Source of the DNA: Streptomyces sp. Tue6028
GTDB taxonomy: Bacteria; Actinomycetota; Actinomycetes; Streptomycetales; Streptomycetaceae
Length of the DNA: 64,000 nucleotides
Assembly (NCBI RefSeq): GCF_002300165.1
Contig: NZ_MLCE01000019.1
Span: 248,001-312,000 of the forward strand
Direction: 5' to 3'
This document shows positions 1 to 64,000 of this stretch, in pieces. The notes below the pieces were generated by a model that saw only the letters and a list, made by a program, of their open reading frames with translations, had not been told where the DNA came from and made no database searches. The position numbers were made by a program, and so were the translations under genes. The first letter of the stretch is position 1. Every line of letters starts with the position of its first letter.

Positions 1-140
1 CCAGCACGCCCGACCCCACGCAGGACCGCGACACCCAGCAGCCCGCCGAGATCAAGAGCCTCCCACTGTTCGGAGCCTGCGGATGCGGCTCCGGCTGCGG
101 GTGCGGCTGCCAGTCGGGCAATCCGTGCCAGTGCGGCTGA
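1..140 (+). CDS. C-terminal end of a Cys/Gly-rich protein (partial)
   Basis: Only the last 45 or so codons lie in the window. The readable frame is rich in Asp/Thr/Gln at first and ends in a compact tail with six cysteines interleaved with glycine (CGCGSGCGCGC then CQCG) before a TGA at 138-140. The Cys pattern could bind metal or form disulfides, but I do not recognise the family. A strong hairpin follows 10 bp after the stop, which supports this being a real 3' end. Confidence 0.6.
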   Translation, partial: STPDPTQDRDTQQPAEIKSLPLFGACGCGSGCGCGCQSGNPCQCG

Positions 141-150
141 CCGAGTAGCA

Positions 151-190
151 CGACGAAGGGCCCCGCTCGTGCGAGCGGGGCCCTTCGTCG
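151..190. terminator. 19-bp perfect inverted repeat, bidirectional terminator
   Basis: Two arms of 19 bp (151-169 and 172-190) pair perfectly around a 2-base centre. The arms contain gaagggccccgctcg. It lies just downstream of the partial gene and in the space between the convergent genes. Confidence 0.8.
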
Positions 191-239
191 TCGTCGCGCC
201 CCGACGGCTCGGGCCTTTCGGCCGCGGCCGACGACACGA

Positions 240-276
240 CGACGGGGTGAAGGCCTTCGAGACCTCCACCCCGTCG
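240..276 (-). terminator. possible terminator of the collagen-like gene
   Basis: The arms cgacggggtg and caccccgtcg pair across a 17-base loop about 75 bp downstream of the stop of the minus-strand gene. It is weaker than the hairpin at 151-190. Confidence 0.4.
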
Positions 277-349
277 AGGTGGGTTCCGCGGGCCGGGCGT
301 CAGGAGCCCGTCCGGTCCGTCGGTGAGGGGCGGTCAGCGGGTGCGACCG

Positions 350-1600
350 TCACTCACCACCGGAGTCCATCGAACCGCCGTCCGATGAACCGGCGTCCGA
401 CGAACCCTGGTCCATGGAGCCCTGGTCGGACGAGCCCTCATCGGACGGGCCGGCCTCGGTACCGGGGTCGGTCTGGCTACCGTCGGTACCGGGGTCCGTC
501 TGGCCCGGGTCGGTCTGGCCCGGATCGGTCTGCGGGTCCGTCTTCGGATCGGTCTGCGGATCGGTCTGCGGGTCCGTCTGCGGGTCCGTCTGCGGATCGG
601 TCTGCGGATCGGTCTGCGGGTCCGTCTGCGGGTCCGTCTGCGGATCGGTCTGCGGATCGGTCTGCGGGTCCGTCTGCGGGTCCGTCTGCGGGTCCGTCTG
701 CGGGTCCGTCTGCGGGTCCGTCTGCGGGTCCGTCTGCGGGTCCGTCTGCGGGTCCGTCTGCGGATCGGTCTGCGGATCGGTCTGCGGATCGGTCTGCGGG
801 TCCGTCTGCGGATCGGTCTGCGGGTCCGTCTTCGGGTCGGTCTGCGGATCGGTCTTCGGGTCCGTCTTCGGGTCCGTCTTCGGGTCCGTCTTCGGGTCCG
901 TCTTCGGGTCCGTCTTCGGGTCCGTCTTCGGGTCCGTCTTCGGGTCCGTCTTCGGGTCCGTCTTCGGGTCCGTCTTCGGGTCCGTCTTCGGGTCCGTCTT
1001 CGGGTCCGTGCCCGGCTCTCCCGGCTTACCGGGCTCCCCAGGCTTGCCCGGCTCTCCCGGCTTACCCGGTTCCCCAGGCTTGCCCGGCTCCCCCGGCTTA
1101 CCCGGTTCCCCAGGCTTGCCCGGCTCCCCCGGCTTACCCGGCTCTCCCGGCTTACCCGGCTCACCAGGCTTACCGACCTTGCCCTCGTCCTTCCAGTGGT
1201 CCTTGTCCTTGGTGTTCCAGTGGTCCTTGTGGTGCTTCCACCAGTGGTGGTTGTTGTGGGTGTCCCAGAAGTAGTACGCATGGTTGCCCTGCCACACGTA
1301 GTAGCACTTGTGGTGGTCGTCCCAGTAGTACTTGTAGTGGTCGCCCCAGCAGTAGTGCTTCCTGTGCTTCTTGTCCCAGTGACCCTTGCCCTTGTTCCAG
1401 CAGTAGTGCTTGCCCTTGCCCTTGCCGTGGTGTGCGGCGGCATTGGTCACCATCGAGGCGTCGGACATCGGAGCCGCCGATGCGGCCGCGGCCGGCAGAA
1501 CCACGCCACCGGCGACCACGACGGACGACGCCACGATCGTGGCGATGTTCAGCCGGCGCTTGGGACGGACGGCGCCGTGCTTTCGGATGATATGGGCCAT
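350..1600 (-). CDS. secreted aromatic/His-rich protein with collagen-like and TDPK/TDPQ repeats
   Basis: A 416-residue protein starts at an ATG with a very strong AGGAGG site 7 bp upstream. A longer upstream in-frame extension has no ribosome site and reads as non-coding. Residues 1-43 form a classical signal peptide (RPKRR, hydrophobic core, ASA-A). Residues ~57-130 are dominated by His, Tyr, Trp and Lys and contain three or four Cys in HYCW/KCYY contexts, which could bind metal or be crosslinked. Then come about nine GKPGEP collagen-like hexapeptides, about 40 TDPK or TDPQ tetrapeptides (K type first, then Q type), and an acidic Ser/Asp/Gly tail. No LPXTG sorting motif or membrane anchor is seen. 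Role unknown; a spore-coat, sheath or adhesive matrix protein is speculation. Confidence 0.8.
505..1172 (-). repeat. 12-bp (TDPK/TDPQ) and 18-bp (GKPGEP) coding tandem repeats
   Basis: Positions ~521-1009 are a near-perfect 12-bp tandem array (on the plus strand tctgcgggtccg or tcttcgggtccg), and ~1010-1172 is an 18-bp array. Two codon sub-types of the 12-mer alternate in blocks, which suggests recent slippage or unequal exchange. All six frames stay open across the array, so the long Arg/Ser/Gly-rich reading frames here are artefacts. Confidence 0.9.
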
Positions 1601-2270
1601 GATTTGTTTCCTCCTGGCGATGGAATTCGCTTTGTGCGACGCGGAGCCTCGTTTTCCTTCCGGCCTTTCCGGTGAGGCCCGCACCACCAGTAGGCCCGAA
1701 TCGCGCAGCAGGATCACGTTCCGAGGGTTCGGGACTTGACGAGCGCCAGGACAGCGGGTAAAAGCCACATAAGGGGCACTCTCGCGGATCACCCCCACTT
1801 CACAGAAGTGGCATCTGATCTGCGACGGCGTCGACGACATGCCGTCCCCCGCACTCCGAACCCGCCCGGCGTCGAACCGCGCCGCGGAGGACACCGGGGT
1901 GACCCGGATCGCGGACGCACCGCGCAGAGACCGACCGGGAAAAATCGATCCACCCCGATATCAATCCGCCTCGATATCGAAGAAATTCGGAATGTGCTCG
2001 GCGATTTCACGGCCGCGACCGTCGCCACGCCCTCATCACCGCTCCGTCATCACCGCTCCGTCATCACCGCTCCGTCATCACCACGCCGCCATCGTCACGC
2101 GACCGGAATTCCCGGCCGGGGCACGGCCGTACGCCGGCCGGACGGCCACGGTCCGCCCGGCATCACCCGCGGTGGGTGATGTCCTGACGACGCCTCGGGG
2201 GAACGCTGGACGAGTGCCGGACGGCCACGCGCGCACGCCGTGGCCGCATCCGTGCGTCGGAGGAGGGCCC
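1601..2270. other. 670-bp intergenic region between divergent genes
   Basis: I see no convincing gene. It holds the leader of the minus-strand repeat protein, a small inverted repeat ccacttc-aca-gaagtgg (1795-1811), and a 14-bp tandem repeat tcatcaccgctccg (three full copies and a partial, 2033-2082). I looked for a c-di-AMP (ydaO) riboswitch and found no recognisable core. Confidence 0.5.
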
Positions 2271-4184
2271 GTGAACCAGTACCCGCCCATCGCGGAGCAC
2301 GGAATGGTCGGCGATCTCCAGACGGCGGCCCTGGTGTCGTCGGGCGGGACGGTCGACTGGTGGTGCACCCCCCGCTTCGACTCGCCCAGTGTCTTCGCCT
2401 CGCTCCTGGACAGCGAGCGCGGCGGCCACTGTCGTCTCGCCGCCGACCAGGCGGAACGGAACGGGATGACGGTCCGCCAGTTGTACCTGTCCGACACGGC
2501 CATCCTCGTCACCCGGTTCATGGGGCCCGGTGGCGTCGGCGAGGTCGCCGACTTCATGGAGCCGATCGATTCCCCCACGCCGACGGACCGGCACCGGCTC
2601 GTCCGGATCGCCCGCGTCGTGCGGGGCAGTCTGCCCTTCACCCTCGACTGCCGTCCGCGCTTCGACTACGGACGGGCCCCGCACACGCTCGCCCTCGTCG
2701 ACGACCACTCCGCCGTCCTCCACGGACCCGGCACGGATCTTCATGTGCAGTCCACCACCGGTGTCCGGGCCGACGGCGACGACCTCACCGCCCACTTCAC
2801 CCTCGACGCGGGCCAGGCGGCCGCCGTCGTGCTGACCAGCACCGCGAGCGGCGGTCCCGCTCCGGCCCCGCCCACGCTGGACGGCATCGCCGAAGTACTG
2901 GAGTCGTGCCGGGCGTTCTGGCAGTCGTGGCTTCGCTCGTGCACGTACCGCGGACGCTGGCAGGACATGGTGAACCGCTCCGCGATCACCCTCAAGCTGC
3001 TCACGTACGCACCCACGGGGGCGCCCGTCGCCGCGGCCACCATGGGACTGCCCGAACAGGTCGGCGGCGAACGCAACTGGGACTACCGCTACACCTGGAT
3101 CCGTGACGCCTCGCTGTCGGTGCGGGCCCTGATCGATCTCGGCTTCGACACGGAGGCGCACGCGTTCCGCCGCTGGCTGCGCCATCGCATCGAGGCCGGC
3201 GGCAACGCCTCCGGCGACCCGCTGCAGATCATGTACCGCGTCGACGGCGACCCCCACCTGGCCGAGGAGACCCTCGACCACCTGGAGGGCTACATGGGTT
3301 CGCGGCCGGTGCGCGCGGGCAACGGCGCGGCCGGCCAACTCCAGCTCGACATCTACGGCGAGGCCTCCGACGCGCTCGTCGTGGCCGGCGACATGGGGGC
3401 GATCCGCGGCTGGAAGTCGCTGCGCGACGTGCTGGACTGGCTCACCGACCACTGGGACCAGCCCGACGAGGGCATCTGGGAGACCCGCGGAGGTCGGCAG
3501 AACTTCACGTACAGCCGCCTGATGACCTGGGTGGCGTTCCAGCGCGGTGTCCACGCGGCCACCCACTTCTCCCGCCCCGCCGACGTCGCCCGCTGGACCG
3601 AGGCCCGCGACGCGGTCTTCCGCCAGATCATCGAGAAGGGCTGGCACGAGAAACGGGAGGCCTTCGTCCAGCACTTCGACACCGACGTCCTGGACGCCTC
3701 GCTGCTCCTGATGCCCCGGGTCGGCTTCCTGTCGCCGCAGGACCCGGACTGGCTCAGCACGCTCGACGCGATGGACGAGGACCTGGTGAGCGACAGCCTG
3801 GTCTACCGGTACGACCCCGCGGCCTCGCCGGACGGACTGCGCGGCTCCGAGGGGACGTTCAACCTGTGCAGCTTCCTGTATGTGGAGGCCCTGGCCCGTG
3901 CCGGGCGGCTCACCCAGGCCCGGTACGCCTTCGACAAGATGCTCACGTACGCGAACCCCGTCGGCCTGTTCGCCGAGGAGATCGGCCCCTCGGGCGAACA
4001 ACTCGGCAACTTCCCCCAGGCGTTCACCCATCTCGCCCTGATCACCGCCGCCATGGCTCTGGACGAGCAGCTCGCCAAGGCGGAGACGGGGCCGGATCAC
4101 GGCGCCGGCCGGCCGACGCCGTTCCGCTACCGCTACGCGGTGCCCCCCGAGGGCAGGACCGGAGGAGGCGGCACCGGTGGCTGA
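2271..4184 (+). CDS. GH15-family glycoside hydrolase (glucoamylase/trehalase-like)
   Basis: A 637-residue cytoplasmic protein of the actinobacterial glycoside hydrolase family 15 type. The N-terminal block AEHGMVGDLQTAALVS followed by GTVDWWC (residues ~7-35) and the (alpha/alpha)6-barrel signature RNWDYRYTWIRDAS (~265) are diagnostic. The conserved FAEEIGPSG..LGNFPQAF block (~568) contains the usual catalytic-region glutamates. Mycobacterial members hydrolyse trehalose, others alpha-glucans; substrate cannot be fixed here. The GTG start has GGAGGAGGG upstream. The 3' end overlaps the MFS gene by 8 bp, so the two are co-translated. Confidence 0.88.
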   Translation: MNQYPPIAEHGMVGDLQTAALVSSGGTVDWWCTPRFDSPSVFASLLDSERGGHCRLAADQAERNGMTVRQLYLSDTAILVTRFMGPGGVGEVADFMEPIDSPTPTDRHRLVRIARVVRGSLPFTLDCRPRFDYGRAPHTLALVDDHSAVLHGPGTDLHVQSTTGVRADGDDLTAHFTLDAGQAAAVVLTSTASGGPAPAPPTLDGIAEVLESCRAFWQSWLRSCTYRGRWQDMVNRSAITLKLLTYAPTGAPVAAATMGLPEQVGGERNWDYRYTWIRDASLSVRALIDLGFDTEAHAFRRWLRHRIEAGGNASGDPLQIMYRVDGDPHLAEETLDHLEGYMGSRPVRAGNGAAGQLQLDIYGEASDALVVAGDMGAIRGWKSLRDVLDWLTDHWDQPDEGIWETRGGRQNFTYSRLMTWVAFQRGVHAATHFSRPADVARWTEARDAVFRQIIEKGWHEKREAFVQHFDTDVLDASLLLMPRVGFLSPQDPDWLSTLDAMDEDLVSDSLVYRYDPAASPDGLRGSEGTFNLCSFLYVEALARAGRLTQARYAFDKMLTYANPVGLFAEEIGPSGEQLGNFPQAFTHLALITAAMALDEQLAKAETGPDHGAGRPTPFRYRYAVPPEGRTGGGGTGG

Positions 4185-5574
4185 GACCGTCGCGGCGGGG
4201 CAACGGAGCGGACACCGGCGGGAGTTGGCGGCCCTCGCCCTCGCCCAGTTCATCTGCAGCTTCGCCGGCTCCAACATGAACGTGATGATCAACGACATCA
4301 GCCGCGACCTGGACACCACCGTGCAGGGCGTGCAGGTGGCGATCACGATCTTCCTGCTGGTCATGGCCGCCCTGATGATCCCCGGCGGCAAACTGACCGA
4401 CCGCTACGGCCGCAAGCGGTGCCTTCTGACGGGCCTCGTCGTGTACGGCGTCGGCGCGCTGCTCAGCGCCGTCGCTCCGGGCCTGGGCGTGCTCATCCTC
4501 GGCAACTCGATCCTGGAGGGCGTCGGCACGGCGCTGCTCATCCCGCCCGTCTACATCCTCACGACGCTCCTCTACCCCGACATGACCTCCCGCGCCCGCG
4601 CGTTCGGGGTGATCATGGCGCTGGGCGGCATCGGGGCCGCCGCGGGTCCGCTGATCGGCGGACTCATCACGACGGGCATCAGCTGGCGGGCGGCCTTCGT
4701 GTTCCAGGCCCTGGTGATCGTGGTGATCGTCGTGCTGAGCCGGGGGATCGAGGATCCGCTGCCGCCCGAGCCGGACCGCCCCTTCGACACCGTCGGCGCG
4801 GTCCTGTCCGCGGTCGGTCTGGTCCTGATCGTCATGGGCATCCTGGCCGCGGACAACGACGTGTGGCTGATGCTCGGCCTGCTGCTCCTCGGCATCTTCA
4901 TGCTCTGGTGGTTCTTCCACTGGGTGCGCGCCAGGGAGACGTCCGGCAAGGAACCGCTGCTCTCGCTCTCCCTGTTCCGCAACCGCACCTCCAACCTGGG
5001 GCTCGTGACCCAGAACGTCCAGTGGCTGCTGCTCATGGGCTCGTCGTTCACCGTGGCCGCCTACCTCCAGGTGGTGCGCGGCTACGACGCCATCGGGACC
5101 GGTGTCATCTTCACGGCGGCGACGCTCGGGCTGCTGGTCTCGTCGCTGGCGGCCGAACGTCTCGCCCGGCGGCACCCGCAGCGGACGCTGATCATGACCG
5201 GTTTCGCCGTCTCCGTGGTGGGCGTGGCCGTCCTGATCGTCCTGGCCGGCAGCCTGTCCTCGGCCTGGGCCTTCGCCCCCGGTCTCCTGCTCCTCGGCCT
5301 CGGCCTCGGCGTGATGCTGACCCCGTCGGTGAACGTCGTCCAGTCGAGCTTCCCCGAGGAGCAGCAGGGCGAGATCTCCGGCCTGTCCCGCAGCGTCTCG
5401 AACCTGGGCTCCTCCTTCGGCACGGCGATCGCCGGCACCATCCTGGTCTCCGGCCTCACCAGGGGCGCCTACGCCGCGGCGATGCTCGTCCTCGCAGCGA
5501 TCGGCCTCGCCGGCCTGGCAGCGGCCGCCCTCCTCCCCCACGACCGGCCTCGGCCTCCGGCCCGCCCCTCCTGA
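4177..5574 (+). CDS. MFS exporter, DHA2 (EmrB/QacA) type
   Basis: A 465-residue polytopic membrane protein with about 14 hydrophobic segments, as in the DHA2 drug:H+ antiporter group. The loop 2-3 signature GKLTDRYGRKR is at ~70, and a second-half motif VMLTPSVNVVQSSFP..QQGEISGLSRSVSN is typical of these exporters. The GTG start lies 8 bp inside the preceding GH15 gene with GGAGGAGG upstream, so translation is coupled. The pairing suggests movement of a sugar-related or other compound, but the ligand is unknown. Confidence 0.85.
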   Translation: MAETVAAGQRSGHRRELAALALAQFICSFAGSNMNVMINDISRDLDTTVQGVQVAITIFLLVMAALMIPGGKLTDRYGRKRCLLTGLVVYGVGALLSAVAPGLGVLILGNSILEGVGTALLIPPVYILTTLLYPDMTSRARAFGVIMALGGIGAAAGPLIGGLITTGISWRAAFVFQALVIVVIVVLSRGIEDPLPPEPDRPFDTVGAVLSAVGLVLIVMGILAADNDVWLMLGLLLLGIFMLWWFFHWVRARETSGKEPLLSLSLFRNRTSNLGLVTQNVQWLLLMGSSFTVAAYLQVVRGYDAIGTGVIFTAATLGLLVSSLAAERLARRHPQRTLIMTGFAVSVVGVAVLIVLAGSLSSAWAFAPGLLLLGLGLGVMLTPSVNVVQSSFPEEQQGEISGLSRSVSNLGSSFGTAIAGTILVSGLTRGAYAAAMLVLAAIGLAGLAAAALLPHDRPRPPARPS

Positions 5575-5575
5575 T

Positions 5576-5695
5576 CACGGGCGCCCGGCGTCCGGCGCTC
5601 CGACGACGGCCGGCACGTACACGTTCACCGTGACGGCCACCGACCCCGATTCCGACGTGCCCGCGGCCTCACGGCCCAGTTCCCGGCCGATCCGC
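5576..5695 (+). pseudogene. fragment resembling the end of a bacterial Ig-like (He_PIG) repeat
   Basis: Immediately after the MFS stop, one frame reads SGAPTTAGTYTFTVTATD, the characteristic last strand of He_PIG/cadherin-like surface-protein repeats, then loses meaning before the terminator at 5701. No start codon or rest of the domain is present. This may be a relic of a deleted secreted protein or a chance match. Confidence 0.3.
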
Positions 5696-5700
5696 CGGTG

Positions 5701-5736
5701 GTCCGGGCCGCCCTCTGGGAGGAAGGCGGCCCGGAC
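5701..5736 (-). terminator. 12-bp stem terminator of the secreted CW-binding protein gene
   Basis: gtccgggccgcc (5701-5712) and ggcggcccggac (5725-5736) are perfect complements around a 12-base loop, starting 7 bp past the minus-strand stop. Confidence 0.75.
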
Positions 5737-5742
5737 ACGGGG

Positions 5743-7764
5743 TCACTTCGAGACCGTCACCTTGAGCGGGGCCAGATTCGGGCTCGGAACGAGCTTGCCG
5801 GTGCTCGCGGACAACGGCTGGGAGGCCGGGCTCTGCGGGATGTCACCCTTGTAGTACGAGGTGTACGTGTAGTTGCTGTCGACGCCGATGGCCCTGCCGA
5901 TCAACGGGACCACCTTCGCGTCGACGGAGGCGTTGCCGCCGAACACGGCCACGTGGTTCAGGCTCGCCGACGTGCGCATCATGTACCACTTGGTGTCGTA
6001 CGTCAGCGAGGTGACGTCGGTCCACAGCAGCGGGCCGAACGTGGTCATCGCCGACGACGCGGAGACGCCGCCGGTCCAACTGTTCACCGAAGCCAACGCG
6101 GCGTCCGACGGCGACGACCACCAGAACTCGGCGAGCCTCGCGGCGACCGGCGCCGGACTGCCGCCGAAGCGGTAGTAGCTGTACTTGCTGGGCCAGTGGG
6201 GCAGCTTGCCGGCGTTGTACGCCTTGGCCAGCGCCGACTCGGCGTCGACCCCCACCGTGATGATCTTCGTCGTGCTCGGGCTGTACTTGTTCAGGTAGCC
6301 GTACACGGACGGGGTCATGGTCGAGCCCTCGGTCAGCAGGACGACCGCGGTGCCCGAGGTACCCATGGCGCCGGCGGCGGAGCTGGCCGCGAGGGCGTTG
6401 TGGTAGTCGGTGCCGGTCGCCAGGAACACGTACTTCGGGGCGCTGGTGATCGTCTTGGCCACGGCCACCGAGGTGGAGTAGCGCGACACGTCGGACAGCC
6501 GCTTGGCGACATACCCGAGCGAGGTCACCTTGGACGCCACCGAGCTGTTGAGGATGCTGGTGCCGCCGACCAGGTAGACGGTCTTGCCCTTGGGCAGCAT
6601 GCGCTTCAGCTCGGTCTGGACGGAGGAGTCCAGGCCCGTGCGGGAGGTCATCAGCACCGGTCCGTGCTTCTTGCCGGCCAGCGAGGTCGCGGTGGTGGCG
6701 TACGCGGAGTCCGACTTGCTGATCAGGACGGCCGCGCTCGCGTTCATCAGGCCCGGCACGCTCTTGCCGAGGGTGTTCCACGTCCACTTGGACGACGCGA
6801 TGTTCGTGCCGTAGGTGTCGGCGCCGTAGACCCGGGAGATCGCGTTCTTCCGGAGCGGCTGCCAGGCCACGTCCGTGCCGTCGGCCATCGGCACACGTGT
6901 CTCCGTGCCCGCGGCGAGGTCGCGGATCCATATCTGCGAACCGCTGGCGGTGTCCGCGCTGCCGGTGAAGTAGGTGTCGTACGCGATCCGGTCGCCCTTG
7001 GGCGACCAGGCGGGACGGTTGTGGTCGACGGGGTCCGTGGTGACCTGGGTCAGCCCGGTGCCGTCGGCCTTGACCGTGAAGAGCTGCTTGTGCCCGGCGA
7101 CGCTCCGGGTGAAGACGAGCGACTGCCCGTCCGGGGACATGCTCGGCTCGTCCGCGTTGGCGGCCACCTTCGTGAACGCCTTGGTGGGGCCGTTGTAGAC
7201 CCAGACGGCCGGAGTGCCGGTGGTGGAGCAGCTCGTGCCGGTGCGCACGAAGGCCAGCTTGCCGTTGACGGCGCCGCTGGCCTTGGAGTCGCAGCCGTCG
7301 ACATCGGTGCCGAACAGCGCCTGAGGAGCGCGGGCGCTGTTGGCCACGGCCAGCCGAAGCCGGCCTCCGGCGGTGAAGACGATGTCGCCTCCGCCGTACC
7401 AGAACGTCGGATCGGTCGGATGCCAGCCACTGCCCGTCGGCATGACGATGTCGTCGCCCGATATCGACTCCTGGGCGTACGTCTTCGTGCGGAGACGGCC
7501 GTCGGCGGAGCCCACATAGGCGATCTGGCTGCCGTCGGCGGACCAGGCGGCCTGATTCGCCGTCTCGTTGAACGAGGCGCTCTTGGTCCCGTCGGGGTTG
7601 ATGTAGCGCAGCCAGCCGCCCTCGTTGTACAGCAGCCTGCCGTCCGTGGCCGGCCAGCCGGCGGTGTCGGCGGTCGCCCGGCCCGGGAGCCCGGCGACGA
7701 GACCGGCCGCGAGTGCGGCGACGGTCGTGAGCGCCGCGAATCCGCGACGCGCAGAGATGTTCAA
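5743..7764 (-). CDS. secreted protein with PD40/TolB-like propeller and cell-wall-binding repeats 2
   Basis: A 673-residue exported protein. I choose the TTG start because a GGGGG site lies 5-6 bp upstream and a good signal peptide follows (ISARRGF, hydrophobic core, ATAD, ~residues 1-33). Residues ~40-300 contain beta-propeller strands of the TolB/PD40 type (SADGSQIAYV, SMSPDGQSLVF, WSPKGDRIAYD). From ~310 to the end are three units of cell-wall-binding repeat 2 (PF04122-like; VYLVGGTSILN, VAVFGGNASVD). These repeats bind wall polymers in clostridia; in Streptomyces the role is less clear. Probably surface-retained. The 3' terminator is at 5701. Confidence 0.85.
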   Translation of the reverse strand: MNISARRGFAALTTVAALAAGLVAGLPGRATADTAGWPATDGRLLYNEGGWLRYINPDGTKSASFNETANQAAWSADGSQIAYVGSADGRLRTKTYAQESISGDDIVMPTGSGWHPTDPTFWYGGGDIVFTAGGRLRLAVANSARAPQALFGTDVDGCDSKASGAVNGKLAFVRTGTSCSTTGTPAVWVYNGPTKAFTKVAANADEPSMSPDGQSLVFTRSVAGHKQLFTVKADGTGLTQVTTDPVDHNRPAWSPKGDRIAYDTYFTGSADTASGSQIWIRDLAAGTETRVPMADGTDVAWQPLRKNAISRVYGADTYGTNIASSKWTWNTLGKSVPGLMNASAAVLISKSDSAYATTATSLAGKKHGPVLMTSRTGLDSSVQTELKRMLPKGKTVYLVGGTSILNSSVASKVTSLGYVAKRLSDVSRYSTSVAVAKTITSAPKYVFLATGTDYHNALAASSAAGAMGTSGTAVVLLTEGSTMTPSVYGYLNKYSPSTTKIITVGVDAESALAKAYNAGKLPHWPSKYSYYRFGGSPAPVAARLAEFWWSSPSDAALASVNSWTGGVSASSAMTTFGPLLWTDVTSLTYDTKWYMMRTSASLNHVAVFGGNASVDAKVVPLIGRAIGVDSNYTYTSYYKGDIPQSPASQPLSASTGKLVPSPNLAPLKVTVSK

Positions 7765-7998
7765 TGTGCCCCCACAGATGAATGGATGGCTGCGTCGCCC
7801 CTCCCCCGAGGCGAACGGACGGCATCGTGTTGGTCGTCCGTACGGCAGCGGCGAAACCTTAGCGCCGTGCCACGGCATTTGTGGAGGCAGGGGCACCCGG
7901 TGCCGACGCGCGCGCTCGTGAACCGCCGGCCGACGGCCAGCCCGTCCGACGGCAGCAGGGGGCGGGGGCGGCTCACGCACGGCGCCGCCACAGCATCA
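7765..7998. other. intergenic region upstream of the secreted protein gene
   Basis: No gene seen. It contains the promoter/leader of the minus-strand gene and ends at the left repeat of the integrative element. Confidence 0.4.
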
Positions 7999-8000
7999 AG

Positions 8001-8073
8001 CCCCCTGCCACGCGAAAGATCGCAGGTAGGGGGCTTGATCGCGTCTGGTTACTTCTTCTTGCCCTGGGTCTTG
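8001..8073. other. candidate left attachment site (attL) of the integrative element
   Basis: This segment aligns without gaps (offset 14523) with 22524-22596, the terminator and 3' end of gpmA. Shared blocks are ccccct, gcaggtagggggctt (8022-8036) and ttacttcttcttgccctgg (8049-8067), then tcttg (8069-8073) after one mismatch. Read on the minus strand it ends QGKKK-stop exactly like gpmA, but no gpmA body follows. It includes its own terminator hairpin (stem aagccccct/agggggctt). This is the pattern expected of a displaced gene end after site-specific integration. Confidence 0.65.
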
Positions 8074-8530
8074 TCGGGGATCTTGATGAGCTGGGTATTT
8101 GCAGGTCAGGGGCGATGCGCTCGTGCCCTTGGTGGTCGTCATTGGTCATCATTGGCCGCTGTTGAGCAACCTCGCACGGCCCAGGGACGGCCCAGGACTC
8201 GGCCGCCCGGCGTCCACACCGGAGCGGGAAGCGACGGTCCGCCGATCACTCAAGAGGTTGGGGAGCGGCTGGAAGCTGTTCGCTGTGGAGCCAGCCAACC
8301 GGGACCGGCATTGGCCGTGGCTGGCCGCCCGTGGTGGCACGGCTGTGGCTCGCGGTTGGGGGAGAACGGCTCCGGGCGGGTGGTACGGCCCAGGCGCGGC
8401 AGTGGTGCGACGGACGCGGGCCACCGTCCAAACCGGCGGGGGTGGGATTGTTCTGCGCCGAGGAGTTCGCGTACCCGGGCAACCGGCTCATACTGGGTGC
8501 AAAAGACGCGCACGTCCTGGAGCACCCGCA

Positions 8531-10597
8531 ATGCCGGATCCCATGATGGCGGGGGAGCCGATCGCTAGGGTCGGGAAGGCCGCGGCCTGGTGCAATGTGC
8601 TGCCGGTCGCCTTGATCGTCTCGGACGGCGCCGGACGGATCATGCAGTGGGCGAAGGCTGCCCCGGAGCTGCTCGGCTACACCGCAGATGAGGCCATCGG
8701 CCGTACCATCACCGACCTCGTACTCCCTGACAGCAGCCTGGCGGTTCGCACCGTGCAAGACTCGGTCGCTTCCGGACGCAGCGTGACCGGACTGTTCCCG
8801 GTGCGGCACAAGAACGGCGCCATCGTCGAGGTGGAGGTGTGGGCGTGCCCTGTCGCGGCCCAGGTCGGGCCGGGCTGGAACGCGCTGATCCTGGCCGCCG
8901 AGGCCCACGCCGCACGGCAGGCCCGTGAGGGCGGTGCGCTGCTGGACGGACTGTTCGCCCGCTCGCCGGTCGGTATGGCGGTCTTCGACACCGAGCTGCG
9001 TTTCCAAGAGATCAATCGCGCATTGGAAGTGATGACCGGACTACCCAGCTCGGCGCATGTAGGAAGGCGACTGCCGGAGATGCTGCCCGGCGTCAACAGC
9101 GAGCAGATGGAGGCGGCGATGCGCCGGGTACTGGTCACCGGCGACCCCGTGGTGAACTTCCGCAGCGTCGGCCGCACCCCCGCCGACCCCGGCCACGACC
9201 GCTCCTGGTCCTCCTTCTACTTCCGCCTGGAGAACGCGGTCGGCAAGTCGCTCGGGATCAGCGCCTCGATCATCGACATCACCGCGCAGGCGGAGACCGC
9301 ACAAGAGGCCAGCGGCCATCAACGCCTGGAACTGCTCAACAAGGCCGCGATGCGGGTCGGCACCACCCTCGATGAGACCCGCACCGGGCAGGAGCTGGCC
9401 GACATCGCCGTACCCGGCCTTGCCGACATCACCACGGTCGACGTCCTGCCCGTTCTCACCGACGACGCCGACCCCATGATCAGCCTGAGGGGCGGCGCCG
9501 TCCTGCGCCGCCTCGGCAAGGCCCACGCCCGAGGGTTCCCGGGCGCCGACATCCTCACCCCCGTCGGCAGCACCCTGCGCTTCCCCGCCGTCGCCCCCTA
9601 CACGCAAGCCATGATCGACCGGCGCCCGTTCCTCCTGCCACACATCGACGCCAGTGCTATCGACCCTGCCGCTCCCTACACATCCACCCCCGAAAGGCTC
9701 CGCTCCCTGGGCGTGCACTCGATGATGATGGTCCCACTCATCGCCCGTGGCCTGGTCCTCGGCGTCGCCACCTTCCTGCGTGGTGACGAGAGGTCGGCCT
9801 TCGACGCCGCCGACCTCACGCTCGCCGGTGATCTAGCCGCCCACGCCGCTGTCTGCATCGACAACGCCCGGCTGTACCACCGCGAGCGCGACACCGCGCT
9901 CACCCTGCAGCGGAGCATGCTCCCCCGCCGGGTGGAACCCCCGTCAGGCTTTGAGATCGCCCACCGCTACTGCCCCGCCTCTGACGTCAACGAGGTGGGA
10001 GGGGACTGGTACGACGTCACCACCCTCGCCCCCGGCAGGGGCTCCCTCGCCGTCGGTGACGTCATGGGGCACGGCATCCAAGCCGCGGCCATCATGGGAC
10101 AGATGCGCACCACCGTGCGTGCTCTTGCTCACCTGGATCTGGCCCCCGACCAGCTCCTGGACAACCTCGACCATGCATTGCAGGAACTCGACAGCCCCGT
10201 GCTGGCCACCTGCCTGTACGGCGTCTGCGACGCCACGGCCCACCGCTGCTGGTTCAGCCGCGCAGGCCACCCCCCGCCCGCGCTTGTCACTCCCGACGGC
10301 ACCGCCCGCCTCCTCGATCTGCCGTCCGGCGTCCCCCTCGGTATCGGCGGGATCCCGTACGCCACGACCGAGGTCACCCTCGAACCCGGCAGCGTCCTCG
10401 TCCTGTACACCGACGGCCTCGTCGAAAGCCGTGCAACCGACCTGGATCAGGGCCTGGACGAACTCATTCACCTCCTCACTGGCGCCCACCTCGACGTCGA
10501 CCAACTGTGCGGCACCCTCATCGACCACCTCGCCCCGTCCCCTGTCGAGGACGACATCACCATCCTTGCCGCCCGCATCGGCTCTCCCACGCCTTGA
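8531..10597 (+). CDS. PAS-PAS-GAF-PP2C (SpoIIE-type) serine phosphatase
   Basis: A 688-residue signalling phosphatase. The first PAS domain is at ~15-115 (ALIVSDGAGRIMQWAKAAPELLGY), a second PAS at ~135-250 (GMAVFDTELRFQEINRALE), a GAF-like region at ~265-450, and a PP2C/SpoIIE domain at ~465-688. The metal-binding motifs are intact: GGDWYDV (~490), GDVMGHG, LYTDGLVE (~625) and EDDITIL. Such proteins dephosphorylate anti-sigma antagonists and often act with HATPase_c kinases; an ATPase of that class is encoded at 13664-14092. The ATG at 8531 has a modest ggag site. It appears to be AICE cargo. Confidence 0.85.
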   Translation: MPDPMMAGEPIARVGKAAAWCNVLPVALIVSDGAGRIMQWAKAAPELLGYTADEAIGRTITDLVLPDSSLAVRTVQDSVASGRSVTGLFPVRHKNGAIVEVEVWACPVAAQVGPGWNALILAAEAHAARQAREGGALLDGLFARSPVGMAVFDTELRFQEINRALEVMTGLPSSAHVGRRLPEMLPGVNSEQMEAAMRRVLVTGDPVVNFRSVGRTPADPGHDRSWSSFYFRLENAVGKSLGISASIIDITAQAETAQEASGHQRLELLNKAAMRVGTTLDETRTGQELADIAVPGLADITTVDVLPVLTDDADPMISLRGGAVLRRLGKAHARGFPGADILTPVGSTLRFPAVAPYTQAMIDRRPFLLPHIDASAIDPAAPYTSTPERLRSLGVHSMMMVPLIARGLVLGVATFLRGDERSAFDAADLTLAGDLAAHAAVCIDNARLYHRERDTALTLQRSMLPRRVEPPSGFEIAHRYCPASDVNEVGGDWYDVTTLAPGRGSLAVGDVMGHGIQAAAIMGQMRTTVRALAHLDLAPDQLLDNLDHALQELDSPVLATCLYGVCDATAHRCWFSRAGHPPPALVTPDGTARLLDLPSGVPLGIGGIPYATTEVTLEPGSVLVLYTDGLVESRATDLDQGLDELIHLLTGAHLDVDQLCGTLIDHLAPSPVEDDITILAARIGSPTP

Positions 10598-10639
10598 CGG
10601 CTGATCGTCGCGTCAGTACGGCCTCTGTACCGCTGACAG

Positions 10640-10747
10640 CACCTGGAGGACGAGCACGGCGGCCTGGCAGACCAAGCGATCGATCCTGAAGAGGATCGTC
10701 TGGAGGCCATCCCGGCCGAAAAGTTCCAGCGGGTGTGGGCCCGGTGA
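10640..10747 (+). pseudogene. possible gene remnant (acidic C-terminal fragment)
   Basis: After a stop at 10634 one frame reads 35 sensible codons (LEDEHGGLADQA, then EAIPAEKFQRVWAR) to a TGA. No start or upstream body is present. It looks like the tail of a small regulatory or antitoxin-like protein, but the family is not identified. The rest of 10598-10962 shows no gene. Confidence 0.25.
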
Positions 10748-10962
10748 GCGCGCTGTACAACCACTTTAGGAGCGAGGTTGGGCGTTCGAGGGCCTGACCT
10801 GCGGGATACCGACGCCGCGCCTGCCGGGTCTGGGCTCCCCCAGCAGCCGCAGTTCCCCCTGAGTCCCCGCCCAATCTGGTGCGGCTGTGGCACGGGGACT
10901 CCTTCGAGCCCTCTTTTCCCTACCGGGCGCGGTCACCCTCGCGCCCTGACAGACTCGGTCCA

Positions 10963-11652
10963 ATGATCGGAGTGCCTGCTGCCGAAGAGCAGCCCGAGAG
11001 CCTCGTATCGTCCCTTCCAGCCGCTGCGGTCGTGGGGGCGATGGCTCTTCTCTTCACGGTCGCTACGTTTTGGTGGCTCAATGCTCGTCTGGGAGCGTTG
11101 AAGAGTTGGGAGCCTCAGACATACGCCATGTCGCTCAGTCCGGACTACGTGCGTGCACGCCTGCCACTCGTTCTGTTTAACACCGGAGCCAGATCGATCG
11201 TGGTGTTGGACATGCGGATGAGATTTCCGGATGAACCTGAGGCAATCTGGCCGTTGCGCTGGACCGGCATGTCCGACGAACTCATGCCCAAATCAGCGGA
11301 CGATGTCGTAGCCCCAGCGGGCTTCGCCATCGGGGGGCGGACAGCAGAACAACGGGTCGTCAGTTTCAGTGTGCCGTCACCAGGCTTCATACCTGAAGTG
11401 CGCGAGTACCAGGTGGTGCTTGAAGCGGTTCTGGGGCAGCGAAAGCTGTGGCAGCGTGCGCTGAGGCGGGACAGTAGGTGGCAGCCGTTTCTGCACTTCA
11501 CTCTGCGTTTGGGGCCTATGCAGTACTCGGGTTCGTACGGCGCCTACTCAAATTCTCCTCTCGAACTGAAACCGGAAGATCTACGGGCGCCAGACGTCGC
11601 GATGGAGCGCCTTGCTCTTCGTCTACGAGAGGAACGAAAGAACAGGGCCTAG
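10963..11652 (+). CDS. single-pass membrane protein of unknown function
   Basis: A 229-residue protein with an N-terminal membrane segment at ~18-38 (AAAVVGAMALLFTVATFWWL) and a long, mostly soluble C-terminal part with several beta-like stretches (LVLFNTGARSIVVLDMRMRF; FLHFTLRLG). No Shine-Dalgarno site is visible before the ATG, and an upstream in-frame extension looks non-coding. AT content is a little higher than in the chromosome genes, fitting its position in the mobile element. Function not recognised. Confidence 0.6.
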   Translation: MIGVPAAEEQPESLVSSLPAAAVVGAMALLFTVATFWWLNARLGALKSWEPQTYAMSLSPDYVRARLPLVLFNTGARSIVVLDMRMRFPDEPEAIWPLRWTGMSDELMPKSADDVVAPAGFAIGGRTAEQRVVSFSVPSPGFIPEVREYQVVLEAVLGQRKLWQRALRRDSRWQPFLHFTLRLGPMQYSGSYGAYSNSPLELKPEDLRAPDVAMERLALRLREERKNRA

Positions 11653-12180
11653 CGGCACCAGCTCGCTGCCTGCGAACAGATACCGGGTGGTGGACGCGAT
11701 TCGTCGGCTCCCCACCTCAACCCACCACTTACCCCAGCTCCCATCCCGTCCGCCGTCGACCCACACACCGTGGAGCGGGCGTGGTTCATGGCGTCCAGGT
11801 GGAGCGCCCCACTGTACGAACGACCTGGACGCCATGGGCCGCGTCTGCTCGGCTCTGCCTGGGTCGATGGCGGACGGGATGGGAGCCCCTAACGCTCGCC
11901 ACTATGTGCCCGCGGCCGGGAACGGCGCCCCCTCCACCCCGGTGCCGGCCGATCCCCCGCCGGAGGCATCGCCTTTGACCGATGGCCGTGAATGTCGGGT
12001 GCTCGACTCATGACCTCCGGGCCTATCCAATGTGGGCAGGCGTCGGCTCAGCCGGGGCAGAGCGGGCCGAAGGCAGGAGCGGCGCCCCGAGCGGAGCCGG
12101 GAGCCCGCCCGGCGGAGCGGAGCGCAGCCGGGTGCTTGAACCAGTAGAGAAAGTTGTAACTCAGTAGGTCTGCTGGGGCT
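11653..12180. other. gene-poor stretch with a 14-bp stem-loop
   Basis: No convincing gene. catggcgtccaggt (11787-11800) and acctggacgccatg (11823-11836) are perfect complements around a 22-base loop. This could terminate the upstream gene or serve as a single-strand structure. A purine-rich run with repeated gagcgg follows at 12060-12135. Confidence 0.45.
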
Positions 12181-12231
12181 TGTCCGGTCCCGGTTGATGC
12201 TTGACGTTCCTGTCCCAGCTGATGGTTGACG
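12181..12231. repeat. left terminal inverted repeat with two 19-bp units
   Basis: Units at 12188-12206 and 12213-12231, 25 bp apart, are in inverse orientation to the units at the right end. They probably served as transposase binding sites. Confidence 0.7.
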
Positions 12232-12380
12232 GTGGCCGTGATCGGCTAGGTCGTGCCCGTCCGTGTGGCGTGGTGCGGGAGGCCGGGATTGGCTCTGGCA
12301 GTGTTGGGGCCTGCCCGCCGTCCCGGGTTGCGTCCCTATGCTCTGGTGTATGACGAGCCGGACGCGCCGGGCGGCTTCCG

Positions 12381-12788
12381 CTACTTGCGGCTGAGGGTTT
12401 GGTGTTTCCCGTACGAAGGATCTCCCACGAGGCGCCGCATTTCCGGATGCTCCTTCGAGCCGCCGAATTCCCACGGGTTGCCGTCGCAGACGGTGATCCA
12501 CGACTGCTCCGCTTCCTTGTCGTCGGGATACACGCCCCACTTGCCGGTGCCGCTGCACTCCGAAACCTTGTCGCCGTCGTTGTTGAACTCGGCAAGGTTA
12601 GTTACGACGACGGTGCCATCGTCCTTGAAGACCAGGGTCCCGGTATCGCCCTCGGTCCAGGTGCCTACGATGTCGGCCCGAGCCAGTGTCTGTTGCTGCC
12701 ATATGCACCCCGTGGCCAGCGTCAAGACCGCGACCGCCAAGACCACTCCACGCAACCCTGCAGCGACTCGCCCTCGTTCATCACGCAT
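12381..12788 (-). CDS. small secreted lipoprotein
   Basis: A 135-residue precursor. Residues ~1-27 form a lipoprotein signal with lipobox LATGC, so lipidation at the Cys is predicted. The mature part (~108 residues) contains a GTWTEGDTGTLVFKDDGTVVVTN block, the look of a small beta-barrel lipocalin-like or DUF-type domain, and two further Cys (SECSG, TVCDG) that may form a disulfide. I choose the ATG at 12788 with GGGGGAG close upstream over an ATG at 12803. It lies between the ends of the IS481-like remnant where a transposase would be expected. Confidence 0.65.
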   Translation of the reverse strand: MRDERGRVAAGLRGVVLAVAVLTLATGCIWQQQTLARADIVGTWTEGDTGTLVFKDDGTVVVTNLAEFNNDGDKVSECSGTGKWGVYPDDKEAEQSWITVCDGNPWEFGGSKEHPEMRRLVGDPSYGKHQTLSRK

Positions 12789-13004
12789 GACTCCCCCTTG
12801 CATACGTCAAACCCTGGTTGCTTCGCACACCAGATCGTCAAGCCCTCACGCTGCCACGAAAGTTGAACATGTTCAACTCTGCTCGGTGTGCACTGGTAGC
12901 CCCGCTCCGCACCGCATGGAGCGGTGCACCTTGGTCGCTCACCCAAAGTCTCTCCGTACCGCTGCGCGGGCTGCATCCGGTCGGCCCCCGCCGCGTCCCG
13001 CACG

Positions 13005-13230
13005 GAGCCGGTCACGGTGCAGTGCCGGATCAGCGACAACGGCTCCCCTGATGGTGTGTCGCCAGCGGATCTCCGTCGGACGCCCGTATGCCGGTCGCAC
13101 CATCGCCGTGCAGGTCACGACCACACCTTGACCATCGAGCTGGACGGCCAGGTGCGCATCCTCGTCCGTACCACCGACCTGCCCGTCCGCCACCACAAGG
13201 CCAACCAGCCTGGGAGACACCCCGTGGCGT
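13005..13230 (+). pseudogene. C-terminal remnant of an IS481-like transposase, frameshifted
   Basis: Joining three frame segments gives VTVQCRISDNGS, then RQRISVGRPYAGRTIAVQV, then HTLTIELDGQ and RTTDLPVRHHKANQP. This is the usual C-terminal SH3-like tail of IS481-type integrases. At least two frameshifts separate the parts and no DDE core is present. It ends about 10 bp before the right inverted repeat, as expected. Confidence 0.5.
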
Positions 13231-13240
13231 CTAGGCCCAC

Positions 13241-13291
13241 CGTCAAGCATCACCTGGGACCAGATCGTCAAGCATCAGCTGGGATCCGACA
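13241..13291. repeat. right terminal inverted repeat with two 19-bp units
   Basis: cgtcaagcatcacctggga (13241-13259) and cgtcaagcatcagctggga (13266-13284), 25-bp period, then tccgaca. It mirrors 12181-12231. Confidence 0.7.
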
Positions 13292-13664
13292 AGGTCTGCT
13301 GGGACTTGAAGTCGTCTGCGCAAGCGGGAAGTTCGATGCCGTGTCGGTGTGCGAGCGGCACGAAGAGGACTGGGCGGAGTGTCCAGGTGATGCGGATGCC
13401 GGCGTGGGTCACTGAGACTGTGCAGGGCTGCATGCGCGTGAGGGCTCGCCGGGTCTGGACTCGTTCCTCGTACAGCCCGACCCAGGCTTCGTCGGAGCTG
13501 TCGGCGTCGAGCACCGGGGAGATCGTGCGGAGTGCGATCGCGACCCATCGGTCAGCTTGGGGTGCCGTGTAGGCGTCGAAAGACGCCTGCAACTCCGGCG
13601 GTTCACCCTCGGCGAGATCTTCCGTCCAGCACTCGCACCAGTAGCCCCGCTGCGGCTTGTCCAT
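13275..13664 (-). CDS. hypothetical protein, 3' end disrupted by the IS481-like insertion
   Basis: A 129-residue protein whose ATG overlaps the stop of the ATPase gene (TGATG), so the pair is co-translated. It begins MDKPQRGYWCECWTEDLAEG and has a hydrophobic ITWTLRPVLFVPLAH segment near the end. The last residues (FKSQQTLSDPS) run into the insertion. Across the insertion, the left flank on the same strand reads KPQQTY-stop, so the original C-terminus was probably FKPQQTY. Function unknown; the coupling suggests it works with the ATPase. Confidence 0.6.
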   Translation of the reverse strand: MDKPQRGYWCECWTEDLAEGEPPELQASFDAYTAPQADRWVAIALRTISPVLDADSSDEAWVGLYEERVQTRRALTRMQPCTVSVTHAGIRITWTLRPVLFVPLAHRHGIELPACADDFKSQQTLSDPS

Positions 13665-14092
13665 CAGCACGGCTGGCCTCCCTCGCGGGTCCGGGTGAAG
13701 AGCTCCGCGGTGACGGTATGGCCGCCGTTGCTGTCGTGGACGACGACTCGGTGTGCGATTGCGCTGACCATGCCGAGTCCCCGGCCGTGCTCCGCGTCCT
13801 GGTCCTGGTGCTCGACCTTCGGGGACGATCCCGAACCTCCGTCATCCATGACCGACAGGGCAACCACCTGCGCGGAGACTGCAAGCGCCAGGTGGAAGCT
13901 GCCCGCCTCCCGGCCGCTGGCCGTGTGGAGGATTGCGTTCGCGCTGAGCTCGCTCACGATCAGTTCGGCGTCCTCGGCTAATGGCGAGCCGCGCAGGATG
14001 TCGCGTGTCCAACGGCGGGCCCTGCTGACCTCCTCGGGAAATCCTGGGCAAGTGAGTCCCCAGACCCGCGCAGTGCTCGTATACTCGTGCAT
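13664..14092 (-). CDS. HATPase_c anti-sigma/serine kinase-like ATP-binding protein
   Basis: A 142-residue single-domain GHKL ATPase of the RsbW/SpoIIAB type common in Streptomyces. Motifs: VSELSANAILHTASG (N box), VMDDGGSG (G1, with Gly/Asp for nucleotide binding) and GRGLGMVSAIAHR (G2). These proteins phosphorylate or sequester anti-anti-sigma partners or regulators. The start at 14092 has GAAGGAAC upstream. A KorSA-like operator half overlaps the start (14083-14098). Possible partner of the PP2C phosphatase at 8531. Confidence 0.8.
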   Translation of the reverse strand: MHEYTSTARVWGLTCPGFPEEVSRARRWTRDILRGSPLAEDAELIVSELSANAILHTASGREAGSFHLALAVSAQVVALSVMDDGGSGSSPKVEHQDQDAEHGRGLGMVSAIAHRVVVHDSNGGHTVTAELFTRTREGGQPC

Positions 14093-14098
14093 ACAAGT
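14083..14098. promoter_or_regulatory. candidate KorSA-type operator at the ATPase start
   Basis: ACTCGT-gcat-ACAAGT, one mismatch to the palindrome ACTCGT-N4-ACGAGT found upstream of the transfer genes. It overlaps the ATPase initiation codon, so binding would block expression. Confidence 0.4.
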
Positions 14099-14138
14099 TC
14101 CTTCGTGCTGGTAGGCCGCCATGTGCAGCGGGTTCGGG

Positions 14139-14570
14139 CTAGACGAGTTTCACGCCGTCGTGGGCGCGGATGGCCGGCGGGGACATCGCGTCGAGTGCGT
14201 CGAGGACGCGGATCGCGTATGCCTCGTCGGCGAGGTCGGTGACTTCTTCGCGGGTGGCCCAGCGCAGTGCGCGGGTCTCGTCCCCAGTAGTGGGAGTGCC
14301 GTCGGCGGCCTGGCAGCGGAAGACCAGGGAGACGATCAGCCCCGTCATGTTCTTGTAGACGCCGGTGAGGGTAGCGGGAAGCGCGATCTTGATGCCGGTC
14401 TCTTCCAGAACTTCGCGCTGAAGTGCCTCGGGGAGGGTTTCATCCCGCTCGACAACGCCACCCGGAGGTTCCCACTGGCCGTTGTCGCGACGCTGGATAA
14501 GGAGGGCGCGGCCCTGTTCGTCAACGATGACTCCGGCAACGCTCACGGAGTGCGGACGGTCAGTGGTCAC
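14139..14570 (-). CDS. NUDIX hydrolase
   Basis: A 143-residue NUDIX-fold hydrolase with a complete Nudix box: GGVVERDET followed by REVLEETGI (G-x5-E-x7-RE-V-L-EE-x-G-I). It should cleave a nucleoside-diphosphate-linked substrate in a Mg-dependent way. The GTG start has GAGG upstream; the longer ATG reading lacks one. NUDIX genes are regular companions of the KorSA repressor in AICEs, and here the two are divergent with an operator-like site between them. Confidence 0.85.
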   Translation of the reverse strand: MTTDRPHSVSVAGVIVDEQGRALLIQRRDNGQWEPPGGVVERDETLPEALQREVLEETGIKIALPATLTGVYKNMTGLIVSLVFRCQAADGTPTTGDETRALRWATREEVTDLADEAYAIRVLDALDAMSPPAIRAHDGVKLV

Positions 14571-14625
14571 GTTCCTCGACCCTCTCAGATGGCTAGGCTC
14601 TCCACCGTAGCAACAACACTCGCCC

Positions 14626-14641
14626 ACTCGTCTAGATACCT
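14626..14641. promoter_or_regulatory. weak KorSA-type operator in the NUDIX/GntR intergenic region
   Basis: The left arm ACTCGT and core ctag match the element's operator palindrome, but the right arm is degenerate. It lies just ahead of the GntR ribosome site, suggesting autoregulation. Confidence 0.35.
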
Positions 14642-14653
14642 AAAGGAGTACTC

Positions 14654-15439
14654 GTGACCTCACTTCCGTCCCTGCTCGGCGATCTGGACCCCACGAGCGA
14701 TCGTGCGGTGTTCCGGCAGATCGCCGACCAGCTGCGCGAGGCCATCGACCGTGGGCGATTCAAGGAGGGTGAGAAGCTCCCCTCGGAGGCCGAACTCGTC
14801 GAGCACTACGGCGTCTCCCGGATGACGGTCCGCAACTCCTTCTCCATCCTCCAGGGCGAAGGCCTGGTCGCCGCCGAGCACGGCAAGGGCGTCTTCGTCC
14901 GGCCGCGTCCGCCCGTACGGCGACTGGCCTCCGACCGTTTCGCCCGGCGCCACCGCGAACAGGGAAAGTCCGCGTTCATCGTCGAAGCGGACGCCGCGGG
15001 CAGTCACCCCCAGGTCGACAGCCTTGAGGTCAAGGAGGAGAAGGCCACTCAGGACATCTCCACCCGGCTCGGATCCGTACGACGTGTGCTCGCCCGCCGG
15101 CGCCGATACCTGCTCGACGGCCGCCCGGTCGAGTTCGCCACCTCCTACCTCCCGCTCGACATCGCGCGCGGTACGCAGATCGCCGAGCCCAATCCCGGCC
15201 CCGGCGGCATCTACGCCCGGCTTGAGGAGCTCGGCCACCACCTCGACCACTTCGAGGAGGAGATCCGCGCCCGGATGCCCTCGCCGTCCGAGGTCAAGAC
15301 GCTGCGGCTGGCTTCCGGTGTGCCGGTGATCCACCTCATTCGCACGGCATTCGACACGGAGGGGCGGCCCGTGGAGGTCTGCGACACCGTGATGGCGGCG
15401 GACGCCTACGTCCTCTCCTACCAACTCCCAGCGACCTGA
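14654..15439 (+). CDS. KorSA-like GntR/HutC transcriptional repressor
   Basis: A 261-residue regulator with an N-terminal winged HTH of the GntR type (~20-85; KLPSEAELVEHYGVSRMTVRNSFSIL) and a C-terminal UTRA ligand-binding domain (~100-250; ending VIHLIRTAFDTEGRPVEV). In pSAM2 and relatives, the KorSA repressor at this position keeps replication and transfer genes off. GTG start with AAAGGAG 6 bp upstream. The matching palindromes at 15490, 15565 and 18438 are likely targets. Confidence 0.85.
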   Translation: MTSLPSLLGDLDPTSDRAVFRQIADQLREAIDRGRFKEGEKLPSEAELVEHYGVSRMTVRNSFSILQGEGLVAAEHGKGVFVRPRPPVRRLASDRFARRHREQGKSAFIVEADAAGSHPQVDSLEVKEEKATQDISTRLGSVRRVLARRRRYLLDGRPVEFATSYLPLDIARGTQIAEPNPGPGGIYARLEELGHHLDHFEEEIRARMPSPSEVKTLRLASGVPVIHLIRTAFDTEGRPVEVCDTVMAADAYVLSYQLPAT

Positions 15440-15489
15440 TCGACGGTGCGCGAGGCCACTTCTTCGGACTCGTACACCTCAACAGGCAT

Positions 15490-15505
15490 ACTCGTATAGA
15501 CGAGT
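15490..15505. promoter_or_regulatory. KorSA-type operator, perfect palindrome
   Basis: ACTCGT-atag-ACGAGT, perfect 6-4-6 inverted repeat about 90 bp upstream of the first transfer-operon gene. Confidence 0.6.
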
Positions 15506-15564
15506 GGGCAAGTTGTGTGGCAAGGTGGTCCGCGTTCCCGAAGTCATCGGGTTCGAAGGTTGCA

Positions 15565-15580
15565 TCTTGTATAGACGAGT
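15565..15580. promoter_or_regulatory. KorSA-type operator next to the transfer-operon start
   Basis: TCTTGT-atag-ACGAGT, two mismatches in the left arm, ending 15 bp before the GTG at 15596. Together with 15490-15505 it forms a pair of sites. Confidence 0.5.
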
Positions 15581-15595
15581 AGATGGGAAGAATCT

Positions 15596-15952
15596 GTGCG
15601 CACCATCCGTGTGGAGACCTCGGCCGCGACGATCCTCCTGACCGAGGCGCCCGAGCCCAAGGTCCGCGACCGTCAGACCGGCGAGATCGCCAAGGACGTC
15701 AACAGCGGAGAGGCGCTGATGACGATCGGCGTCGTCTACATCGAGGAGGGGGAGTCGTCCCTGATCAAGGTCACGGTTCCGGAGAGCGGGGTGTCCGAGG
15801 GGCTCACGCTCGGGGCGCCGGTCTCGCTGCCGGGGCTCGTGGCCCGGCCGTGGGAGAGCGTGTTCAACGGGCAGCAGCGGCACGGCATCGCCTACCGCTC
15901 TGCCGCCGTCACTCCGGCCGCGTTCCCGGCCGCCATGGGAGCCACGGCCTGA
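15596..15952 (+). CDS. conserved AICE hypothetical protein, first gene of the transfer operon
   Basis: A 118-residue soluble protein with a run of beta-like strands (ATILLTEAPEPKV; LMTIGVVYIEEGESSLIKVTV). It reminds me of small OB-fold-like proteins placed ahead of traB in AICEs, but I assign no function. GTG start with GGGAAG upstream. The stop overlaps the start of the translocase gene (TGATG), so the two are translationally coupled. Confidence 0.7.
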   Translation: MRTIRVETSAATILLTEAPEPKVRDRQTGEIAKDVNSGEALMTIGVVYIEEGESSLIKVTVPESGVSEGLTLGAPVSLPGLVARPWESVFNGQQRHGIAYRSAAVTPAAFPAAMGATA

Positions 15953-17328
15953 TGACCGACCTGACAACGCTCCTGGAGGTGGGTGGTCCTGTCGCCGCGC
16001 TCGGCGGCGGGGCTGCCTACGCCCGGGCCAAGCACCCCGGGGTCTACTGGTCCACGTTCGGCCTGCCGATATCCACGGCCCGGCTGCTCAGCTCGTACGG
16101 CTCGGTCATGGAGGCGTGCGGTCTGACCGTGGCTCCGTCCCGGCTGCGGGCCCTGGCGGTCAAGGCCACCACCCGCCGTGAGGTCCGACCCGTACCACCC
16201 CGCCGGGGCATCATCCGCCCCACATCGACCGGGTTACGCCTTCGTCTTCGGCTCGCTCCAGGACAGGAGCCGGCGGACGTCGCCGCCTCGGCCGAACGAC
16301 TGCGGCACGCCTGGGGAGTTCACGCCGTGTACGTCACCACCGTCAAGCCTGGCGTGGTCGAACTGCGGCTCGTCGGCTTCGACGTACTGCGGCGCGTGCG
16401 GATGCCCCGCAAGCTCGCGTCTGGGCTCCTCAAAGTGCCCGTGGCCCTGCGGGAGGACGCCACCCCGTTCGTACGCGACTACCGCACCGTTCCTCACCAA
16501 CTCACCCTCGGTGCAACGCTCTCCGGCAAGTCCATGTACCTGCGCCACCTGGTCGCCGGACTCGCCCCCCAACCCGTCTCCCTGGTCGGCATCGACTGCA
16601 AACGCGGCGTGGAACTCGCGCCCTTCGCCGCGAGGCTCTCCGCTCTCGCCACCGACCCCCAGCAGGCGGCCGAACTGCTGCCCGTGCTCATCCAGGAAAT
16701 GGAAGACCGGTACGAACTGATCAAGGCTCGCCAAGGCCTCGCCCCGGGCACGCCCGTCGAAGAGATCACCTCCGACGTCTGGGGACTTCCCGACGACGAA
16801 CGTCCCGTCCCGATCGTGCTGTTCGTCGACGAGGTGGCCGAACTCTTCCTCGTCGCCACGCGCAAGGAAGAGGAACGGCGGGACGAGATGGTCACCCAGC
16901 TCATCCGCCTCGCCCAGCTCGGCCGCGCTGCCGGGATCTACCTGGAAGTCTGCGGGCAGCGCTTCGGCGCCGAACTCGGCAAGGGAGCGACCATGCTCCG
17001 GGCCCAGTTGACCGGCCGCGTCTGCCACCGCGTCAACGACGAAGCCTCCGCCAAGATGGCCCTGGGCGACATCGCCCCCGAAGCCGTCTCCGCCGCCTGC
17101 GCCATCGCTCCTGAGCGGCCCGGCCTCGCCGTCGCGGGCGACTCCTCCGGCGGCTGGTCCCGCATCCGAACCCCGTACCTCTCCCTCGGTGACGCCGCAG
17201 GGACCTGTCGTGAATCCGCGCACCTGGTGCCCGACCTGCCCGCGCTCAAGCCGTTCCGGCCGGACGTGCCCGTATACCCGGTCGAGTCTCCGGCCCCGGC
17301 CGTCCAGTCCCGCCCTGTGACTGACTGA
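15952..17328 (+). CDS. FtsK/SpoIIIE-type DNA translocase (TraB/TraSA-like)
   Basis: A 458-residue septal DNA pump of the type that moves double-stranded DNA during mycelial conjugation. Walker A GATLSGKS is at ~187 and Walker B IVLFVDE at ~288, followed by the RAAGIYLEVCGQRFGAE sensor region typical of TraB/TraSA. The N-terminus (~1-60) has a weakly hydrophobic stretch but not the four TM segments of FtsK. It is coupled to the preceding gene by TGATG. It is the key transfer gene of the element. Confidence 0.85.
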   Translation: MTDLTTLLEVGGPVAALGGGAAYARAKHPGVYWSTFGLPISTARLLSSYGSVMEACGLTVAPSRLRALAVKATTRREVRPVPPRRGIIRPTSTGLRLRLRLAPGQEPADVAASAERLRHAWGVHAVYVTTVKPGVVELRLVGFDVLRRVRMPRKLASGLLKVPVALREDATPFVRDYRTVPHQLTLGATLSGKSMYLRHLVAGLAPQPVSLVGIDCKRGVELAPFAARLSALATDPQQAAELLPVLIQEMEDRYELIKARQGLAPGTPVEEITSDVWGLPDDERPVPIVLFVDEVAELFLVATRKEEERRDEMVTQLIRLAQLGRAAGIYLEVCGQRFGAELGKGATMLRAQLTGRVCHRVNDEASAKMALGDIAPEAVSAACAIAPERPGLAVAGDSSGGWSRIRTPYLSLGDAAGTCRESAHLVPDLPALKPFRPDVPVYPVESPAPAVQSRPVTD

Positions 17329-17411
17329 GCGCTCTCTTCCTCTCGGCCGGCGCGACCGTCTCGCGCCACGTCCCTACCCCTCCCATGCCTGAAACCGGAA
17401 GGAGTCGCTGC

Positions 17412-18035
17412 ATGCGCGCCCAACTGGCCCGCGTCGACGCGGTGCTCGTCCAAGCGGTCATCGCGGCAGCGCTGTCCTTCGCCCACCTGCACGACGTGGC
17501 CTCGGCGGCCGGACAGGACGGATGGAAAGCCTGGGCCTACCCGGTCTCGGTCGACCTGCTGCTCGTCGCCGCCTGGCGTCGACTGCGCTCCGGCGACGCG
17601 AAAGCCGCCGGCTGGTGCTGGTTCGTCATCGCACTCACGGCGTCCCTCGGAGCGAACGTCGCCACCGCCGGACTGCTCGACCTGGACCAGGTGCCTGCCT
17701 GGCTGCGCATCCTCGTAGCGGGCTGGCCCGCGGTCGCCTTCCTCGGCGGCACGCTCCTCGCCCATTCGGCGCCAGCACCGCAAGTGGGCGCGGAGGACGC
17801 CATACACGCCGTGGACCAGGAGGACGCGCCCGACCCGGCCCCAGCGGTCTCCGCTCAACCCGCCCCGCCCCTTGCTCCGACTCCCGTATCCGTCCCGGTC
17901 GCCCTGGTCGAGCACGCACGCAAGGTCGCCGCCGAGCACCAGACCCGTACCGGGGCGGCCATCGACACCCCGACCCTCCGCGCCCGACTCGGCGTCCCCG
18001 CTGCCATGGCCGACGCCATCGCCGCCCAGCTCTGA
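17412..18035 (+). CDS. DUF2637 membrane protein (SpdB-like)
   Basis: A 207-residue protein whose first ~115 residues are a DUF2637 domain with about four membrane helices; LSFAHLHDVASAAGQ.GWKAWAYPVSVDLLLVAAWRR is diagnostic. A Pro/Ala-rich linker (~118-160) follows, then a small C-terminal helical segment. DUF2637/SpdB proteins assist intramycelial spread of the element. I start at the ATG at 17412 with GGAAGGAG upstream rather than an upstream ATG. Confidence 0.85.
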   Translation: MRAQLARVDAVLVQAVIAAALSFAHLHDVASAAGQDGWKAWAYPVSVDLLLVAAWRRLRSGDAKAAGWCWFVIALTASLGANVATAGLLDLDQVPAWLRILVAGWPAVAFLGGTLLAHSAPAPQVGAEDAIHAVDQEDAPDPAPAVSAQPAPPLAPTPVSVPVALVEHARKVAAEHQTRTGAAIDTPTLRARLGVPAAMADAIAAQL

Positions 18036-18047
18036 AAGGAGACCCGC

Positions 18048-18239
18048 GTGACCGCCAACCGTCGCTTCCGCTCCGTCACCCGCATCGGTCCCGTCCAGGT
18101 CGGCACGTCCTACGACAACCGCGGCCGAGAGAGGCACACCGCCGCCTGTACCGCTCCGCGCTGCGGCTTCTCCGCCGACTACGACAGCCGCGCTGCCGCC
18201 GAGCTGGCAGCCCGCACCCACCGCTGCCCCGTCCGCTGA
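18048..18239 (+). CDS. mobile element transfer protein (small, Cys-containing)
   Basis: A 63-residue basic protein with the pattern RIGPVQVGTSYD then CTAPRCGFSADYDSRAAAELAARTHRC. The CxxxxC...C spacing resembles a small zinc-binding unit, and the same short protein recurs between DUF2637 and Spd genes in AICEs. GTG start with AAAGGAGAC. Role in transfer inferred from position only. Confidence 0.75.
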   Translation: MTANRRFRSVTRIGPVQVGTSYDNRGRERHTAACTAPRCGFSADYDSRAAAELAARTHRCPVR

Positions 18240-18252
18240 AAGGACCTGCCCC

Positions 18253-18447
18253 GTGACCGTCAGCCTGCCCCTTGTCTTCGTCCTCGGGCTCATCGCCTGG
18301 GGAGCGGTCAAGTTCCTCGGCGTCCGTACCTGGGTCGTCGTGGTGGTCGCCCTGTTCGGCTTCCTGCTCTCACAGACCTTCATGGCCCCGGCCATCGACT
18401 CCGGCACGCGCTCCGGCGTGGACGTCATAAACGGCTCACACGACTAG
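18253..18447 (+). CDS. small membrane protein of the Spd group
   Basis: A 64-residue protein with two hydrophobic segments (~4-22 and ~27-46; TWVVVVVALFGFLLSQTF). GTG start with AAAGGA upstream, 14 bp after the preceding gene. The stop codon lies inside a KorSA-type palindrome. It is probably a spread or pore-associated accessory protein. Confidence 0.7.
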   Translation: MTVSLPLVFVLGLIAWGAVKFLGVRTWVVVVVALFGFLLSQTFMAPAIDSGTRSGVDVINGSHD

Positions 18448-18453
18448 ACGAGT
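18438..18453. promoter_or_regulatory. KorSA-type operator before the last Spd gene
   Basis: ACACGA-ctag-ACGAGT; the right arm and centre match the palindrome at 15490. It suggests an internal regulated promoter for the genes from 18473 to int. Confidence 0.5.
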
Positions 18454-18472
18454 AGGCAAGGAGAGGACTGCC

Positions 18473-18718
18473 GTGTTCCTGCCCAAGTACCCCGACAACC
18501 CGACACCGCCGCCCGCGCACACCCACGCCCCGGCCGAATCGGCACCCGCACGACGCGCTGCCCCGCAGATCTCAATCAGCACGGGAGCAGTCGCGGCCGT
18601 CCTCGCCGGCGGAGTCGTCCTCACCGCGCTCCTGGCCGCCGTCGCCGTCACAGCCATCTCCGTGGCCATCGCCGCCGTGGTCCTGCGCTCGATGCTCCGC
18701 GACCAGCACCGCCGCTGA
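18473..18718 (+). CDS. SpdD-like small membrane protein
   Basis: An 81-residue protein: a Pro/His/Ala-rich N-terminus (~1-35), then one long or two closely spaced hydrophobic segments (~40-72; GAVAAVLAGGVVLTALLAAV) and a basic tail. GTG start with AGGAGAGG upstream. Similar proteins precede rep in AICEs. Confidence 0.7.
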   Translation: MFLPKYPDNPTPPPAHTHAPAESAPARRAAPQISISTGAVAAVLAGGVVLTALLAAVAVTAISVAIAAVVLRSMLRDQHRR

Positions 18719-18733
18719 AAGCCGCTGACCAAC

Positions 18734-18784
18734 AGGCCCCGGGGCGGCCTCGGTGCCGCCAAGCATCCACCGCCCCGGAGGCCT
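18734..18784 (+). terminator. hairpin between the Spd genes and rep
   Basis: aggccccggggcgg (18734-18747) pairs with ccgccccggaggcct (18770-18784) with one bulge. It could terminate transfer transcription or attenuate reading into rep. Confidence 0.55.
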
Positions 18785-18804
18785 TACCCCTCCTGACGAA
18801 GCCA

Positions 18805-18820
18805 GAAGGAGAAAGCCATC
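18805..18820 (+). promoter_or_regulatory. ribosome site and probable non-AUG (ATC) start of rep
   Basis: A perfect GAAGGAG lies 6 bp before an ATC codon (18818) in frame with rep. The 21 codons from there read STRSTPPPLPELAELASLGT, matching the usual start of RepSA-type initiators. The next ATG (18881) has no ribosome site, and an in-frame TGA is just upstream. Confidence 0.45.
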
Positions 18821-18880
18821 AGCACCCGTTCCACTCCGCCCCCGCTTCCCGAACTCGCCGAACTGGCCTCGCTCGGCACC

Positions 18881-20176
18881 ATGCCCGATCTGCTGCGGCA
18901 ACTCTCCAGCCTCGGCGGCTGCACCCACCCGATTCGCCTCGACGGCTACCGCACCGAGTACGACGTGAATACCCGCACCGGCGAGATCGGCACCGTCCTC
19001 CACCGCCTCGACTCCACCAGCCTCCCGGCCGATCACCTCCTGGTCCGCTGCAACAACCGCCGCTCAAGCCGCTGCGAACCCTGCGCCGAGGTGTATCGCC
19101 GCGACACCTTCCACCTGATCACCTCCGGCCTACGCGGCGGCAAGGGCGTCCCCGAACGCGTCGCCGCACACCCTCGCGTCTTCGCCACCTTCACCGCCCC
19201 CGGTTTCGGCCCCGTCCACAACCGCCCCACGGGCCCGGCAGGTTCGGCCCGCCGCTGCCGATGCGGCGTCCACCACGACCAGGATGACTACACCCTCGGC
19301 ACCCCGCTCGACCCGGACACCTACGACTACGAGTCCGCCGTCCTCTGGAACGCGCACGCAGGTCCGCTCTGGCGCCGCTTCTCCACCTACCTGCGCCGGG
19401 AGGTCGCCAAGCGCGCCGGACTCTCACAGCGCGCGTTCCGCCAGTACGCCCGCGTCTCCTTCGCCAAGGTCGCCGAGTACCAGAAGCGCGGCGCCGTCCA
19501 CTTCCACGCAGTGATCCGCATCGACGGCCCCGAGGGCGGCGACACATCACCTCCCGCCTGGGCCACTGCCGAACTGCTCACCGACGCCATCGGCGCCGCT
19601 GCTGCTCACGTCCGCGTGGACGGCCCGGTCATCGACGGACGCGCGCACGCCTTCACCTTCGGTCGACAGCTCGACGTCCGCGCTATCCGCTCAGCCGACT
19701 TCGACGGCGGCCAGGAGCTGACCGAGCGAGCTGTCGCCTCTTACATCGCCAAGTACGCCACCAAGGGCGCCGAGACCGCGACGGGGGCCCTCGATCGTCC
19801 GCTGAAATTCCTCGCCGAACTCGCCCAACTCGACATCAGCGACCACGCTCGCCAGCTGATCCGAACGGCTTGGACGCTCGGCGCCCGCAAGGAGTTAGAG
19901 GAGCTCCGGCTCCGGGCCTGGGCTCACATGCTCGGCTTCCGCGGCCACTTCTCCACCAAGTCCCGCCGCTACTCCACCACCCTCGGTGCCCTCCGAACCG
20001 CCCGCGCCGAATGGCGCCGAGCGCAAGCCGCAACGGCAGCCGAGGGCGGCACGGACACGACCCTCGTCGTCTCGCACTGGGTCTTCGCCGGAACGGGACT
20101 GTCCTCCGCCGAAGCCTGGCTCGCCTCATCGCTCGATCCCGCCCCCGGAACAGAAGGAGAACCGACTCATGGCTGA
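18881..20176 (+). CDS. RepSA-like rolling-circle replication initiator
   Basis: A 431-residue initiator counted from the first ATG (452 if the ATC at 18818 is used). CNNRRSSRCEPCAEVYRRD is a Cys-rich N-terminal motif, GAVHFHAVIRIDGP contains the His-hydrophobic-His metal site of HUH/rolling-circle Reps, and SYIAKYATKGAE carries the likely catalytic Tyr/Lys region. RepSA gives pSAM2-type elements an episomal phase through rolling-circle replication. The stop overlaps the start of xis by 8 bp. Confidence 0.85.
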   Translation: MPDLLRQLSSLGGCTHPIRLDGYRTEYDVNTRTGEIGTVLHRLDSTSLPADHLLVRCNNRRSSRCEPCAEVYRRDTFHLITSGLRGGKGVPERVAAHPRVFATFTAPGFGPVHNRPTGPAGSARRCRCGVHHDQDDYTLGTPLDPDTYDYESAVLWNAHAGPLWRRFSTYLRREVAKRAGLSQRAFRQYARVSFAKVAEYQKRGAVHFHAVIRIDGPEGGDTSPPAWATAELLTDAIGAAAAHVRVDGPVIDGRAHAFTFGRQLDVRAIRSADFDGGQELTERAVASYIAKYATKGAETATGALDRPLKFLAELAQLDISDHARQLIRTAWTLGARKELEELRLRAWAHMLGFRGHFSTKSRRYSTTLGALRTARAEWRRAQAATAAEGGTDTTLVVSHWVFAGTGLSSAEAWLASSLDPAPGTEGEPTHG

Positions 20177-20405
20177 GCGGCGCCTTACCGTGGCGCAGGT
20201 TCCCGAGTCGCCGCGCCCTCTTCCAGCGCGGTACCTCACTCCTCTCGATGTCGCCGAACTTCTGGGTGTGCCGATCGAGACGGTCTACCAGTGGCGCCGG
20301 AAGCGGACCGGTCCCCGCGGCTTCCGGGTCGGCCGGCACCTGCGCTACGACCCCGACGACGTCCGGGCGTGGGTCGAGTCCCTACTGAAAGGGGCTGTTG
20401 CCTGA
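20169..20405 (+). CDS. xis: excisionase (HTH_17/MerR-like)
   Basis: A 78-residue DNA-binding protein with an HTH_17-type winged helix: YLTPLDVAELLGVPIETVYQW, then GFRVGRHLRYDPDDVRAWVE. Xis directs the integrase toward excision. It starts inside the end of rep with GAAGGAG upstream, and its stop overlaps the int start (TGATG), so rep-xis-int are translationally linked. Confidence 0.88.
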   Translation: MAERRLTVAQVPESPRPLPARYLTPLDVAELLGVPIETVYQWRRKRTGPRGFRVGRHLRYDPDDVRAWVESLLKGAVA

Positions 20406-21625
20406 TGGCCGGACACATCCAAGACCGCTGGTACAAGAGTGAGACGGGTCCGGACGGCAGGGTCCGCAAGGTCAAGAGCGACCGCTACGGCTCCGGACTT
20501 CGCTACCGAGCGCGGTACGTCGGCCCGGACGGTACAGAGAAGGCCAAGAGCTTTCCCGACCGGCAGAAGCGGCTTGCCGATCAGTGGCTCGCCCACATCG
20601 AGGCGGATATGGCACGCGGGCAGTACATCGACCCGCGCGCGGCCCGGATCACGTTCCAGCAGTACGCCGAACGCTGGGTAGGGACGCAGGGCGCCGACCC
20701 GAACACCCAGGCTTCGATGGAGTCGCAGCTTCGGCTGCACGCCTTCCCGTACCTCGGTACGCGTCCGCTCGGCGCCTTCCAGCCTGCTCACATCCGCGAC
20801 TGGGTGCGGCAGCTCCAGGAGAACGGCATCCGTGGCTCGTATGCCCGGACGATCTACTCCAATGTGCGTGCTGCGCTGAGCGCGGCCGTGGATGACGGGC
20901 ATCTCCCCCGCAACCCGTGCGCGGCTCGCTCGGTCCGGCCGCCGACCGTCGACAGCAAGCGCGTCATGCCGTGGACGCCGGAACAGGTCTTCGCTGTTCG
21001 TGCCGCCATGCCCGAGCGCTTCCGGGCGATGGTCGACCTGGGCGGTGGCTGCGGGCTCCGCCAGGGCGAGATTCTTGGGGTCGCCGTCGACGCGGTCGAC
21101 TTCGAGTCGGACACGCTTCACGTAGTCCAGCAGCTCAAGCTGAGCCGCAGCAAGGCGGTGTTCGCTCCGCCGAAGGGCGGCAAGCTGCGGGACGTCCCGC
21201 TCCCCGGGCCGGTCGCTGAGGCCCTCCGGGCGCACATGAAGGAGTTCCCGCCGGTCGAGATCACGTTGCCGTGGAAGGTCGCGGACGGTCCCCCGGTGAC
21301 CAAGCGGCTGATCTTCACCGGGCCGCGTGGAGGTCATGTCTGGCGTACGTCGCTCAACGAGGAGGCGTGGAAGCGGGCGCTGGCAGGCGCCGGGGTGATC
21401 CCGGTCCCCGAGCGTGGACAGCCGTACGCCGAGTCCCGCGAGAACGGCATGCACGCGCTCCGACACTTCTACGCGTCGGTGCTCCTGGACGCCGGAGAGA
21501 ACATCAAGGCCCTCGCCGAGTACCTGGGCCACTCGGACCCCGGTCTGACGCTCCGTGTGTACGCACACCTGATGCCGTCCAGCCAGGAGCGCACGCGTAA
21601 GGCGATTGCAGCTGTCTTCGCCTGA
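20405..21625 (+). CDS. int: tyrosine integrase of the AICE
   Basis: A 406-residue site-specific recombinase. The N-terminal arm-binding part (~30-70) is followed by a SAM-like core-binding domain (~80-165), then the catalytic domain with Arg in GCGLRQGE (~217), His-x-x-Arg in HALRH (~349-353), GHSD and the nucleophile Tyr in RVYAHL (~384). All key residues are present, so it should be active. It is the last gene before the right end, the normal place of an AICE integrase beside attP. Confidence 0.9.
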   Translation: MAGHIQDRWYKSETGPDGRVRKVKSDRYGSGLRYRARYVGPDGTEKAKSFPDRQKRLADQWLAHIEADMARGQYIDPRAARITFQQYAERWVGTQGADPNTQASMESQLRLHAFPYLGTRPLGAFQPAHIRDWVRQLQENGIRGSYARTIYSNVRAALSAAVDDGHLPRNPCAARSVRPPTVDSKRVMPWTPEQVFAVRAAMPERFRAMVDLGGGCGLRQGEILGVAVDAVDFESDTLHVVQQLKLSRSKAVFAPPKGGKLRDVPLPGPVAEALRAHMKEFPPVEITLPWKVADGPPVTKRLIFTGPRGGHVWRTSLNEEAWKRALAGAGVIPVPERGQPYAESRENGMHALRHFYASVLLDAGENIKALAEYLGHSDPGLTLRVYAHLMPSSQERTRKAIAAVFA

Positions 21626-21671
21626 TCTGGGGCAGTGCCGTTGACCATGGGTTTGACATGTTGAGCGCCAT

Positions 21672-21947
21672 GATTCGCGGAACCAGGGAGTGAAATCACC
21701 ATCACCGATATGACGTCGCCCACATCAAATCACGAACCACGATTCGCGGAACCAGGAAGTGAAATCACCATCACCGATATGACGTCGCCCGCACCAAATC
21801 ACGACCACGATTCGCGGAACCAGGAAGTGAAATCACCATCACCGATATGACGCCACCCACACCAAATCACGACCACGATTCGCGGAACCAGGAAGTGAAA
21901 TCACCATCACCGATATGACGCCACCCACACCAAATCACGAACCACGA
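21672..21947. repeat. four tandem 68-70-bp repeats (iteron-like) after int
   Basis: Units start at 21672, 21741, 21809 and 21877 with gattcgcggaaccagg and also contain gtgaaatcaccatcaccg and ccaaatcacga. They differ by only a few bases. An inverted partial copy, gttccgcgaatc, lies at about 22028. There are no variable spacers, so it is not CRISPR. Between int and the right border they could bind integrase arms, Rep or a partition protein. Confidence 0.85.
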
Positions 21948-22224
21948 TTGCCTACCAGCTCTACTGCCTGGCCGGCCGCCCGGCCAGCCGTCCGCCCACC
22001 CGACCACCCGGCCGCCCGGCCGCCCAGTTCCGCGAATCCTCGTTTCCGAGAATTCTCACTTCTGCCCTCTCGCAGTTTTCGAGAGATACCGGAGGCGGTG
22101 TGCGCCCAACACCTCTTCGGAAGCGTCACCCTTCGGACCGAAGCGTGCTTATTGCAGGCCCTAGCTGCGGGTTTGCACGGCTCACAGATAAGCCGCTAAA
22201 TTCTCCGTGCCGCCAAGGGAACAC
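21948..22224. other. non-coding end region of the element
   Basis: A ccggccgcccggcc-type GC run, the inverted partial copy of the 68-bp repeat (~22028-22039) and small inverted repeats such as ctctcgcagttttcgagag. No gene seen. Confidence 0.4.
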
Positions 22225-22256
22225 AAGGGGCCGCTCACTGGCATGAGCGGCCCCTT
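22225..22256. terminator. 13-bp stem terminator
   Basis: aaggggccgctca (22225-22237) and tgagcggcccctt (22244-22256) are perfect complements around a 6-base loop. Confidence 0.7.
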
Positions 22257-22297
22257 ACCCCGTCGGTGCACTTATCCCCCGACCTATAGGAGAAGCA

Positions 22298-22486
22298 ATG
22301 CGTCCTGCGGAGGAACCCATCCTGGCACGCCGCGGCCTGCGTATCGACCTCACCCCTCGTGAGCTGCACCTCGCCATCGTCGGCATCGGAGGCGCAGCAC
22401 TGGCCATGTGGGTCGGCGCTGAACCTCTCACCGTCCTCCCGTTGGCCTTCCTCGTGGCGGTTCGAGTGAGGATCCACCGCATCTAG
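22298..22486 (+). CDS. small membrane protein at the right end of the element
   Basis: A 62-residue protein with a charged N-terminus (RPAEEPILARRGLRIDL) and one or two hydrophobic segments (~27-55; LAIVGIGGAALAMWVG). AGGAG lies 6 bp before the ATG. It sits between two hairpins just inside the right border. Function unknown. Confidence 0.65.
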   Translation: MRPAEEPILARRGLRIDLTPRELHLAIVGIGGAALAMWVGAEPLTVLPLAFLVAVRVRIHRI

Positions 22487-22521
22487 CGCGACGGCCCCGA
22501 CACGGCCCAAGCGCACAGAAG

Positions 22522-22559
22522 AGCCCCCTCCTGCTCGCAAAGCTGCAGGTAGGGGGCTT
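22522..22559 (-). terminator. terminator of gpmA
   Basis: agccccct and agggggct pair around an inner partly paired loop, immediately downstream of the gpmA stop. It is closely related in sequence to the hairpin at 8001-8036. Confidence 0.65.
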
Positions 22560-22596
22560 CTTCAGCTGGGCTTACTTCTTCTTGCCCTGGTTCTTG
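22524..22596. other. candidate right attachment site (attR) overlapping the gpmA 3' end
   Basis: Gapless counterpart of 8001-8073: gcaggtagggggctt at 22545-22559, a diverged 12-bp spacer, then ttacttcttcttgccctgg at 22572-22590. The last block encodes QGKKK-stop of gpmA, so integration keeps the gene intact. Confidence 0.65.
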
Positions 22597-23333
22597 ACCG
22601 CCTCGATGGCGGCCGCGGCGGCATCCGGGTCGAGGTAGGTGCCGCCGGGCTTGACCGGCTTGAAGTCGGCGTCCAGCTCGTAGGCGAGGGGGATGCCGGT
22701 CGGGATGTTCAGGCCCGCGATGTCGGCGTCGGAGATGCCGTCGAGGTGCTTGACGAGGGCGCGCAGGCTGTTGCCGTGGGCGGCGACCAGGACCGTGCGG
22801 CCGGTGAGGAGGTCCGGGACGATGCCGTCGAACCAGTACGGGAGCATGCGGACGACGACGTCCTTCAGGCACTCCGTCTGCGGGCGCAGCTCCGGCGGGA
22901 GCGTGGCGTAGCGCGGGTCGGAGAACTGGGAGTACTCGGCGTCACGCGCGAGCGGCGGGGGCGGGGTGTCGTACGAGCGGCGCCAGAGCATGAACTGCTC
23001 CTCGCCGAACTCGGCGAGCGTCTGCGCCTTGTCCTTGCCCTGGAGGGCGCCGTAGTGCCGCTCGTTCAGGCGCCAGGAGCGGTGCACCGGGATCCAGTGG
23101 CGGTCGGCGGCCTCCAGCGCGAGCTGCGCCGTGCGGATCGCGCGCTTCTGCAGCGAGGTGTGGACCACGTCGGGCAGCAGGCCGGCGTCCTTGAGCAGCT
23201 CACCGCCGCGGACTGCCTCCTTCTCGCCCTTCTCGTTGAGGTTGACGTCCACCCAACCGGTGAACAGGTTCTTCGCGTTCCATTCGCTCTCGCCGTGGCG
23301 GAGGAGGATCAGCTTGTACGGTGCGTCGGCCAT
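22572..23333 (-). CDS. gpmA: 2,3-bisphosphoglycerate-dependent phosphoglycerate mutase
   Basis: A 253-residue dPGM, the family's usual length, interconverting 2- and 3-phosphoglycerate in glycolysis. [10 protein letters not shown] near residue 9 holds the phosphorylated His; [18 protein letters not shown] (Glu/Arg/His) and [13 protein letters not shown] (second His) complete the active site. The ATG at 23333 follows a GGGG run. Its last codons form the presumed attachment core of the integrative element. Confidence 0.93.
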
Positions 23334-23516
23334 GGCCCCGAGCGTAATCGAACCCGCTGATCGCTCGCGCCCTCGCCCGGCAGGCGGACAGTACGGCCCG
23401 TCGTCGCCGGTCGGTTGACGGCATCTGTTAATCGAGTGGCCTTCCCGCCCCCTCTCTTCGTAAGTTGTGCTCACCGCTTGAGCCGCTTACTCACCTGCCT
23501 GACCGGGGGGTCCCGC

Positions 23517-24797
23517 ATGTCACTCGTCTCGCTGAGACGCGCCGCCCGAGAGTCCGTCTCGGGGCTGCCCCGCGAGTTCTGGTGGCTGTGGACCAGCACC
23601 CTCGTGAACCGGCTCGGCGCCTTCGTCGCCACCTTCATGGCGCTGTACCTCACCCTGGACCGCGGGTACTCCGCCTCGTACGCGGGTCTGGTGGCGTCCC
23701 TGCACGGCCTGGGCGGTGTCGTCTCCTCGCTCGGCGGCGGTGTGATGACCGACCGCCTGGGCCGCCGGCCCACCCTGCTGATCTCCCAGCTGTCGACGGC
23801 CTTCGCGGTCGCGCTGCTCGGCTTCGTGCACGATCCCGTGGCGATCGCCGCGGTCGCCTTCCTGGTGGGCATGGCCTCGAACGCCTCCCGGCCCGCCGTG
23901 CAGGCGATGATGGCCGACATCGTCCGCCCGGAGGACCGCGTGCGCGCGTTCTCCCTCAACTACTGGGCGATCAACCTGGGGTTCGCCGTCTCCTCCATGG
24001 CGGCCGGATTCATCGCCGAGTTCAGTTACCTCGCGGGCTTCCTGATCGAGGCCGGGATGACGCTCGTCTGCGCCGTCGTCGTCTTCGTGAAGCTGCCGGA
24101 GTCCCGGCCGGTCCTCACCGACAAGGCCGCGGCGGAACCGGCGGTCGGTCTCGGGACCGTGCTGCGCGACGGACGGTTCATGAGCGTCGTCGGGCTGTCG
24201 TTCCTCGTCGCCCTCGTCTTCCAGCAGGGGTCCGTGGGGCTTCCGGTCGCGATGGGCGAGGCGGGCTTCACCCCGGCCGACTACGGCATGGCGGTCGCCG
24301 TCAACGGCTTCCTCATCGTCGCGCTGCAGATCCCGGTCACCCGTTTCATCGAGCACCGGGACCCGAAGCGGCTGCTCGTGGTCTCGTCACTGCTCGCCGG
24401 GTACGGCTTCGGCCTCACCGCCTTCGCCGGCTCGGTCGGGGTCTTCGCCCTGACGGTGTGCGTGTGGACGCTCGCGGAGATCGTCAACGCGCCCACCCAG
24501 ACGGGGCTGGTCGTCCGCCTCTCCCCGGTGCACGGCCGTGGCCGCTACCAGGGCATGTACACCCTGTCCTGGTCCCTCGCCGCGCTCGTCGCTCCGCTGA
24601 TGTCCGGCCTGGTCATCGACCGGTTCGGCGCGGAGTGGCTGTGGGGGCTGTGCGCCGTGGTCGGCACGGCGGCGGGACTGGGGTACGCGATGCTGATGCG
24701 AAGCCTGCCCGCGGAGGAGCCCTCCTTCGTGGAGACGCCGGCCGCGCCCTCCGCCGCGCCGCCGGTCTCCCCGGCGACGGAGGTCGGAGCCGCCTGA
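23517..24797 (+). CDS. MFS transporter (MdtH-like multidrug type)
   Basis: A 426-residue protein with 12 hydrophobic segments. GGVMTDRLGRRP at ~75 is the MFS loop 2-3 signature. NRLGAFVATFMALYLT at the N-terminus and NAPTQTGLVVRLSPVHGRGRYQGMY late in the protein are typical of the MdtH-like efflux group. ATG with a GGGGGG site 8 bp upstream; the upstream in-frame part is non-coding. A bidirectional hairpin follows at 24869. Confidence 0.85.
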   Translation: MSLVSLRRAARESVSGLPREFWWLWTSTLVNRLGAFVATFMALYLTLDRGYSASYAGLVASLHGLGGVVSSLGGGVMTDRLGRRPTLLISQLSTAFAVALLGFVHDPVAIAAVAFLVGMASNASRPAVQAMMADIVRPEDRVRAFSLNYWAINLGFAVSSMAAGFIAEFSYLAGFLIEAGMTLVCAVVVFVKLPESRPVLTDKAAAEPAVGLGTVLRDGRFMSVVGLSFLVALVFQQGSVGLPVAMGEAGFTPADYGMAVAVNGFLIVALQIPVTRFIEHRDPKRLLVVSSLLAGYGFGLTAFAGSVGVFALTVCVWTLAEIVNAPTQTGLVVRLSPVHGRGRYQGMYTLSWSLAALVAPLMSGLVIDRFGAEWLWGLCAVVGTAAGLGYAMLMRSLPAEEPSFVETPAAPSAAPPVSPATEVGAA

Positions 24798-24868
24798 CGC
24801 CGGGGCACGGACGCCGGGACGACGGGACACGGAGAGACAGGGAACACAGGGACGCAGGGACATCGGTG

Positions 24869-24910
24869 CGATGCGGGCCGGACGGGGACAACCCCGTGCG
24901 GCCCGCATCG
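24869..24910. terminator. bidirectional terminator between convergent genes
   Basis: cgatgcgggccg and cggcccgcatcg form a perfect 12-bp outer stem, with an inner acgggg/ccccgt stem. It lies between the MFS gene (+) and the DUF2000 gene (-). Confidence 0.75.
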
Positions 24911-24961
24911 GGACACCCGTCGGCCGCGGCGTTCCGCCGTACATGTCCGGCCCGCCCGTGT

Positions 24962-25408
24962 TCAGTGGTGCATCCGCGCGCCCTTCATCACCTTGTCCAC
25001 CCCGTTCCGCGGCCCGTACACGGCCATCCCCACGAGGTCCAGGTCCGCCGCCGGCACGGCCCGCACGGCCGCCCGGTTGTCCCGGTCGTTGCCGGTGGCG
25101 AACAGGTCGGAGGTGAAGACGGCCCGCGGCAGCTGCCGGGACAGCGCACGGCCGTGGGCGGCGGTCAGCGTCTCCTTGGACCCCTCGAAGACGAGGACGG
25201 GCTGCCGGAACATGGGCAGATAGGCGGTCCCGTCGGCGTCCTCGTACGGCTCGCCGATCACCTCGGGGACGGCGCTGCCGAGGCCGCTGACGAGGAACGC
25301 CGTCACATTGAGCCGCTGCCAGGGCTCCAGGTCGTCCCGCAACAGGACGGCGATCTTGGTGTCGAAGCGGATGGGTTCGATGTCCGGGCTGCCGGTGCTG
25401 CTGCTCAT
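24962..25408 (-). CDS. DUF2000-domain protein
   Basis: A 148-residue soluble protein: PIRFDTKIAVLLRDDLEPWQRLNV at the start and VGMAVYGPRNGVDKVMKG near the end match the DUF2000 family (a small peptidyl-tRNA-hydrolase-like fold in structural genomics). Biochemical role unknown. It is divergent from the AraC regulator at 25458 with a 49-bp gap, a pairing that suggests control by that regulator. Confidence 0.8.
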   Translation of the reverse strand: MSSSTGSPDIEPIRFDTKIAVLLRDDLEPWQRLNVTAFLVSGLGSAVPEVIGEPYEDADGTAYLPMFRQPVLVFEGSKETLTAAHGRALSRQLPRAVFTSDLFATGNDRDNRAAVRAVPAADLDLVGMAVYGPRNGVDKVMKGARMHH

Positions 25409-25457
25409 GCGTCGAGACTGCCGACCGCCCTACCGCGTCGTCTTGTACGTTCTTTGC

Positions 25458-26267
25458 ATGGCCCCGCACCGGGAGATCACGGCGTGGCGTCCGGGAGTCC
25501 CGGGTGTCGTGGAGGTCTTCCACGCCCACTACACCGAGTACGCGTACCCGATGCACGTCCACGAGGCGTGGACGCTGCTGATCGTCGACGACGGAGCGGT
25601 GCGGTACGACCTCGACCGGCACGAGCACGGCACCCCGCACGACACGGTCTCGCTGCTCCCGCCGTACGTCCCCCACAACGGTTCGCCGGTCACCGAGCAC
25701 GGCTTCCGCAAGCGCGTCCTCTACCTCGACCTGAGCATGCTCGACGAGAGCTGGATCGGGCCCGCGATGGACGGGCCGGACCTCGTCGATCCGGTGCTGC
25801 GACGCCGCGTCGGGCAGATGCACACCGCGCTCGCACACCCCGGGGACGAGCTGGAGGCGGAGAGCAGGCTGACGCTGGTCGCGGAGCGGCTGCGCGGCCG
25901 GCTGCGCCCCCGGGCGGCCGGCGCACCGGCGCGCCCCGACCGCCCGCTCGCCCGCCGGCTGCGCGAACTCCTCGACGAGCGGCTGGTCGCGGGCCTGACC
26001 CTCGACGAGGCGGCCGGGCTGGTGCACGCCCATCCCGCCCATCTGGTGCGGGCGTTCAGCGAGGCGTACGGCATCGCCCCGCACCAGTACCTGATGTCCC
26101 GTCGCGTCGACCGCGCCCGCCGTCTGCTGCTCGACGGCGGGGCGCCGGGCGACGTCGCCGCCGCGACCGGCTTCTACGACCAGTCCCATCTCGGCCGCCA
26201 TTTCAAGCGGTTGGTGGGCGTGACACCGGGCCGGTACGCGCGCACCGACCTCGGCAGGCCGATCTAG
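25458..26267 (+). CDS. AraC-family transcriptional regulator
   Basis: A 269-residue regulator: an N-terminal cupin-like AraC ligand domain (~15-90; MHVHEAWTLLIVDDGAVRYDLD) and two C-terminal HTHs (~175-265; LDEAAGLVHAHPAHLVRAFSEAYG and DVAAATGFYDQSHLGRHFKRLVGVTPGRY). The ATG has no clear ribosome site, and the mRNA may have a very short leader. Its TAG stop overlaps the stop of the convergent gene (26264-26267). Confidence 0.88.
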   Translation: MAPHREITAWRPGVPGVVEVFHAHYTEYAYPMHVHEAWTLLIVDDGAVRYDLDRHEHGTPHDTVSLLPPYVPHNGSPVTEHGFRKRVLYLDLSMLDESWIGPAMDGPDLVDPVLRRRVGQMHTALAHPGDELEAESRLTLVAERLRGRLRPRAAGAPARPDRPLARRLRELLDERLVAGLTLDEAAGLVHAHPAHLVRAFSEAYGIAPHQYLMSRRVDRARRLLLDGGAPGDVAAATGFYDQSHLGRHFKRLVGVTPGRYARTDLGRPI

Positions 26268-28027
26268 AGGTCGCGCTGGGCCTCGTACAGATTGCGCGGG
26301 CGCACCACGCCCGTGGTCCCGTACAGCTCCAGACGGGAGTGCAGGTCCCCGGTGAAGTCCGGTACGTCGATCTGGTCGAACTCGCTGACCTCGTCGACCC
26401 CGACGGTGGCGCTGCGGGGCGCGAGGCCGTCGATCTTCATGAGGCCGGCGCGGCCGTTGGTCACGCGGATGTTCCAGTGGGTGAAGCGCGCGCCGAACAG
26501 CGGTCCGGCGGAGGCGTCGCCGCCGTGGCGGCCGTTGTTGTTCACCGTGATGTCGGTGCGGACGTTCGCGAACGGCAGCCCGCGGTGGCTGTCGAAGGTG
26601 CCCATCTGCATCTCCCCGCGCGACCAGACGTTGTACGAGGACAGGCCTTCGACGTTGATGCCGTGGAGCTGCGTCCCGGCGGGGGCGGGCACCGTGCGCT
26701 GCTCGACGGTGAAGTCCTCGACGAGGTTGTCGTGCGAGCCTTCGCGGCAGAAGTACGGGTGGTGCGAGCCGCGGCCGGCGACCCTGGTGCGGCGCAGGGT
26801 GCAGGCGGAGGCGGCGACGAGGCCGAAGCCGTTGTCCACGTGGCGCACGACGACGTCGTCGGCCCAGCAGTCGTAGGCGCACTGGAAGACGACGCCGTTG
26901 TACCCCTTGTCGAGCAGGTGCGGGGACTGCGGGGTCTCGACGGCCTCCAGGGTGAGTCCCTCGACCCCCGAGCCGGTCAGTTCCGGCACGTGCGTGGTCA
27001 GGCGCGGGTCCCATTCGGGCCGGACGTCGAGCGGGAGGGGGCGCTCCAGGGTGACCTTGCGGCCGCGGACGTGCGTGATGCGCACGGGCCACTCGTAGGG
27101 GACGTACGAGGTGAGTTTCGTCTTGTCGTCCCAGTAGTACGCCTCGGGGCCGGGGCCGCCGCCCGACATGTGCTCCAGGAGCGTGTGTCCGTCGTCGTCG
27201 GCGAGGCGGAGCAGGACGAGCCCGCCGGGCCGCAGCCGGGACGCGTCGGCGACCGTCACGGTCCAGGAGCCCTGGCGGGCGGGTTCGACCGTCGTGAGGG
27301 TCTCCCACTCGTCGCGCCTGTTGCCGGTCCAGCCCTCGAAGGGCCAGGCCTTCGCCCTGATCGCGGCGACGAGCGACTCCCAACGGGCGGTCGGGGCGAG
27401 CCAGATGAGGCCGCCCGCCCAGGACCAGGACGATTTGTCGCCGCCGTAGCGGGAACCGTAGGCGCCGATCAGCTCGGTGAGGTTCCGGGTCGCGTACAGC
27501 TTCGTACGGTCGCTGCCGGCACCGCGCAGGACGACGTTCGAGTGCCCGAGGCGAATCAGGTCGTCGATGCGGAAGGTGCCGGGCGGGATGAGAACCGTGC
27601 CACCGCCGGCCCTCCCGGCAGCGGCGATGGCACGGTTGATCGCGGGGGCGCAGTCGGTGCTGCCGTCGTCCGTCACATCGCCGTGGTCGCGGATGTCGGC
27701 GACGACGGGGCGGCGGGGGAAGCGCGCCGCCCCGCCGCCGCGGCCGGACCGGCCGACGTACGGGATCTGCGGGTGGGTGAACGGCGTGCGGGTGAACTCG
27801 TGCCAGAGGGCGGGGACTTGGCCCTGTCCCGCGGACGGGGCGTGTCCCTGTCGTGCGGGGGACGCGGCGGCCGTCCCCGCCGCGCCGGTCACGGCGACGG
27901 CCGCCACGGCGGTGGCGCCGGCGAGCAGGCGCCGTCTGCTGACGGTGTCGCGCCCACCGCTCACCTCGCCGCGGTCGAGCGCTGAGTTCCCGCCGTTCCC
28001 GTTGCTCCCGAAGCTCCCGTTGCTCAT
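26264..28027 (-). CDS. Tat-exported right-handed beta-helix (pectate-lyase-3 superfamily) protein
   Basis: A 587-residue protein. SRRRLLAGATAVAAVAVTG at ~30-48 is a twin-arginine signal. The Pectate_lyase_3 start appears as ADIRDHGDVTDDGSTDCAPAINRAIAAA then GGGTVLIPPGTFRIDD, and beta-helix repeats continue to the end. Related proteins act on plant or bacterial polysaccharides; the substrate is not evident. The ATG at 28027 follows GGAGGGCGG. It converges on the AraC gene with overlapping stops. Confidence 0.8.
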   Translation of the reverse strand: MSNGSFGSNGNGGNSALDRGEVSGGRDTVSRRRLLAGATAVAAVAVTGAAGTAAASPARQGHAPSAGQGQVPALWHEFTRTPFTHPQIPYVGRSGRGGGAARFPRRPVVADIRDHGDVTDDGSTDCAPAINRAIAAAGRAGGGTVLIPPGTFRIDDLIRLGHSNVVLRGAGSDRTKLYATRNLTELIGAYGSRYGGDKSSWSWAGGLIWLAPTARWESLVAAIRAKAWPFEGWTGNRRDEWETLTTVEPARQGSWTVTVADASRLRPGGLVLLRLADDDGHTLLEHMSGGGPGPEAYYWDDKTKLTSYVPYEWPVRITHVRGRKVTLERPLPLDVRPEWDPRLTTHVPELTGSGVEGLTLEAVETPQSPHLLDKGYNGVVFQCAYDCWADDVVVRHVDNGFGLVAASACTLRRTRVAGRGSHHPYFCREGSHDNLVEDFTVEQRTVPAPAGTQLHGINVEGLSSYNVWSRGEMQMGTFDSHRGLPFANVRTDITVNNNGRHGGDASAGPLFGARFTHWNIRVTNGRAGLMKIDGLAPRSATVGVDEVSEFDQIDVPDFTGDLHSRLELYGTTGVVRPRNLYEAQRDL

Positions 28028-28153
28028 GCCCGTCCGCCCTCCATTGCTTCCATGGATGTGAACGACGTTCAGATCTGCGTCGGCGGTGAGCATGCCATGA
28101 GGACTCCGGGCGGGGAAGAGGGTGCGCGACCCCTAATTACCGATCGGCGTCGG

Positions 28154-28654
28154 TCAGTTGGCGGGACGCTGGGTCAGATGACTGAACGCGTCCAGATTGC
28201 GGGTCGACTCGCCGCGGGACACCCGCCAGGCGTACTCCCTGCGGATCGCGGACGCGAAACCGAGCTCCAGAAGGGTGTTGAAGGCGCCGTCGGCGGCCTC
28301 CAGGACGGAGCCGAGCAGCCGGTCGACCTCCTGCGCGGTGACCGCGGCCAGCGGCAGCTTGCCGACCAGGTAGACGTCCCCGAGCGGGTCGACCGCGTAA
28401 CCGACCCCGTAGAGCTTCAGGTTGCGCTCCAGCAGCCAGCGGTGGACCGCTTCCGCGTTCTCGTCGGGGTGGCGGATCACGAACGCGTTCAGCGACAGCG
28501 AGTGCTTGCCGACGATCAGCGAGACGGTCGTGGACAGCTTCCGGGTGCCGGGGAGCTTGACCACGTAGGTGCCGGGCTCGGGGCTCTCCCACTCGAGCTC
28601 GGCGTCCTTGAAGACCCCCTCGATGACCTGTGCCGCCCGCTGTACGTCCGCCAT
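28154..28654 (-). CDS. YbjN-domain protein
   Basis: A 166-residue cytoplasmic protein with the YbjN fold pattern (WESPEPGTYVVKLPGTRKLSTTVSLIVGKHSLSLNAF; WLLERNLKLYGVGYAVDPLGDVYLVGKLPL). In Streptomyces this gene stands directly downstream of mshA, as here (160 bp apart, same strand). The T3SS-chaperone-like YbjN fold suggests a protein partner, but no activity is established. Confidence 0.82.
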   Translation of the reverse strand: MADVQRAAQVIEGVFKDAELEWESPEPGTYVVKLPGTRKLSTTVSLIVGKHSLSLNAFVIRHPDENAEAVHRWLLERNLKLYGVGYAVDPLGDVYLVGKLPLAAVTAQEVDRLLGSVLEAADGAFNTLLELGFASAIRREYAWRVSRGESTRNLDAFSHLTQRPAN

Positions 28655-28814
28655 GCAGGGAGCGTACGTCAGAGCGGGCACGGCCCGGAGGCCGGTGCGA
28701 CCGCGGCGGGCGCCGCCGCGGGCCGGTGTCGGCCGGTGCGGGCACGCACCCCGTACCCCCGCGGACGAGTGTCGGCCGTGACGGGCGCGCACCCGCCACC
28801 GCCGCGGCCGGGTG

Positions 28815-30152
28815 TCAGCCGGTGCGCGCACGCACCCGGCGCCGGTGGGCCTGCGCCGCGGCCGTATACACGTCCGCCGTGGCACCGGCGGCGGCGTCCC
28901 AGCCGAAGCACTCCGCGTGACGTGCGGCGGCGGCGCCCATCCGGTCCGTGAGCGCCCGGTCGTCCGCGAAACGGCGCAGCACGCTCGCGTAGGCGGCGGG
29001 GTCATGGCCCTGCACGAGGAAGCCGGTCTTCTGGTCGCACACGGCGACGGGCAGTCCGCCGACCGACGCCGCGAGCACCGGCGTACCGGCCGCCTGCGCC
29101 TCGATGGCGACCAGGCCGAAGGACTCGCTGTACGAGGGCATGACCAGCACCGACGCCGCCCGGAACCAGTCCGCCAGCTGCTCCTGGCCGACGGGCGGCC
29201 GGAAGCGCACGACATCGGCGATGCCCAGCCGCGCGGCGAGCTTCTGCAGTCCCTCGGGCTTGGCGAGACCGCTGCCGCTGGGGCCGCCGACCACGGGGAC
29301 GACGATCCTGCCGCGCAGCTCCGGACGCTCGTCGAGCAGGACGGCGACCGCGCGCAGCAGCACGTCGGGGGCCTTCAGGGGCTGTATGCGGCCCGCGAAC
29401 AAGGGGATCAGCGCGTCCTGCGGGAGCCCGAGGCGGGCCCGGGCGGCGGCGCGGCCGTCGGCGGGACGGAAGCGGTCGAGGTTGACGCCGGGGTGGACGA
29501 CGGCGACCTTTCCGGGTTCGGCCTCGTAGTGGCGGACGAGCTCGTCCGCCTCCTCCGCGGTGTTCGCGATGAGGCGGTCGGCGGCGCGCACGATCTGGGT
29601 CTCGCCGATGACACGGGCGGCCGGCTCGGGGGTGTCGCCCTCGGCCAGCGCGGCGTTCTTGACCTTCGCCATGGTGTGCATCGCGTGCACCAGGGGCGCG
29701 CCCCAGCGCTCGGCGGCGAGCCAGCCGACGTGACCGGAGAGCCAGTAGTGCGAGTGGACCAGGTCGTAGTAGCCGGGGCGGTGACCGGCCCAGGCCTGCA
29801 TCACGCCGTGCGTGAAGGCGCACAGCTGGGCGGGCAGGTCTTCCTTGGCGAGGCCCTCGTAGGGGCCCGCGTCGACGTGCCGGACGAGGACCCCGGGGGC
29901 CAACTCGACGGCCGGCGGCAGGGCGCCGGTGGTGGCGCGCGTGAAGATCTCGACCTCGATGTTGATCGCCGCGAGGCGCTGCGCGAGCTCCACGATGTAC
30001 ACGTTCATGCCGCCCGCGTCGCCCGTGCCGGGCTGGTGCAGCGGCGAGGTGTGCACGGAGAGCATCGCGACGCGACGGGGCCTGCGGTGCAGCCTGAGCC
30101 GTGCGGACGCCGTCGGGGAGCGACGCCCGAGCCTGCCGACATACTGGCTCAC
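28815..30152 (-). CDS. mshA: D-inositol-3-phosphate glycosyltransferase (mycothiol biosynthesis)
   Basis: A 445-residue GT4 glycosyltransferase catalysing the first step of mycothiol synthesis, transfer of GlcNAc from UDP-GlcNAc to inositol-3-phosphate. [24 protein letters not shown] is the donor-side start typical of Msh[26 protein letters not shown] and [18 protein letters not shown] are nucleotide-sugar motifs. GTG start with AAGGAGGAA upstream. The C-terminus ends in a basic tail. Confidence 0.93.
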
Positions 30153-30468
30153 GTGGCGTTCCTCCTTGCTGCGGGCATGCCGGTCGGAGGACGCTGCACG
30201 CCCTCCGAAGAGGGCAAACGCCGGAGCGGCCTGCTCCATTTCCTCTTTGCCGAATCATTACCCCTGCTCGCTCAACCGTTCGATACCGGGATGCGTACAC
30301 CGCCGTGCCCCATTGGCGTACGAGCTCCGAGGCGAGCCCCGGAGCGGGCATCCGCCGGGGGCGCCCGAGGGTGCTGGGCCGGGATGTTTTCCACAGGTGT
30401 GGGCAAGGGGCCGGGGGGTTGTCCACAGGCGCGACCGGCCCCCGCCGGACGCGCCTACTCTCGTACGC
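30153..30468. promoter_or_regulatory. divergent promoter region with two DnaA-box-like sites
   Basis: No gene in this 316-bp gap. ttttccaca (30387-30395) and ttgtccaca (30419-30427) match the Streptomyces DnaA-box form; the second is an exact match to TTGTCCACA. They lie 40 and 80 bp before the methyltransferase start. Confidence 0.35.
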
Positions 30469-31308
30469 ATGACAACCCGCGCCGCGTCCCGCCCCGTGGG
30501 TACGGTGACGCGCGGGACGACCAACCCCAACCGCCTGCGCCGCATGGACCGCTGGATCGCGGCCGTCCACGGCGCCGAACTGCGCAGGTCCACCGACCCG
30601 ATGGCCGTCGACCTCGGGTACGGGGCGGCGCCCTGGACGGCCGTCGAGCTCCTGACCCGTCTGCGCACCACGGCACCGCGCACCCGCGTGGTGGGCGTGG
30701 AGATCGAACCGGCCCGCGTCGCGGCCGCCCGTCCGTACGAGCGCGAGGGCCTCACCTTCCGGCACGGCGGCTTCGAGGTGCCCGTGCCCGGCAGCCCGAC
30801 CCTCATCCGCGCGGCCAACGTGCTGCGCCAGTACGACGAGGAGCAGGTCGCCGAGGTGTGGCGGCGCCTGTGCGCCCGCCTCGCGCCGGCCGGACCCGCC
30901 GGCCTGGGCGGGCTGCTGGTCGAGGGCACCTGCGACGAGATCGGCCGCCGGCACGTCTGGGTCGCCCTCGGCCCGGAGGGCCCCCGCACCGTCACCTTCG
31001 CCGCCCGGCTCGGCTCCCTGGACCGGCCGTCCGACCTGGCCGAGCGCCTGCCGAAGGCCCTCATCCACCGCAATGTCCCGGGCGAGCCGGTCCACGCCTT
31101 CCTGCGCGACTTCGACCGCGCCTGGGCTGCCGCCGCGCCCTACGCCTCGTACGGCGCGCGACAGCGCTGGATACGCACGGTCCGCGACCTGAAGGCCGAC
31201 TGGCCGGTGACCGACGGCGTGACGCGCTGGCGGCAGGGCGAAGTCACCGTGCGCTGGGAGGCGTTGGCGCCGGGCACGGCCAAGGAGTCTTCCTCCGCCC
31301 GGTTCTGA
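30469..31308 (+). CDS. class I SAM-dependent methyltransferase-like protein
   Basis: A 279-residue protein with a recognisable SAM-binding start: MAVDLGYGAAPWTAVELL (motif I, DLGYG) and VVGVEIEPARVAAA (motif II acidic). The second half is less typical (VHAFLRDFDRAWAAAAPYASYG). It is divergent from mshA, a conserved Streptomyces arrangement. Substrate unknown. Confidence 0.75.
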   Translation: MTTRAASRPVGTVTRGTTNPNRLRRMDRWIAAVHGAELRRSTDPMAVDLGYGAAPWTAVELLTRLRTTAPRTRVVGVEIEPARVAAARPYEREGLTFRHGGFEVPVPGSPTLIRAANVLRQYDEEQVAEVWRRLCARLAPAGPAGLGGLLVEGTCDEIGRRHVWVALGPEGPRTVTFAARLGSLDRPSDLAERLPKALIHRNVPGEPVHAFLRDFDRAWAAAAPYASYGARQRWIRTVRDLKADWPVTDGVTRWRQGEVTVRWEALAPGTAKESSSARF

Positions 31309-31560
31309 CACCGGGGCACCTCGGCCTAGAAGCTCTGCCTGGTGGCCGCCAGGGGGCCATGGCCTGCCGCGATCCGACATCTCGGCGCGAGCGGAACGAA
31401 TTCGGTGACTGATTCGTCACACCGGCGGGGAGATCGTCTTGCGGAAGCGGGTGCGGGGGAAGGGAGTTCTTGCCCGCCTCTGTCGCATTGCGCTCCGACA
31501 TGGCACGATCCCCGATGCATCCGTAAGTTACTGACGGTAAATCAGTTTGGGGGCAGGTAC

Positions 31561-32646
31561 ATGGGATCCGGCAAGCGGAGCCTGACCACGGCGGCCATGG
31601 CCCTGGCCTGCGCATGTGCCTGCGCGGTGCTGGCAACACCGGGCGTGGCGTACGCGAGTCCGACACCGACACCGACCCGGACACCCACCGCGACCCCCAC
31701 GCCCGCGGCCGACAAGGACCTCGAAGCGGTCCGCGCGAAGCTGGACGAGCTCTACCACGACGCGGCACTCGCCACGGATGCCTACAACGCGGCCGAGGAG
31801 AAGGCGAAGAAGCAGTCCGCCGAACTCGTCGACCTGGCCCGCGAGATCGTCAAGGGCCAGGCGAAACTGGACAAACTGAAGGACCGGGCGGGCGCCGCGG
31901 CGCGGGCGCAGTACCGCGGCGGAGGGCTGCCCCCCGAGGCACGGCTGTGGCTGAGCGACGACCCGCAGGAGTTCCTGGACGGCGCGGGACGCGTGCGGCA
32001 GGGCCAGCACGCGACCAAGGGGCTGATGGGCGAGCTGACGCGCACCCAGCAGGACTTGGAGCAGTACGCGAAGGACGCCTCCGCGCAGTGGCAGAAGCTG
32101 GAGGCCAACCGCAAGGCCAAGGCTGCGGCCAAGAAGAAGATCAAGCAGCGCATCTCCGACGCCGAGAAGCTGGAGTCCCAGCTGGAGAAGGAGGAGAAGG
32201 AGCGGCTGGCCAAGCTGGAGGAAGAGGCCGCCTACCAGGCGCAGACGGCCTGGCTGAGCTCCGGCGTCCTCGCCGAGATCAACAGCGAGGCGTCCGCGCA
32301 GGGCAAGAAGGCCGTGAAGTACGCGACCGGCCAGATCGGCAAGCCCTACGAGTGGGGCGCCGAGGGCCCGAAGTCCTACGACTGCTCGGGGCTCACCTCC
32401 CAGGCCTGGGCGTCCGCCGGCCACCCCGTCCCGCGCACCTCTCAGGAGCAGTGGAAGCAGCTCCACCGCGTCGACATCAAGGACATGCGCCCCGGCGACC
32501 TGATCATCTACTTCGACGACGCGAGCCACGTCGGGATGTACATAGGAGACGGCGCGATCGTGCACGCCCCCCGGCCCGGCCGGACGGTGACGATCACCGG
32601 AGCGGGTTCGATGCCGATCCTCGGGGTCGTCCGCCCCGACGCGTGA
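31561..32646 (+). CDS. secreted NlpC/P60 peptidoglycan hydrolase with coiled coil
   Basis: A 361-residue exported endopeptidase. Signal peptide ~1-32 (ATPGVAYA-S), a Thr/Pro linker, a long charged coiled coil (~50-235), and a C-terminal NlpC/P60 domain (~250-361). The catalytic Cys is in YDCSGL (~273) and His in SHVGMYIG (~321), with a third polar residue HAP (~336). Such RipA-like enzymes cut stem peptides during growth or sporulation. ATG with GGGGGCAGG upstream. Confidence 0.88.
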   Translation: MGSGKRSLTTAAMALACACACAVLATPGVAYASPTPTPTRTPTATPTPAADKDLEAVRAKLDELYHDAALATDAYNAAEEKAKKQSAELVDLAREIVKGQAKLDKLKDRAGAAARAQYRGGGLPPEARLWLSDDPQEFLDGAGRVRQGQHATKGLMGELTRTQQDLEQYAKDASAQWQKLEANRKAKAAAKKKIKQRISDAEKLESQLEKEEKERLAKLEEEAAYQAQTAWLSSGVLAEINSEASAQGKKAVKYATGQIGKPYEWGAEGPKSYDCSGLTSQAWASAGHPVPRTSQEQWKQLHRVDIKDMRPGDLIIYFDDASHVGMYIGDGAIVHAPRPGRTVTITGAGSMPILGVVRPDA

Positions 32647-33011
32647 CCCGGACACCCCACCCCGGGCGCCGGGTGACCCGGACCCCGCCCCGGGGACCCG
32701 CGCGCCCCGGACCCGACCCCGGGGAGCCGCATGACCCGGATCCCGTCCCGGGGAGCCGCGTGACCTGCCCCACGTGACCCACCGCACGGTTGCCCTCGGG
32801 AGTCAACCCCGGGGACGTGACCTTCGTCATCCCCGGTGAGACCGCGTCCTGTCCAAATGCGTTACGGGATGCGGCATATGACGCTGGCGGTTTGCCGGAC
32901 GCCGTGCCGTACGCCATTCCGCTGCGGCACCGGCTGACGCTATGGTCCCCGTCGGTGGGTCGAGGTCCCTTGCCCCACCACGCCCTCGGGGGGAGGGAAG
33001 GAACCCACACG
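32647..33011. other. intergenic region with degenerate GC-rich repeats
   Basis: 32642-32780 repeats gtgacccgga and cccgggg-type words with short hairpins, perhaps a terminator cluster for the NlpC/P60 gene. I see no gene in the rest. Confidence 0.35.
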
Positions 33012-34340
33012 ATGCCCGTACCCGTACCGCGGCAGAGAGCGATCCCGGCCGTGGAGAGTGGTCAGGCTCAAGCCGTGTTCTCACCCGGCGGCCCATCCGG
33101 ACATGCGACCGGCGGCCCCTCCGGGTCAGTCCCGGCTCCTCGCGCCACCGCTCCGGTCGACAGCACCACCAATCTGACCCTGCTGGTCATCGAGGACGAC
33201 CCGGCCGGTTCCCTCAGCGTGCCCGAAATGCTCGACGCGGCCGGCAAGCCGATCCGCGTCCGTACCGCCCGCAACCTCACCGAGGCCGAGCGGCTGCTCA
33301 CCGACGACGTCCACTGCATCCTGCTCGACCTCGCGCTGCCCGCGCCGGGCCGGGCGGCGGAGGGCGACGACGAGCTGACCGTGCTCAAGCACGTCCTTCA
33401 GCTCGCCCCCCGGCATGCCGTCCTCGCGCTCACCGCGTCCGGCGACGCCGAGCGCGGCGCCGAGGCGGTGCGGGTGGGCGCCCAGGACTACCTCCTGCGC
33501 GAGGAACTCGACGGGCGACTGCTGAGCCGCGCCATCCGGTACGCGGTGGAGCGCAAGCGTTCCGACCGGGCCGAGCGCCGGCTCACCGAGTCGAAGCTCC
33601 GCGCCCAGGAGAACGCGCGCCTGGAGCGCGGCCTGCTGCCGACCCCGCTGCTGGACGGCTCCCCGCTGCGTTTCGCCGCGCGCTACCGTCCGGGCCGCTC
33701 CCGCGCCCTGCTCGGCGGCGACTTCTACGACACCGTGCGCACCGCCGACGGCACCGTGCACGCGATGATCGGCGACGTCTGCGGGCACGGGCCCGACGAA
33801 GCGGCGCTCGGCGTGGAGCTGCGCATCGCCTGGCGCGCCCTGACCTTTGCGGGCCTGTGCGGCGACGAGCTCCTCTCGACGCTCCAGCAGGTCCTGGAGC
33901 ACGAGCGCGAGAGCGACGAGATCTTCGCGACGCTCTGCACCGTGGACATCGCTCCGGACGGCCGCCGCGCCGGGCTCTGCCTGGCCGGTCACCCGTCCCC
34001 GCTGATCGCCCGACCCGGCCGCCAGGCCGAGCTGCTGCCGTACGAGAACAACGGCCCCGCGCTCGGTCTGCTGCCGCACGCGCGCTGGCCGCGCATGCAG
34101 GTGGAGCTGGGCGCCGCATGGAGCCTGATGCTGTACACCGACGGCCTGATCGAGGGCCACATCGGTGAGGGCAAGGACCGGCTCGGCCAGGACGGCATGG
34201 TGGACATGGTCCGCCGTCAGCTGGCCCAGGGACTCCAGGGAGAGGAACTGCTGCGCGCCGCGGTGAGCGAGGTGCGCGAACTCAACGGCGGTGAGCTGAC
34301 GGACGACGTGGCGGTGCTGCTGCTGGACAGGACGCCCTGA
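33012..34340 (+). CDS. response-regulator receiver fused to PP2C (SpoIIE-type) phosphatase
   Basis: A 442-residue protein: a low-complexity N-terminus (~1-50), a receiver domain (~55-175) with the phospho-acceptor Asp in CILLDLALP (~106) and Lys/Thr switch region VLALTASGD, a helical linker, and a PP2C domain (~225-440) with GGDFYD, GDVCGHG, LYTDGL and TDDVAVL metal motifs. Phosphorylation of the receiver probably controls the phosphatase, which acts on anti-sigma antagonist proteins. ATG with GGGAGGGAAGG upstream. No kinase is adjacent. Confidence 0.88.
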   Translation: MPVPVPRQRAIPAVESGQAQAVFSPGGPSGHATGGPSGSVPAPRATAPVDSTTNLTLLVIEDDPAGSLSVPEMLDAAGKPIRVRTARNLTEAERLLTDDVHCILLDLALPAPGRAAEGDDELTVLKHVLQLAPRHAVLALTASGDAERGAEAVRVGAQDYLLREELDGRLLSRAIRYAVERKRSDRAERRLTESKLRAQENARLERGLLPTPLLDGSPLRFAARYRPGRSRALLGGDFYDTVRTADGTVHAMIGDVCGHGPDEAALGVELRIAWRALTFAGLCGDELLSTLQQVLEHERESDEIFATLCTVDIAPDGRRAGLCLAGHPSPLIARPGRQAELLPYENNGPALGLLPHARWPRMQVELGAAWSLMLYTDGLIEGHIGEGKDRLGQDGMVDMVRRQLAQGLQGEELLRAAVSEVRELNGGELTDDVAVLLLDRTP

Positions 34341-34422
34341 GGCCCACCTGTCGGATCGTGCCCGGGCCACGGGGTCCGCGGCACGCCCACCTGTGCCGTG
34401 CGGGGAGGGGCGGGCGAGATAC

Positions 34423-34630
34423 GGCTGGCGTGGTCACCGGCCGCCGCTGTCCGGTCGGCGTGGTCACCGGCCACCGCTCATCCGGTCGGCGGGGTCACCG
34501 GCCACCGCTCATCCAGTCGGCGGGGTCACCGGCCGCCGCTCATCCAGTCGGCGGGGTCACCGGCCACCGCTCATCCGGTCGGCGTGGTCACCGGCCGCCG
34601 TTGTGTCGGCAGGTCACCGGCCGCCGTTGT
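34423..34630. repeat. 31-bp minisatellite between convergent genes
   Basis: About six copies of tcggcggggtcaccggccac followed by cgctcatcca/g, with g/t and a/g variants, then shortened copies that run into the end of the minus-strand gene. The 31-bp period is not a multiple of three, so it is not a coding repeat. Confidence 0.8.
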
Positions 34631-34955
34631 ACGGGCCGTAGGGGCCGTCGCTGCTGCTTCCGCCGCGGCGGCCGCCGCCGGAGACCTGGCGGAGGGCGGG
34701 GCGGACGTCCACGAAGAAGACGATGGTGGCGATCAGGCCCGCGATCTGCAGGAACAGCATCGGCACCAGAAGGTTCACGGCGACCGTGACGCCGAGGATG
34801 ATCAGCCAGAACATCTTGTTCTGCTTGTCGGCGGCGCGGTACGCGTCCTCGCGGGCGACCGCGGCCATCACCAGCGCCACCACGGCGAGCACCAGCATGG
34901 CAGTGAAGATCAGCCACATGAAGCCGCCGAATGCCGTCATCAGCACTATGCCCAC
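34614..34955 (-). CDS. DUF2516 membrane protein
   Basis: A 113-residue protein with about three membrane segments (~8-32, ~48-66, ~68-85) and a Gly/Ser/Arg-rich cytoplasmic-type tail (SGGGRRGGSS). The DUF2516 signature KQNKMFWLIILGVTVAVNLL is present. The extreme C-terminus overlaps the minisatellite. Function unknown, conserved in Streptomyces next to the HBHA-like and XRE genes. Confidence 0.8.
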   Translation of the reverse strand: MGIVLMTAFGGFMWLIFTAMLVLAVVALVMAAVAREDAYRAADKQNKMFWLIILGVTVAVNLLVPMLFLQIAGLIATIVFFVDVRPALRQVSGGGRRGGSSSDGPYGPYNGGR

Positions 34956-35104
34956 CGCCCGGGTCGAGTCGTCTCTACGGCCACCGTACCCGGAGAACGG
35001 GCCGGGAACTCCGAGAGTGCCCGGCCCGTGCCCACATCGCGACGTGCCGGCCCGAGCGGGCCGGCACGTCGTGCGCTACTGCCCGCCGGGCGGCGGGCTG
35101 CCGC

Positions 35105-35698
35105 CTACTTCGCGGGCGGGGTGGTCTTCTTCGCCGTGGCCTTGCGGGCCGCCGGGGCCTTCTTCGCCACGGGCTTCTTGGCCTGGGCGGGCTCGGCCAC
35201 GGCCGTGACGGGCCTGCCCTCGTCCTTGACCTCGACCGGCTCGGCCTTCGGCTCGACGGCCACCGCGAGGTCCTCGATCTCGTCGGCGACCTCGCCGCGC
35301 CAGGTCTTCACGGTCTGCTCGCCGCGCTCGGCGACCTTCTCGTAGGTCTCCCGGGCCTTGACGGCGTACTCGGCGGCGACGCCGACACCGCGCAGGGCGA
35401 GGTCCTGGGCGGACTCACCGAGCTTCTTCAGGTCGGTGTCGAGAGTGCTGATGAACTCCGTGACCCGGGTCTGGATCGTCTCCTGCGCCTCCTTGGCGCG
35501 GGCGGCGGCCTTCTCCTGGACGGCGTTCGGATCGATGTTGCGGACGGTCTCGATGCGTGCCGGGGCCTCGGCACGGATCTGCTCCACGATGCCGGGGACC
35601 TTCCGGGCCTGCTCCACGGCCAGGTCGGCGGTGCCGGCGAGGAAGTAGAGCGGGGTCGGGTCGGTGGCGGCCTTGCGGATGTCGTCGGTGATGGCCAT
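35105..35698 (-). CDS. HBHA-like coiled-coil protein with Lys/Ala histone-like tail
   Basis: A 197-residue protein: a long amphipathic helical domain (~15-150; LAVEQARKVPGIVEQIRAE, AVQEKAAARAKEAQETIQ), an acidic linker, and an H1-like tail of AKKPVAKKAPAARKATAKK. This is the layout of mycobacterial heparin-binding haemagglutinin and its Streptomyces relatives. The tail could bind DNA or polyanions. ATG with GGGAGG upstream. Confidence 0.8.
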   Translation of the reverse strand: MAITDDIRKAATDPTPLYFLAGTADLAVEQARKVPGIVEQIRAEAPARIETVRNIDPNAVQEKAAARAKEAQETIQTRVTEFISTLDTDLKKLGESAQDLALRGVGVAAEYAVKARETYEKVAERGEQTVKTWRGEVADEIEDLAVAVEPKAEPVEVKDEGRPVTAVAEPAQAKKPVAKKAPAARKATAKKTTPPAK

Positions 35699-35804
35699 GA
35701 CGGTGGTCCTCCCGTGTGGCGTTCGGCTGAGGGTTTTGGTGGTCCGCGGCAAGACCGGCCTGCGTACGGTCGTTCCGGCGGTGCTCGTGCTGCTCATCTG
35801 CGGA

Positions 35805-36317
35805 TCAACTGGCGGTCTGCTGCGGATCGGCACCGCTGCCGTCGGCCGTGCGGGGGCCGTGGGCTGCGCTGTCCGGTCTGTCCTGAGCTGCGGGTATGCC
35901 GGTGCCGTCGTGCAGATCGGCACCGGGCACCTCGGGGCTCCGCGCGTCCTCGTCCGGCCGGGCGATCTCGAATCCGTTCTCCTTGCGGAAGGACTCGTAG
36001 ATCTGGAGCAGCACCTGCTTCTGCCGCTCGTTCAGCGTGGGATCGGCGAGGATGACGGCGCGCGTCTCCACCTCGTCCCGGTCCCGCTCGGCGTCGAGGA
36101 TGCCGGCCCGCACGTAGAGCGTCTCGGCGGAGATCCGCAGGGCCTTGGCGACCTGCTGCAACACCTCCGCGCTGGGCTTGCGCAGCCCGCGCTCGATCTG
36201 GCTCAGGTACGGATTGGACACTCCGGCGGCGTCGGCGAGCTGCCGCAGCGACAGCTGCGCGTTGCGCCGCTGTTCCCGCAGATACTCACCAAGATTGCCG
36301 ACGTTGAGCGATGCCAT
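35805..36317 (-). CDS. XRE-family HTH transcriptional regulator
   Basis: A 170-residue regulator with an N-terminal HTH_XRE domain (~8-65; LREQRRNAQLSLRQLADAAGVSNPYLSQIERG), a helical middle and a disordered acidic C-terminus. ATG at 36317 with AAGGTGGAGG upstream. A perfect palindrome at 36348-36367 lies just upstream of the gene and is a likely autoregulatory operator. Confidence 0.85.
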   Translation of the reverse strand: MASLNVGNLGEYLREQRRNAQLSLRQLADAAGVSNPYLSQIERGLRKPSAEVLQQVAKALRISAETLYVRAGILDAERDRDEVETRAVILADPTLNERQKQVLLQIYESFRKENGFEIARPDEDARSPEVPGADLHDGTGIPAAQDRPDSAAHGPRTADGSGADPQQTAS

Positions 36318-36347
36318 GCCTCCACCTTGCCGCACTCCCGCTAACAA

Positions 36348-36367
36348 TTGCAAGCACCCGCTTGCAA
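36348..36367. promoter_or_regulatory. palindromic operator upstream of the XRE regulator
   Basis: ttgcaagc-accc-gcttgcaa, perfect 8-4-8 inverted repeat, 31 bp upstream of the start codon. Confidence 0.55.
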
Positions 36368-36548
36368 AAGTGCGCCATGCCACACGGCGACCGCCTCGTC
36401 ACACAGTGACACGGCTGTGCGGCCGTACGGCTGAGCGGACAGGCGGCTGACGCCTGGCGCCAGCGGCTGGCGCCGACGGCTGGGCCGGGCGCCCGAAGCA
36501 ATCACCGGCATCGGGTCGCGCCCGAGCCGTCGAGCCGGTCCGGCCCGG

Positions 36549-37553
36549 CTAGGGGAACCCCGGTTCCGGCTCCCGGTCACCCGTGCCGGCCCCCGACGCC
36601 TCCATGAGCACCTCCCCGGCCGCGGTCCGCACGTACAGCACCGACCGCCCGGCCCGCCGGCGCTCCACCAGCCCCGCATGCAGCAGCACCCGCAGATGCC
36701 GCCCCACCGACCCCAGCCCCTGTCCGGTCACGGCGACCAGCTGGGTCGTGCTCATGGGGGTGCCGAGCAGCACCAGCAACCCGGCGCGCGCGGACCCGAT
36801 GAGCGCCCCGAGCCCGGCCGGCACGGGCCGCCGGTCGTGGTCCTCGGCGAGCACGCCGAGGCACGGGTAGACGACGGCGTACCGCTCGCGCCCCTCCCAC
36901 GACACCCACCCGGTCCTCGGGGTCACCGGCATGAACAGCAGCTCGGCCCCGGCGGCGATCTCCCGCGGCGGATACGCGTTCAGGTTGACCTGGAACCGGC
37001 TCTCCCCGAGCCACCGGATCCCCGGCCGGAGCGAGTTCAGCACGGCGGCCCAGCCTCCCTGGCTCACCCGCGCGGTCCGCGCGACCATGTCGGCCTCCAG
37101 CACGCGCCGCCGACGCTCCCAGTACGGCCGCACCGTCTCCGTCCAGACGTACGTCAGGAGCGCCGCCGCGCGTTCGGGCAGGTCGTCCCGCTCCAGGGCG
37201 GCGGGGAGCGGGCCCCGGAGGGACACGCGGAGGTCGGCCCGCGCGTCCCCGGCCCCGGCCGCCCGCACCCGGGTGACGGTCTCCTCGAAGCTCTCCCCCT
37301 CGCACGAGGTGGGGCAGAAGAAGTCGGCGATCCAGGAGGTGCCGAGTGCCGCCCGTACGAGCGGCGCGGCCACCGGGTCGGCCGCGAGGCGCGCGCGGTA
37401 GCCGGGCAGGTGCGCGCGCAGCCAGGCCTCCTCGCCCGGATGGCCACCCGTCTCCGCGTGCAGCAGCTTCAGGCTCGCGAAGGTCTCGGCGAACGGCGAG
37501 AGCACGAACCGGCTGCCGGCGAGGGTGTCGGTGTCGATCTGCCACAGGCCCAT
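36549..37553 (-). CDS. ArsR-type winged-helix regulator with DUF5937-like N-terminal domain
   Basis: A 334-residue protein: a large N-terminal region (~1-235) of the kind annotated DUF5937 (IDTDTLAGSRFVLSPFAETFASLKLLH) and a C-terminal ArsR-like winged helix (~250-320; PMSTTQLVAVTGQGLGSVGRHLRVLLHAGLVERRRAGRSVLYVRT). It is divergent from the MFS gene at 37621 with a 67-bp gap and probably regulates it. Start could also be the ATG at 37571. Confidence 0.82.
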   Translation of the reverse strand: MGLWQIDTDTLAGSRFVLSPFAETFASLKLLHAETGGHPGEEAWLRAHLPGYRARLAADPVAAPLVRAALGTSWIADFFCPTSCEGESFEETVTRVRAAGAGDARADLRVSLRGPLPAALERDDLPERAAALLTYVWTETVRPYWERRRRVLEADMVARTARVSQGGWAAVLNSLRPGIRWLGESRFQVNLNAYPPREIAAGAELLFMPVTPRTGWVSWEGRERYAVVYPCLGVLAEDHDRRPVPAGLGALIGSARAGLLVLLGTPMSTTQLVAVTGQGLGSVGRHLRVLLHAGLVERRRAGRSVLYVRTAAGEVLMEASGAGTGDREPEPGFP

Positions 37554-37620
37554 GCCCACGACCTTTCGCATCTCGGCGAAACAGTAAACAAGGCCCCGGG
37601 CCGCTCCGAGACTCTGTCGC

Positions 37621-38841
37621 ATGCGCAGCTACCGAACCCTGTTCCGCGTACCGGAGTTCAGACCGTTCCTGCTCTCCTTCGCGGCTTTCGCCGCGGCCCA
37701 GACGGTCGGCGCGCTGGCCCTCGGCACGCTGGTCTTCCGGGCCACCGGCTCCCCGCTCCTGTCGGCGGTGAGCATGTTCGGCCCGCAGCTGGCGCAGCTC
37801 GTGGGGGGCACGTTCCTGCTCTCGGGTGCCGACCGCCTGCCCCCGCGCGCGATCCTGTCCGGCCTCGCCCTCGCCTTCGCGGCCGGCACGGCGGTGCTGG
37901 CGCTGCCCGGTCTCTCGGTCGGGGCGGTCTTCGCCGTCGTACTCCTGCAGGGCCTGGTCGCGTCGCTGGGCGGCGGTGTCCGCGGGGGGCTGCTGAACGA
38001 GATCCTGCCCAAGGACGGCTACGTCCTGGGCCGTTCGGTCTTCAACATGCTCTGGGGCCTGACGCAGGTGGCCGGTTTCGCGACGGGCGGCGCGCTGCTG
38101 GCGCTCCTGTCCCCGCGGACCTGTCTGCTCCTCGCGGCGGCGCTGTATCTGGCGTCGGCCGTCGTCACCCGCCTGGGCCTCACCGCCCGCCCGCCGCGCG
38201 CCTCCGGCCGCCCGTCCCTGTCGGCGACCTGGCGCACCAACGCCCTGCTGTGGTCCTCGCGCCCCCGCCGCCTCACGTACCTGGGCCTGTGGGTCCCCAA
38301 CGGCCTGGTGGTCGGCAGCGATTCGCTCTACGTCTCCTACGCGCCCGCGGCCGCCGGCACACTGTACGCGTGCGGGGCCCTGGGCATGTTCGTGGGCGAC
38401 ATGGCGGTGGGCCGTCTGTTTCCACCCGCGGTGCGCCCCCGGCTCGCGACCCCGCTGCGCCTGCTGCTCGCGGCCCCCTACCTCTTCTTCGTCCTGCGGC
38501 CGGGAGTGGCGCTGTCGGCCGTGGCCTGCACCATCGCCTCCGTCGGCTTCGCCGCGAGCCTGGTCCTGCAGGAACGCCTGATGTCCCTCATCCCCGACGA
38601 CCTCGCGGGCCAGGCCCTCGGCCTGCACGCCACCGGCATGGCCGCTCTCCAGGGCGCCGGCGCCGTCCTCGCGGGCACGCTGGCCCAACTGACCTCTCCG
38701 GCCGCGGCGATGACGCTGATGGCGGCCGGATCGGTCACCGTGACCCTGACCCTCGCGGCACTCGGCCGGCACGAGGAACGACAGCCGGCCGTCCCCGGTA
38801 CGCGTCCGGGCGTCCCGTCGGAGCAGGCCGCCACGGACTAG
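37621..38841 (+). CDS. MFS transporter
   Basis: A 406-residue 12-TM protein of the MFS fold, with paired repeats typical of the group found beside DUF5937/ArsR regulators (FGPQLAQLVGGTFLLSGADRLPP; GLHATGMAALQGAGAVLAGTL). No ribosome site is visible before the ATG, so translation may be leaderless or start elsewhere. Likely an efflux pump controlled by the divergent regulator. Confidence 0.8.
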   Translation: MRSYRTLFRVPEFRPFLLSFAAFAAAQTVGALALGTLVFRATGSPLLSAVSMFGPQLAQLVGGTFLLSGADRLPPRAILSGLALAFAAGTAVLALPGLSVGAVFAVVLLQGLVASLGGGVRGGLLNEILPKDGYVLGRSVFNMLWGLTQVAGFATGGALLALLSPRTCLLLAAALYLASAVVTRLGLTARPPRASGRPSLSATWRTNALLWSSRPRRLTYLGLWVPNGLVVGSDSLYVSYAPAAAGTLYACGALGMFVGDMAVGRLFPPAVRPRLATPLRLLLAAPYLFFVLRPGVALSAVACTIASVGFAASLVLQERLMSLIPDDLAGQALGLHATGMAALQGAGAVLAGTLAQLTSPAAAMTLMAAGSVTVTLTLAALGRHEERQPAVPGTRPGVPSEQAATD

Positions 38842-39206
38842 CCGGGGCCGTGGGCGGACCGGGGCGACCACGGGTCATGGCGCGACCGCTCCGCACGAGC
38901 GAGCATGGTGGCACCACATGGCACCGCGTGGCACTGAGTGGCGCCATGCGACGTCGCGCGGCACCGCATGACATCGGGTGGCACCATGTGGCGTCGCTCG
39001 ACACCACCCGGCGCCATTCGGTGCCACTCGGCGCCATCTGGCGCCATTCGATGCCCCCACGCGACACACGAGCCCGCCTGTCACCACAATGAATCAGGTC
39101 ACCTGCTCCACGTTTTCGCAGGTCAAAGGCGCCCCCTCACCACCCGCCCCGGGGAGATGACGCTATGGGCTTGCGCATGGCACCACTATGGCGCCATGAT
39201 GGCGTC
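38842..39206. other. intergenic region holding the phased repeat array
   Basis: No gene. It contains the 10-bp array (38911-39050), a short normal-looking stretch, and three more ggcrcc/ggcgtc boxes at 39179, 39190 and 39201 (11-bp steps) right up to the start codon of the RHH gene. Confidence 0.7.
38911..39050. repeat. array of fourteen 10-bp helically phased boxes
   Basis: Fourteen consecutive decamers, all of the form RYRYYR-NN-YG (most often gcaccannTG or gcgccattcg), without a single insertion or deletion. Position 10 is G in all fourteen units and position 2 is C in thirteen. Each box repeats on the same helix face, the geometry expected for cooperative binding of a protein such as the ribbon-helix-helix protein encoded next. 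Confidence 0.8.
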
Positions 39207-39725
39207 ATGGACCTCACCCCGTATGTCGACACCCTCCGCCGCGAACTCGCGGTGGCCGCCGAAGCCGGCGGGGACGAAGCCCGCGAGCTGGCCGAGCGGC
39301 TCACCGCTCCCCTGGAGTCGGCGACCCGGCTGACCCTGCTCAATGTGCTCTCCGCCGCGATGGACGAGATCACCCGCGAGCTCGCCCCCGGCTCGGTCGA
39401 CGTACGGCTGCGCGGGCTGGACCCCGACTTCGTGGTGACACCGCCGCCCACCGACGGTCCCGCACCCGCGGAGCCCGTCGCACCCTTCGAACCGCTCAGG
39501 ACCCCGGCCCCCGCCGAGGGCGACGAGGGCGCCACCGCCCGCGTCAATCTGCGTCTGCCGGCCCACCTCAAGGCACGCGCCGAGGAGGCCGCGAGCCGGG
39601 AGGGCCTGTCGGTCAACGCCTGGCTGGTGCGGGCCGTGTCGGCCGCGGTCGACAGCGGCGCCCGGCCGCGTACGACGGAGAAGACCCAGACCGTCGGCCA
39701 GAGCTTCACGGGCTGGGTGCGCTAG
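39207..39725 (+). CDS. ribbon-helix-helix (HicB/CopG-like) regulator
   Basis: A 172-residue protein: an N-terminal helical domain (~1-70; TPYVDTLRRELAVAAEAGGDEA), a Pro/Ala linker with PPPTDGPAP, and a C-terminal RHH motif (~110-150; ARVNLRLPAHLKARAEEAASREGLSVNAWLVRAV). The ATG at 39207 matches the family start, but an ATG at 39165 has the better ribosome site (GGGGAG). It probably represses its own operon by binding the phased boxes upstream. The same operon-like order (RHH, DUF4097, ABC) follows. Confidence 0.82.
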   Translation: MDLTPYVDTLRRELAVAAEAGGDEARELAERLTAPLESATRLTLLNVLSAAMDEITRELAPGSVDVRLRGLDPDFVVTPPPTDGPAPAEPVAPFEPLRTPAPAEGDEGATARVNLRLPAHLKARAEEAASREGLSVNAWLVRAVSAAVDSGARPRTTEKTQTVGQSFTGWVR

Positions 39726-39807
39726 CCGCGCCGCCGCCCGCACCACCTCACCCACACCACGTCCCACCAGCGGGGACGACCTGAAGACCCAAGAGGACGG
39801 GACAGCC

Positions 39808-40650
39808 ATGCCTTCTTTCGACACCCCCGAAGCGATTTCCGCCACGGCGCACGTGGAGGCCGGTTCCATCCAGTTCACCGCGGGCGACCGCCTCGACACG
39901 GTCGTCGAGGTGCGGCCCCGCGACCCGAAGAAGGACCTGGACGTACGGGCGGCCGACCAGACCGAGGTCACGTACGTGAGCGGCGCTCTGACCGTCAGGA
40001 CGCCCAAGTCCAACCTGTTCGGCCGTACCGGCACCGTCGACGTCACGGTCGAACTGCCCACGGGCTCGCGCATCGACATGACCGGCGCCTGGGCCCAGGT
40101 GTTCGGCGAGGGCCGGCTCGGCGAGGTCCGTGTGAAGACCTCGTCCGGCGACGTCCGACTCGACACCACCGGCCCGCTGCACCTGAAGGCGTCGCACGGA
40201 TCGATCACCGTGGACCGCGTCGAGGGCATGGCCGAGATCACCACCAGCTCCGGCAGCCTGCGCGTCGGCCTCGTCGACGGACCCGCCGTCCTGAAGAACT
40301 CGCACGGCACCACGACCGTCGGCGCCGCGACCGGCGAGCTGCGGGTGAGCGGCGCCAACGGCGACATCGAGATCCGGCGCGCCGAGAACTCGGTCACCGC
40401 CACCACCGCGCACGGCACCCTGCGCGTGGGCGAAGTGGCGCGTGGCACAGTCCAGTTGGAGACCAACTACGGGGCCATCGAGGTCGGTGTCCGCGAGGGC
40501 ACGGCCGCCTGGCTCGACGTCAGCTCGGGCTCCGGCCAGGTCCGCAACACGCTCACCGCGTCCGAGACCCCGGAGCGGACCGAGGACACCGTCGAGGTCC
40601 GCGCCCGCACCCGGCACGGCAACATCGACGTCCGCCGCGCCAAGGCCTGA
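39808..40650 (+). CDS. DUF4097 beta-helix protein
   Basis: A 280-residue soluble protein of short beta-strand repeats (VKTSSGDVRLDTTGPLHLKA, ITTSSGSLRVGLVDGPAVLKN, VSGANGDIEIRRAENSVTA), the DUF4097 adhesin-like left-handed beta solenoid. No signal peptide, so it is probably cytoplasmic. AGAGGACGGGA upstream of the ATG. It lies between the RHH regulator and the ABC transporter, a frequent arrangement in Streptomyces. Confidence 0.82.
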   Translation: MPSFDTPEAISATAHVEAGSIQFTAGDRLDTVVEVRPRDPKKDLDVRAADQTEVTYVSGALTVRTPKSNLFGRTGTVDVTVELPTGSRIDMTGAWAQVFGEGRLGEVRVKTSSGDVRLDTTGPLHLKASHGSITVDRVEGMAEITTSSGSLRVGLVDGPAVLKNSHGTTTVGAATGELRVSGANGDIEIRRAENSVTATTAHGTLRVGEVARGTVQLETNYGAIEVGVREGTAAWLDVSSGSGQVRNTLTASETPERTEDTVEVRARTRHGNIDVRRAKA

Positions 40651-40659
40651 GCACCGCCT

Positions 40660-40740
40660 CGTCGACCGGCCCCGTCCTCCCCTGAACGCCACACCGTCGA
40701 CCGGCCCCGTCCTCCCCTGAGCGCCACACCGTCGACCGAC
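40660..40740. repeat. 35-bp tandem repeat after the DUF4097 stop
   Basis: cgtcgaccggccccgtcctc followed by ccctgarcgccacac, starting at 40660, 40695 and 40730 (third copy partial). It is non-coding and sits in the leader of the ABC genes. Confidence 0.7.
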
Positions 40741-40780
40741 CCCACTCTCCGCCCACTTCAGCCTTCGAACGGAGGGCCCC

Positions 40781-41782
40781 ATGCCTTCATCTGTCATGCC
40801 CACGCCCAGGCAGGGCGACGGTCCGCAGTCGCCCGCCGCCCTCTCCGCCATCGGTCTGCGCAAGTCGTACGGCGACAAGACCGTCCTCGACGGCATCGAT
40901 CTGCGCGTCCCCGCCGGGTCCGTGTTCGCGCTGCTCGGGCCGAACGGTGCCGGCAAGACCACCACCGTGCAGATCCTGTCCACGCTCATCACCGCCGACA
41001 GCGGCCAGGCCCAGGTCGCCGGACACGACGTCGCCACGTCACCCGACGGAGTACGCGCCGCGATCGGTGTCACCGGCCAGTTCTCCGCCGTCGACGGGCT
41101 GATCACCGGCGAGGAGAACATGCTCCTCATGGCCGACCTGCACCACCTGTCCAAGCGGGAGGGACGACGGGTCACCGCCGAACTGCTGGAGCTCTTCGAC
41201 CTCACCGACGCGGCGAAGAAGCCCGCCTCCACCTACTCCGGCGGCATGAAGCGCCGCCTCGACATCGCCATGACCCTGGTCGGCAGCCCGCGGATCATCT
41301 TCCTCGACGAGCCCACCACCGGCCTCGACCCCCGCTCACGCCACAACATGTGGCAGATCATCCGCGAACTGGTCACCGACGGCGTCACCGTCTTCCTCAC
41401 CACCCAGTACCTGGACGAGGCCGACGAACTCGCCGACGGCATCGCCGTGCTCAACGACGGAAAGATCGTCGCCCACGGAACCGCCGAGGAACTGAAACGC
41501 CTGATCCCCGGCGGTCATGTCCGCCTCCGCTTCACCGATCCGGCCGCGTACCGGAGCGCCGCGACCGCGCTGCGCGAGATCACCGGGGACGACGAGGCAC
41601 TGACGCTCCAGATCCCCAGCGACGGCACCCAGCGGGCGCTGCGCGCCCTGCTCGACCGGCTGGACGCGGCGGGTGTCGAGGCCGACGAGCTGACCGTGCA
41701 CACCCCCGACCTCGACGACGTCTTCTTCGCCCTGACCGGCGGCACCGGCCGGACCGACAAGAAAGGCATGGCTGTCCGATGA
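40781..41782 (+). CDS. ABC transporter ATPase, DrrA type
   Basis: A 333-residue ATPase of the daunorubicin-resistance (DrrA) group. Walker A GPNGAGKTT (~50), signature YSGGMKRRLDIA (~150), Walker B IIFLDEPTTGLD (~170), switch His replaced by Gln in TTQYLDEADELAD as is usual for DrrA. ACGGAGGG upstream of the ATG. The stop overlaps the permease start (ATGA). Confidence 0.92.
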   Translation: MPSSVMPTPRQGDGPQSPAALSAIGLRKSYGDKTVLDGIDLRVPAGSVFALLGPNGAGKTTTVQILSTLITADSGQAQVAGHDVATSPDGVRAAIGVTGQFSAVDGLITGEENMLLMADLHHLSKREGRRVTAELLELFDLTDAAKKPASTYSGGMKRRLDIAMTLVGSPRIIFLDEPTTGLDPRSRHNMWQIIRELVTDGVTVFLTTQYLDEADELADGIAVLNDGKIVAHGTAEELKRLIPGGHVRLRFTDPAAYRSAATALREITGDDEALTLQIPSDGTQRALRALLDRLDAAGVEADELTVHTPDLDDVFFALTGGTGRTDKKGMAVR

Positions 41783-42570
41783 GCTCCCTGTCCCTCGCCG
41801 TGCGCGACTCGACCACGATGCTGCGCCGCAATCTGCTGCACGTACGGCGCTACCCGTCCCTGACCCTGAACCTGCTGCTCACGCCGGTCATGCTGCTGTT
41901 GCTCTTCGTCTATGTCTTCGGCGACGTGATGAGCGCGGGCATCGGCAGCGGCGGTGCCGACCGCTCCGAGTACATCGCCTACCTCGTACCCGGCGTCCTG
42001 CTGATGACCGTCGGCGGCACCACGGTCGGCAGCGCGGTGTCCGTCTCCATGGACATGTCCGAGGGCATCATCGCCCGCTTCCGCACGATGGCGATCCACC
42101 GCGGCTCCGTGCTCGTCGGGCATGTCGTCGGCAGTGTGCTGCAGTGCGTGATGAGCGTGCTCCTCGTCGGGGCCGTCGCGGTGGCCATGGGGTTCCGGGC
42201 CACGGACGCCACGGCTCTGGAGTGGATCGCGGCGTTCGGGCTGCTCGTACTGTTCTCCCTGGCGCTCACCTGGATCGCGGTCGGGATGGGCATGGTCAGC
42301 CCGAACGCCGAGGCGGCCAGCAACAACGCGCTGCCGCTGATCTTCCTCCCGCTCATCTCCAGCGCCTTCGTCCCGGTCGACGCGATGCCGGGCTGGTTCC
42401 AGCCGATCGCCGAGTACCAGCCCTTCACCCCCGCCATCGAGACCCTGCGCGGGCTGCTGCTCGGCACCGGGATCGGGCACAACGGATGGCTCGCGGCCGG
42501 CTGGTGCGTGGCTCTGTGCGCACTCGGCTACTTCTGGTCGAAGGCGGTCTTCGACCGCGATCCGAAGTAG
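41779..42570 (+). CDS. ABC-2 type permease, DrrB type
   Basis: A 263-residue membrane protein with six hydrophobic segments and the ABC2 signature near its end (AEAASNNALPLIFLPLISSAFVPVD then PGWFQPIAEYQPFTP). It is coupled by ATGA to the ATPase gene. Together they probably export an amphipathic toxin or lipid-like compound. Confidence 0.9.
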   Translation: MSSLSLAVRDSTTMLRRNLLHVRRYPSLTLNLLLTPVMLLLLFVYVFGDVMSAGIGSGGADRSEYIAYLVPGVLLMTVGGTTVGSAVSVSMDMSEGIIARFRTMAIHRGSVLVGHVVGSVLQCVMSVLLVGAVAVAMGFRATDATALEWIAAFGLLVLFSLALTWIAVGMGMVSPNAEAASNNALPLIFLPLISSAFVPVDAMPGWFQPIAEYQPFTPAIETLRGLLLGTGIGHNGWLAAGWCVALCALGYFWSKAVFDRDPK

Positions 42571-42700
42571 CCGCGGCGACCGCGCGGGCCACCTGTCGCG
42601 GCCCGCACCGCCCCAGGGCGGCGTACCCCGACTCCGCGTCGGCGTGCGCCGCCCCGTCCGTGTGCCCCGACTCCGCGTCGGCGCCGCCCTCTCGGCCTTC

Positions 42701-44140
<1,440 letters not shown>

Positions 44141-44199
44141 TCAACGAGATTGCGTAGGTGCAGGTCCTGGCCTCGGCGGACGATTGTGCGGCACTGACC

Positions 44200-44219
44200 G
44201 GGCCTTGCCGCAAGGCCCC
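44200..44219 (-). promoter_or_regulatory. rifamycin-associated element (RAE)-like inverted repeat
   Basis: Minus strand gggccttgc-g-gcaaggccc, a 9-1-9 perfect inverted repeat about 70 bp upstream of rox. It agrees with the 19-bp RAE described upstream of actinomycete rifamycin-inactivating genes (as I recall it, ggggcttgcggcaaggccc). Confidence 0.75.
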
Positions 44220-44241
44220 CTGTGCGCTATACGTTGAGAGT

Positions 44242-44265
44242 GGCAAGGAGCAGGTACTCCTTGCC
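44242..44265. terminator. 9-bp stem hairpin between GNAT and rox
   Basis: ggcaaggag-caggta-ctccttgcc, perfect stem with a 6-base loop. It probably terminates the GNAT transcript before the rox promoter. Confidence 0.5.
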
Positions 44266-44384
44266 CTTCGTCGTCTCCGGACCCCTTCTCGTCCCAGGCA
44301 CGTTCTCGTCCCGGGAACCGTTCCCGCCGCCGGGGCCGCCCCCGTCTTCCGGGCCGTGCCCGGCGGGTGTCCGCCGCCGGGCGG

Positions 44385-44927
44385 CTACGCCGTCCACTCC
44401 TCCTTCAGGAGTCCGAACAGCACCTCGTCGTGCCAGGTGTCGCCCACGCGTACGGCGGCCCTGCGACGGCCCTCCTCGACGAAACCGGCCGCGCGGAAGG
44501 CGCGGATGGCGCGCTCGTTGCCGCTCCAGGTCTCCAGGTCGACGCGGCGCAGGCGGCAGGCGCCGAAGAGGTGGCCCAGCAGCAGACGCAGCGCCTCGGA
44601 GCCGTAGCCGCCGCCCCAGCGGTCCCGTTCACCGATGGTGATGCCGACCGTCGCCCGGCCGGTGAACGGGTTGAGGTCGCGGTAGTCGGCCATGCCGATC
44701 GCACGGCCGTCGGCCAGGTCCTCCACGGTGAACGTGCACTCGGAACGCGGGTCGTCGCGGAGCCGGACCTCGTGGAAGGACGCCAGGGCCTCCCGTGTGA
44801 CGGGGCCGAACTGCGGATTGCCGCCGGTGGCCCAGTGCACGACCTCGGGGTCGTTCCGCCAGCGCACGTGTGCGTCCAGGTCCTCGGCGCTCAGCGCTCG
44901 CAGTCGTACCGACTTGCCTTCGATCAT
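44385..44927 (-). CDS. GNAT-family N-acetyltransferase (RimJ/RimL-like)
   Basis: A 180-residue acetyltransferase: VRLRALSAEDLDAHVRWRNDPEVV start, then the acetyl-CoA loop region RDRWGGGYGSEALRLLLGHLF and NERAIRAFRAAGFVEEGRRR at the C-terminus. It is the RimJ/RimL type that often modifies small amines, antibiotics or N-termini. Substrate not inferable. Confidence 0.85.
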   Translation of the reverse strand: MIEGKSVRLRALSAEDLDAHVRWRNDPEVVHWATGGNPQFGPVTREALASFHEVRLRDDPRSECTFTVEDLADGRAIGMADYRDLNPFTGRATVGITIGERDRWGGGYGSEALRLLLGHLFGACRLRRVDLETWSGNERAIRAFRAAGFVEEGRRRAAVRVGDTWHDEVLFGLLKEEWTA

Positions 44928-44934
44928 GGGGTGA

Positions 44935-45780
44935 TCATATGGACCGGCGGCCTGAGCCCGGGGCCGTCGGCGAGGCCGGAGAGCCGTCCCGGCCGACGTG
45001 CTCCGCCAGGAAGTCCTCCCACGTCCGCTTCCCGGTGTCCGCCCCGTCGAGCGTGAGGTTGTCGCCCGCCCGGTAGGCGCGGCCCGCCTTGCCGGGTATG
45101 CGGACCGGCATCGTCGGACGGCGCTTCCCGGACGCCTTCAGGTATCCGCGGGCCAGGTCGCCGAGGCCGTACACCTCGGGTCCCGCGAGGTCGGGCACCA
45201 GCCCGGAGGGTCCGCCGAGGGCGAGTTCCGCGATGCGGGCCGCCACGTCACGCGCGTCGACCGGCTGGAGGCGCAGCCCGCCCGGCACCGGGAAGACGGG
45301 CGACTTCGCCATCGCCCGCACCGTCTTCAGGGTCAGTTCGTGGAACTGGGCCGCCCGCAGCGTCGTCCACGGCAGCCCCGACTCGGCCACCGCCCGCTCG
45401 GCGGCCAGCTTCGACCTGAGCCAGGCCAGCGGCACCCGGTCCGCGCCGATGACCGAGATGAAGACGAAGTGCCCTACGTCCGCGGACCGCGCGGCCCGGA
45501 CCAGGTTGCGGGTCGCGATGTCGTCGCCCTTGGGACCGCCCGCGAGGTGCACCACGGTGCCGACCCCTTCCAGCGCCGGCCCGATCCCCTCGCCGTCGAG
45601 CAGGTCCACGGCCACGTGGTCGACGCCCTCGGCGTCCGCACCTCCCGCTCCGCCGGTGGGCCGGCCGTGCCGGCTGAGCACCCGCACCTCGCGCCCCGCC
45701 TCGCGCAGCAGCGGGACGACGAGCCGTCCGAGCGTGCCCGTACCGCCCGTGACCAGGATGATCGACGTGTCGAAAGCCAT
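44935..45780 (-). CDS. atypical NAD(P)-binding SDR (NmrA-like)
   Basis: A 281-residue protein with an N-terminal Rossmann motif VTGGTGTLGR and the atypical SDR layout (VVHLAGGPKGDD; FVFISVIGADRVPLAWLRSKLAAERAV with Tyr replaced). ATG with AAGGAGTGG upstream. It is divergent from the ECF sigma gene, the usual genomic partner arrangement of ECF41 sigmas, and probably its target. Confidence 0.85.
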   Translation of the reverse strand: MAFDTSIILVTGGTGTLGRLVVPLLREAGREVRVLSRHGRPTGGAGGADAEGVDHVAVDLLDGEGIGPALEGVGTVVHLAGGPKGDDIATRNLVRAARSADVGHFVFISVIGADRVPLAWLRSKLAAERAVAESGLPWTTLRAAQFHELTLKTVRAMAKSPVFPVPGGLRLQPVDARDVAARIAELALGGPSGLVPDLAGPEVYGLGDLARGYLKASGKRRPTMPVRIPGKAGRAYRAGDNLTLDGADTGKRTWEDFLAEHVGRDGSPASPTAPGSGRRSI

Positions 45781-45859
45781 TGCCACTCCTTGTTCCATGA
45801 GGGCCGGGACGATCGGATTCCGGTGCCCTCAACGGGTTTTCGGTGTTCTACTTCGCTGA

Positions 45860-45884
45860 CACGCCGCGCGAAGGGAATGTGACA
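45860..45884 (-). promoter_or_regulatory. possible ECF41-type promoter for the SDR gene
   Basis: Minus-strand TGTCACA (45884-45878) is followed 14 bp later by CGTG at 45863-45860. ECF41 promoters are described as TGTCACA with a CGTC-type -10, so the -10 is imperfect here. Confidence 0.35.
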
Positions 45885-45886
45885 CG

Positions 45887-46816
45887 GTGGGCGAGAGCGC
45901 ATGGCCGGCCGAGTGGTTCGAGGGGCACCGGACGCATCTGCGGGCCGTCGCGTACCGGATGCTCGGGTCGGTGAGCGAGGCGGAGGACGCCGTCCAGGAG
46001 ACCTGGTTGCGGGCCGACCGCGCCGGCACCGACGGCGTGGGGAACCCGGCAGGCTGGCTGACCACGATCGTGACGCGGGTGTGCCTCAACATGCTCCGCA
46101 CCCGTAAGGCGCGGCGCGAGGAACCCCTCGGCCTCCGGGCGGTCGACGCACCCCTCCCGCCCGAGGACGGCGGCGACCCCGAGGAGGAGGCCGCGCTCGC
46201 CGACTCGGTCGGCGTCGCGATGCTCGTGGTCCTGGACACGCTCTCCCCGGCCGAGCGGCTCGCCTTCGTACTGCACGACATGTTCGCCGTGCCCTTCGAC
46301 GAGATCGGCCCGATGCTGGAGAAGTCCCCCGCCGCGGTACGGCAGCTCGCCAGCCGCGCCCGGCGCCGGGTGAAAGGGGTCTCTCCCCTGCCGGACGCCG
46401 ATCTGACGCGCCGTCGGCGGGTCGTCGAGGCCTTCCTGGCCGCCACCCGCGGCGGGAACTTCGACGCCCTGGTCGCCCTGCTCCACCCGGACGTGGTCCT
46501 GCACGCCGACGCGTCCGTCATCCCCACGCCCGCACCGGTCGTCGTCAGCGGTGCCGTCCCCGTCGCCGAGGGCGCGATGGCCGCCACCGGCCGCGCCCGC
46601 TTCACCGGCGTCGCCCTCCTCGACGGCACGGTCGGCCTGACCATGGCTCCCTTCGGCCGCCTCGCCCTGGTCCTCGCCTTCGACTTCGCGGACGACGGCC
46701 GCGTCACCGCGATCCGCGTCATCGCCGACCCGGACCGGCTGCGCGAGGTCGAGGTCGCGGTTCCGCAGGACCGCGCGCAGCCGGAGGACCCCACGGCTCG
46801 GGAGGAGACCTCGTGA
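45887..46816 (+). CDS. ECF41-type sigma factor with SnoaL-like C-terminus
   Basis: A 309-residue sigma factor: region 2 at ~12-75 (LRAVAYRMLGSVSEAEDAVQETWLR), region 4 at ~105-160 (ERLAFVLHDMFAVPFDEIGPMLEKSPAAVRQLASRARRRV) and a SnoaL-like extension (~175-290) that acts as a built-in regulator in ECF41 proteins instead of a separate anti-sigma. VIADPDRLREV near the end resembles the conserved NPDKL-type element. GTG start with AAGGGA. Confidence 0.88.
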   Translation: MGESAWPAEWFEGHRTHLRAVAYRMLGSVSEAEDAVQETWLRADRAGTDGVGNPAGWLTTIVTRVCLNMLRTRKARREEPLGLRAVDAPLPPEDGGDPEEEAALADSVGVAMLVVLDTLSPAERLAFVLHDMFAVPFDEIGPMLEKSPAAVRQLASRARRRVKGVSPLPDADLTRRRRVVEAFLAATRGGNFDALVALLHPDVVLHADASVIPTPAPVVVSGAVPVAEGAMAATGRARFTGVALLDGTVGLTMAPFGRLALVLAFDFADDGRVTAIRVIADPDRLREVEVAVPQDRAQPEDPTAREETS

Positions 46817-46935
46817 CCCGGGGAGGTGACGCAAGGAAATACCCCTCCAGGGAAAAGCAGGCCGGCCGGGCCGGAATGCCCTGGTGCTGAAATACGGCAT
46901 TGCGTCGGCGCGGCACATTCCTTTAATGTGCTCCC

Positions 46936-46992
46936 ATGACTGCCGGGTCGGCCTTGTGCCGTGAGCGAGTTGGTTGCCCGGCCTCCGAGTGA
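46936..46992 (+). CDS. possible 18-residue Cys-containing leader peptide
   Basis: ATG to TGA encodes 18 residues (MTAGSALCRERVGCPASE) directly downstream of a palindrome and 5 bp before an intrinsic-terminator-like hairpin. This layout is that of a transcription attenuator, but no antiterminator pairing was worked out and no ribosome site is strong. Confidence 0.3.
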   Translation: MTAGSALCRERVGCPASE

Positions 46993-46997
46993 GGCCG

Positions 46998-47030
46998 GGG
47001 CGGGGTAGAGCCCCGCCCTCCCCTTCTTTT
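46998..47030 (+). terminator. hairpin with T-rich tail
   Basis: gggcgggg-tagag-ccccgccc then tccccttctttt; one of the few stems in the window followed by a T run. It may terminate the sigma gene transcript or act as an attenuator. Confidence 0.55.
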
Positions 47031-47276
47031 CCGTACGCCGTCCGCGTAGGCCCTCCGCCTGCGGCGGCATCCCCGTGCGACACCGTCCGACCGCGTCCTC
47101 GCAGGGCGTCCCCGGACCGTCGTGTCTCCGTACGGCCCTTCCGTACGTCTTCCACGCGCGCCCCTGCGCAGGGCTCCGTCCCCTTCGGCGCGCACCTTCA
47201 CACGCATTTCCACAACCGCGTGCCCGAATGCGCCACGCGGCAATTCGACCTACCCGAAAAAGGGAGTGGGAAAAGA

Positions 47277-48137
47277 ATGCCCAACGAGTTCAACCAGCGG
47301 ATCGTCGAGGAATTCCGGGCCAACGGCGGACGGGTCGGCGGCCCTTTCGAGAAGGCCCGGCTGCTCCTGCTGACGACCACCGGTGCCCGGACGGGCGCCC
47401 CGCACACGACCCCCCTCGGCTACTACCCCGACGGGGGCGAGCAGGTCCTCGTCATCGCCTCGGCCGGCGGCGCGCCCCGCCACCCGGACTGGTACCGCAA
47501 TCTCCTCGCGCACCCCCGCGTCACCGTCGAGGACGGCGTCTTCGTCTACGAGGCGGAGGCCCACGTGCTCGAACGCCCGGAACGCGACCGTGTCTTCGCG
47601 CGCGCGGTGGAGGCGGACCCGGGGTGGGCGGAGTACCAGGCGAAGACCGACCGGGTGATTCCCGTCGTCGCGCTCCGCGCGATTCCGAAGGACGGCCCGC
47701 CGCAGATGAACGCGGGTTCCATGGCCGAGGGGCTGAAGGTGGTCCACGACGCCTTCCGGCGCGAACTCGCCCTGATCCGGGAGGAGGTGACACGGCAGGG
47801 GGCGGCGCTGGGCGCCCAGCTGCGCGTCAACTGCCTCACCCTCTGCCAGGGTCTGCACAACCACCACACCGGTGAGGGCCTCGGCATCTTCCCGATGCTC
47901 GCCCACCGCCACCCCCGGCTCGCCCCCGTCCTGGACCGGCTGCGCCGGGAACACGAGCGGATCGCGGAGCTCCTCGAAGAGCTGCGCCGGGTCGTCGCGG
48001 CACCCGATACCGGGCCCGGCCGCGTACGCTCCGACGTGGAACGCCTCACGACCGCACTGGAAGCCCATCTGACCTACGAGGAGGAGCACTTGATTCCCCT
48101 CCTGGCCGCACCGGCCGCTCCGGGGGCGCCGCGGTGA
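47277..48137 (+). CDS. deazaflavin-dependent nitroreductase fused to a hemerythrin domain
   Basis: A 286-residue two-domain protein. Residues ~1-140 are an F420-binding split-barrel Ddn-type domain (GGPFEKARLLLLTTTGARTG, PDWYRNLLAHPRVTVE). Residues ~145-280 are a hemerythrin HHE four-helix domain with iron-ligand motifs NHHTGEG, REHERIAELLEEL and YEEEHLIPLL. It could couple O2/NO/iron sensing to F420H2 redox chemistry. ATG with AAAGGGAG upstream. The stop overlaps the SDR start (GTGA). Confidence 0.82.
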   Translation: MPNEFNQRIVEEFRANGGRVGGPFEKARLLLLTTTGARTGAPHTTPLGYYPDGGEQVLVIASAGGAPRHPDWYRNLLAHPRVTVEDGVFVYEAEAHVLERPERDRVFARAVEADPGWAEYQAKTDRVIPVVALRAIPKDGPPQMNAGSMAEGLKVVHDAFRRELALIREEVTRQGAALGAQLRVNCLTLCQGLHNHHTGEGLGIFPMLAHRHPRLAPVLDRLRREHERIAELLEELRRVVAAPDTGPGRVRSDVERLTTALEAHLTYEEEHLIPLLAAPAAPGAPR

Positions 48138-48811
48138 TCGCACTCGTCACCGGCGCCAACCGCGGGATCGGGCGCGAGGTCGCCCGGCAGCTCGCCGCCG
48201 CCGGGCACACCGTCCTCGTGACCGCCCGTTCGGCCGAATCAGCCGCCGAGGCGGCACGGGCCGTCGGCCCGGACGCCCGCCCCCTGCGCCTCGACGTCAC
48301 CTCCGAGGCCGACATCACCGCCCTCGCCCGGGACCTCGACGCCCTCGGTGTCCTCGATGTCCTCGTCAACAACGCGGCGATCACGTACGACACCTGGCAG
48401 CGAGCGGCCACCGCCGACCTCGACGTCGTCCGGGAGGCCGCAGAGACGAACCTCTACGGTCCCTGGCGGCTGACCCAGGCGCTGCTCCCCCTGCTCCGCG
48501 CGAGCGCGCACCCGCGGATCGTGAACGTGTCCAGCGAGGCCGCGTCCCTCGCGGGCATGGGCGGGGGGACGCCCGCCTACTCCGCGTCCAAGGTGGCCCT
48601 CAACGCCCTCACCCGCATGCTCGCCGCCGAACTGCGCGGCGACGGCGTGCTGGTGAACGCCGTCTGCCCGGGCTGGGTGGCCACCGACATGGGCGGCCCG
48701 GGCGGGCGTCCCGTCGAGGAGGGCGCCGCGAGCGTCGTCTGGGCGGCCACCCTCCCCGACGACGGCCCGACCGGCGGCTTCTTCCGCGACGGCCGCCCCC
48801 TGCCCTGGTGA
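48134..48811 (+). CDS. short-chain dehydrogenase/reductase
   Basis: A 225-residue classical SDR: TGANRGIG nucleotide motif, LDVLVNNAAIT, catalytic Ser (VNVSSEAASLAG) and YxxxK in YSASKVALNAL; it ends VCPGWVATDMGG. GTG start overlaps the stop of the preceding fusion gene, so they are co-expressed. Substrate unknown. Confidence 0.9.
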   Translation: MIALVTGANRGIGREVARQLAAAGHTVLVTARSAESAAEAARAVGPDARPLRLDVTSEADITALARDLDALGVLDVLVNNAAITYDTWQRAATADLDVVREAAETNLYGPWRLTQALLPLLRASAHPRIVNVSSEAASLAGMGGGTPAYSASKVALNALTRMLAAELRGDGVLVNAVCPGWVATDMGGPGGRPVEEGAASVVWAATLPDDGPTGGFFRDGRPLPW

Positions 48812-48860
48812 GCTGAACCGGCCACGCCTCCCCGGTGGCCGCCGCTCGCCGGCGGCGGGC

Positions 48861-50921
48861 TCACCAGGGCAGCGGCCGCGCGTGGACGACGTCCAGCCGT
48901 GACACGGCCCGGGTCAGCACCACGTACAGCCGGTGCAGCCCGCGGGCCTCGGCCTCCGCGACGGCGGCCGGTTCGACGGCCACGACGTGGTCGTACTCGA
49001 GTCCCTTGGCGAGGCCGGCCGGCACCACCGCGACGCGTGCGCCCAGCTCGTCGGGACCCGACGCCCCGATGCCCGCGGCGGTCAGCGCCTCCCGCACCCG
49101 TCCGGCGTCCTCGTCCGCGGCGATGACCCCGACGGAGCCCTCCAGCGCGAGCGCGGCGCGGACCGCGTCGACGGTCGCGGGCAGCACATCGGGCACGGGC
49201 CGGATCGTCACCGCGCCGTCGCGGCGCAGGGCCCGGGCGGGCGGCACCGCCACGTCGAGCCGGTCCAGCAGCCGGTTGGCGATCTCGACGACGGCGCCCG
49301 GCACCCGGAAGCCGGTCGTCAGCGGCACGACGGCGGCGCCCGACTTCCCCAGATGGGCGAGGAGTTCGCCCCAGTCGCGCGCCGCCCAGGGCGTGGTGCC
49401 CTGCGCGAGGTCCCCGAGCACGGTCAGCGATCCGAAGGCGGCCCGCCGCGCGATGGCCCGGCACTCCATGGGCGACAGGTCCTGCGCCTCGTCGATGACG
49501 ACATGGCCGTACCCCTCGGGGTGTTCCACGAGTCCGGCGATCTCGTCGAGCAGGACGAGGTCGGCGGCGGACCAGCGTGCGGACTTGTGGGAGCGCGGCG
49601 GCTTCGCCCACAGGACCGCCTTCTGCTCGTCGGCGTCGAGGATCCCGTCGGCCGCCTCCGCCAGCGCGTCCGCGTCGGTGAGGATCCGGGTGAGCACCTC
49701 CTCCGGGCGCTGCCGGGGCCACACCGCGTCGACGTAGGCGGTGACCGGCCGGGCCCGCGCGATCTTCTGTGCCCACGCGTTGGTCTGCGGTCCGGAGCGC
49801 CGCTCGGCCTGTTCCCGCACATGACGCACGACCCGCGTCCGCACGCGCTCACGGCCGACGGCGTACGGCGGTTCCTCGGCCCGCACGTCGTCCACGATGC
49901 GCCGGAGCGCGCCGTCCGGGACGCGCCAGCGGTACGAGCCGTCGGGCACCGCCAGCGACTCGACGGGCCCGCCGACCGCGCCGTACAGGGCCCGGTGCAG
50001 CACCCGGGCCATCCGTGCGTCGTGCTTGACGACCGCGGCACGCTCGTCGTCCCGACCGGTCACCGGGTGCCGGGCGATCTCGTCCCCGACGGTCGACTGG
50101 CGCACCCCCGTCTCGCCGAGCGCGGGCAGCACCTCCGAGATGTACGAGAGGAAGGTGCGGTTGGGGCCGAGGATGAGCAGTCCGCCGCGGCGGATGCGCT
50201 GCGGATGCGTGTAGAGCAGGTACGCGGCCCGGTGCAGGCCGACGGCCGTCTTGCCGGTGCCGGGGGCGCCCTGCACACAGACCGAGTCGGTGAGGTCACC
50301 GCGTACGAGATCGTCCTGGTCGGGCTGGATGGTCGCGGCGATGTCGCGCATGGGGCCGATGCGGGGGCGCTCGATCTCGCCCGTGAGGATCCGGCTGTCG
50401 TGCGTCTGCCCCGCTCCGACGTGCTCGTCCTCCAGCCCCGTGAGGTCGGTGGAGTCGCCCCGGCTGCCGGGGGCCCAGCCGAAGCGGCGCCGGACCGCGA
50501 CGCCCTGCGGGTCGTGGGCGCCCGCCTGGTAGAAGGCGCGGGAGACGGGCGCGCGCCAGTCGACGACGAGGGGCGGGGCGGCGGGGTGCTCGGTGATCCG
50601 CAGCCGTCCGATGTGGTAGCTCTGCCCGGCGTGTTCGCCGGCCTGCGCGCCGGTGCGCTCGAAGTCCAGCTTGCCGAAGAACAGCGGCCCGTGGGGCAGT
50701 TCGCGCATCTCCTTCGCCCGGCTGCGGAGCCGGTATCCGAGCACTTCGGCGTCGGCGCCGGAGGCGGAGACGTCCTCGCCGGTGAAGACCTGCTCCTGCG
50801 CGCCCTCGACCATGGCGGCGAGGGCGGCGCGGCAGGTGTCGTGGTAGGCGCGCTCGCGGTCGAGGGAGCCGCGGAGGGACGGGGCGCCGGGCTGTGCGGA
50901 GGCAGGGTCGGGTGGCGTCAT
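48861..50921 (-). CDS. HelD-like UvrD-superfamily ATPase (RNA-polymerase recycling type)
   Basis: A 686-residue protein with Walker A QGAPGTGKTAVGLHR (~235), a VIDEAQDLSP Walker B and the C-terminal YVVLTRA motif of UvrD-like enzymes, but a HelD-type N-terminus (RERAYHDTCRAALAAMVEGAQEQV...LPHGPLFFGKLDFE, PLVVDWRAPVSRAFYQA). HelD proteins remove stalled RNA polymerase; some actinobacterial HelR forms protect against rifampicin. This gene lies only ~4.7 kb from rox, but no RAE is visible upstream. Confidence 0.85.
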   Translation of the reverse strand: MTPPDPASAQPGAPSLRGSLDRERAYHDTCRAALAAMVEGAQEQVFTGEDVSASGADAEVLGYRLRSRAKEMRELPHGPLFFGKLDFERTGAQAGEHAGQSYHIGRLRITEHPAAPPLVVDWRAPVSRAFYQAGAHDPQGVAVRRRFGWAPGSRGDSTDLTGLEDEHVGAGQTHDSRILTGEIERPRIGPMRDIAATIQPDQDDLVRGDLTDSVCVQGAPGTGKTAVGLHRAAYLLYTHPQRIRRGGLLILGPNRTFLSYISEVLPALGETGVRQSTVGDEIARHPVTGRDDERAAVVKHDARMARVLHRALYGAVGGPVESLAVPDGSYRWRVPDGALRRIVDDVRAEEPPYAVGRERVRTRVVRHVREQAERRSGPQTNAWAQKIARARPVTAYVDAVWPRQRPEEVLTRILTDADALAEAADGILDADEQKAVLWAKPPRSHKSARWSAADLVLLDEIAGLVEHPEGYGHVVIDEAQDLSPMECRAIARRAAFGSLTVLGDLAQGTTPWAARDWGELLAHLGKSGAAVVPLTTGFRVPGAVVEIANRLLDRLDVAVPPARALRRDGAVTIRPVPDVLPATVDAVRAALALEGSVGVIAADEDAGRVREALTAAGIGASGPDELGARVAVVPAGLAKGLEYDHVVAVEPAAVAEAEARGLHRLYVVLTRAVSRLDVVHARPLPW

Positions 50922-50957
50922 TCCACCCAGGATAGCGGAATGCGTTACCGAGTTAAA

Positions 50958-51599
50958 TTATTTACTTGGTTGTACAGGCTGGGCCAGCTCGGGCAGCCCT
51001 GCCGCCAGCCGCGCGAACGCCCGCTCGGCGGCGGCGACGGCATCCCCCCGCACCTGCGCCACCGTCTCCCCGTCCGCGATCCGCCGCCAGTTCTCCAGCG
51101 CGAGGATGCGCCGCACCGCGGTGATCTGCCCGGCCGCCAGCCGCGCGTCGAGGCCGCCGCCCAGGGCCTCGGCGAGCGCCCCCTCGGACCGCTCCAGGTA
51201 CTCGTACAGCCGCGCCACCAGCGACGGCGTGCCGTAGAGCAGCCGGAGGTAGGCGAGAACGGCGGGGTGGTCGTTGAGCCCGGTGACGGGGTCGAGCCGC
51301 CCGAGCCCGTCCAGGAAGTGCGCACGCAGCGCGCCGATCACGGACTGCCCCTCCGGACGGCCGGCGACCACCTGCGCCGCCTCCGTCTCGTGGTCGGCGA
51401 ACCGGTACAGCACGAGGTCCTCCTTGGACGGGAAGTACCGGAAGAGGGTCGGCTTGGAGATCTCGGCGGCGGCCGCCACCTCGGCCACCGAGACGGCGTC
51501 GAACCCCTTCTCCAGGAACATTCCGATCGCGATCTCGGAGACGTCCTCGTACATCCGCTGCCTTTTGCGCTCGCGCAGTCCGGTCTCACCCATGGTCAT
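50958..51599 (-). CDS. TetR-family transcriptional regulator
   Basis: A 213-residue regulator with an N-terminal TetR HTH (~22-62; AIGMFLEKGFDAVSVAEVAAAAEISKPTLFRYFPSKEDL) and a helical C-terminal domain. It is divergent from the quinone-reductase gene at 51732. Start may be ATG 51599 or 51593; neither has a clear ribosome site. Confidence 0.85.
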   Translation of the reverse strand: MTMGETGLRERKRQRMYEDVSEIAIGMFLEKGFDAVSVAEVAAAAEISKPTLFRYFPSKEDLVLYRFADHETEAAQVVAGRPEGQSVIGALRAHFLDGLGRLDPVTGLNDHPAVLAYLRLLYGTPSLVARLYEYLERSEGALAEALGGGLDARLAAGQITAVRRILALENWRRIADGETVAQVRGDAVAAAERAFARLAAGLPELAQPVQPSK

Positions 51600-51637
51600 G
51601 AGCGTACGCACCACCGGGGCCGCCCAGGGACGACGCT

Positions 51638-51668
51638 TGACCTCAACCGGACTTGAGGTCGAAGACTG
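51638..51668 (+). promoter_or_regulatory. SoxR-box promoter of the quinone-reductase-like gene
   Basis: CCTCAA-ccggac-TTGAGG (51641-51658) is an 18-bp palindrome with the same layout as the SoxR operator. It lies inside a promoter with -35 TTGACC (51638) and a -10-like aagact (51663) separated by 19 bp, the overlong spacer that MerR-family activators such as SoxR need. Confidence 0.7.
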
Positions 51669-51731
51669 CGGGCAGTGATCGACGGCTCGTCCCGAGTCGA
51701 CCCGACGGAAGATCCTGCTGAGGAGTGACCC

Positions 51732-52703
51732 ATGCGAGCAGCTCAGGTGAAGGCGTTCGGCGGACCCGAGGTACTCGCCCCCGTGGATCTGCCCGACCCG
51801 GCGCCCGCGCCCGGCGAGGTCGTGATCGACGTCGCCTACGCGGACACGATCCATGTGGAGGCCCAGATACGGGCGGGCTGGGGCCGCGAGTTCTTCCCGG
51901 TGACACCCCCGTACGTTCCCGGGGGCGGTGTCTCCGGGGTCGTCGCCGCCCTCGGAGCGGACGTGCCGGACGAGTGGCTGGGCCGCCGCGTGGTGTCCTT
52001 CGTGCAGGGCAGCTACGCGGAGCGGGCCGTCGCCCCGGTGTCCGCCCTGACGGTCGTACCGGACTCCGTGGACCTGCTCCGGGCCGCGGCCCTGGTCCAC
52101 GACGGCGTCACCGCCTCCGGCCTCCTCGAACGGACCGCCGTCAGGGCCGTCGACCGGGTCCTCGTCCTCGGCGCGTCCGGAGGCATGGGCACGCTCCTGA
52201 TCCAGCTGGCCCGGGCCCGCGAGGCCCGCGTGGTCGCGGTGGCCCGGGGCGCCGCGAAGCTGGCCCTGGTACGGGAGTTGGGGGCGGACGCGGTGGTCGA
52301 CGTGACCCGTCCGGACTGGGTGGCCGCCGCACGTGAGGCCCTCGGCGGCCCGGAGCCCGCCGCGGACGTCGTCCTCGACGGCGTCGGCGGACCACTCGGC
52401 GCCGCCGCCTTCCCGCTGACCGCCGACGGCGGCCGCTTCTCCGCCCACGGAGCGCCGACGGGCGCCTTCTCCCCCGTCGACCCGGCCGAGGCCGCCCGCC
52501 GCGGCATCACACTCTTCGGCATCGCGGACGTCCAGTTCTCCCCCGCCGACCTGCGCCGCTTCACCGCCGCCGCCCTGGAGGAAGCCGCGGCGGGACGCCT
52601 CCACCCGGTCGTCGGCGAGGTGTTCCCGCTGGACCGCGCGGCCGAGGCGCACGCGGCCATCGAGGACCGGCGGCTGGTGGGGAAGGCGCTGCTGAAGGTG
52701 TGA
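51732..52703 (+). CDS. NADP-dependent quinone oxidoreductase-like protein (MDR, SoxR regulon)
   Basis: A 323-residue zinc-less medium-chain reductase: MRAAQVKAFGGPEVLAPVDLPDP start, LGASGGMGTLLIQLARA Rossmann motif (~155), GAPTGAFSP and FPLDRAAEAHAAIEDRR at the end. No structural-zinc Cys cluster. With the SoxR box upstream it corresponds to the S. coelicolor SoxR target SCO4266 type, thought to respond to redox-cycling compounds. TGAGGAG upstream of the ATG. Confidence 0.88.
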   Translation: MRAAQVKAFGGPEVLAPVDLPDPAPAPGEVVIDVAYADTIHVEAQIRAGWGREFFPVTPPYVPGGGVSGVVAALGADVPDEWLGRRVVSFVQGSYAERAVAPVSALTVVPDSVDLLRAAALVHDGVTASGLLERTAVRAVDRVLVLGASGGMGTLLIQLARAREARVVAVARGAAKLALVRELGADAVVDVTRPDWVAAAREALGGPEPAADVVLDGVGGPLGAAAFPLTADGGRFSAHGAPTGAFSPVDPAEAARRGITLFGIADVQFSPADLRRFTAAALEEAAAGRLHPVVGEVFPLDRAAEAHAAIEDRRLVGKALLKV

Positions 52704-52733
52704 CGACGGGCGCGGACCGGGCGGTGGCGGGGT

Positions 52734-53621
52734 TCAGCTTCCCGGCCCCCGCCGCCAGCCCGGCGCGAGCGACAGGTTCCACAGGTCGTCGAGATGCTTG
52801 TTCCACGTGGCGACCACCGCTTTGGCGTCGTCGCCGGCTCCCCGGGACCAGACGCTCAGGTCGGTGCGGTAGCCCTTGGGGTCGTAGAACTCGGGCCCCG
52901 CACTCCGCAGCATGGTGCGCGCCGCCACGTTGTAGAGGCCGTGCAGTACCACTTCCCGGTTGAAGATGCAGATCTTGTCCCGCGGTATGCCGGGATAGAC
53001 GCGGTACTCGCACTCGGCGCTGACCCGGCCCAGGCCGTTCAGACGCTCCTCGATACCCGACAGCGTCTCGTCGTACTCCTTGCACTTCACCTCGATGCGT
53101 TTGCGGAAGTCGGGGTCGTCCACCGGCGCGCCGTCCTCGCCCACCCGCGCCGGAACGGTCATCCGCTGCCCGAAGTCCGGGATCAGCACCCTGACGGAGA
53201 CGTGCCTGGTGGGCCCGGGGTCCTCCAGCAGCTTCTCCAGCCGGTGGAACATCTCGTTGCAGAGCGTCTCACCCGTGTAGCCGAGGAAGGTGATCTCCAC
53301 CTCGCGCGCCCTGAAGGCATCGTTGACGAAGGTGCCCAGTTCGCGCGACTCGACCTGAACGCGCGGCGGCCTGCGGAGCGTCGCCGAGAGGTCCTTGACC
53401 GTGTCGTACAGGACGTAGCCGACCAGGCTGAGCAGGGCGCCACCGAGGAACGCCTTGTCCTCCAGGGCGTCTCCCACCGGTTTCACGAACTGTGCCGTCA
53501 GGCCGGTGACGAAGATCGTCAACAGCAGCATCCGCGTGAAGACCGGCTCGTAGCGTTCCTGGAACCGCCTCAGGTGCGCGCCCACGCCGCCGTCGGCCGC
53601 CCTGCTCCCCCCTCCGGACAT
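52734..53621 (-). CDS. two-TM membrane protein with the regulator-type sensor domain
   Basis: A 295-residue protein: two N-terminal membrane segments (~30-46 and ~55-75; FVTGLTAQFVKPVG, FLGGALLSLVGYVLYDTV) and a soluble part (~85-285). That part repeats, element for element, the C-terminal domain of the three GntR regulators nearby: EVEITFLGYTGETL, VSVRVLIPDF, YRVYPGIPRDKICIFN, and the final AVVATWNKHLDDLWNL. The DKICIFN and DLWN pattern also occurs in phospholipase-D-like and DUF5919-type domains. It ends the minus-strand transcript of the kinase gene. Confidence 0.7.
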   Translation of the reverse strand: MSGGGSRAADGGVGAHLRRFQERYEPVFTRMLLLTIFVTGLTAQFVKPVGDALEDKAFLGGALLSLVGYVLYDTVKDLSATLRRPPRVQVESRELGTFVNDAFRAREVEITFLGYTGETLCNEMFHRLEKLLEDPGPTRHVSVRVLIPDFGQRMTVPARVGEDGAPVDDPDFRKRIEVKCKEYDETLSGIEERLNGLGRVSAECEYRVYPGIPRDKICIFNREVVLHGLYNVAARTMLRSAGPEFYDPKGYRTDLSVWSRGAGDDAKAVVATWNKHLDDLWNLSLAPGWRRGPGS

Positions 53622-53683
53622 GCGCCGGGCCTCCTCCCGTTCCGAAGGGTCCTGCGGCGCCTTCCGGCCCGACGGGCGGCCCG

Positions 53684-55918
53684 TCAGACGTCCGCGGAGA
53701 CCTCAGCCGTCCGTAGGTCTCCATCGTTGCGGGACATCAACGCCCGGGCAAGGTAGGGGTTCGCCGGCGCCTTCCACTTCTTCGGGAGGCCCAGCGCGGC
53801 GGTGGCCGCGGCCAGGGTCATCGCGTAGGCGTCCACCGCGCGGCGGACGTTGGGGGCCTCCAGGCTGTCGCCGGTCACCAGACGGTCCAGGTCCACGTAC
53901 GCCGACCGGACGACCTCCATCCACCGGTACACGCGCCAGTCCTGGTGCCAGCCCTTCGTGCAGTCCTCGGGCAGCGACCGGTACCAGCGGGAGAACAGTC
54001 GCTCCCGGATCTCGGCGCGGGTGGGGGTCAGATGCATGTGGCGCACCAGGTCGTACAGCGGGTCGCCGATCATCGCCATCTCCCAGTCGATGAGGGTCAG
54101 CCCCCCGTCGTCCCGGCGGACCAGGTTCCACGGGTTGAGGTCGCCGTGCAGCAGCACCGGCCGGCGGGGAACCACGGTATGGCGTTCGAGAATCTCCATC
54201 AGCCGGTAGCTGCTGGGCAGTCCCAGCTCGCGCGCCACCTCCGCGGTGGCCTTGGGCAGCGCGTTCACCATGCGGACCAGTTCGTACTGGAGCTCCCAGT
54301 AGAACTCCGACCCCCGCATGAAGGGGTCCAGCTCGGTGCAGTCGACGCGGGTCAGTGCGGCGAGCTGGTCCACCAGATCGTCCGCCTCGTGCGGCAGGAG
54401 CCCGCTCTCGGGATGGACCGGCGGCCCGAAGCCCTCGGCCGATCCTTCGTACGAGTGAATGGTGAATGGTTCTTTCAGACCGCTGGTGCCGAGAGCGAGC
54501 ACGCGCGGGGCACGCACCGGCGTTCCGGACCGCTCGATGGCCCTGAGCACGGCGTGCTCGTCGAGAAACCGGCGCTCTCTGGGGTTGGCCGAGCCCACTT
54601 TCCGCCGGACCATGACCGGGAACGCGACTCCGGGGACGCGGACCGCCGTGTTCAGATGGGCCGTCCCCTTGAACACCCGGTCCGCGGAGGCCGCGCCCTC
54701 CTCGAACAGCGCGTTGTTCACCGCCGTCGCGGAGAACTCCGGATGCTCCGGTACCCGCGGGTCGGGATCCCAGACGATCTGGAAGACGGACCTCTCACGG
54801 CTGGCCTTGACCCCGTTGGACTCGTTCCACCGGAAGAGAATGCGTTCGATCTCCCCCTCGTCCGGCACCTTCTTGAGGCGCAACGGTTCCTCGGCGGCAA
54901 GCAGCGCCCGGTGCACCGCACCCGTCGCGGCGTCCAGGTCGCGCTGGTCGAAGGTGTCGCCGAGCAGGGTGGCGGCCCGCATCACATCCGGGTAGACCGA
55001 CTGCGCCCGCTCGAACGCCAGATAGTGCTTCAGGTCCCGGTCGAGGCCGTCGACGGCGTTGCTGCGCCGGCTGCCCATGGCCTCACGCCATGCCTCGATC
55101 ACCTCGGACCACTGGTGGTCGGGGTACTGCATCCGCACCAGATGGGTGGCGAGGTCGTGCAGCGGGTCCCCGAAGGACGCCAACTCCCAGTCGACGCAGA
55201 TCAGGGGCGGGTCTCCGAGATACGAGACGATCACGTTGTCCCGGTGGAGGTCGGTGTGGAGCAGGCTGAAGGGCCGTCTGATCAGCGCGGGCACCCGCTC
55301 CGCGAACCGCACCAGCGCGTCGTCCGGGATGCCCAGCATCGCGAACAGGCCGCCGAATTCCCCCCAGTTCCGCTGCCGGATCTGCTCCTCCGCCGCATGT
55401 GCCAGAGCCAGTAGGAAGGCCCTGCTGTTCCGGCTGGAGCGGGGCCAGGACAGCGGCAATTCCGGCAGGTGCTGTCTGCGCACCTGCGTCATGTCGGCGA
55501 ACAGCCCCGCCAGCGCCGCGATGAGATCGGCATCGACCGGTTTGCCGTTCGGGCAGATGCTGGAGAGCGGCACACCCTCCACATAGCTGAGGATGGTCAT
55601 GTCCCCGCGCTTGACCAGGCAGCGCGGCACGTGCGGCAGGAAACGGCGGATCCTGTCGAGAACCTCCGCCTCGTCCTGCCAGGTCCTGATGACGACGGGC
55701 AGCGCGGAGGGGATCGGCTCCCGCACGGTGACGGCCGCGCCGTCCTCGCACTCCTTGAGAGCGGACTGGCCCCCGGACAGCGGGCGCACCATGTAGTTCA
55801 GATTGTGGTGCCCCCGGCCGAACGACCCCAGGGCCCGGGCATAGCGCACGAAGGCGTCGTACTCGGCGTCCGCCGCCCTTGCCGGAGCGGGCCTGAGAGG
55901 CAACGGCGGAACGCCCAC
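53684..55918 (-). CDS. tandem phosphotransferase protein (two APH-type kinase domains)
   Basis: A 744-residue protein with two complete APH/choline-kinase-type domains. The first (~1-340) has the Brenner motif LLHTDLHRDNVIV with ICVDWELASFGDPLHDL; the second (~390-710) has LLHGDLNPWNLV with LTLIDWEMAMIGDPLYDL. Catalytic Asp and metal-binding Asp residues are intact in both. Small-molecule phosphorylation is likely; the substrate is unknown. GTG start with CAGGAG. It lies downstream of GntR regulator 1 (240-bp gap), with the membrane sensor-domain gene 62 bp further on. Confidence 0.85.
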   Translation of the reverse strand: MGVPPLPLRPAPARAADAEYDAFVRYARALGSFGRGHHNLNYMVRPLSGGQSALKECEDGAAVTVREPIPSALPVVIRTWQDEAEVLDRIRRFLPHVPRCLVKRGDMTILSYVEGVPLSSICPNGKPVDADLIAALAGLFADMTQVRRQHLPELPLSWPRSSRNSRAFLLALAHAAEEQIRQRNWGEFGGLFAMLGIPDDALVRFAERVPALIRRPFSLLHTDLHRDNVIVSYLGDPPLICVDWELASFGDPLHDLATHLVRMQYPDHQWSEVIEAWREAMGSRRSNAVDGLDRDLKHYLAFERAQSVYPDVMRAATLLGDTFDQRDLDAATGAVHRALLAAEEPLRLKKVPDEGEIERILFRWNESNGVKASRERSVFQIVWDPDPRVPEHPEFSATAVNNALFEEGAASADRVFKGTAHLNTAVRVPGVAFPVMVRRKVGSANPRERRFLDEHAVLRAIERSGTPVRAPRVLALGTSGLKEPFTIHSYEGSAEGFGPPVHPESGLLPHEADDLVDQLAALTRVDCTELDPFMRGSEFYWELQYELVRMVNALPKATAEVARELGLPSSYRLMEILERHTVVPRRPVLLHGDLNPWNLVRRDDGGLTLIDWEMAMIGDPLYDLVRHMHLTPTRAEIRERLFSRWYRSLPEDCTKGWHQDWRVYRWMEVVRSAYVDLDRLVTGDSLEAPNVRRAVDAYAMTLAAATAALGLPKKWKAPANPYLARALMSRNDGDLRTAEVSADV

Positions 55919-56158
55919 GGGTCACTCCTGAATAACTGTGCGTCGCCATTGATGTTCATGCGCCGCGAGAGAGGTGAGCACACCTTAGTGCTCGACAGGG
56001 TTTACGGACGGTCGGACGACTGCATTCGATACCGACCTGAGAGAGATACCACCCGAGAGCCTCACGCCGTTCGAAGTCGGTCTGGTTCCGGATGCGTTTC
56101 AGGGTGTGCCGGCCCGCACTCGCGCGGGTCGGATCGCCCCATGGTGTGTCAGGTCGGT
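55919..56158. other. gap between the kinase gene and GntR regulator 1
   Basis: No gene. A short hairpin gcccgc-actcgc-gcgggt-type structure occurs near 56112-56130, and ttcagggtgt occurs at 56097 and at the end of the regulator gene. Confidence 0.35.
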
Positions 56159-57109
56159 TCAGGGTGTCTCGGCGAGGAGGTTCCAGCAGGAGTTGAACCA
56201 GCCCTGCATGCTCTCCATGAAGACGGACCCCGGTGAGTCGGGATCGCCCTCGTCATTGACGTGGCGGGTCAGCGTCGAGCCCAGACCGAGGACGTCGAGC
56301 GCGTCGACCTCCGTGCCGTCGTCCAGCAGGATGGGGCGCTCCACCACCTCGTAGGGCCCGAACAGCGCCTCGACGCCGGGCCGCAGATACAGCTTGTACG
56401 TCGGGACCAGCGGCACGTAGCGGATCACGGCATCGGCGGACGGGACCAGCCCCTCCGCCTGGAGGTCGAGCAGCGCGACGCGCAGCGAGGTCGTGTGCCG
56501 GCGCGTGATGCCGCGCAGCCGCTCCTGCAACCGGTGCGGCCGGCCCTGCTCCTGGAGCTCTTCCTCCACGCCCGTCACCCGCGCCCGGGGGTAGGGGAGG
56601 TCGATCGACTCCGCGGGCAGCAGCATGCGCAGCTCGATGCGCTCGGGCCGGATCTCCCCGAGGCGGATGCGTTCGGCCTGGAGGCGGATGTGCGCGTCCA
56701 GCGACTCCGAGGTGAGGGTGAACACGTCCAATTGGACTACCGGTTGAGCGAAAGCCCGGGCGATGAAGGTGCCGAGCGCCGCGCGTACCCGCGGCGGCTC
56801 CTGGCTCGACGTACCCGCGTGCGTCGGCTTCTTCACGACCCGCGTGCCGCTGCCCTGGCGGGACCTGATCCATCCTTCGCTGTTGAGCTCCCGTATCACC
56901 CGTTGCACGGTGTCCCTCGACACATCGAACATCTCGGCGAGTTCGCGCTGCGGAGGGAGCTGGGAGTCGAGCGGGTAGGTGCCGTCGGCTATCCGGGTGC
57001 GCAGCGTTCCGAGGACACGGTCGAACTCCGTGCCGCCTCCGTCGCCGCGCTCTTCGCCCACATCGCGACCGTACCGCTCTCCACGCTCGGGCAAACCGCT
57101 TTCAGTCAC
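56159..57109 (-). CDS. GntR-HTH regulator 1 with PLD-like/DUF5919-type C-terminal domain
   Basis: A 316-residue regulator. N-terminal GntR winged helix (~30-100; PPQRELAEMFDVSRDTVQRVIRELNSEGWIRSRQG). The C-terminal ~200 residues are neither FCD nor UTRA: LDVFTLTSESLDAHI, IELRMLLPAESIDLPYP, YVPLVPTYKLYLRPGVEALFG and SVFMESMQGWFNSCWNLL. The same pattern occurs in the proteins at 58284, 59614 and 52734. It faces the small-peptide gene at 57246. A palindrome gtccaattggac occurs both in the divergent promoter and inside this gene. Confidence 0.8.
   Translation of the reverse strand: MTESGLPERGERYGRDVGEERGDGGGTEFDRVLGTLRTRIADGTYPLDSQLPPQRELAEMFDVSRDTVQRVIRELNSEGWIRSRQGSGTRVVKKPTHAGTSSQEPPRVRAALGTFIARAFAQPVVQLDVFTLTSESLDAHIRLQAERIRLGEIRPERIELRMLLPAESIDLPYPRARVTGVEEELQEQGRPHRLQERLRGITRRHTTSLRVALLDLQAEGLVPSADAVIRYVPLVPTYKLYLRPGVEALFGPYEVVERPILLDDGTEVDALDVLGLGSTLTRHVNDEGDPDSPGSVFMESMQGWFNSCWNLLAETP
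56726..56737. promoter_or_regulatory. intragenic copy of the gtccaattggac palindrome
   Basis: Perfect 12-bp palindrome inside the coding region of GntR regulator 1, identical to the promoter copy at 57202-57213. It may be a roadblock-type or looping site for the regulator. Confidence 0.45.
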
Positions 57110-57201
57110 ATTGGTGGCCGGATGCGCCGGTCGGCATATCCGGCAGACGCCTGCCCGTTAAGCGATCAGTCAGGCAGGGCACACCAACTTCAGGGCAATC
57201 A

Positions 57202-57213
57202 GTCCAATTGGAC
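57202..57213. promoter_or_regulatory. palindromic operator in the GntR 1/peptide promoter
   Basis: gtccaattggac, 12-bp palindrome in the 136-bp divergent region, 33 bp before the peptide start. Confidence 0.55.
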
Positions 57214-57245
57214 AGGTAGTTGATCGATTCTCTGAAGCGGACGGG

Positions 57246-57479
57246 GTGGGGGACGTGGTCTTCTTTCAACTGGTGGGGACGATCATTCAATTCGAGATGG
57301 GGCAGGTGGTGCAGACACGGCTCGGAGCGGTCGGTGGCCTGGGACTGCTCCTGCTGGCCCTCGCGCCCCTGCTCGTACGACTCTCGCTCTCGGTGATCAG
57401 GCGGACGGTTCGCGAGCACCCGGGCTGGTGGGCGCTCGGGCTCCTCGTCTGTCTGCTGGCGATGAGCCTTCAGGCCTGA
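57246..57479 (+). CDS. small hydrophobic membrane peptide 1 (GntR-linked)
   Basis: A 77-residue protein with two hydrophobic segments (~27-52 and ~60-76) separated by a basic loop (SVIRRTVREHPGWW). It shares the FE..Q.VQ....G..G..LLLL pattern with the peptides at 59368 and 60739, so the three form a family. GTG start. It could be a small pore, toxin, or regulator of a membrane complex. Confidence 0.65.
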   Translation: MGDVVFFQLVGTIIQFEMGQVVQTRLGAVGGLGLLLLALAPLLVRLSLSVIRRTVREHPGWWALGLLVCLLAMSLQA

Positions 57480-57537
57480 TCCCGGCGACGGTCCGTCAGG
57501 TCCGATCCCGGCGGCGGTCCGTCAGGTCCGATCCCGC
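57478..57537. repeat. 26-bp tandem repeat after the peptide gene
   Basis: gatcccggcgrcggtccgtc followed by aggtcc, starts at 57478, 57504 and 57530 (partial). It overlaps the stop of peptide gene 1. Confidence 0.7.
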
Positions 57538-57546
57538 GCCGAGAGC

Positions 57547-58284
57547 TCAGCCCTGGTCGCGGACCAGCCGCAGCACCGGCTCCAGCGAATCCACCACATG
57601 CTCCGCACCCGCGTCCCGCAGCAGCTTCCCCTTGTCCTCGTTACGCGCGTAGCCGAGAAACGGAACGCCCGCCTGCCGGGCGGCGACGAGGTCCGAGGGG
57701 GCGTCGCCGATCATGAGGGCAGCCGACGGGGCGGCGCCCAAGGCGTTCAGGGCACGGTTGAGGCAGTGCGGATCGGGCTTGAGGCGGTGCAGATCGCGCG
57801 TACGCCCGTAGATGTTGGGCGCGAAACACTCGGTGAGCCCGCGGCTCGCGAGGTACCCGGCCGCCGTGCGGGGGGAGTTGTTGGTCGCGATCGCCAGCCG
57901 GACACCGACCGCGCTCCAGGTGCGTATGAGCGGGTCCGCGAAGGCGGTGGGCCAGGCGGAGGGCACCGCCTGGAGCTCCTGGTAGGTGAGCCGCTCCTCC
58001 AGCTCCGCCACCAGGTCGCTGCGCGGGTCCCGCCGGTTGACCGCGTACAGGACAGCCATCGGGTCGGGGTGGACACGCTCGTCCTCGGTCAGCAGCCCGA
58101 GCAGGCCGTGCTGCTCCAGCCACTCCACGAGGTCCTTCGCCACATCCTCCGCGGAGTGCCCCGCGAACAGCCGGCAGATGGGACCGTCGAAGTCGAAGAG
58201 GACATAGCGGGCGTGGGTGATCACTTCCCGTAGGTTCTCTGTCTCTGTTGCCACCGATTCAGTCTGCGCCGTATCAGAAGTCAC
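57547..58284 (-). CDS. HAD-superfamily phosphatase (HAD-IA, phosphoglycolate-phosphatase-like)
   Basis: A 245-residue HAD hydrolase: motif I YVLFDFDGPICRLF (nucleophile Asp), motif II LAIATNNSP, motif III KPDPHCLNRALNAL and motif IV MIGDAPSDLVAARQAG. A small cap domain (~70-120). The GTG start overlaps the stop of GntR regulator 2 (TAGTG), so the two are co-translated. It may remove the phosphate placed by the tandem kinase at 53684. Confidence 0.85.
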   Translation of the reverse strand: MTSDTAQTESVATETENLREVITHARYVLFDFDGPICRLFAGHSAEDVAKDLVEWLEQHGLLGLLTEDERVHPDPMAVLYAVNRRDPRSDLVAELEERLTYQELQAVPSAWPTAFADPLIRTWSAVGVRLAIATNNSPRTAAGYLASRGLTECFAPNIYGRTRDLHRLKPDPHCLNRALNALGAAPSAALMIGDAPSDLVAARQAGVPFLGYARNEDKGKLLRDAGAEHVVDSLEPVLRLVRDQG

Positions 58285-59156
58285 TAGGAGAGTGTCAGGT
58301 CCGTGGTGATGGTTTCCCAGAGGGCGTCGAACCACTTCTGGGATTGCTCCACGAAGGCGGCGTCCCGCTGGCCGGCCCGCTTCTCGAAGGAGAAGAGGAG
58401 GGACGCGGAGCCGAGGGCGTCGTACATCTCCAGGATGCCGCTGTCCACGGCCTCCTCCCGCTTGGTGACCATGTAGTACGCGATCAGCGCCTCGGTCTCG
58501 TTGAGCAGGTAGAGCTTCACCGGCGGGGTGAAGGGCAGGGCGCGGAAGGTCACCCTGACATCGATGCCGTGCGAGGAGCGCAGGGACTGGAGGTTGTGGC
58601 GCAGGACGACGACCTGGGCGTTGCGCTGGTCCAGCCAGCGCTTGTGGACGGGGTCGTCCTCGCCCTGGGCCTCGACGGGGACCGGGAAGGCCAGGTTGAT
58701 GTCCCGTGACGGCAGCAGGATCCGTACGTCGATCGAGGCCGGGCGGATCCTGCCCTCGTGGATCTGCCGGACCGGATCACCGAGGGCCAGCATCAGGGTC
58801 TCCGCGGTGAGACAGGCGGCGTCGACGCGTACGTGAGGCACGGAGAACGCCTCGGTGAGACGCGGCGCGAGGCCCACCATCGTCGGCTGCGGTTCGTCCC
58901 GCACCGGGGGGACCTCTGCGATCCGCGGCGGGCTGCCCTTGCTGACGTTGCTGAGGAGACCGTCCTCCTGGAGCGCGCGGAGGGCCTGGCGGACGGTGCC
59001 GCGCTCGACACCGAACTCCTCTGCCAACTCCGCCTGGGTGGGCAGGCGGTCGCCCGCCCTGAGGTCTCCGGCGCGGATGCGCTCGCGCAGCACGTCGGCG
59101 ATCTCCTGGGGCGAGATCTTTCTGCTGCCGTTCACTGCCACGTTCTCCTGGGTCAC
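58284..59156 (-). CDS. GntR-HTH regulator 2 with PLD-like/DUF5919-type C-terminal domain
   Basis: A 290-residue regulator: GntR HTH (~15-85; LPTQAELAEEFGVERGTVRQALRALQEDGLL) and the shared sensor-type C-terminus (VDAACLTAETLMLAL, IDVRILLPSRDINLAFPVPV, FRALPFTPPVKLYLLNETEAL, FVEQSQKWFDALWE). It is about 60 percent identical by eye to regulator 3 over the C-terminus. Divergent from the peptide gene at 59368 with a 15-bp palindrome between; co-translated with the HAD gene. Confidence 0.82.
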   Translation of the reverse strand: MTQENVAVNGSRKISPQEIADVLRERIRAGDLRAGDRLPTQAELAEEFGVERGTVRQALRALQEDGLLSNVSKGSPPRIAEVPPVRDEPQPTMVGLAPRLTEAFSVPHVRVDAACLTAETLMLALGDPVRQIHEGRIRPASIDVRILLPSRDINLAFPVPVEAQGEDDPVHKRWLDQRNAQVVVLRHNLQSLRSSHGIDVRVTFRALPFTPPVKLYLLNETEALIAYYMVTKREEAVDSGILEMYDALGSASLLFSFEKRAGQRDAAFVEQSQKWFDALWETITTDLTLS

Positions 59157-59243
59157 GACCAGACGTTACAACTTGCGTCCATCTAACGGGAGTTGTTCGG
59201 AAGTTGTTTATGGACATCGACCAACTGGGGACAACCTATACAT

Positions 59244-59270
59244 AGTTGGTAGCCAACTCGGCCAAGTTGG
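59244..59270. promoter_or_regulatory. nested palindromes in the GntR 2/peptide 2 promoter
   Basis: AGTTGG-tag-CCAACT (59244-59258) overlaps CCAACT-cggcca-AGTTGG (59253-59270). The first is shared with the paralogous promoter at 60604. Confidence 0.6.
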
Positions 59271-59367
59271 CGGAAGTTTTGCCTCCCCTCCCGGCCGTGC
59301 TCCCGTCGCCCCACCGGCCCCGCACCGGTCTTCCGTGAAAGAAGGACCTGAAGAAGGAGGAACCACC

Positions 59368-59556
59368 ATGCCCGCCATCGCCCTCCTCTCCGCCGTCTTC
59401 GTCGTCGGCTTCGAACAGCTCGTCCAGTGGCAGTACGGTCCCATGGGCATCGTGGGACTGCTGCTGCTCACCATCGGGCTCAAGGCGAAGAGCCCCGCGT
59501 GCAGTTCCATCGGGGCCGTCGTGCTCGCCCTGATGGTCGCCGCCCCCGCCCTGTGA
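59368..59556 (+). CDS. small hydrophobic membrane peptide 2 (GntR-linked)
   Basis: A 62-residue peptide with two hydrophobic segments (~3-15 with FEQLVQWQYGPMG following, and ~25-60). Its middle FEQLVQW.YGPMGI..L.L.IGLKAK is nearly identical to peptide 3. Very strong AGAAGGAGG before the ATG indicates high expression when derepressed. Function unknown. Confidence 0.75.
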   Translation: MPAIALLSAVFVVGFEQLVQWQYGPMGIVGLLLLTIGLKAKSPACSSIGAVVLALMVAAPAL

Positions 59557-59613
59557 GCTGCGAGGACCGCCGACCCGACGTCCTCCGCCCGCAACACCTC
59601 CGCCCGGGAGACC

Positions 59614-60516
59614 TCAGCTCGTGAGCACCAGCTCCGAGCTGATGGTCTCCCACAGTGCGTTGAACCACAGGTGGGACTGCTCGACGAACGTGGTGTCCCG
59701 CAGCCCGGCACCCTGGGTGAACGGGAAGAGCATGGACTGGGTGCCCTGGACGTCGTACATCTCCAGATGTACATGGTCGATCTCCTCTTCACGCTTGACG
59801 AGGGTGTAGTACGCGAAGAGGGCCTCGGCGCCGTTGAGCAGATACAGCTTCACGGGCGGCGTGAAAGGGAGCGCGCGGAAGGTGACGTTGACGTCGATGC
59901 CGTGCGTGGAGCGAAGGGCGAGCAGGTTGTGCCGCAGCACCTGGCCCTGGGCGTTGCGGTTGGCCAGCCAGTTGCGCTGGAGCCGGCCGTCGGACGAGGC
60001 GTCGACGGGGGCCGGGAAGGCCAGGTCGATGTCGCTGCTCGGGAGCAGTACCCGGACATCCACCTTGGCCGGTTTGATACGCCCGGCATGGATCTGACGC
60101 AACGGCTCGCCCATGGCGAGGGTCAGCGAGATCGACGTCAGGCACAGCGCGTCTATCTCCACGTGAGGGGCGGCGAAGGCCGCCGTGATCCGCGCGCCGA
60201 GCGCCACCGTGGTGGGCTGCGGCCTGACCTCGGGGCCGGTCAGGGCCTTCTCCGGCTGGTCGGCGACGGTCGCCGGGCTCCCCTTGGACATGTTCACGAG
60301 CAGCCGCTCGGACTGCAGGATGCGCAGCGCCTGGCGCACGGCCGCGCGCTCCACGCCGAACTCGTCGGCCAGCTTGGCCTGTGTGGGCATGCGCTGACCT
60401 GCTCGCAGCTGACCGGACCTGATCCGCCTGCGCAGCTCGTCGGCCACCTCACGGTGTGACGCGTGGGGCCGTGGTGACCTGTTCCGCCCATTGACGGGGG
60501 CATGTTCCGGGTCCAC
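59614..60516 (-). CDS. GntR-HTH regulator 3 with PLD-like/DUF5919-type C-terminal domain
   Basis: A 300-residue regulator (GTG at 60516, equivalent to the start of regulator 2; a TTG at 60522 is also possible). GntR HTH (MPTQAKLADEFGVERAAVRQALRILQ) and the shared C-terminus (VDVRVLLPSSDIDLAFPAPV, FRALPFTPPVKLYLLNGAEALFAYY, FVEQSHLWFNALWETIS). Divergent from the peptide gene at 60739. A second copy of the same regulator-peptide unit. Confidence 0.82.
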   Translation of the reverse strand: MDPEHAPVNGRNRSPRPHASHREVADELRRRIRSGQLRAGQRMPTQAKLADEFGVERAAVRQALRILQSERLLVNMSKGSPATVADQPEKALTGPEVRPQPTTVALGARITAAFAAPHVEIDALCLTSISLTLAMGEPLRQIHAGRIKPAKVDVRVLLPSSDIDLAFPAPVDASSDGRLQRNWLANRNAQGQVLRHNLLALRSTHGIDVNVTFRALPFTPPVKLYLLNGAEALFAYYTLVKREEEIDHVHLEMYDVQGTQSMLFPFTQGAGLRDTTFVEQSHLWFNALWETISSELVLTS

Positions 60517-60603
60517 GACCAAACACTACAACTTCCCGCCATCTTTGGGCAGTTACTGGATAGGTGGTTATGAGTCGACCCAACGCGGAGATAAGTAAGA
60601 GTG

Positions 60604-60618
60604 AGTTGGTCGCCAACT
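60604..60618. promoter_or_regulatory. 15-bp palindromic operator in the GntR 3/peptide 3 promoter
   Basis: AGTTGG-tcg-CCAACT, differing from the palindrome at 59244 only in the centre base. Confidence 0.6.
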
Positions 60619-60738
60619 TCAGCAACATGGTCAAACTTCCGGGGGGTTGGCCGTCGGAGTCGCACCTGTCAGCCAGGTGGGCCGGACGGACGGTCCTCAG
60701 CGGGGTCCCGCCCGCTCCGTCCCGAAGGAGGGATCGTC

Positions 60739-60924
60739 ATGCCGTTCATCGCCCTCGCCGTCGCCGCCCTCGCCATCGGATTCGAGCAGCTCGTCCAGTG
60801 GAAGTACGGGCCGATGGGCATCATCGCGTTCGTCGCACTGTCCATCGGGCTCAAGGCCAAGAACACCGCGATCAGCGGCATCGGGGCCGTGATCCTCGTG
60901 ATGCTGCTCGCCCAGTCCGGCTGA
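60739..60924 (+). CDS. small hydrophobic membrane peptide 3 (GntR-linked)
   Basis: A 61-residue peptide, FEQLVQWKYGPMGIIAFVALSIGLKAKN core, two hydrophobic segments, no long hydrophilic tail. GAAGGAGGG 8 bp before the ATG. About half of its residues match peptide 2. Confidence 0.75.
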   Translation: MPFIALAVAALAIGFEQLVQWKYGPMGIIAFVALSIGLKAKNTAISGIGAVILVMLLAQSG

Positions 60925-60956
60925 CGGGCGCCCACCGTCCGACAGTCCGGCTGACC

Positions 60957-60979
60957 GGGCTCCCTTCCGGAGGGGAGCC
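60957..60979. terminator. hairpin after peptide 3
   Basis: ggctccc (60958-60964) pairs with gggagcc (60973-60979) around an 8-base loop, 33 bp past the stop and facing the convergent eis-like gene. Confidence 0.5.
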
Positions 60980-61129
60980 GGGAGCTCGGTCAGTCCGCAC
61001 CACCGGGCACCGCCCGGCACGACAGGGCACCGCCCGGCACAACCACAACTGAATCGCTACGGATCGACGTCGTCGCACATCGGCCCCATGGCCCCGGCCA
61101 CGAAGGAGGTACGAAGGTACGGAATCAGT

Positions 61130-62386
61130 TCAGAACAGGTCCGGGCACCACGGTCGCCTGGACGTGCGGAGCAGGGCGTCGGCAACGGAGGCGGCGCCCT
61201 CTCGTTCTTCCCGCACCCGCCCCAGCGCGGCGAGCCGCACCGCCGACTCGTCGCCCAGCCACAGGGCCGCCAGTTCGCCCACGTCCAGCGTGAGGTCGGC
61301 GGCCCGCGTGGTCGGCGCGCAGGACGCGCCGTCCGGCCCCGCATCGAGCGCGTACCGGCCGGCCGACAGCCCGTCCCGGTCCGTGACCTCCAGGACCAGC
61401 GTCCCCGAACCCGCGTAGGTGCGCGCCTCCAGGGCCCGTACGACGTCCAGGACGCGCACCCACAGCCAGTCCGACTGCGTGGTGATGCGCGCGGCGCGCG
61501 GATCGGGCAGGAAGTGCGGCAGCAGGTCGTCGGGAGCCCGCCAGCCCGACTTGACCCGGGCGATCCAGTCGATCGAGCAGAGGTACCGCCACAGAGCGCG
61601 CTCGGCCCGCGGGGTGACCGCGATCAGCCAGTTCACGTCGGCCGTGTTCAACGGCTGCTTGGCGTCACCCCAGTTGTCGTCCGCCTCGTACGAGACCAGG
61701 CCCTCGACCTCGCCCTCGGCCGAGCGGTACGTCGCGTAGAACGGCTCGGTCCACGGCGAGCGGTCCAGCACGAGCGCGCCGGTGTTGGCCTGCCACCAGC
61801 GGTCGTCACGGCTGACCGCGCCGGGCTGGGCACGGCGGAGCCGCTCGTGCAGTTCGGGGCCGGTCTTGCGGACGTCCTCGCCGTCCACCAGGTCGATGCG
61901 GCCGCCGTCGTCCGGGCCCGCCCAGCGGGGATCGAGGCCCGTGCGCGGTACGTCGATGGTCCACTGGGCGGTGCTGGTGGCGGGACCGAAGCCGTACCGG
62001 CCGTAGATCGGGTACTCCGCCGCGATCAGGGTCGCGACGACGTCTCCCCGCTCCTTCGCCGCCGCCAGGTCGGCCGCCATCATGCGGCTGAGCAGGCCGC
62101 GTCGGCGGTGCGTGGCGGTGACCGTGACGTTCGAGATGGCGTCGGCGGGTACGGCGGCACCGCCGACGACGGTGAGCTCCTGCGGGAAGGACCGGAACGT
62201 CGCCACGCACCGGGCGCCGTCGAAGGCGCCCAGGGTGCGCTCGGGCACGATGTAGGAGCTGCGGTCCGCGAGCTCCCGCTCCGACACGGCCGGCGACCGC
62301 AGGAACCCTGTGTTCAGCGCGCGGATCCAGTCCGCGGTCTCGGCCTCGGTGATCGCTCGCACGTCTGTGGTGTCGCGGGGGCTCAT
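61130..62386 (-). CDS. Eis-like GNAT N-acetyltransferase
   Basis: A 418-residue protein of the Eis family (enhanced intracellular survival), which acetylates amines at several sites of aminoglycosides and peptides. N-terminal GNAT with [12 protein letters not shown] acetyl-CoA loop, [15 protein letters not shown] holding the catalytic Tyr, a second GNAT-like part and an SCP2-like C-terminus. The C-terminal residue is Phe (PDLF), whose carboxylate acts as the catalytic base in mycobacterial Eis. Length fits the family. Confidence 0.88.
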
Positions 62387-62485
62387 GGCGCCACGCTAGG
62401 TGTACGGCGCGGCGGATGTCGCGGCGTTTTCCGCCGCCCCACCCGGCCGCCCGCGCCCCGCCCCGTGCGGACCGGGTGGGTTCCG

Positions 62486-63490
62486 TCAGAACGCCACCCG
62501 GATCTCCCCCACCTCGCGGCCCCCGCCCAGCAGCGGCGAGCGGCCGATGCGTGAGACGACCGGGGCGTCCACGCCGAGCAGGCCGAGCGCGCGGGCCAGC
62601 ACCGGTCCCAGGGCGCGGCCTCCGCCGTCGTCGATCTTGAAGGCGAGGGCGCGGCCGTCCGGCAGAGCCACCGCCTGGACGGCCTCCGCGCCCATCTTGG
62701 ACAGGGCGCCCGGGATCTCCCGCATCAGCCAGGTGTCGGGGCGGCGCGTACCGGCGACGTACTCGGGGTGGGCGCGCATCGCGTCGGCGACACGGCGCTC
62801 GGCGGAGCCGGGGGCCGCGAGGACGAAGGAGCGGAAGGCGCGGGCGAGGCCGGTGAGGCTGATGGCCATCAGCGGTGCCCCGCAGCCGTCCGTGCCGACC
62901 GCGGCGACGGGCTCGCCCGCCGCCTCCTCGACCACGGAGTGGATCAGCTGCTGGAGGGGATGCCCGGGGTCGAGGTACGACTCGGTGGGCCAGCCGCGCT
63001 GTGCGCACACCGCGAGCATCGCCGTGTGCTTGCCGGAGCAGTTCATGGTGACGCGGTCGCGGACCTCGCCGGTGGCCAGGTAGGTCTCGGCCTCGGCCGG
63101 GTCGAGCGGCAGGTCCGGCGGGCACTGGAGCTGGGTGGCGGCGAGCCCGTGCTCGTCCAGCATCTTGTGGACGAGATCACGGTGGAAGGTCTCGCCGGAG
63201 TGGCTGGCGGCGGCGAGGGCGAGCCGCTCTCCGGCCAGTTCGAGGCCGGCGCGCAGCACGCCCGCCGCCTGCATGGGCTTGTTCGACGAGCGGGGGAAGA
63301 CCGGCGCGGTCACGTCGCCGAGCGCCAGCTCGACCGTCCCGTCCGCGGCGAGCAGCACCAGGCTGCCGCGGTGCCGCCCCTCGACGAATCCGGAGCGCAC
63401 GATCTCGGCGAGGACGGGGTGCGCGGGCGTCGGGGCGGGCGCGCGGGATATGGCGGGGTCTGCGGTGGTACGGGCGGGGACGGCGGACAT
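62486..63490 (-). CDS. asparaginase (R. etli type, Asparaginase_II family)
   Basis: A 334-residue protein: the family start HPVLAEIVRSGFVEGRHRGSLVLLAADG, TAPVFPRSSNKPMQAAG (with Ser-Lys of the active site), MNCSGKHTAMLA (Cys-x-Gly-Lys) and VGTDGCGAPLMAISL. It should hydrolyse L-asparagine to aspartate and ammonia. A Pro/Ala-rich N-terminal extension precedes the domain. Confidence 0.88.
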   Translation of the reverse strand: MSAVPARTTADPAISRAPAPTPAHPVLAEIVRSGFVEGRHRGSLVLLAADGTVELALGDVTAPVFPRSSNKPMQAAGVLRAGLELAGERLALAAASHSGETFHRDLVHKMLDEHGLAATQLQCPPDLPLDPAEAETYLATGEVRDRVTMNCSGKHTAMLAVCAQRGWPTESYLDPGHPLQQLIHSVVEEAAGEPVAAVGTDGCGAPLMAISLTGLARAFRSFVLAAPGSAERRVADAMRAHPEYVAGTRRPDTWLMREIPGALSKMGAEAVQAVALPDGRALAFKIDDGGGRALGPVLARALGLLGVDAPVVSRIGRSPLLGGGREVGEIRVAF

Positions 63491-63905
63491 CGGCGGTGGC
63501 CTTCCGGGACGGGGACCCGTTCAGGCGGCCGGACCCGGAACGTCGCCGGATCCGGGGCCCGGCTCCCGCGCACCGGGCCTTCCGGGCCGGGACACGGTCA
63601 CCGCCGCCACGGAACCGGGCACCGGGCCCGGTCACGGCCGTCGCGGACGCGGACCGGTCCCGCCGGGCCGGGCACGGCGCCGCCACCACGTCCCGGATCT
63701 CCCGGGCGGGGGCTCGGCCACCGCCACCACGGCCCCGGTCACCGGGCCGCGTGCGACCACCGCCACCGCGGCCCCGGGTCTTCCCGGGCGGCGGCGCGGG
63801 AGCCCCGGATCCGGTCCGGCCGGCCGGGAGGTCCCCGGGCCTCGGCCGGCCCCGGGGGAGCCGCCGCGACCGCCGCACGGCCCCGGGATCACCGGGGCCG
63901 CCGCG
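63491..63905. other. GC-rich gap with degenerate repeats
   Basis: Words such as ccggtcaccgggcc, accgccgccac and gccccgggtc recur irregularly and form several short hairpins. I see no gene; reading frames here come from base composition. Confidence 0.4.
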
Positions 63906-64000
63906 TCACATGAGCAGGTCGTCTACTTGTGCTTCTCCTTCACGGTACCTGCGGGCGATCTCGGCGCTGCAGTCGTCGGCCGTGCGCTGGAGCTGCTGGC
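63906..64000 (-). CDS. C-terminal end of an unidentified protein (partial)
   Basis: The last 30 codons of a minus-strand gene, ending in a charged helix (RTADDCSAEIARRYREGEA then QVDDLLM-stop, TGA at 63906-63908). The rest is outside the window. Family not recognised. Confidence 0.5.
   Translation of the reverse strand, partial: QQLQRTADDCSAEIARRYREGEAQVDDLLM

Follow-up and report, generated by a model that had tools for sequence, protein, structure and literature searches.

A long array of palindromic boxes at 10-bp steps and a three-box core promoter as likely operators of a self-regulating ribbon-helix-helix protein in Streptomyces

In Streptomyces sp. Tue6028, a ribbon-helix-helix (RHH) protein encoded next to an unusually long array of short palindromic boxes is likely to be a negative autoregulator of its own RHH-DUF4097-ABC operon, acting by a three-box blockade of the promoter together with cooperative loading on the array. 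This reading comes from sequence comparison, centered on a 64-kb stretch of the genome (hereafter the window) and extended to orthologous loci and to other genomes of the genus. The protein would very probably represent a self-regulating repressor not described before, with an operator of unusual length, and would also control efflux and P450 genes in relatives; in the open-access literature, no description of regulation by the RHH protein, of the box motif, or of the DUF4097 cassette was found.

The array occupies positions 38909 to 39046, where 14 palindromic 8-bp boxes with the consensus YGRYRYCR (e.g., TGGCGCCA; no strand assigned) follow each other at exact 10-bp steps and with zero indels, the last one starting at 39039. 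The in-phase, indel-free 10-bp boxes reported by the first-pass annotation were thereby confirmed, the maximum box run in 200 Markov shuffles of the 64-kb window being 2. The third box (TGGCACTG, at 38929) deviates from the strict core at one position. At most 11 strict boxes follow one another at exact 10-bp steps, and a degenerate fifteenth box (CGATGCCC, 39049 to 39056, 7/8 match, no strand assigned) keeps the 10-bp register. Self-match of the array reached 0.56-0.61 at lags of 10, 20, 30, and 40 bp, vs. 0.13-0.41 at the remaining lags. On one side, the array is flanked by an MFS gene (37621 to 38841), whose ORF overlaps a divergent opposite-strand ORF at the start codons (37620 to 37622, according to ORF calls), and on the other side by the gene of the small RHH protein. 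An RNA element was rejected, with no Rfam match in 38800 to 39900, as was a coding origin of the array; the ORFs across it are spurious, and boxes are kept where neighboring genes differ.

Genome-wide box statistics were obtained by pattern searches, and the scan for similar arrays that had been suggested earlier found no second strict four-box run in the rest of the 7.96-Mb genome. Elsewhere in the 64-kb window there was no comparable run, the runner-up being five loose boxes at 60995; these (60995 to 61044, at 10-bp steps) lie within a GC-rich GCACCGCCCG repeat and resemble a simple repeat. Other repeats in the window comprise a 31-bp tandem repeat of about 6-7 copies (GGCGGGGTCACCGGCCACCGCTCATCCGGTC, 34427 to 34630), a 68-bp repeat with four copies that are 95% alike (21668 to 21949), and a 12-bp repeat of about 40 copies followed by a 36-bp repeat (528 to 1174), possibly a repetitive coding region.

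The RHH regulator gene (39207 to 39725, plus strand, 172 aa) is present in a single copy in this genome. Its start is likely the ATG at 39207 and not the ATG at 39165 chosen by the ORF finder, because orthologues align from 39207. The protein is organized as a conserved helical N-terminal domain, a variable linker, an RHH domain at about residues 110-150, and a conserved GWVR tail. That the gene downstream of the array encodes an RHH protein, as initially proposed, was corroborated by profiles that recognize the beta-alpha-alpha domain of this family: Pfam HicB was just above cut-off at residues 113-143, RHH_5 and NikA-like profiles gave weak matches, and the TacA1, Arc, and RHH_1 profiles matched RHH orthologues. 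The AlphaFold model was poor (mean pLDDT 53.7), and in this low-confidence model a strand (residues 111-118) and two helices (119-131 and 136-149) follow the strand-helix-helix order; a Foldseek search with it returned nothing significant, with E values above 2 for Arc and F-plasmid relaxosome chains. R112, N114, and R116, on the strand presumed to read the DNA, are invariant or nearly so among orthologues, with G replacing N114 in one relative (L302). TAL-effector matches from a PDB sequence search, all in the helical N-terminal domain and with no stretch passing alone, were discarded as composition artefacts, and a Trypco2 match to residues 1-26 of two orthologues was below cut-off.

Downstream on the plus strand, the presumed operon continues with its second gene, encoding a DUF4097 (toastrack) protein (39808 to 40650), followed by a DrrA-type ABC transporter ATPase (40781 to 41782, TIGR01188 above cut-off) and a DrrB-like ABC-2 type permease (41833 to 42570, identified by profiles). 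The DUF4097 gene, already noticed at this locus, lies 3' of the RHH gene in 137/137 orthologous loci. About three tandem 35-bp repeats are found between the DUF4097 and ABC ATPase genes (40646 to 40743). In relatives, the RHH protein is auto-annotated as "toxin-antitoxin system HicB family antitoxin," which together with the HicB score could point to a type II HicAB toxin-antitoxin locus; such a locus is extremely improbable here, as no HicA-like toxin gene occurs among the neighbors (MFS, DUF4097, ABC) and the HicB match is limited to 31 residues in the C-terminal domain. There is no support for the "HicB antitoxin" label.

At the start of the RHH gene, three boxes stand at 11-bp steps: box 1 (TGGCACCA, -29, 39178 to 39185), box 2 (TGGCGCCA, -18, 39189 to 39196), and box 3 (TGGCGTCA, -7, 39200 to 39207), palindromes without assigned strand that are strict in 105, 126, and 104 of the 137 orthologues, respectively. 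The final base of box 3 is the A of the start codon ATG 39207. The spacing and the contact with the ATG agree with what the first-pass annotation had described, but its placement of these boxes directly after the array does not, since a 131-bp gap separates them. In the same way, boxes do cover the promoter of the DUF4097-ABC operon in the case of these three, but not in that of the long array, which ends about 130 bp upstream.

An ungapped profile of the 137 orthologous loci, with the ATG at position 0, delineated a putative -35 element (TTGCGC, -36 to -31, 39171 to 39176, plus strand), conserved as T 86%, T 94%, G 84%, and C 81% at -36 to -33, and a putative -10 element (CATGAT, -12 to -7, 39195 to 39200, plus strand), conserved as A 97% at -11, A 86% at -8, and T 97% at -7. 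Given the position of the -10 element and its 18-bp spacing from the -35 element, transcription probably starts at or beside ATG 39207, giving a leaderless message. The three promoter boxes fill the stretch from the -35 element to the start codon, box 2 overlapping the -10 element, as would be expected of operators placed on the core promoter of their own gene. A scan for consensus sigma-70 promoters and terminators found nothing, which is unsurprising for a degenerate promoter in GC-rich DNA. Within the genome of the window itself, no promoter other than that of the RHH gene fits the three-box pattern, even at 3 mismatches. As for the 131-bp gap, it contains the putative -35 element and a single 7/8 box (TGTCACCA, -128, 39079 to 39086, no strand assigned), at a place where orthologues also have a box (across 124 loci, 63 strict ones between -127 and -129). 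Moreover, a GCAGGTCA element at -89 (39118 to 39125, plus strand) keeps a fixed position in many orthologues; its motif, GCAGSTCA, was detected in 61/137 upstream regions, 52 times at -89 or -88, the expectation being about 0.004 per region.

A lack of periodic boxes in orthologous promoters had been named at the outset as one result that would refute the first interpretation; such boxes are present. In the 137 loci compared, which have RHH identities of 52-100% and include another family of the same order, the three 11-bp boxes recur at -29, -18, and -7 down to 52% identity, although counts of this kind take in related genomes and are not independent. Further upstream, strict box pairs in these loci numbered 338, 250, 166, and 101 at distances of 10, 20, 30, and 40 bp, against 5 and 26 at 9 and 11 bp. 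The register of the upstream boxes relative to the ATG is held to a base or two, and box counts peak near -128, -157, -167, -177, -187, -197, -207, and -217, where about one per position is expected. An extra box at -51, two 11-bp steps 5' of -29, was strict in 27 and matched at >=7/8 in 59 of 124 loci.

Array length is far more variable. Most orthologues have runs of 1-8 boxes, with a full span from 1 to 15, and the window array is the longest of the 137 loci (15 when 7/8 boxes are counted), a further genome (G215) having 13; among 79 named loci, which partly overlap the 137, the longest run is 10. The array is unusually long, as had been claimed from the window alone. Judging from this variation from 1 to 15 boxes, a long array is dispensable for basic function. 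In this context, it is possible, but unlikely, that the three promoter boxes are the only functional operators and that the upstream array is a neutral or nearly neutral by-product of replication slippage. Its length is indeed lineage-specific, relatives with 91-93% identical RHH proteins having 1-7 boxes, and 20/137 loci lack any run of two or more. Nevertheless, 118/120 core positions over the 15 boxes agree with YGRYRYCR, whereas the two spacer bases are variable, a pattern that differs from fresh slippage; similarity between copies is no higher at 20 or 40 bp than at 10 bp; and both the 10-bp spacing and the register are preserved across orthologues.

The boxes are also associated with the RHH gene at the level of the genus. 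Among 393 genomes, an RHH match was found in 262 and a strong one in 253. Allowing up to 2 mismatches, the three-box promoter was identified in 203/253 RHH-positive and in 3/140 RHH-negative genomes (Fisher p 2e-58, a value that overstates independence, as the genomes share ancestry); the 50 RHH-positive genomes lacking the motif at 2 mismatches are to be read against a strict pattern. Two of the RHH-negative exceptions are G338, with an RHH remnant (L297), and G259, a plain repeat. Four-box runs at 10-bp steps were present in 103/393 genomes, the reversed control pattern in 5. Out of 30 four-box loci that were fetched, 16 precede an RHH orthologue and 4 a DUF4097-ABC or ABC gene in the absence of an RHH gene, the other 10 lying elsewhere, with no cassette relative and several of them in simple repeats.

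Loss of the RHH gene from an operon does not necessarily remove the boxes. In G354 (L047) and G234 (L058) one operon lacks the gene, and only a decayed remnant of it is left in G235 (L052); the array and the three-box promoter are nonetheless still found before DUF4097. For both G354 and G235, an RHH gene is listed at a different place, and the strong RHH match of G234 lies outside this locus. In G081 (L060), where there is no RHH match, the operon is truncated and has no promoter boxes left. Persistence of arrays beside RHH-less operons is a further argument against a neutral array. The three-box promoter also occurs before DrrA-like ABC genes (L287, L288), an MMPL exporter (L192), unknown proteins, and P450 genes of three other streptomycetes (L290, L293, L305); in L305, the possible P450 start codon coincides exactly with the leaderless ATG, i.e., with the RHH start position. 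Because the boxes are found at RHH-less operons and at other genes, they are separable from the RHH coding unit, and the RHH protein can presumably act in trans in relatives.

These observations also bear on which protein binds the boxes. We infer that it is the RHH protein, and in principle another transcription factor could do so, the RHH gene being merely its most common target; the second conserved element at -89, GCAGSTCA, suggests further factors at the RHH promoter. Such a factor as the box binder is very unlikely, as genomes that lack the RHH gene almost never have the three-box promoter, and among the three exceptions one has an RHH remnant and another is a plain repeat.

Several known RHH systems resemble this arrangement. 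MetJ dimers bind cooperatively to tandem 8-bp palindromes over a promoter, and its met boxes, 2-5 in number, adjoin each other at 8-bp steps. The likeness lies in the tandem 8-bp palindromes over a promoter and in the RHH protein; in contrast, the boxes described here stand at 10- or 11-bp steps and number up to 14, and the link of MetJ to SAM has no known counterpart. Omega sites are heptads, a weaker parallel than ParR/parC with its 10- or 11-bp repeats. Omega (pSM19035) and ParG (TP228) are RHH proteins of the type Ib centromere-binding class, which repress their operons and recognize short sites in tandem (PMC5016525), whereas here 8-bp palindromes recur every 10 or 11 bp and no ParA is seen nearby. 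ParR of the type II partition systems of R1 and pB171 is an RHH protein whose binding sites are 10- or 11-bp repeats close to the promoter of its own operon; it forms helical arrays with one dimer per repeat and represses that promoter (PMC9426499, PMC5016525). The operon promoter in the window likewise has tandem repeats of 10 or 11 bp, and by analogy the mode of action would resemble ParR/parC autoregulation. Unlike in ParR/parC, the boxes are palindromes, the downstream genes encode DUF4097 and an ABC exporter, and the system is widespread in chromosomes; no ParM/ParA motor is encoded by the adjacent genes (MFS, DUF4097, ABC ATPase, permease).

The analogy could be carried further, to a ParR-like superhelical filament that nucleates on the array, spreads to the promoter, and silences the operon as a higher-order complex; a filament or silencing complex had been suggested by the first-pass annotation. 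In length, the 10- and 11-bp repeats match those bound by ParR of pB171 and R1 (PMC9426499, PMC5016525), and in some orthologues boxes at -51, -106/-107, and -127/-128 lie between array and promoter. We regard this as quite unlikely: a single weak box on that lattice is present in the gap of the window, and boxes are few in most orthologues. In its boldest form, equally doubtful, a chromosomal ParR-like filament would be seeded on the 10-bp array and extended to the 11-bp promoter array, and would repress drug-efflux and secondary-metabolite genes throughout the streptomycetes in a switch-like manner; if true, a centromere-type nucleoprotein machine would be serving transcription control.

In the favored reading, autoregulation by promoter blockade and cooperative loading, one RHH dimer would bind each 8-bp palindrome. 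Three dimers on the 11-bp boxes would cover the core promoter from the edge of the -35 element to the start codon, and RNA polymerase would be blocked. The upstream 10-bp array may serve as a high-capacity platform for cooperative loading, on which contacts between neighboring dimers would raise the local RHH concentration and make repression stronger or sharper, and array and promoter might be brought together. With 10 bp per box, successive dimers would be slightly rotated relative to the helix, which would suit a gently winding chain. In relatives, the protein may act in trans on ABC, DUF4097, P450, and MMPL promoters. As to what relieves repression, a toxic metabolite or envelope stress would be a fair guess, because the operon encodes a DrrAB-like exporter.

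A comparable gene order has been described in the lunaemycin cluster of Streptomyces, where the 177-aa Lun1, listed as TmcL-like and of unknown function, is followed by a DUF4097 protein (Lun2) and a P450 (PMC9866976). By size and context only, Lun1/Lun2 are likely homologous to RHH-DUF4097 and part of the same cassette, which suggests that the cassette occurs in antibiotic clusters.

In brief, automatic annotation labels this widespread streptomycete protein an antitoxin; it appears to repress an exporter cassette of the DUF4097-DrrAB type through a defined operator code. With such a code, the members of its regulon could be predicted in many genomes from the sequence itself, among them P450 and exporter genes similar to components of antibiotic clusters. 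The natural array lengths, from 1 to 15 boxes, would offer a ready series for relating operator number to the cooperativity of an RHH repressor.
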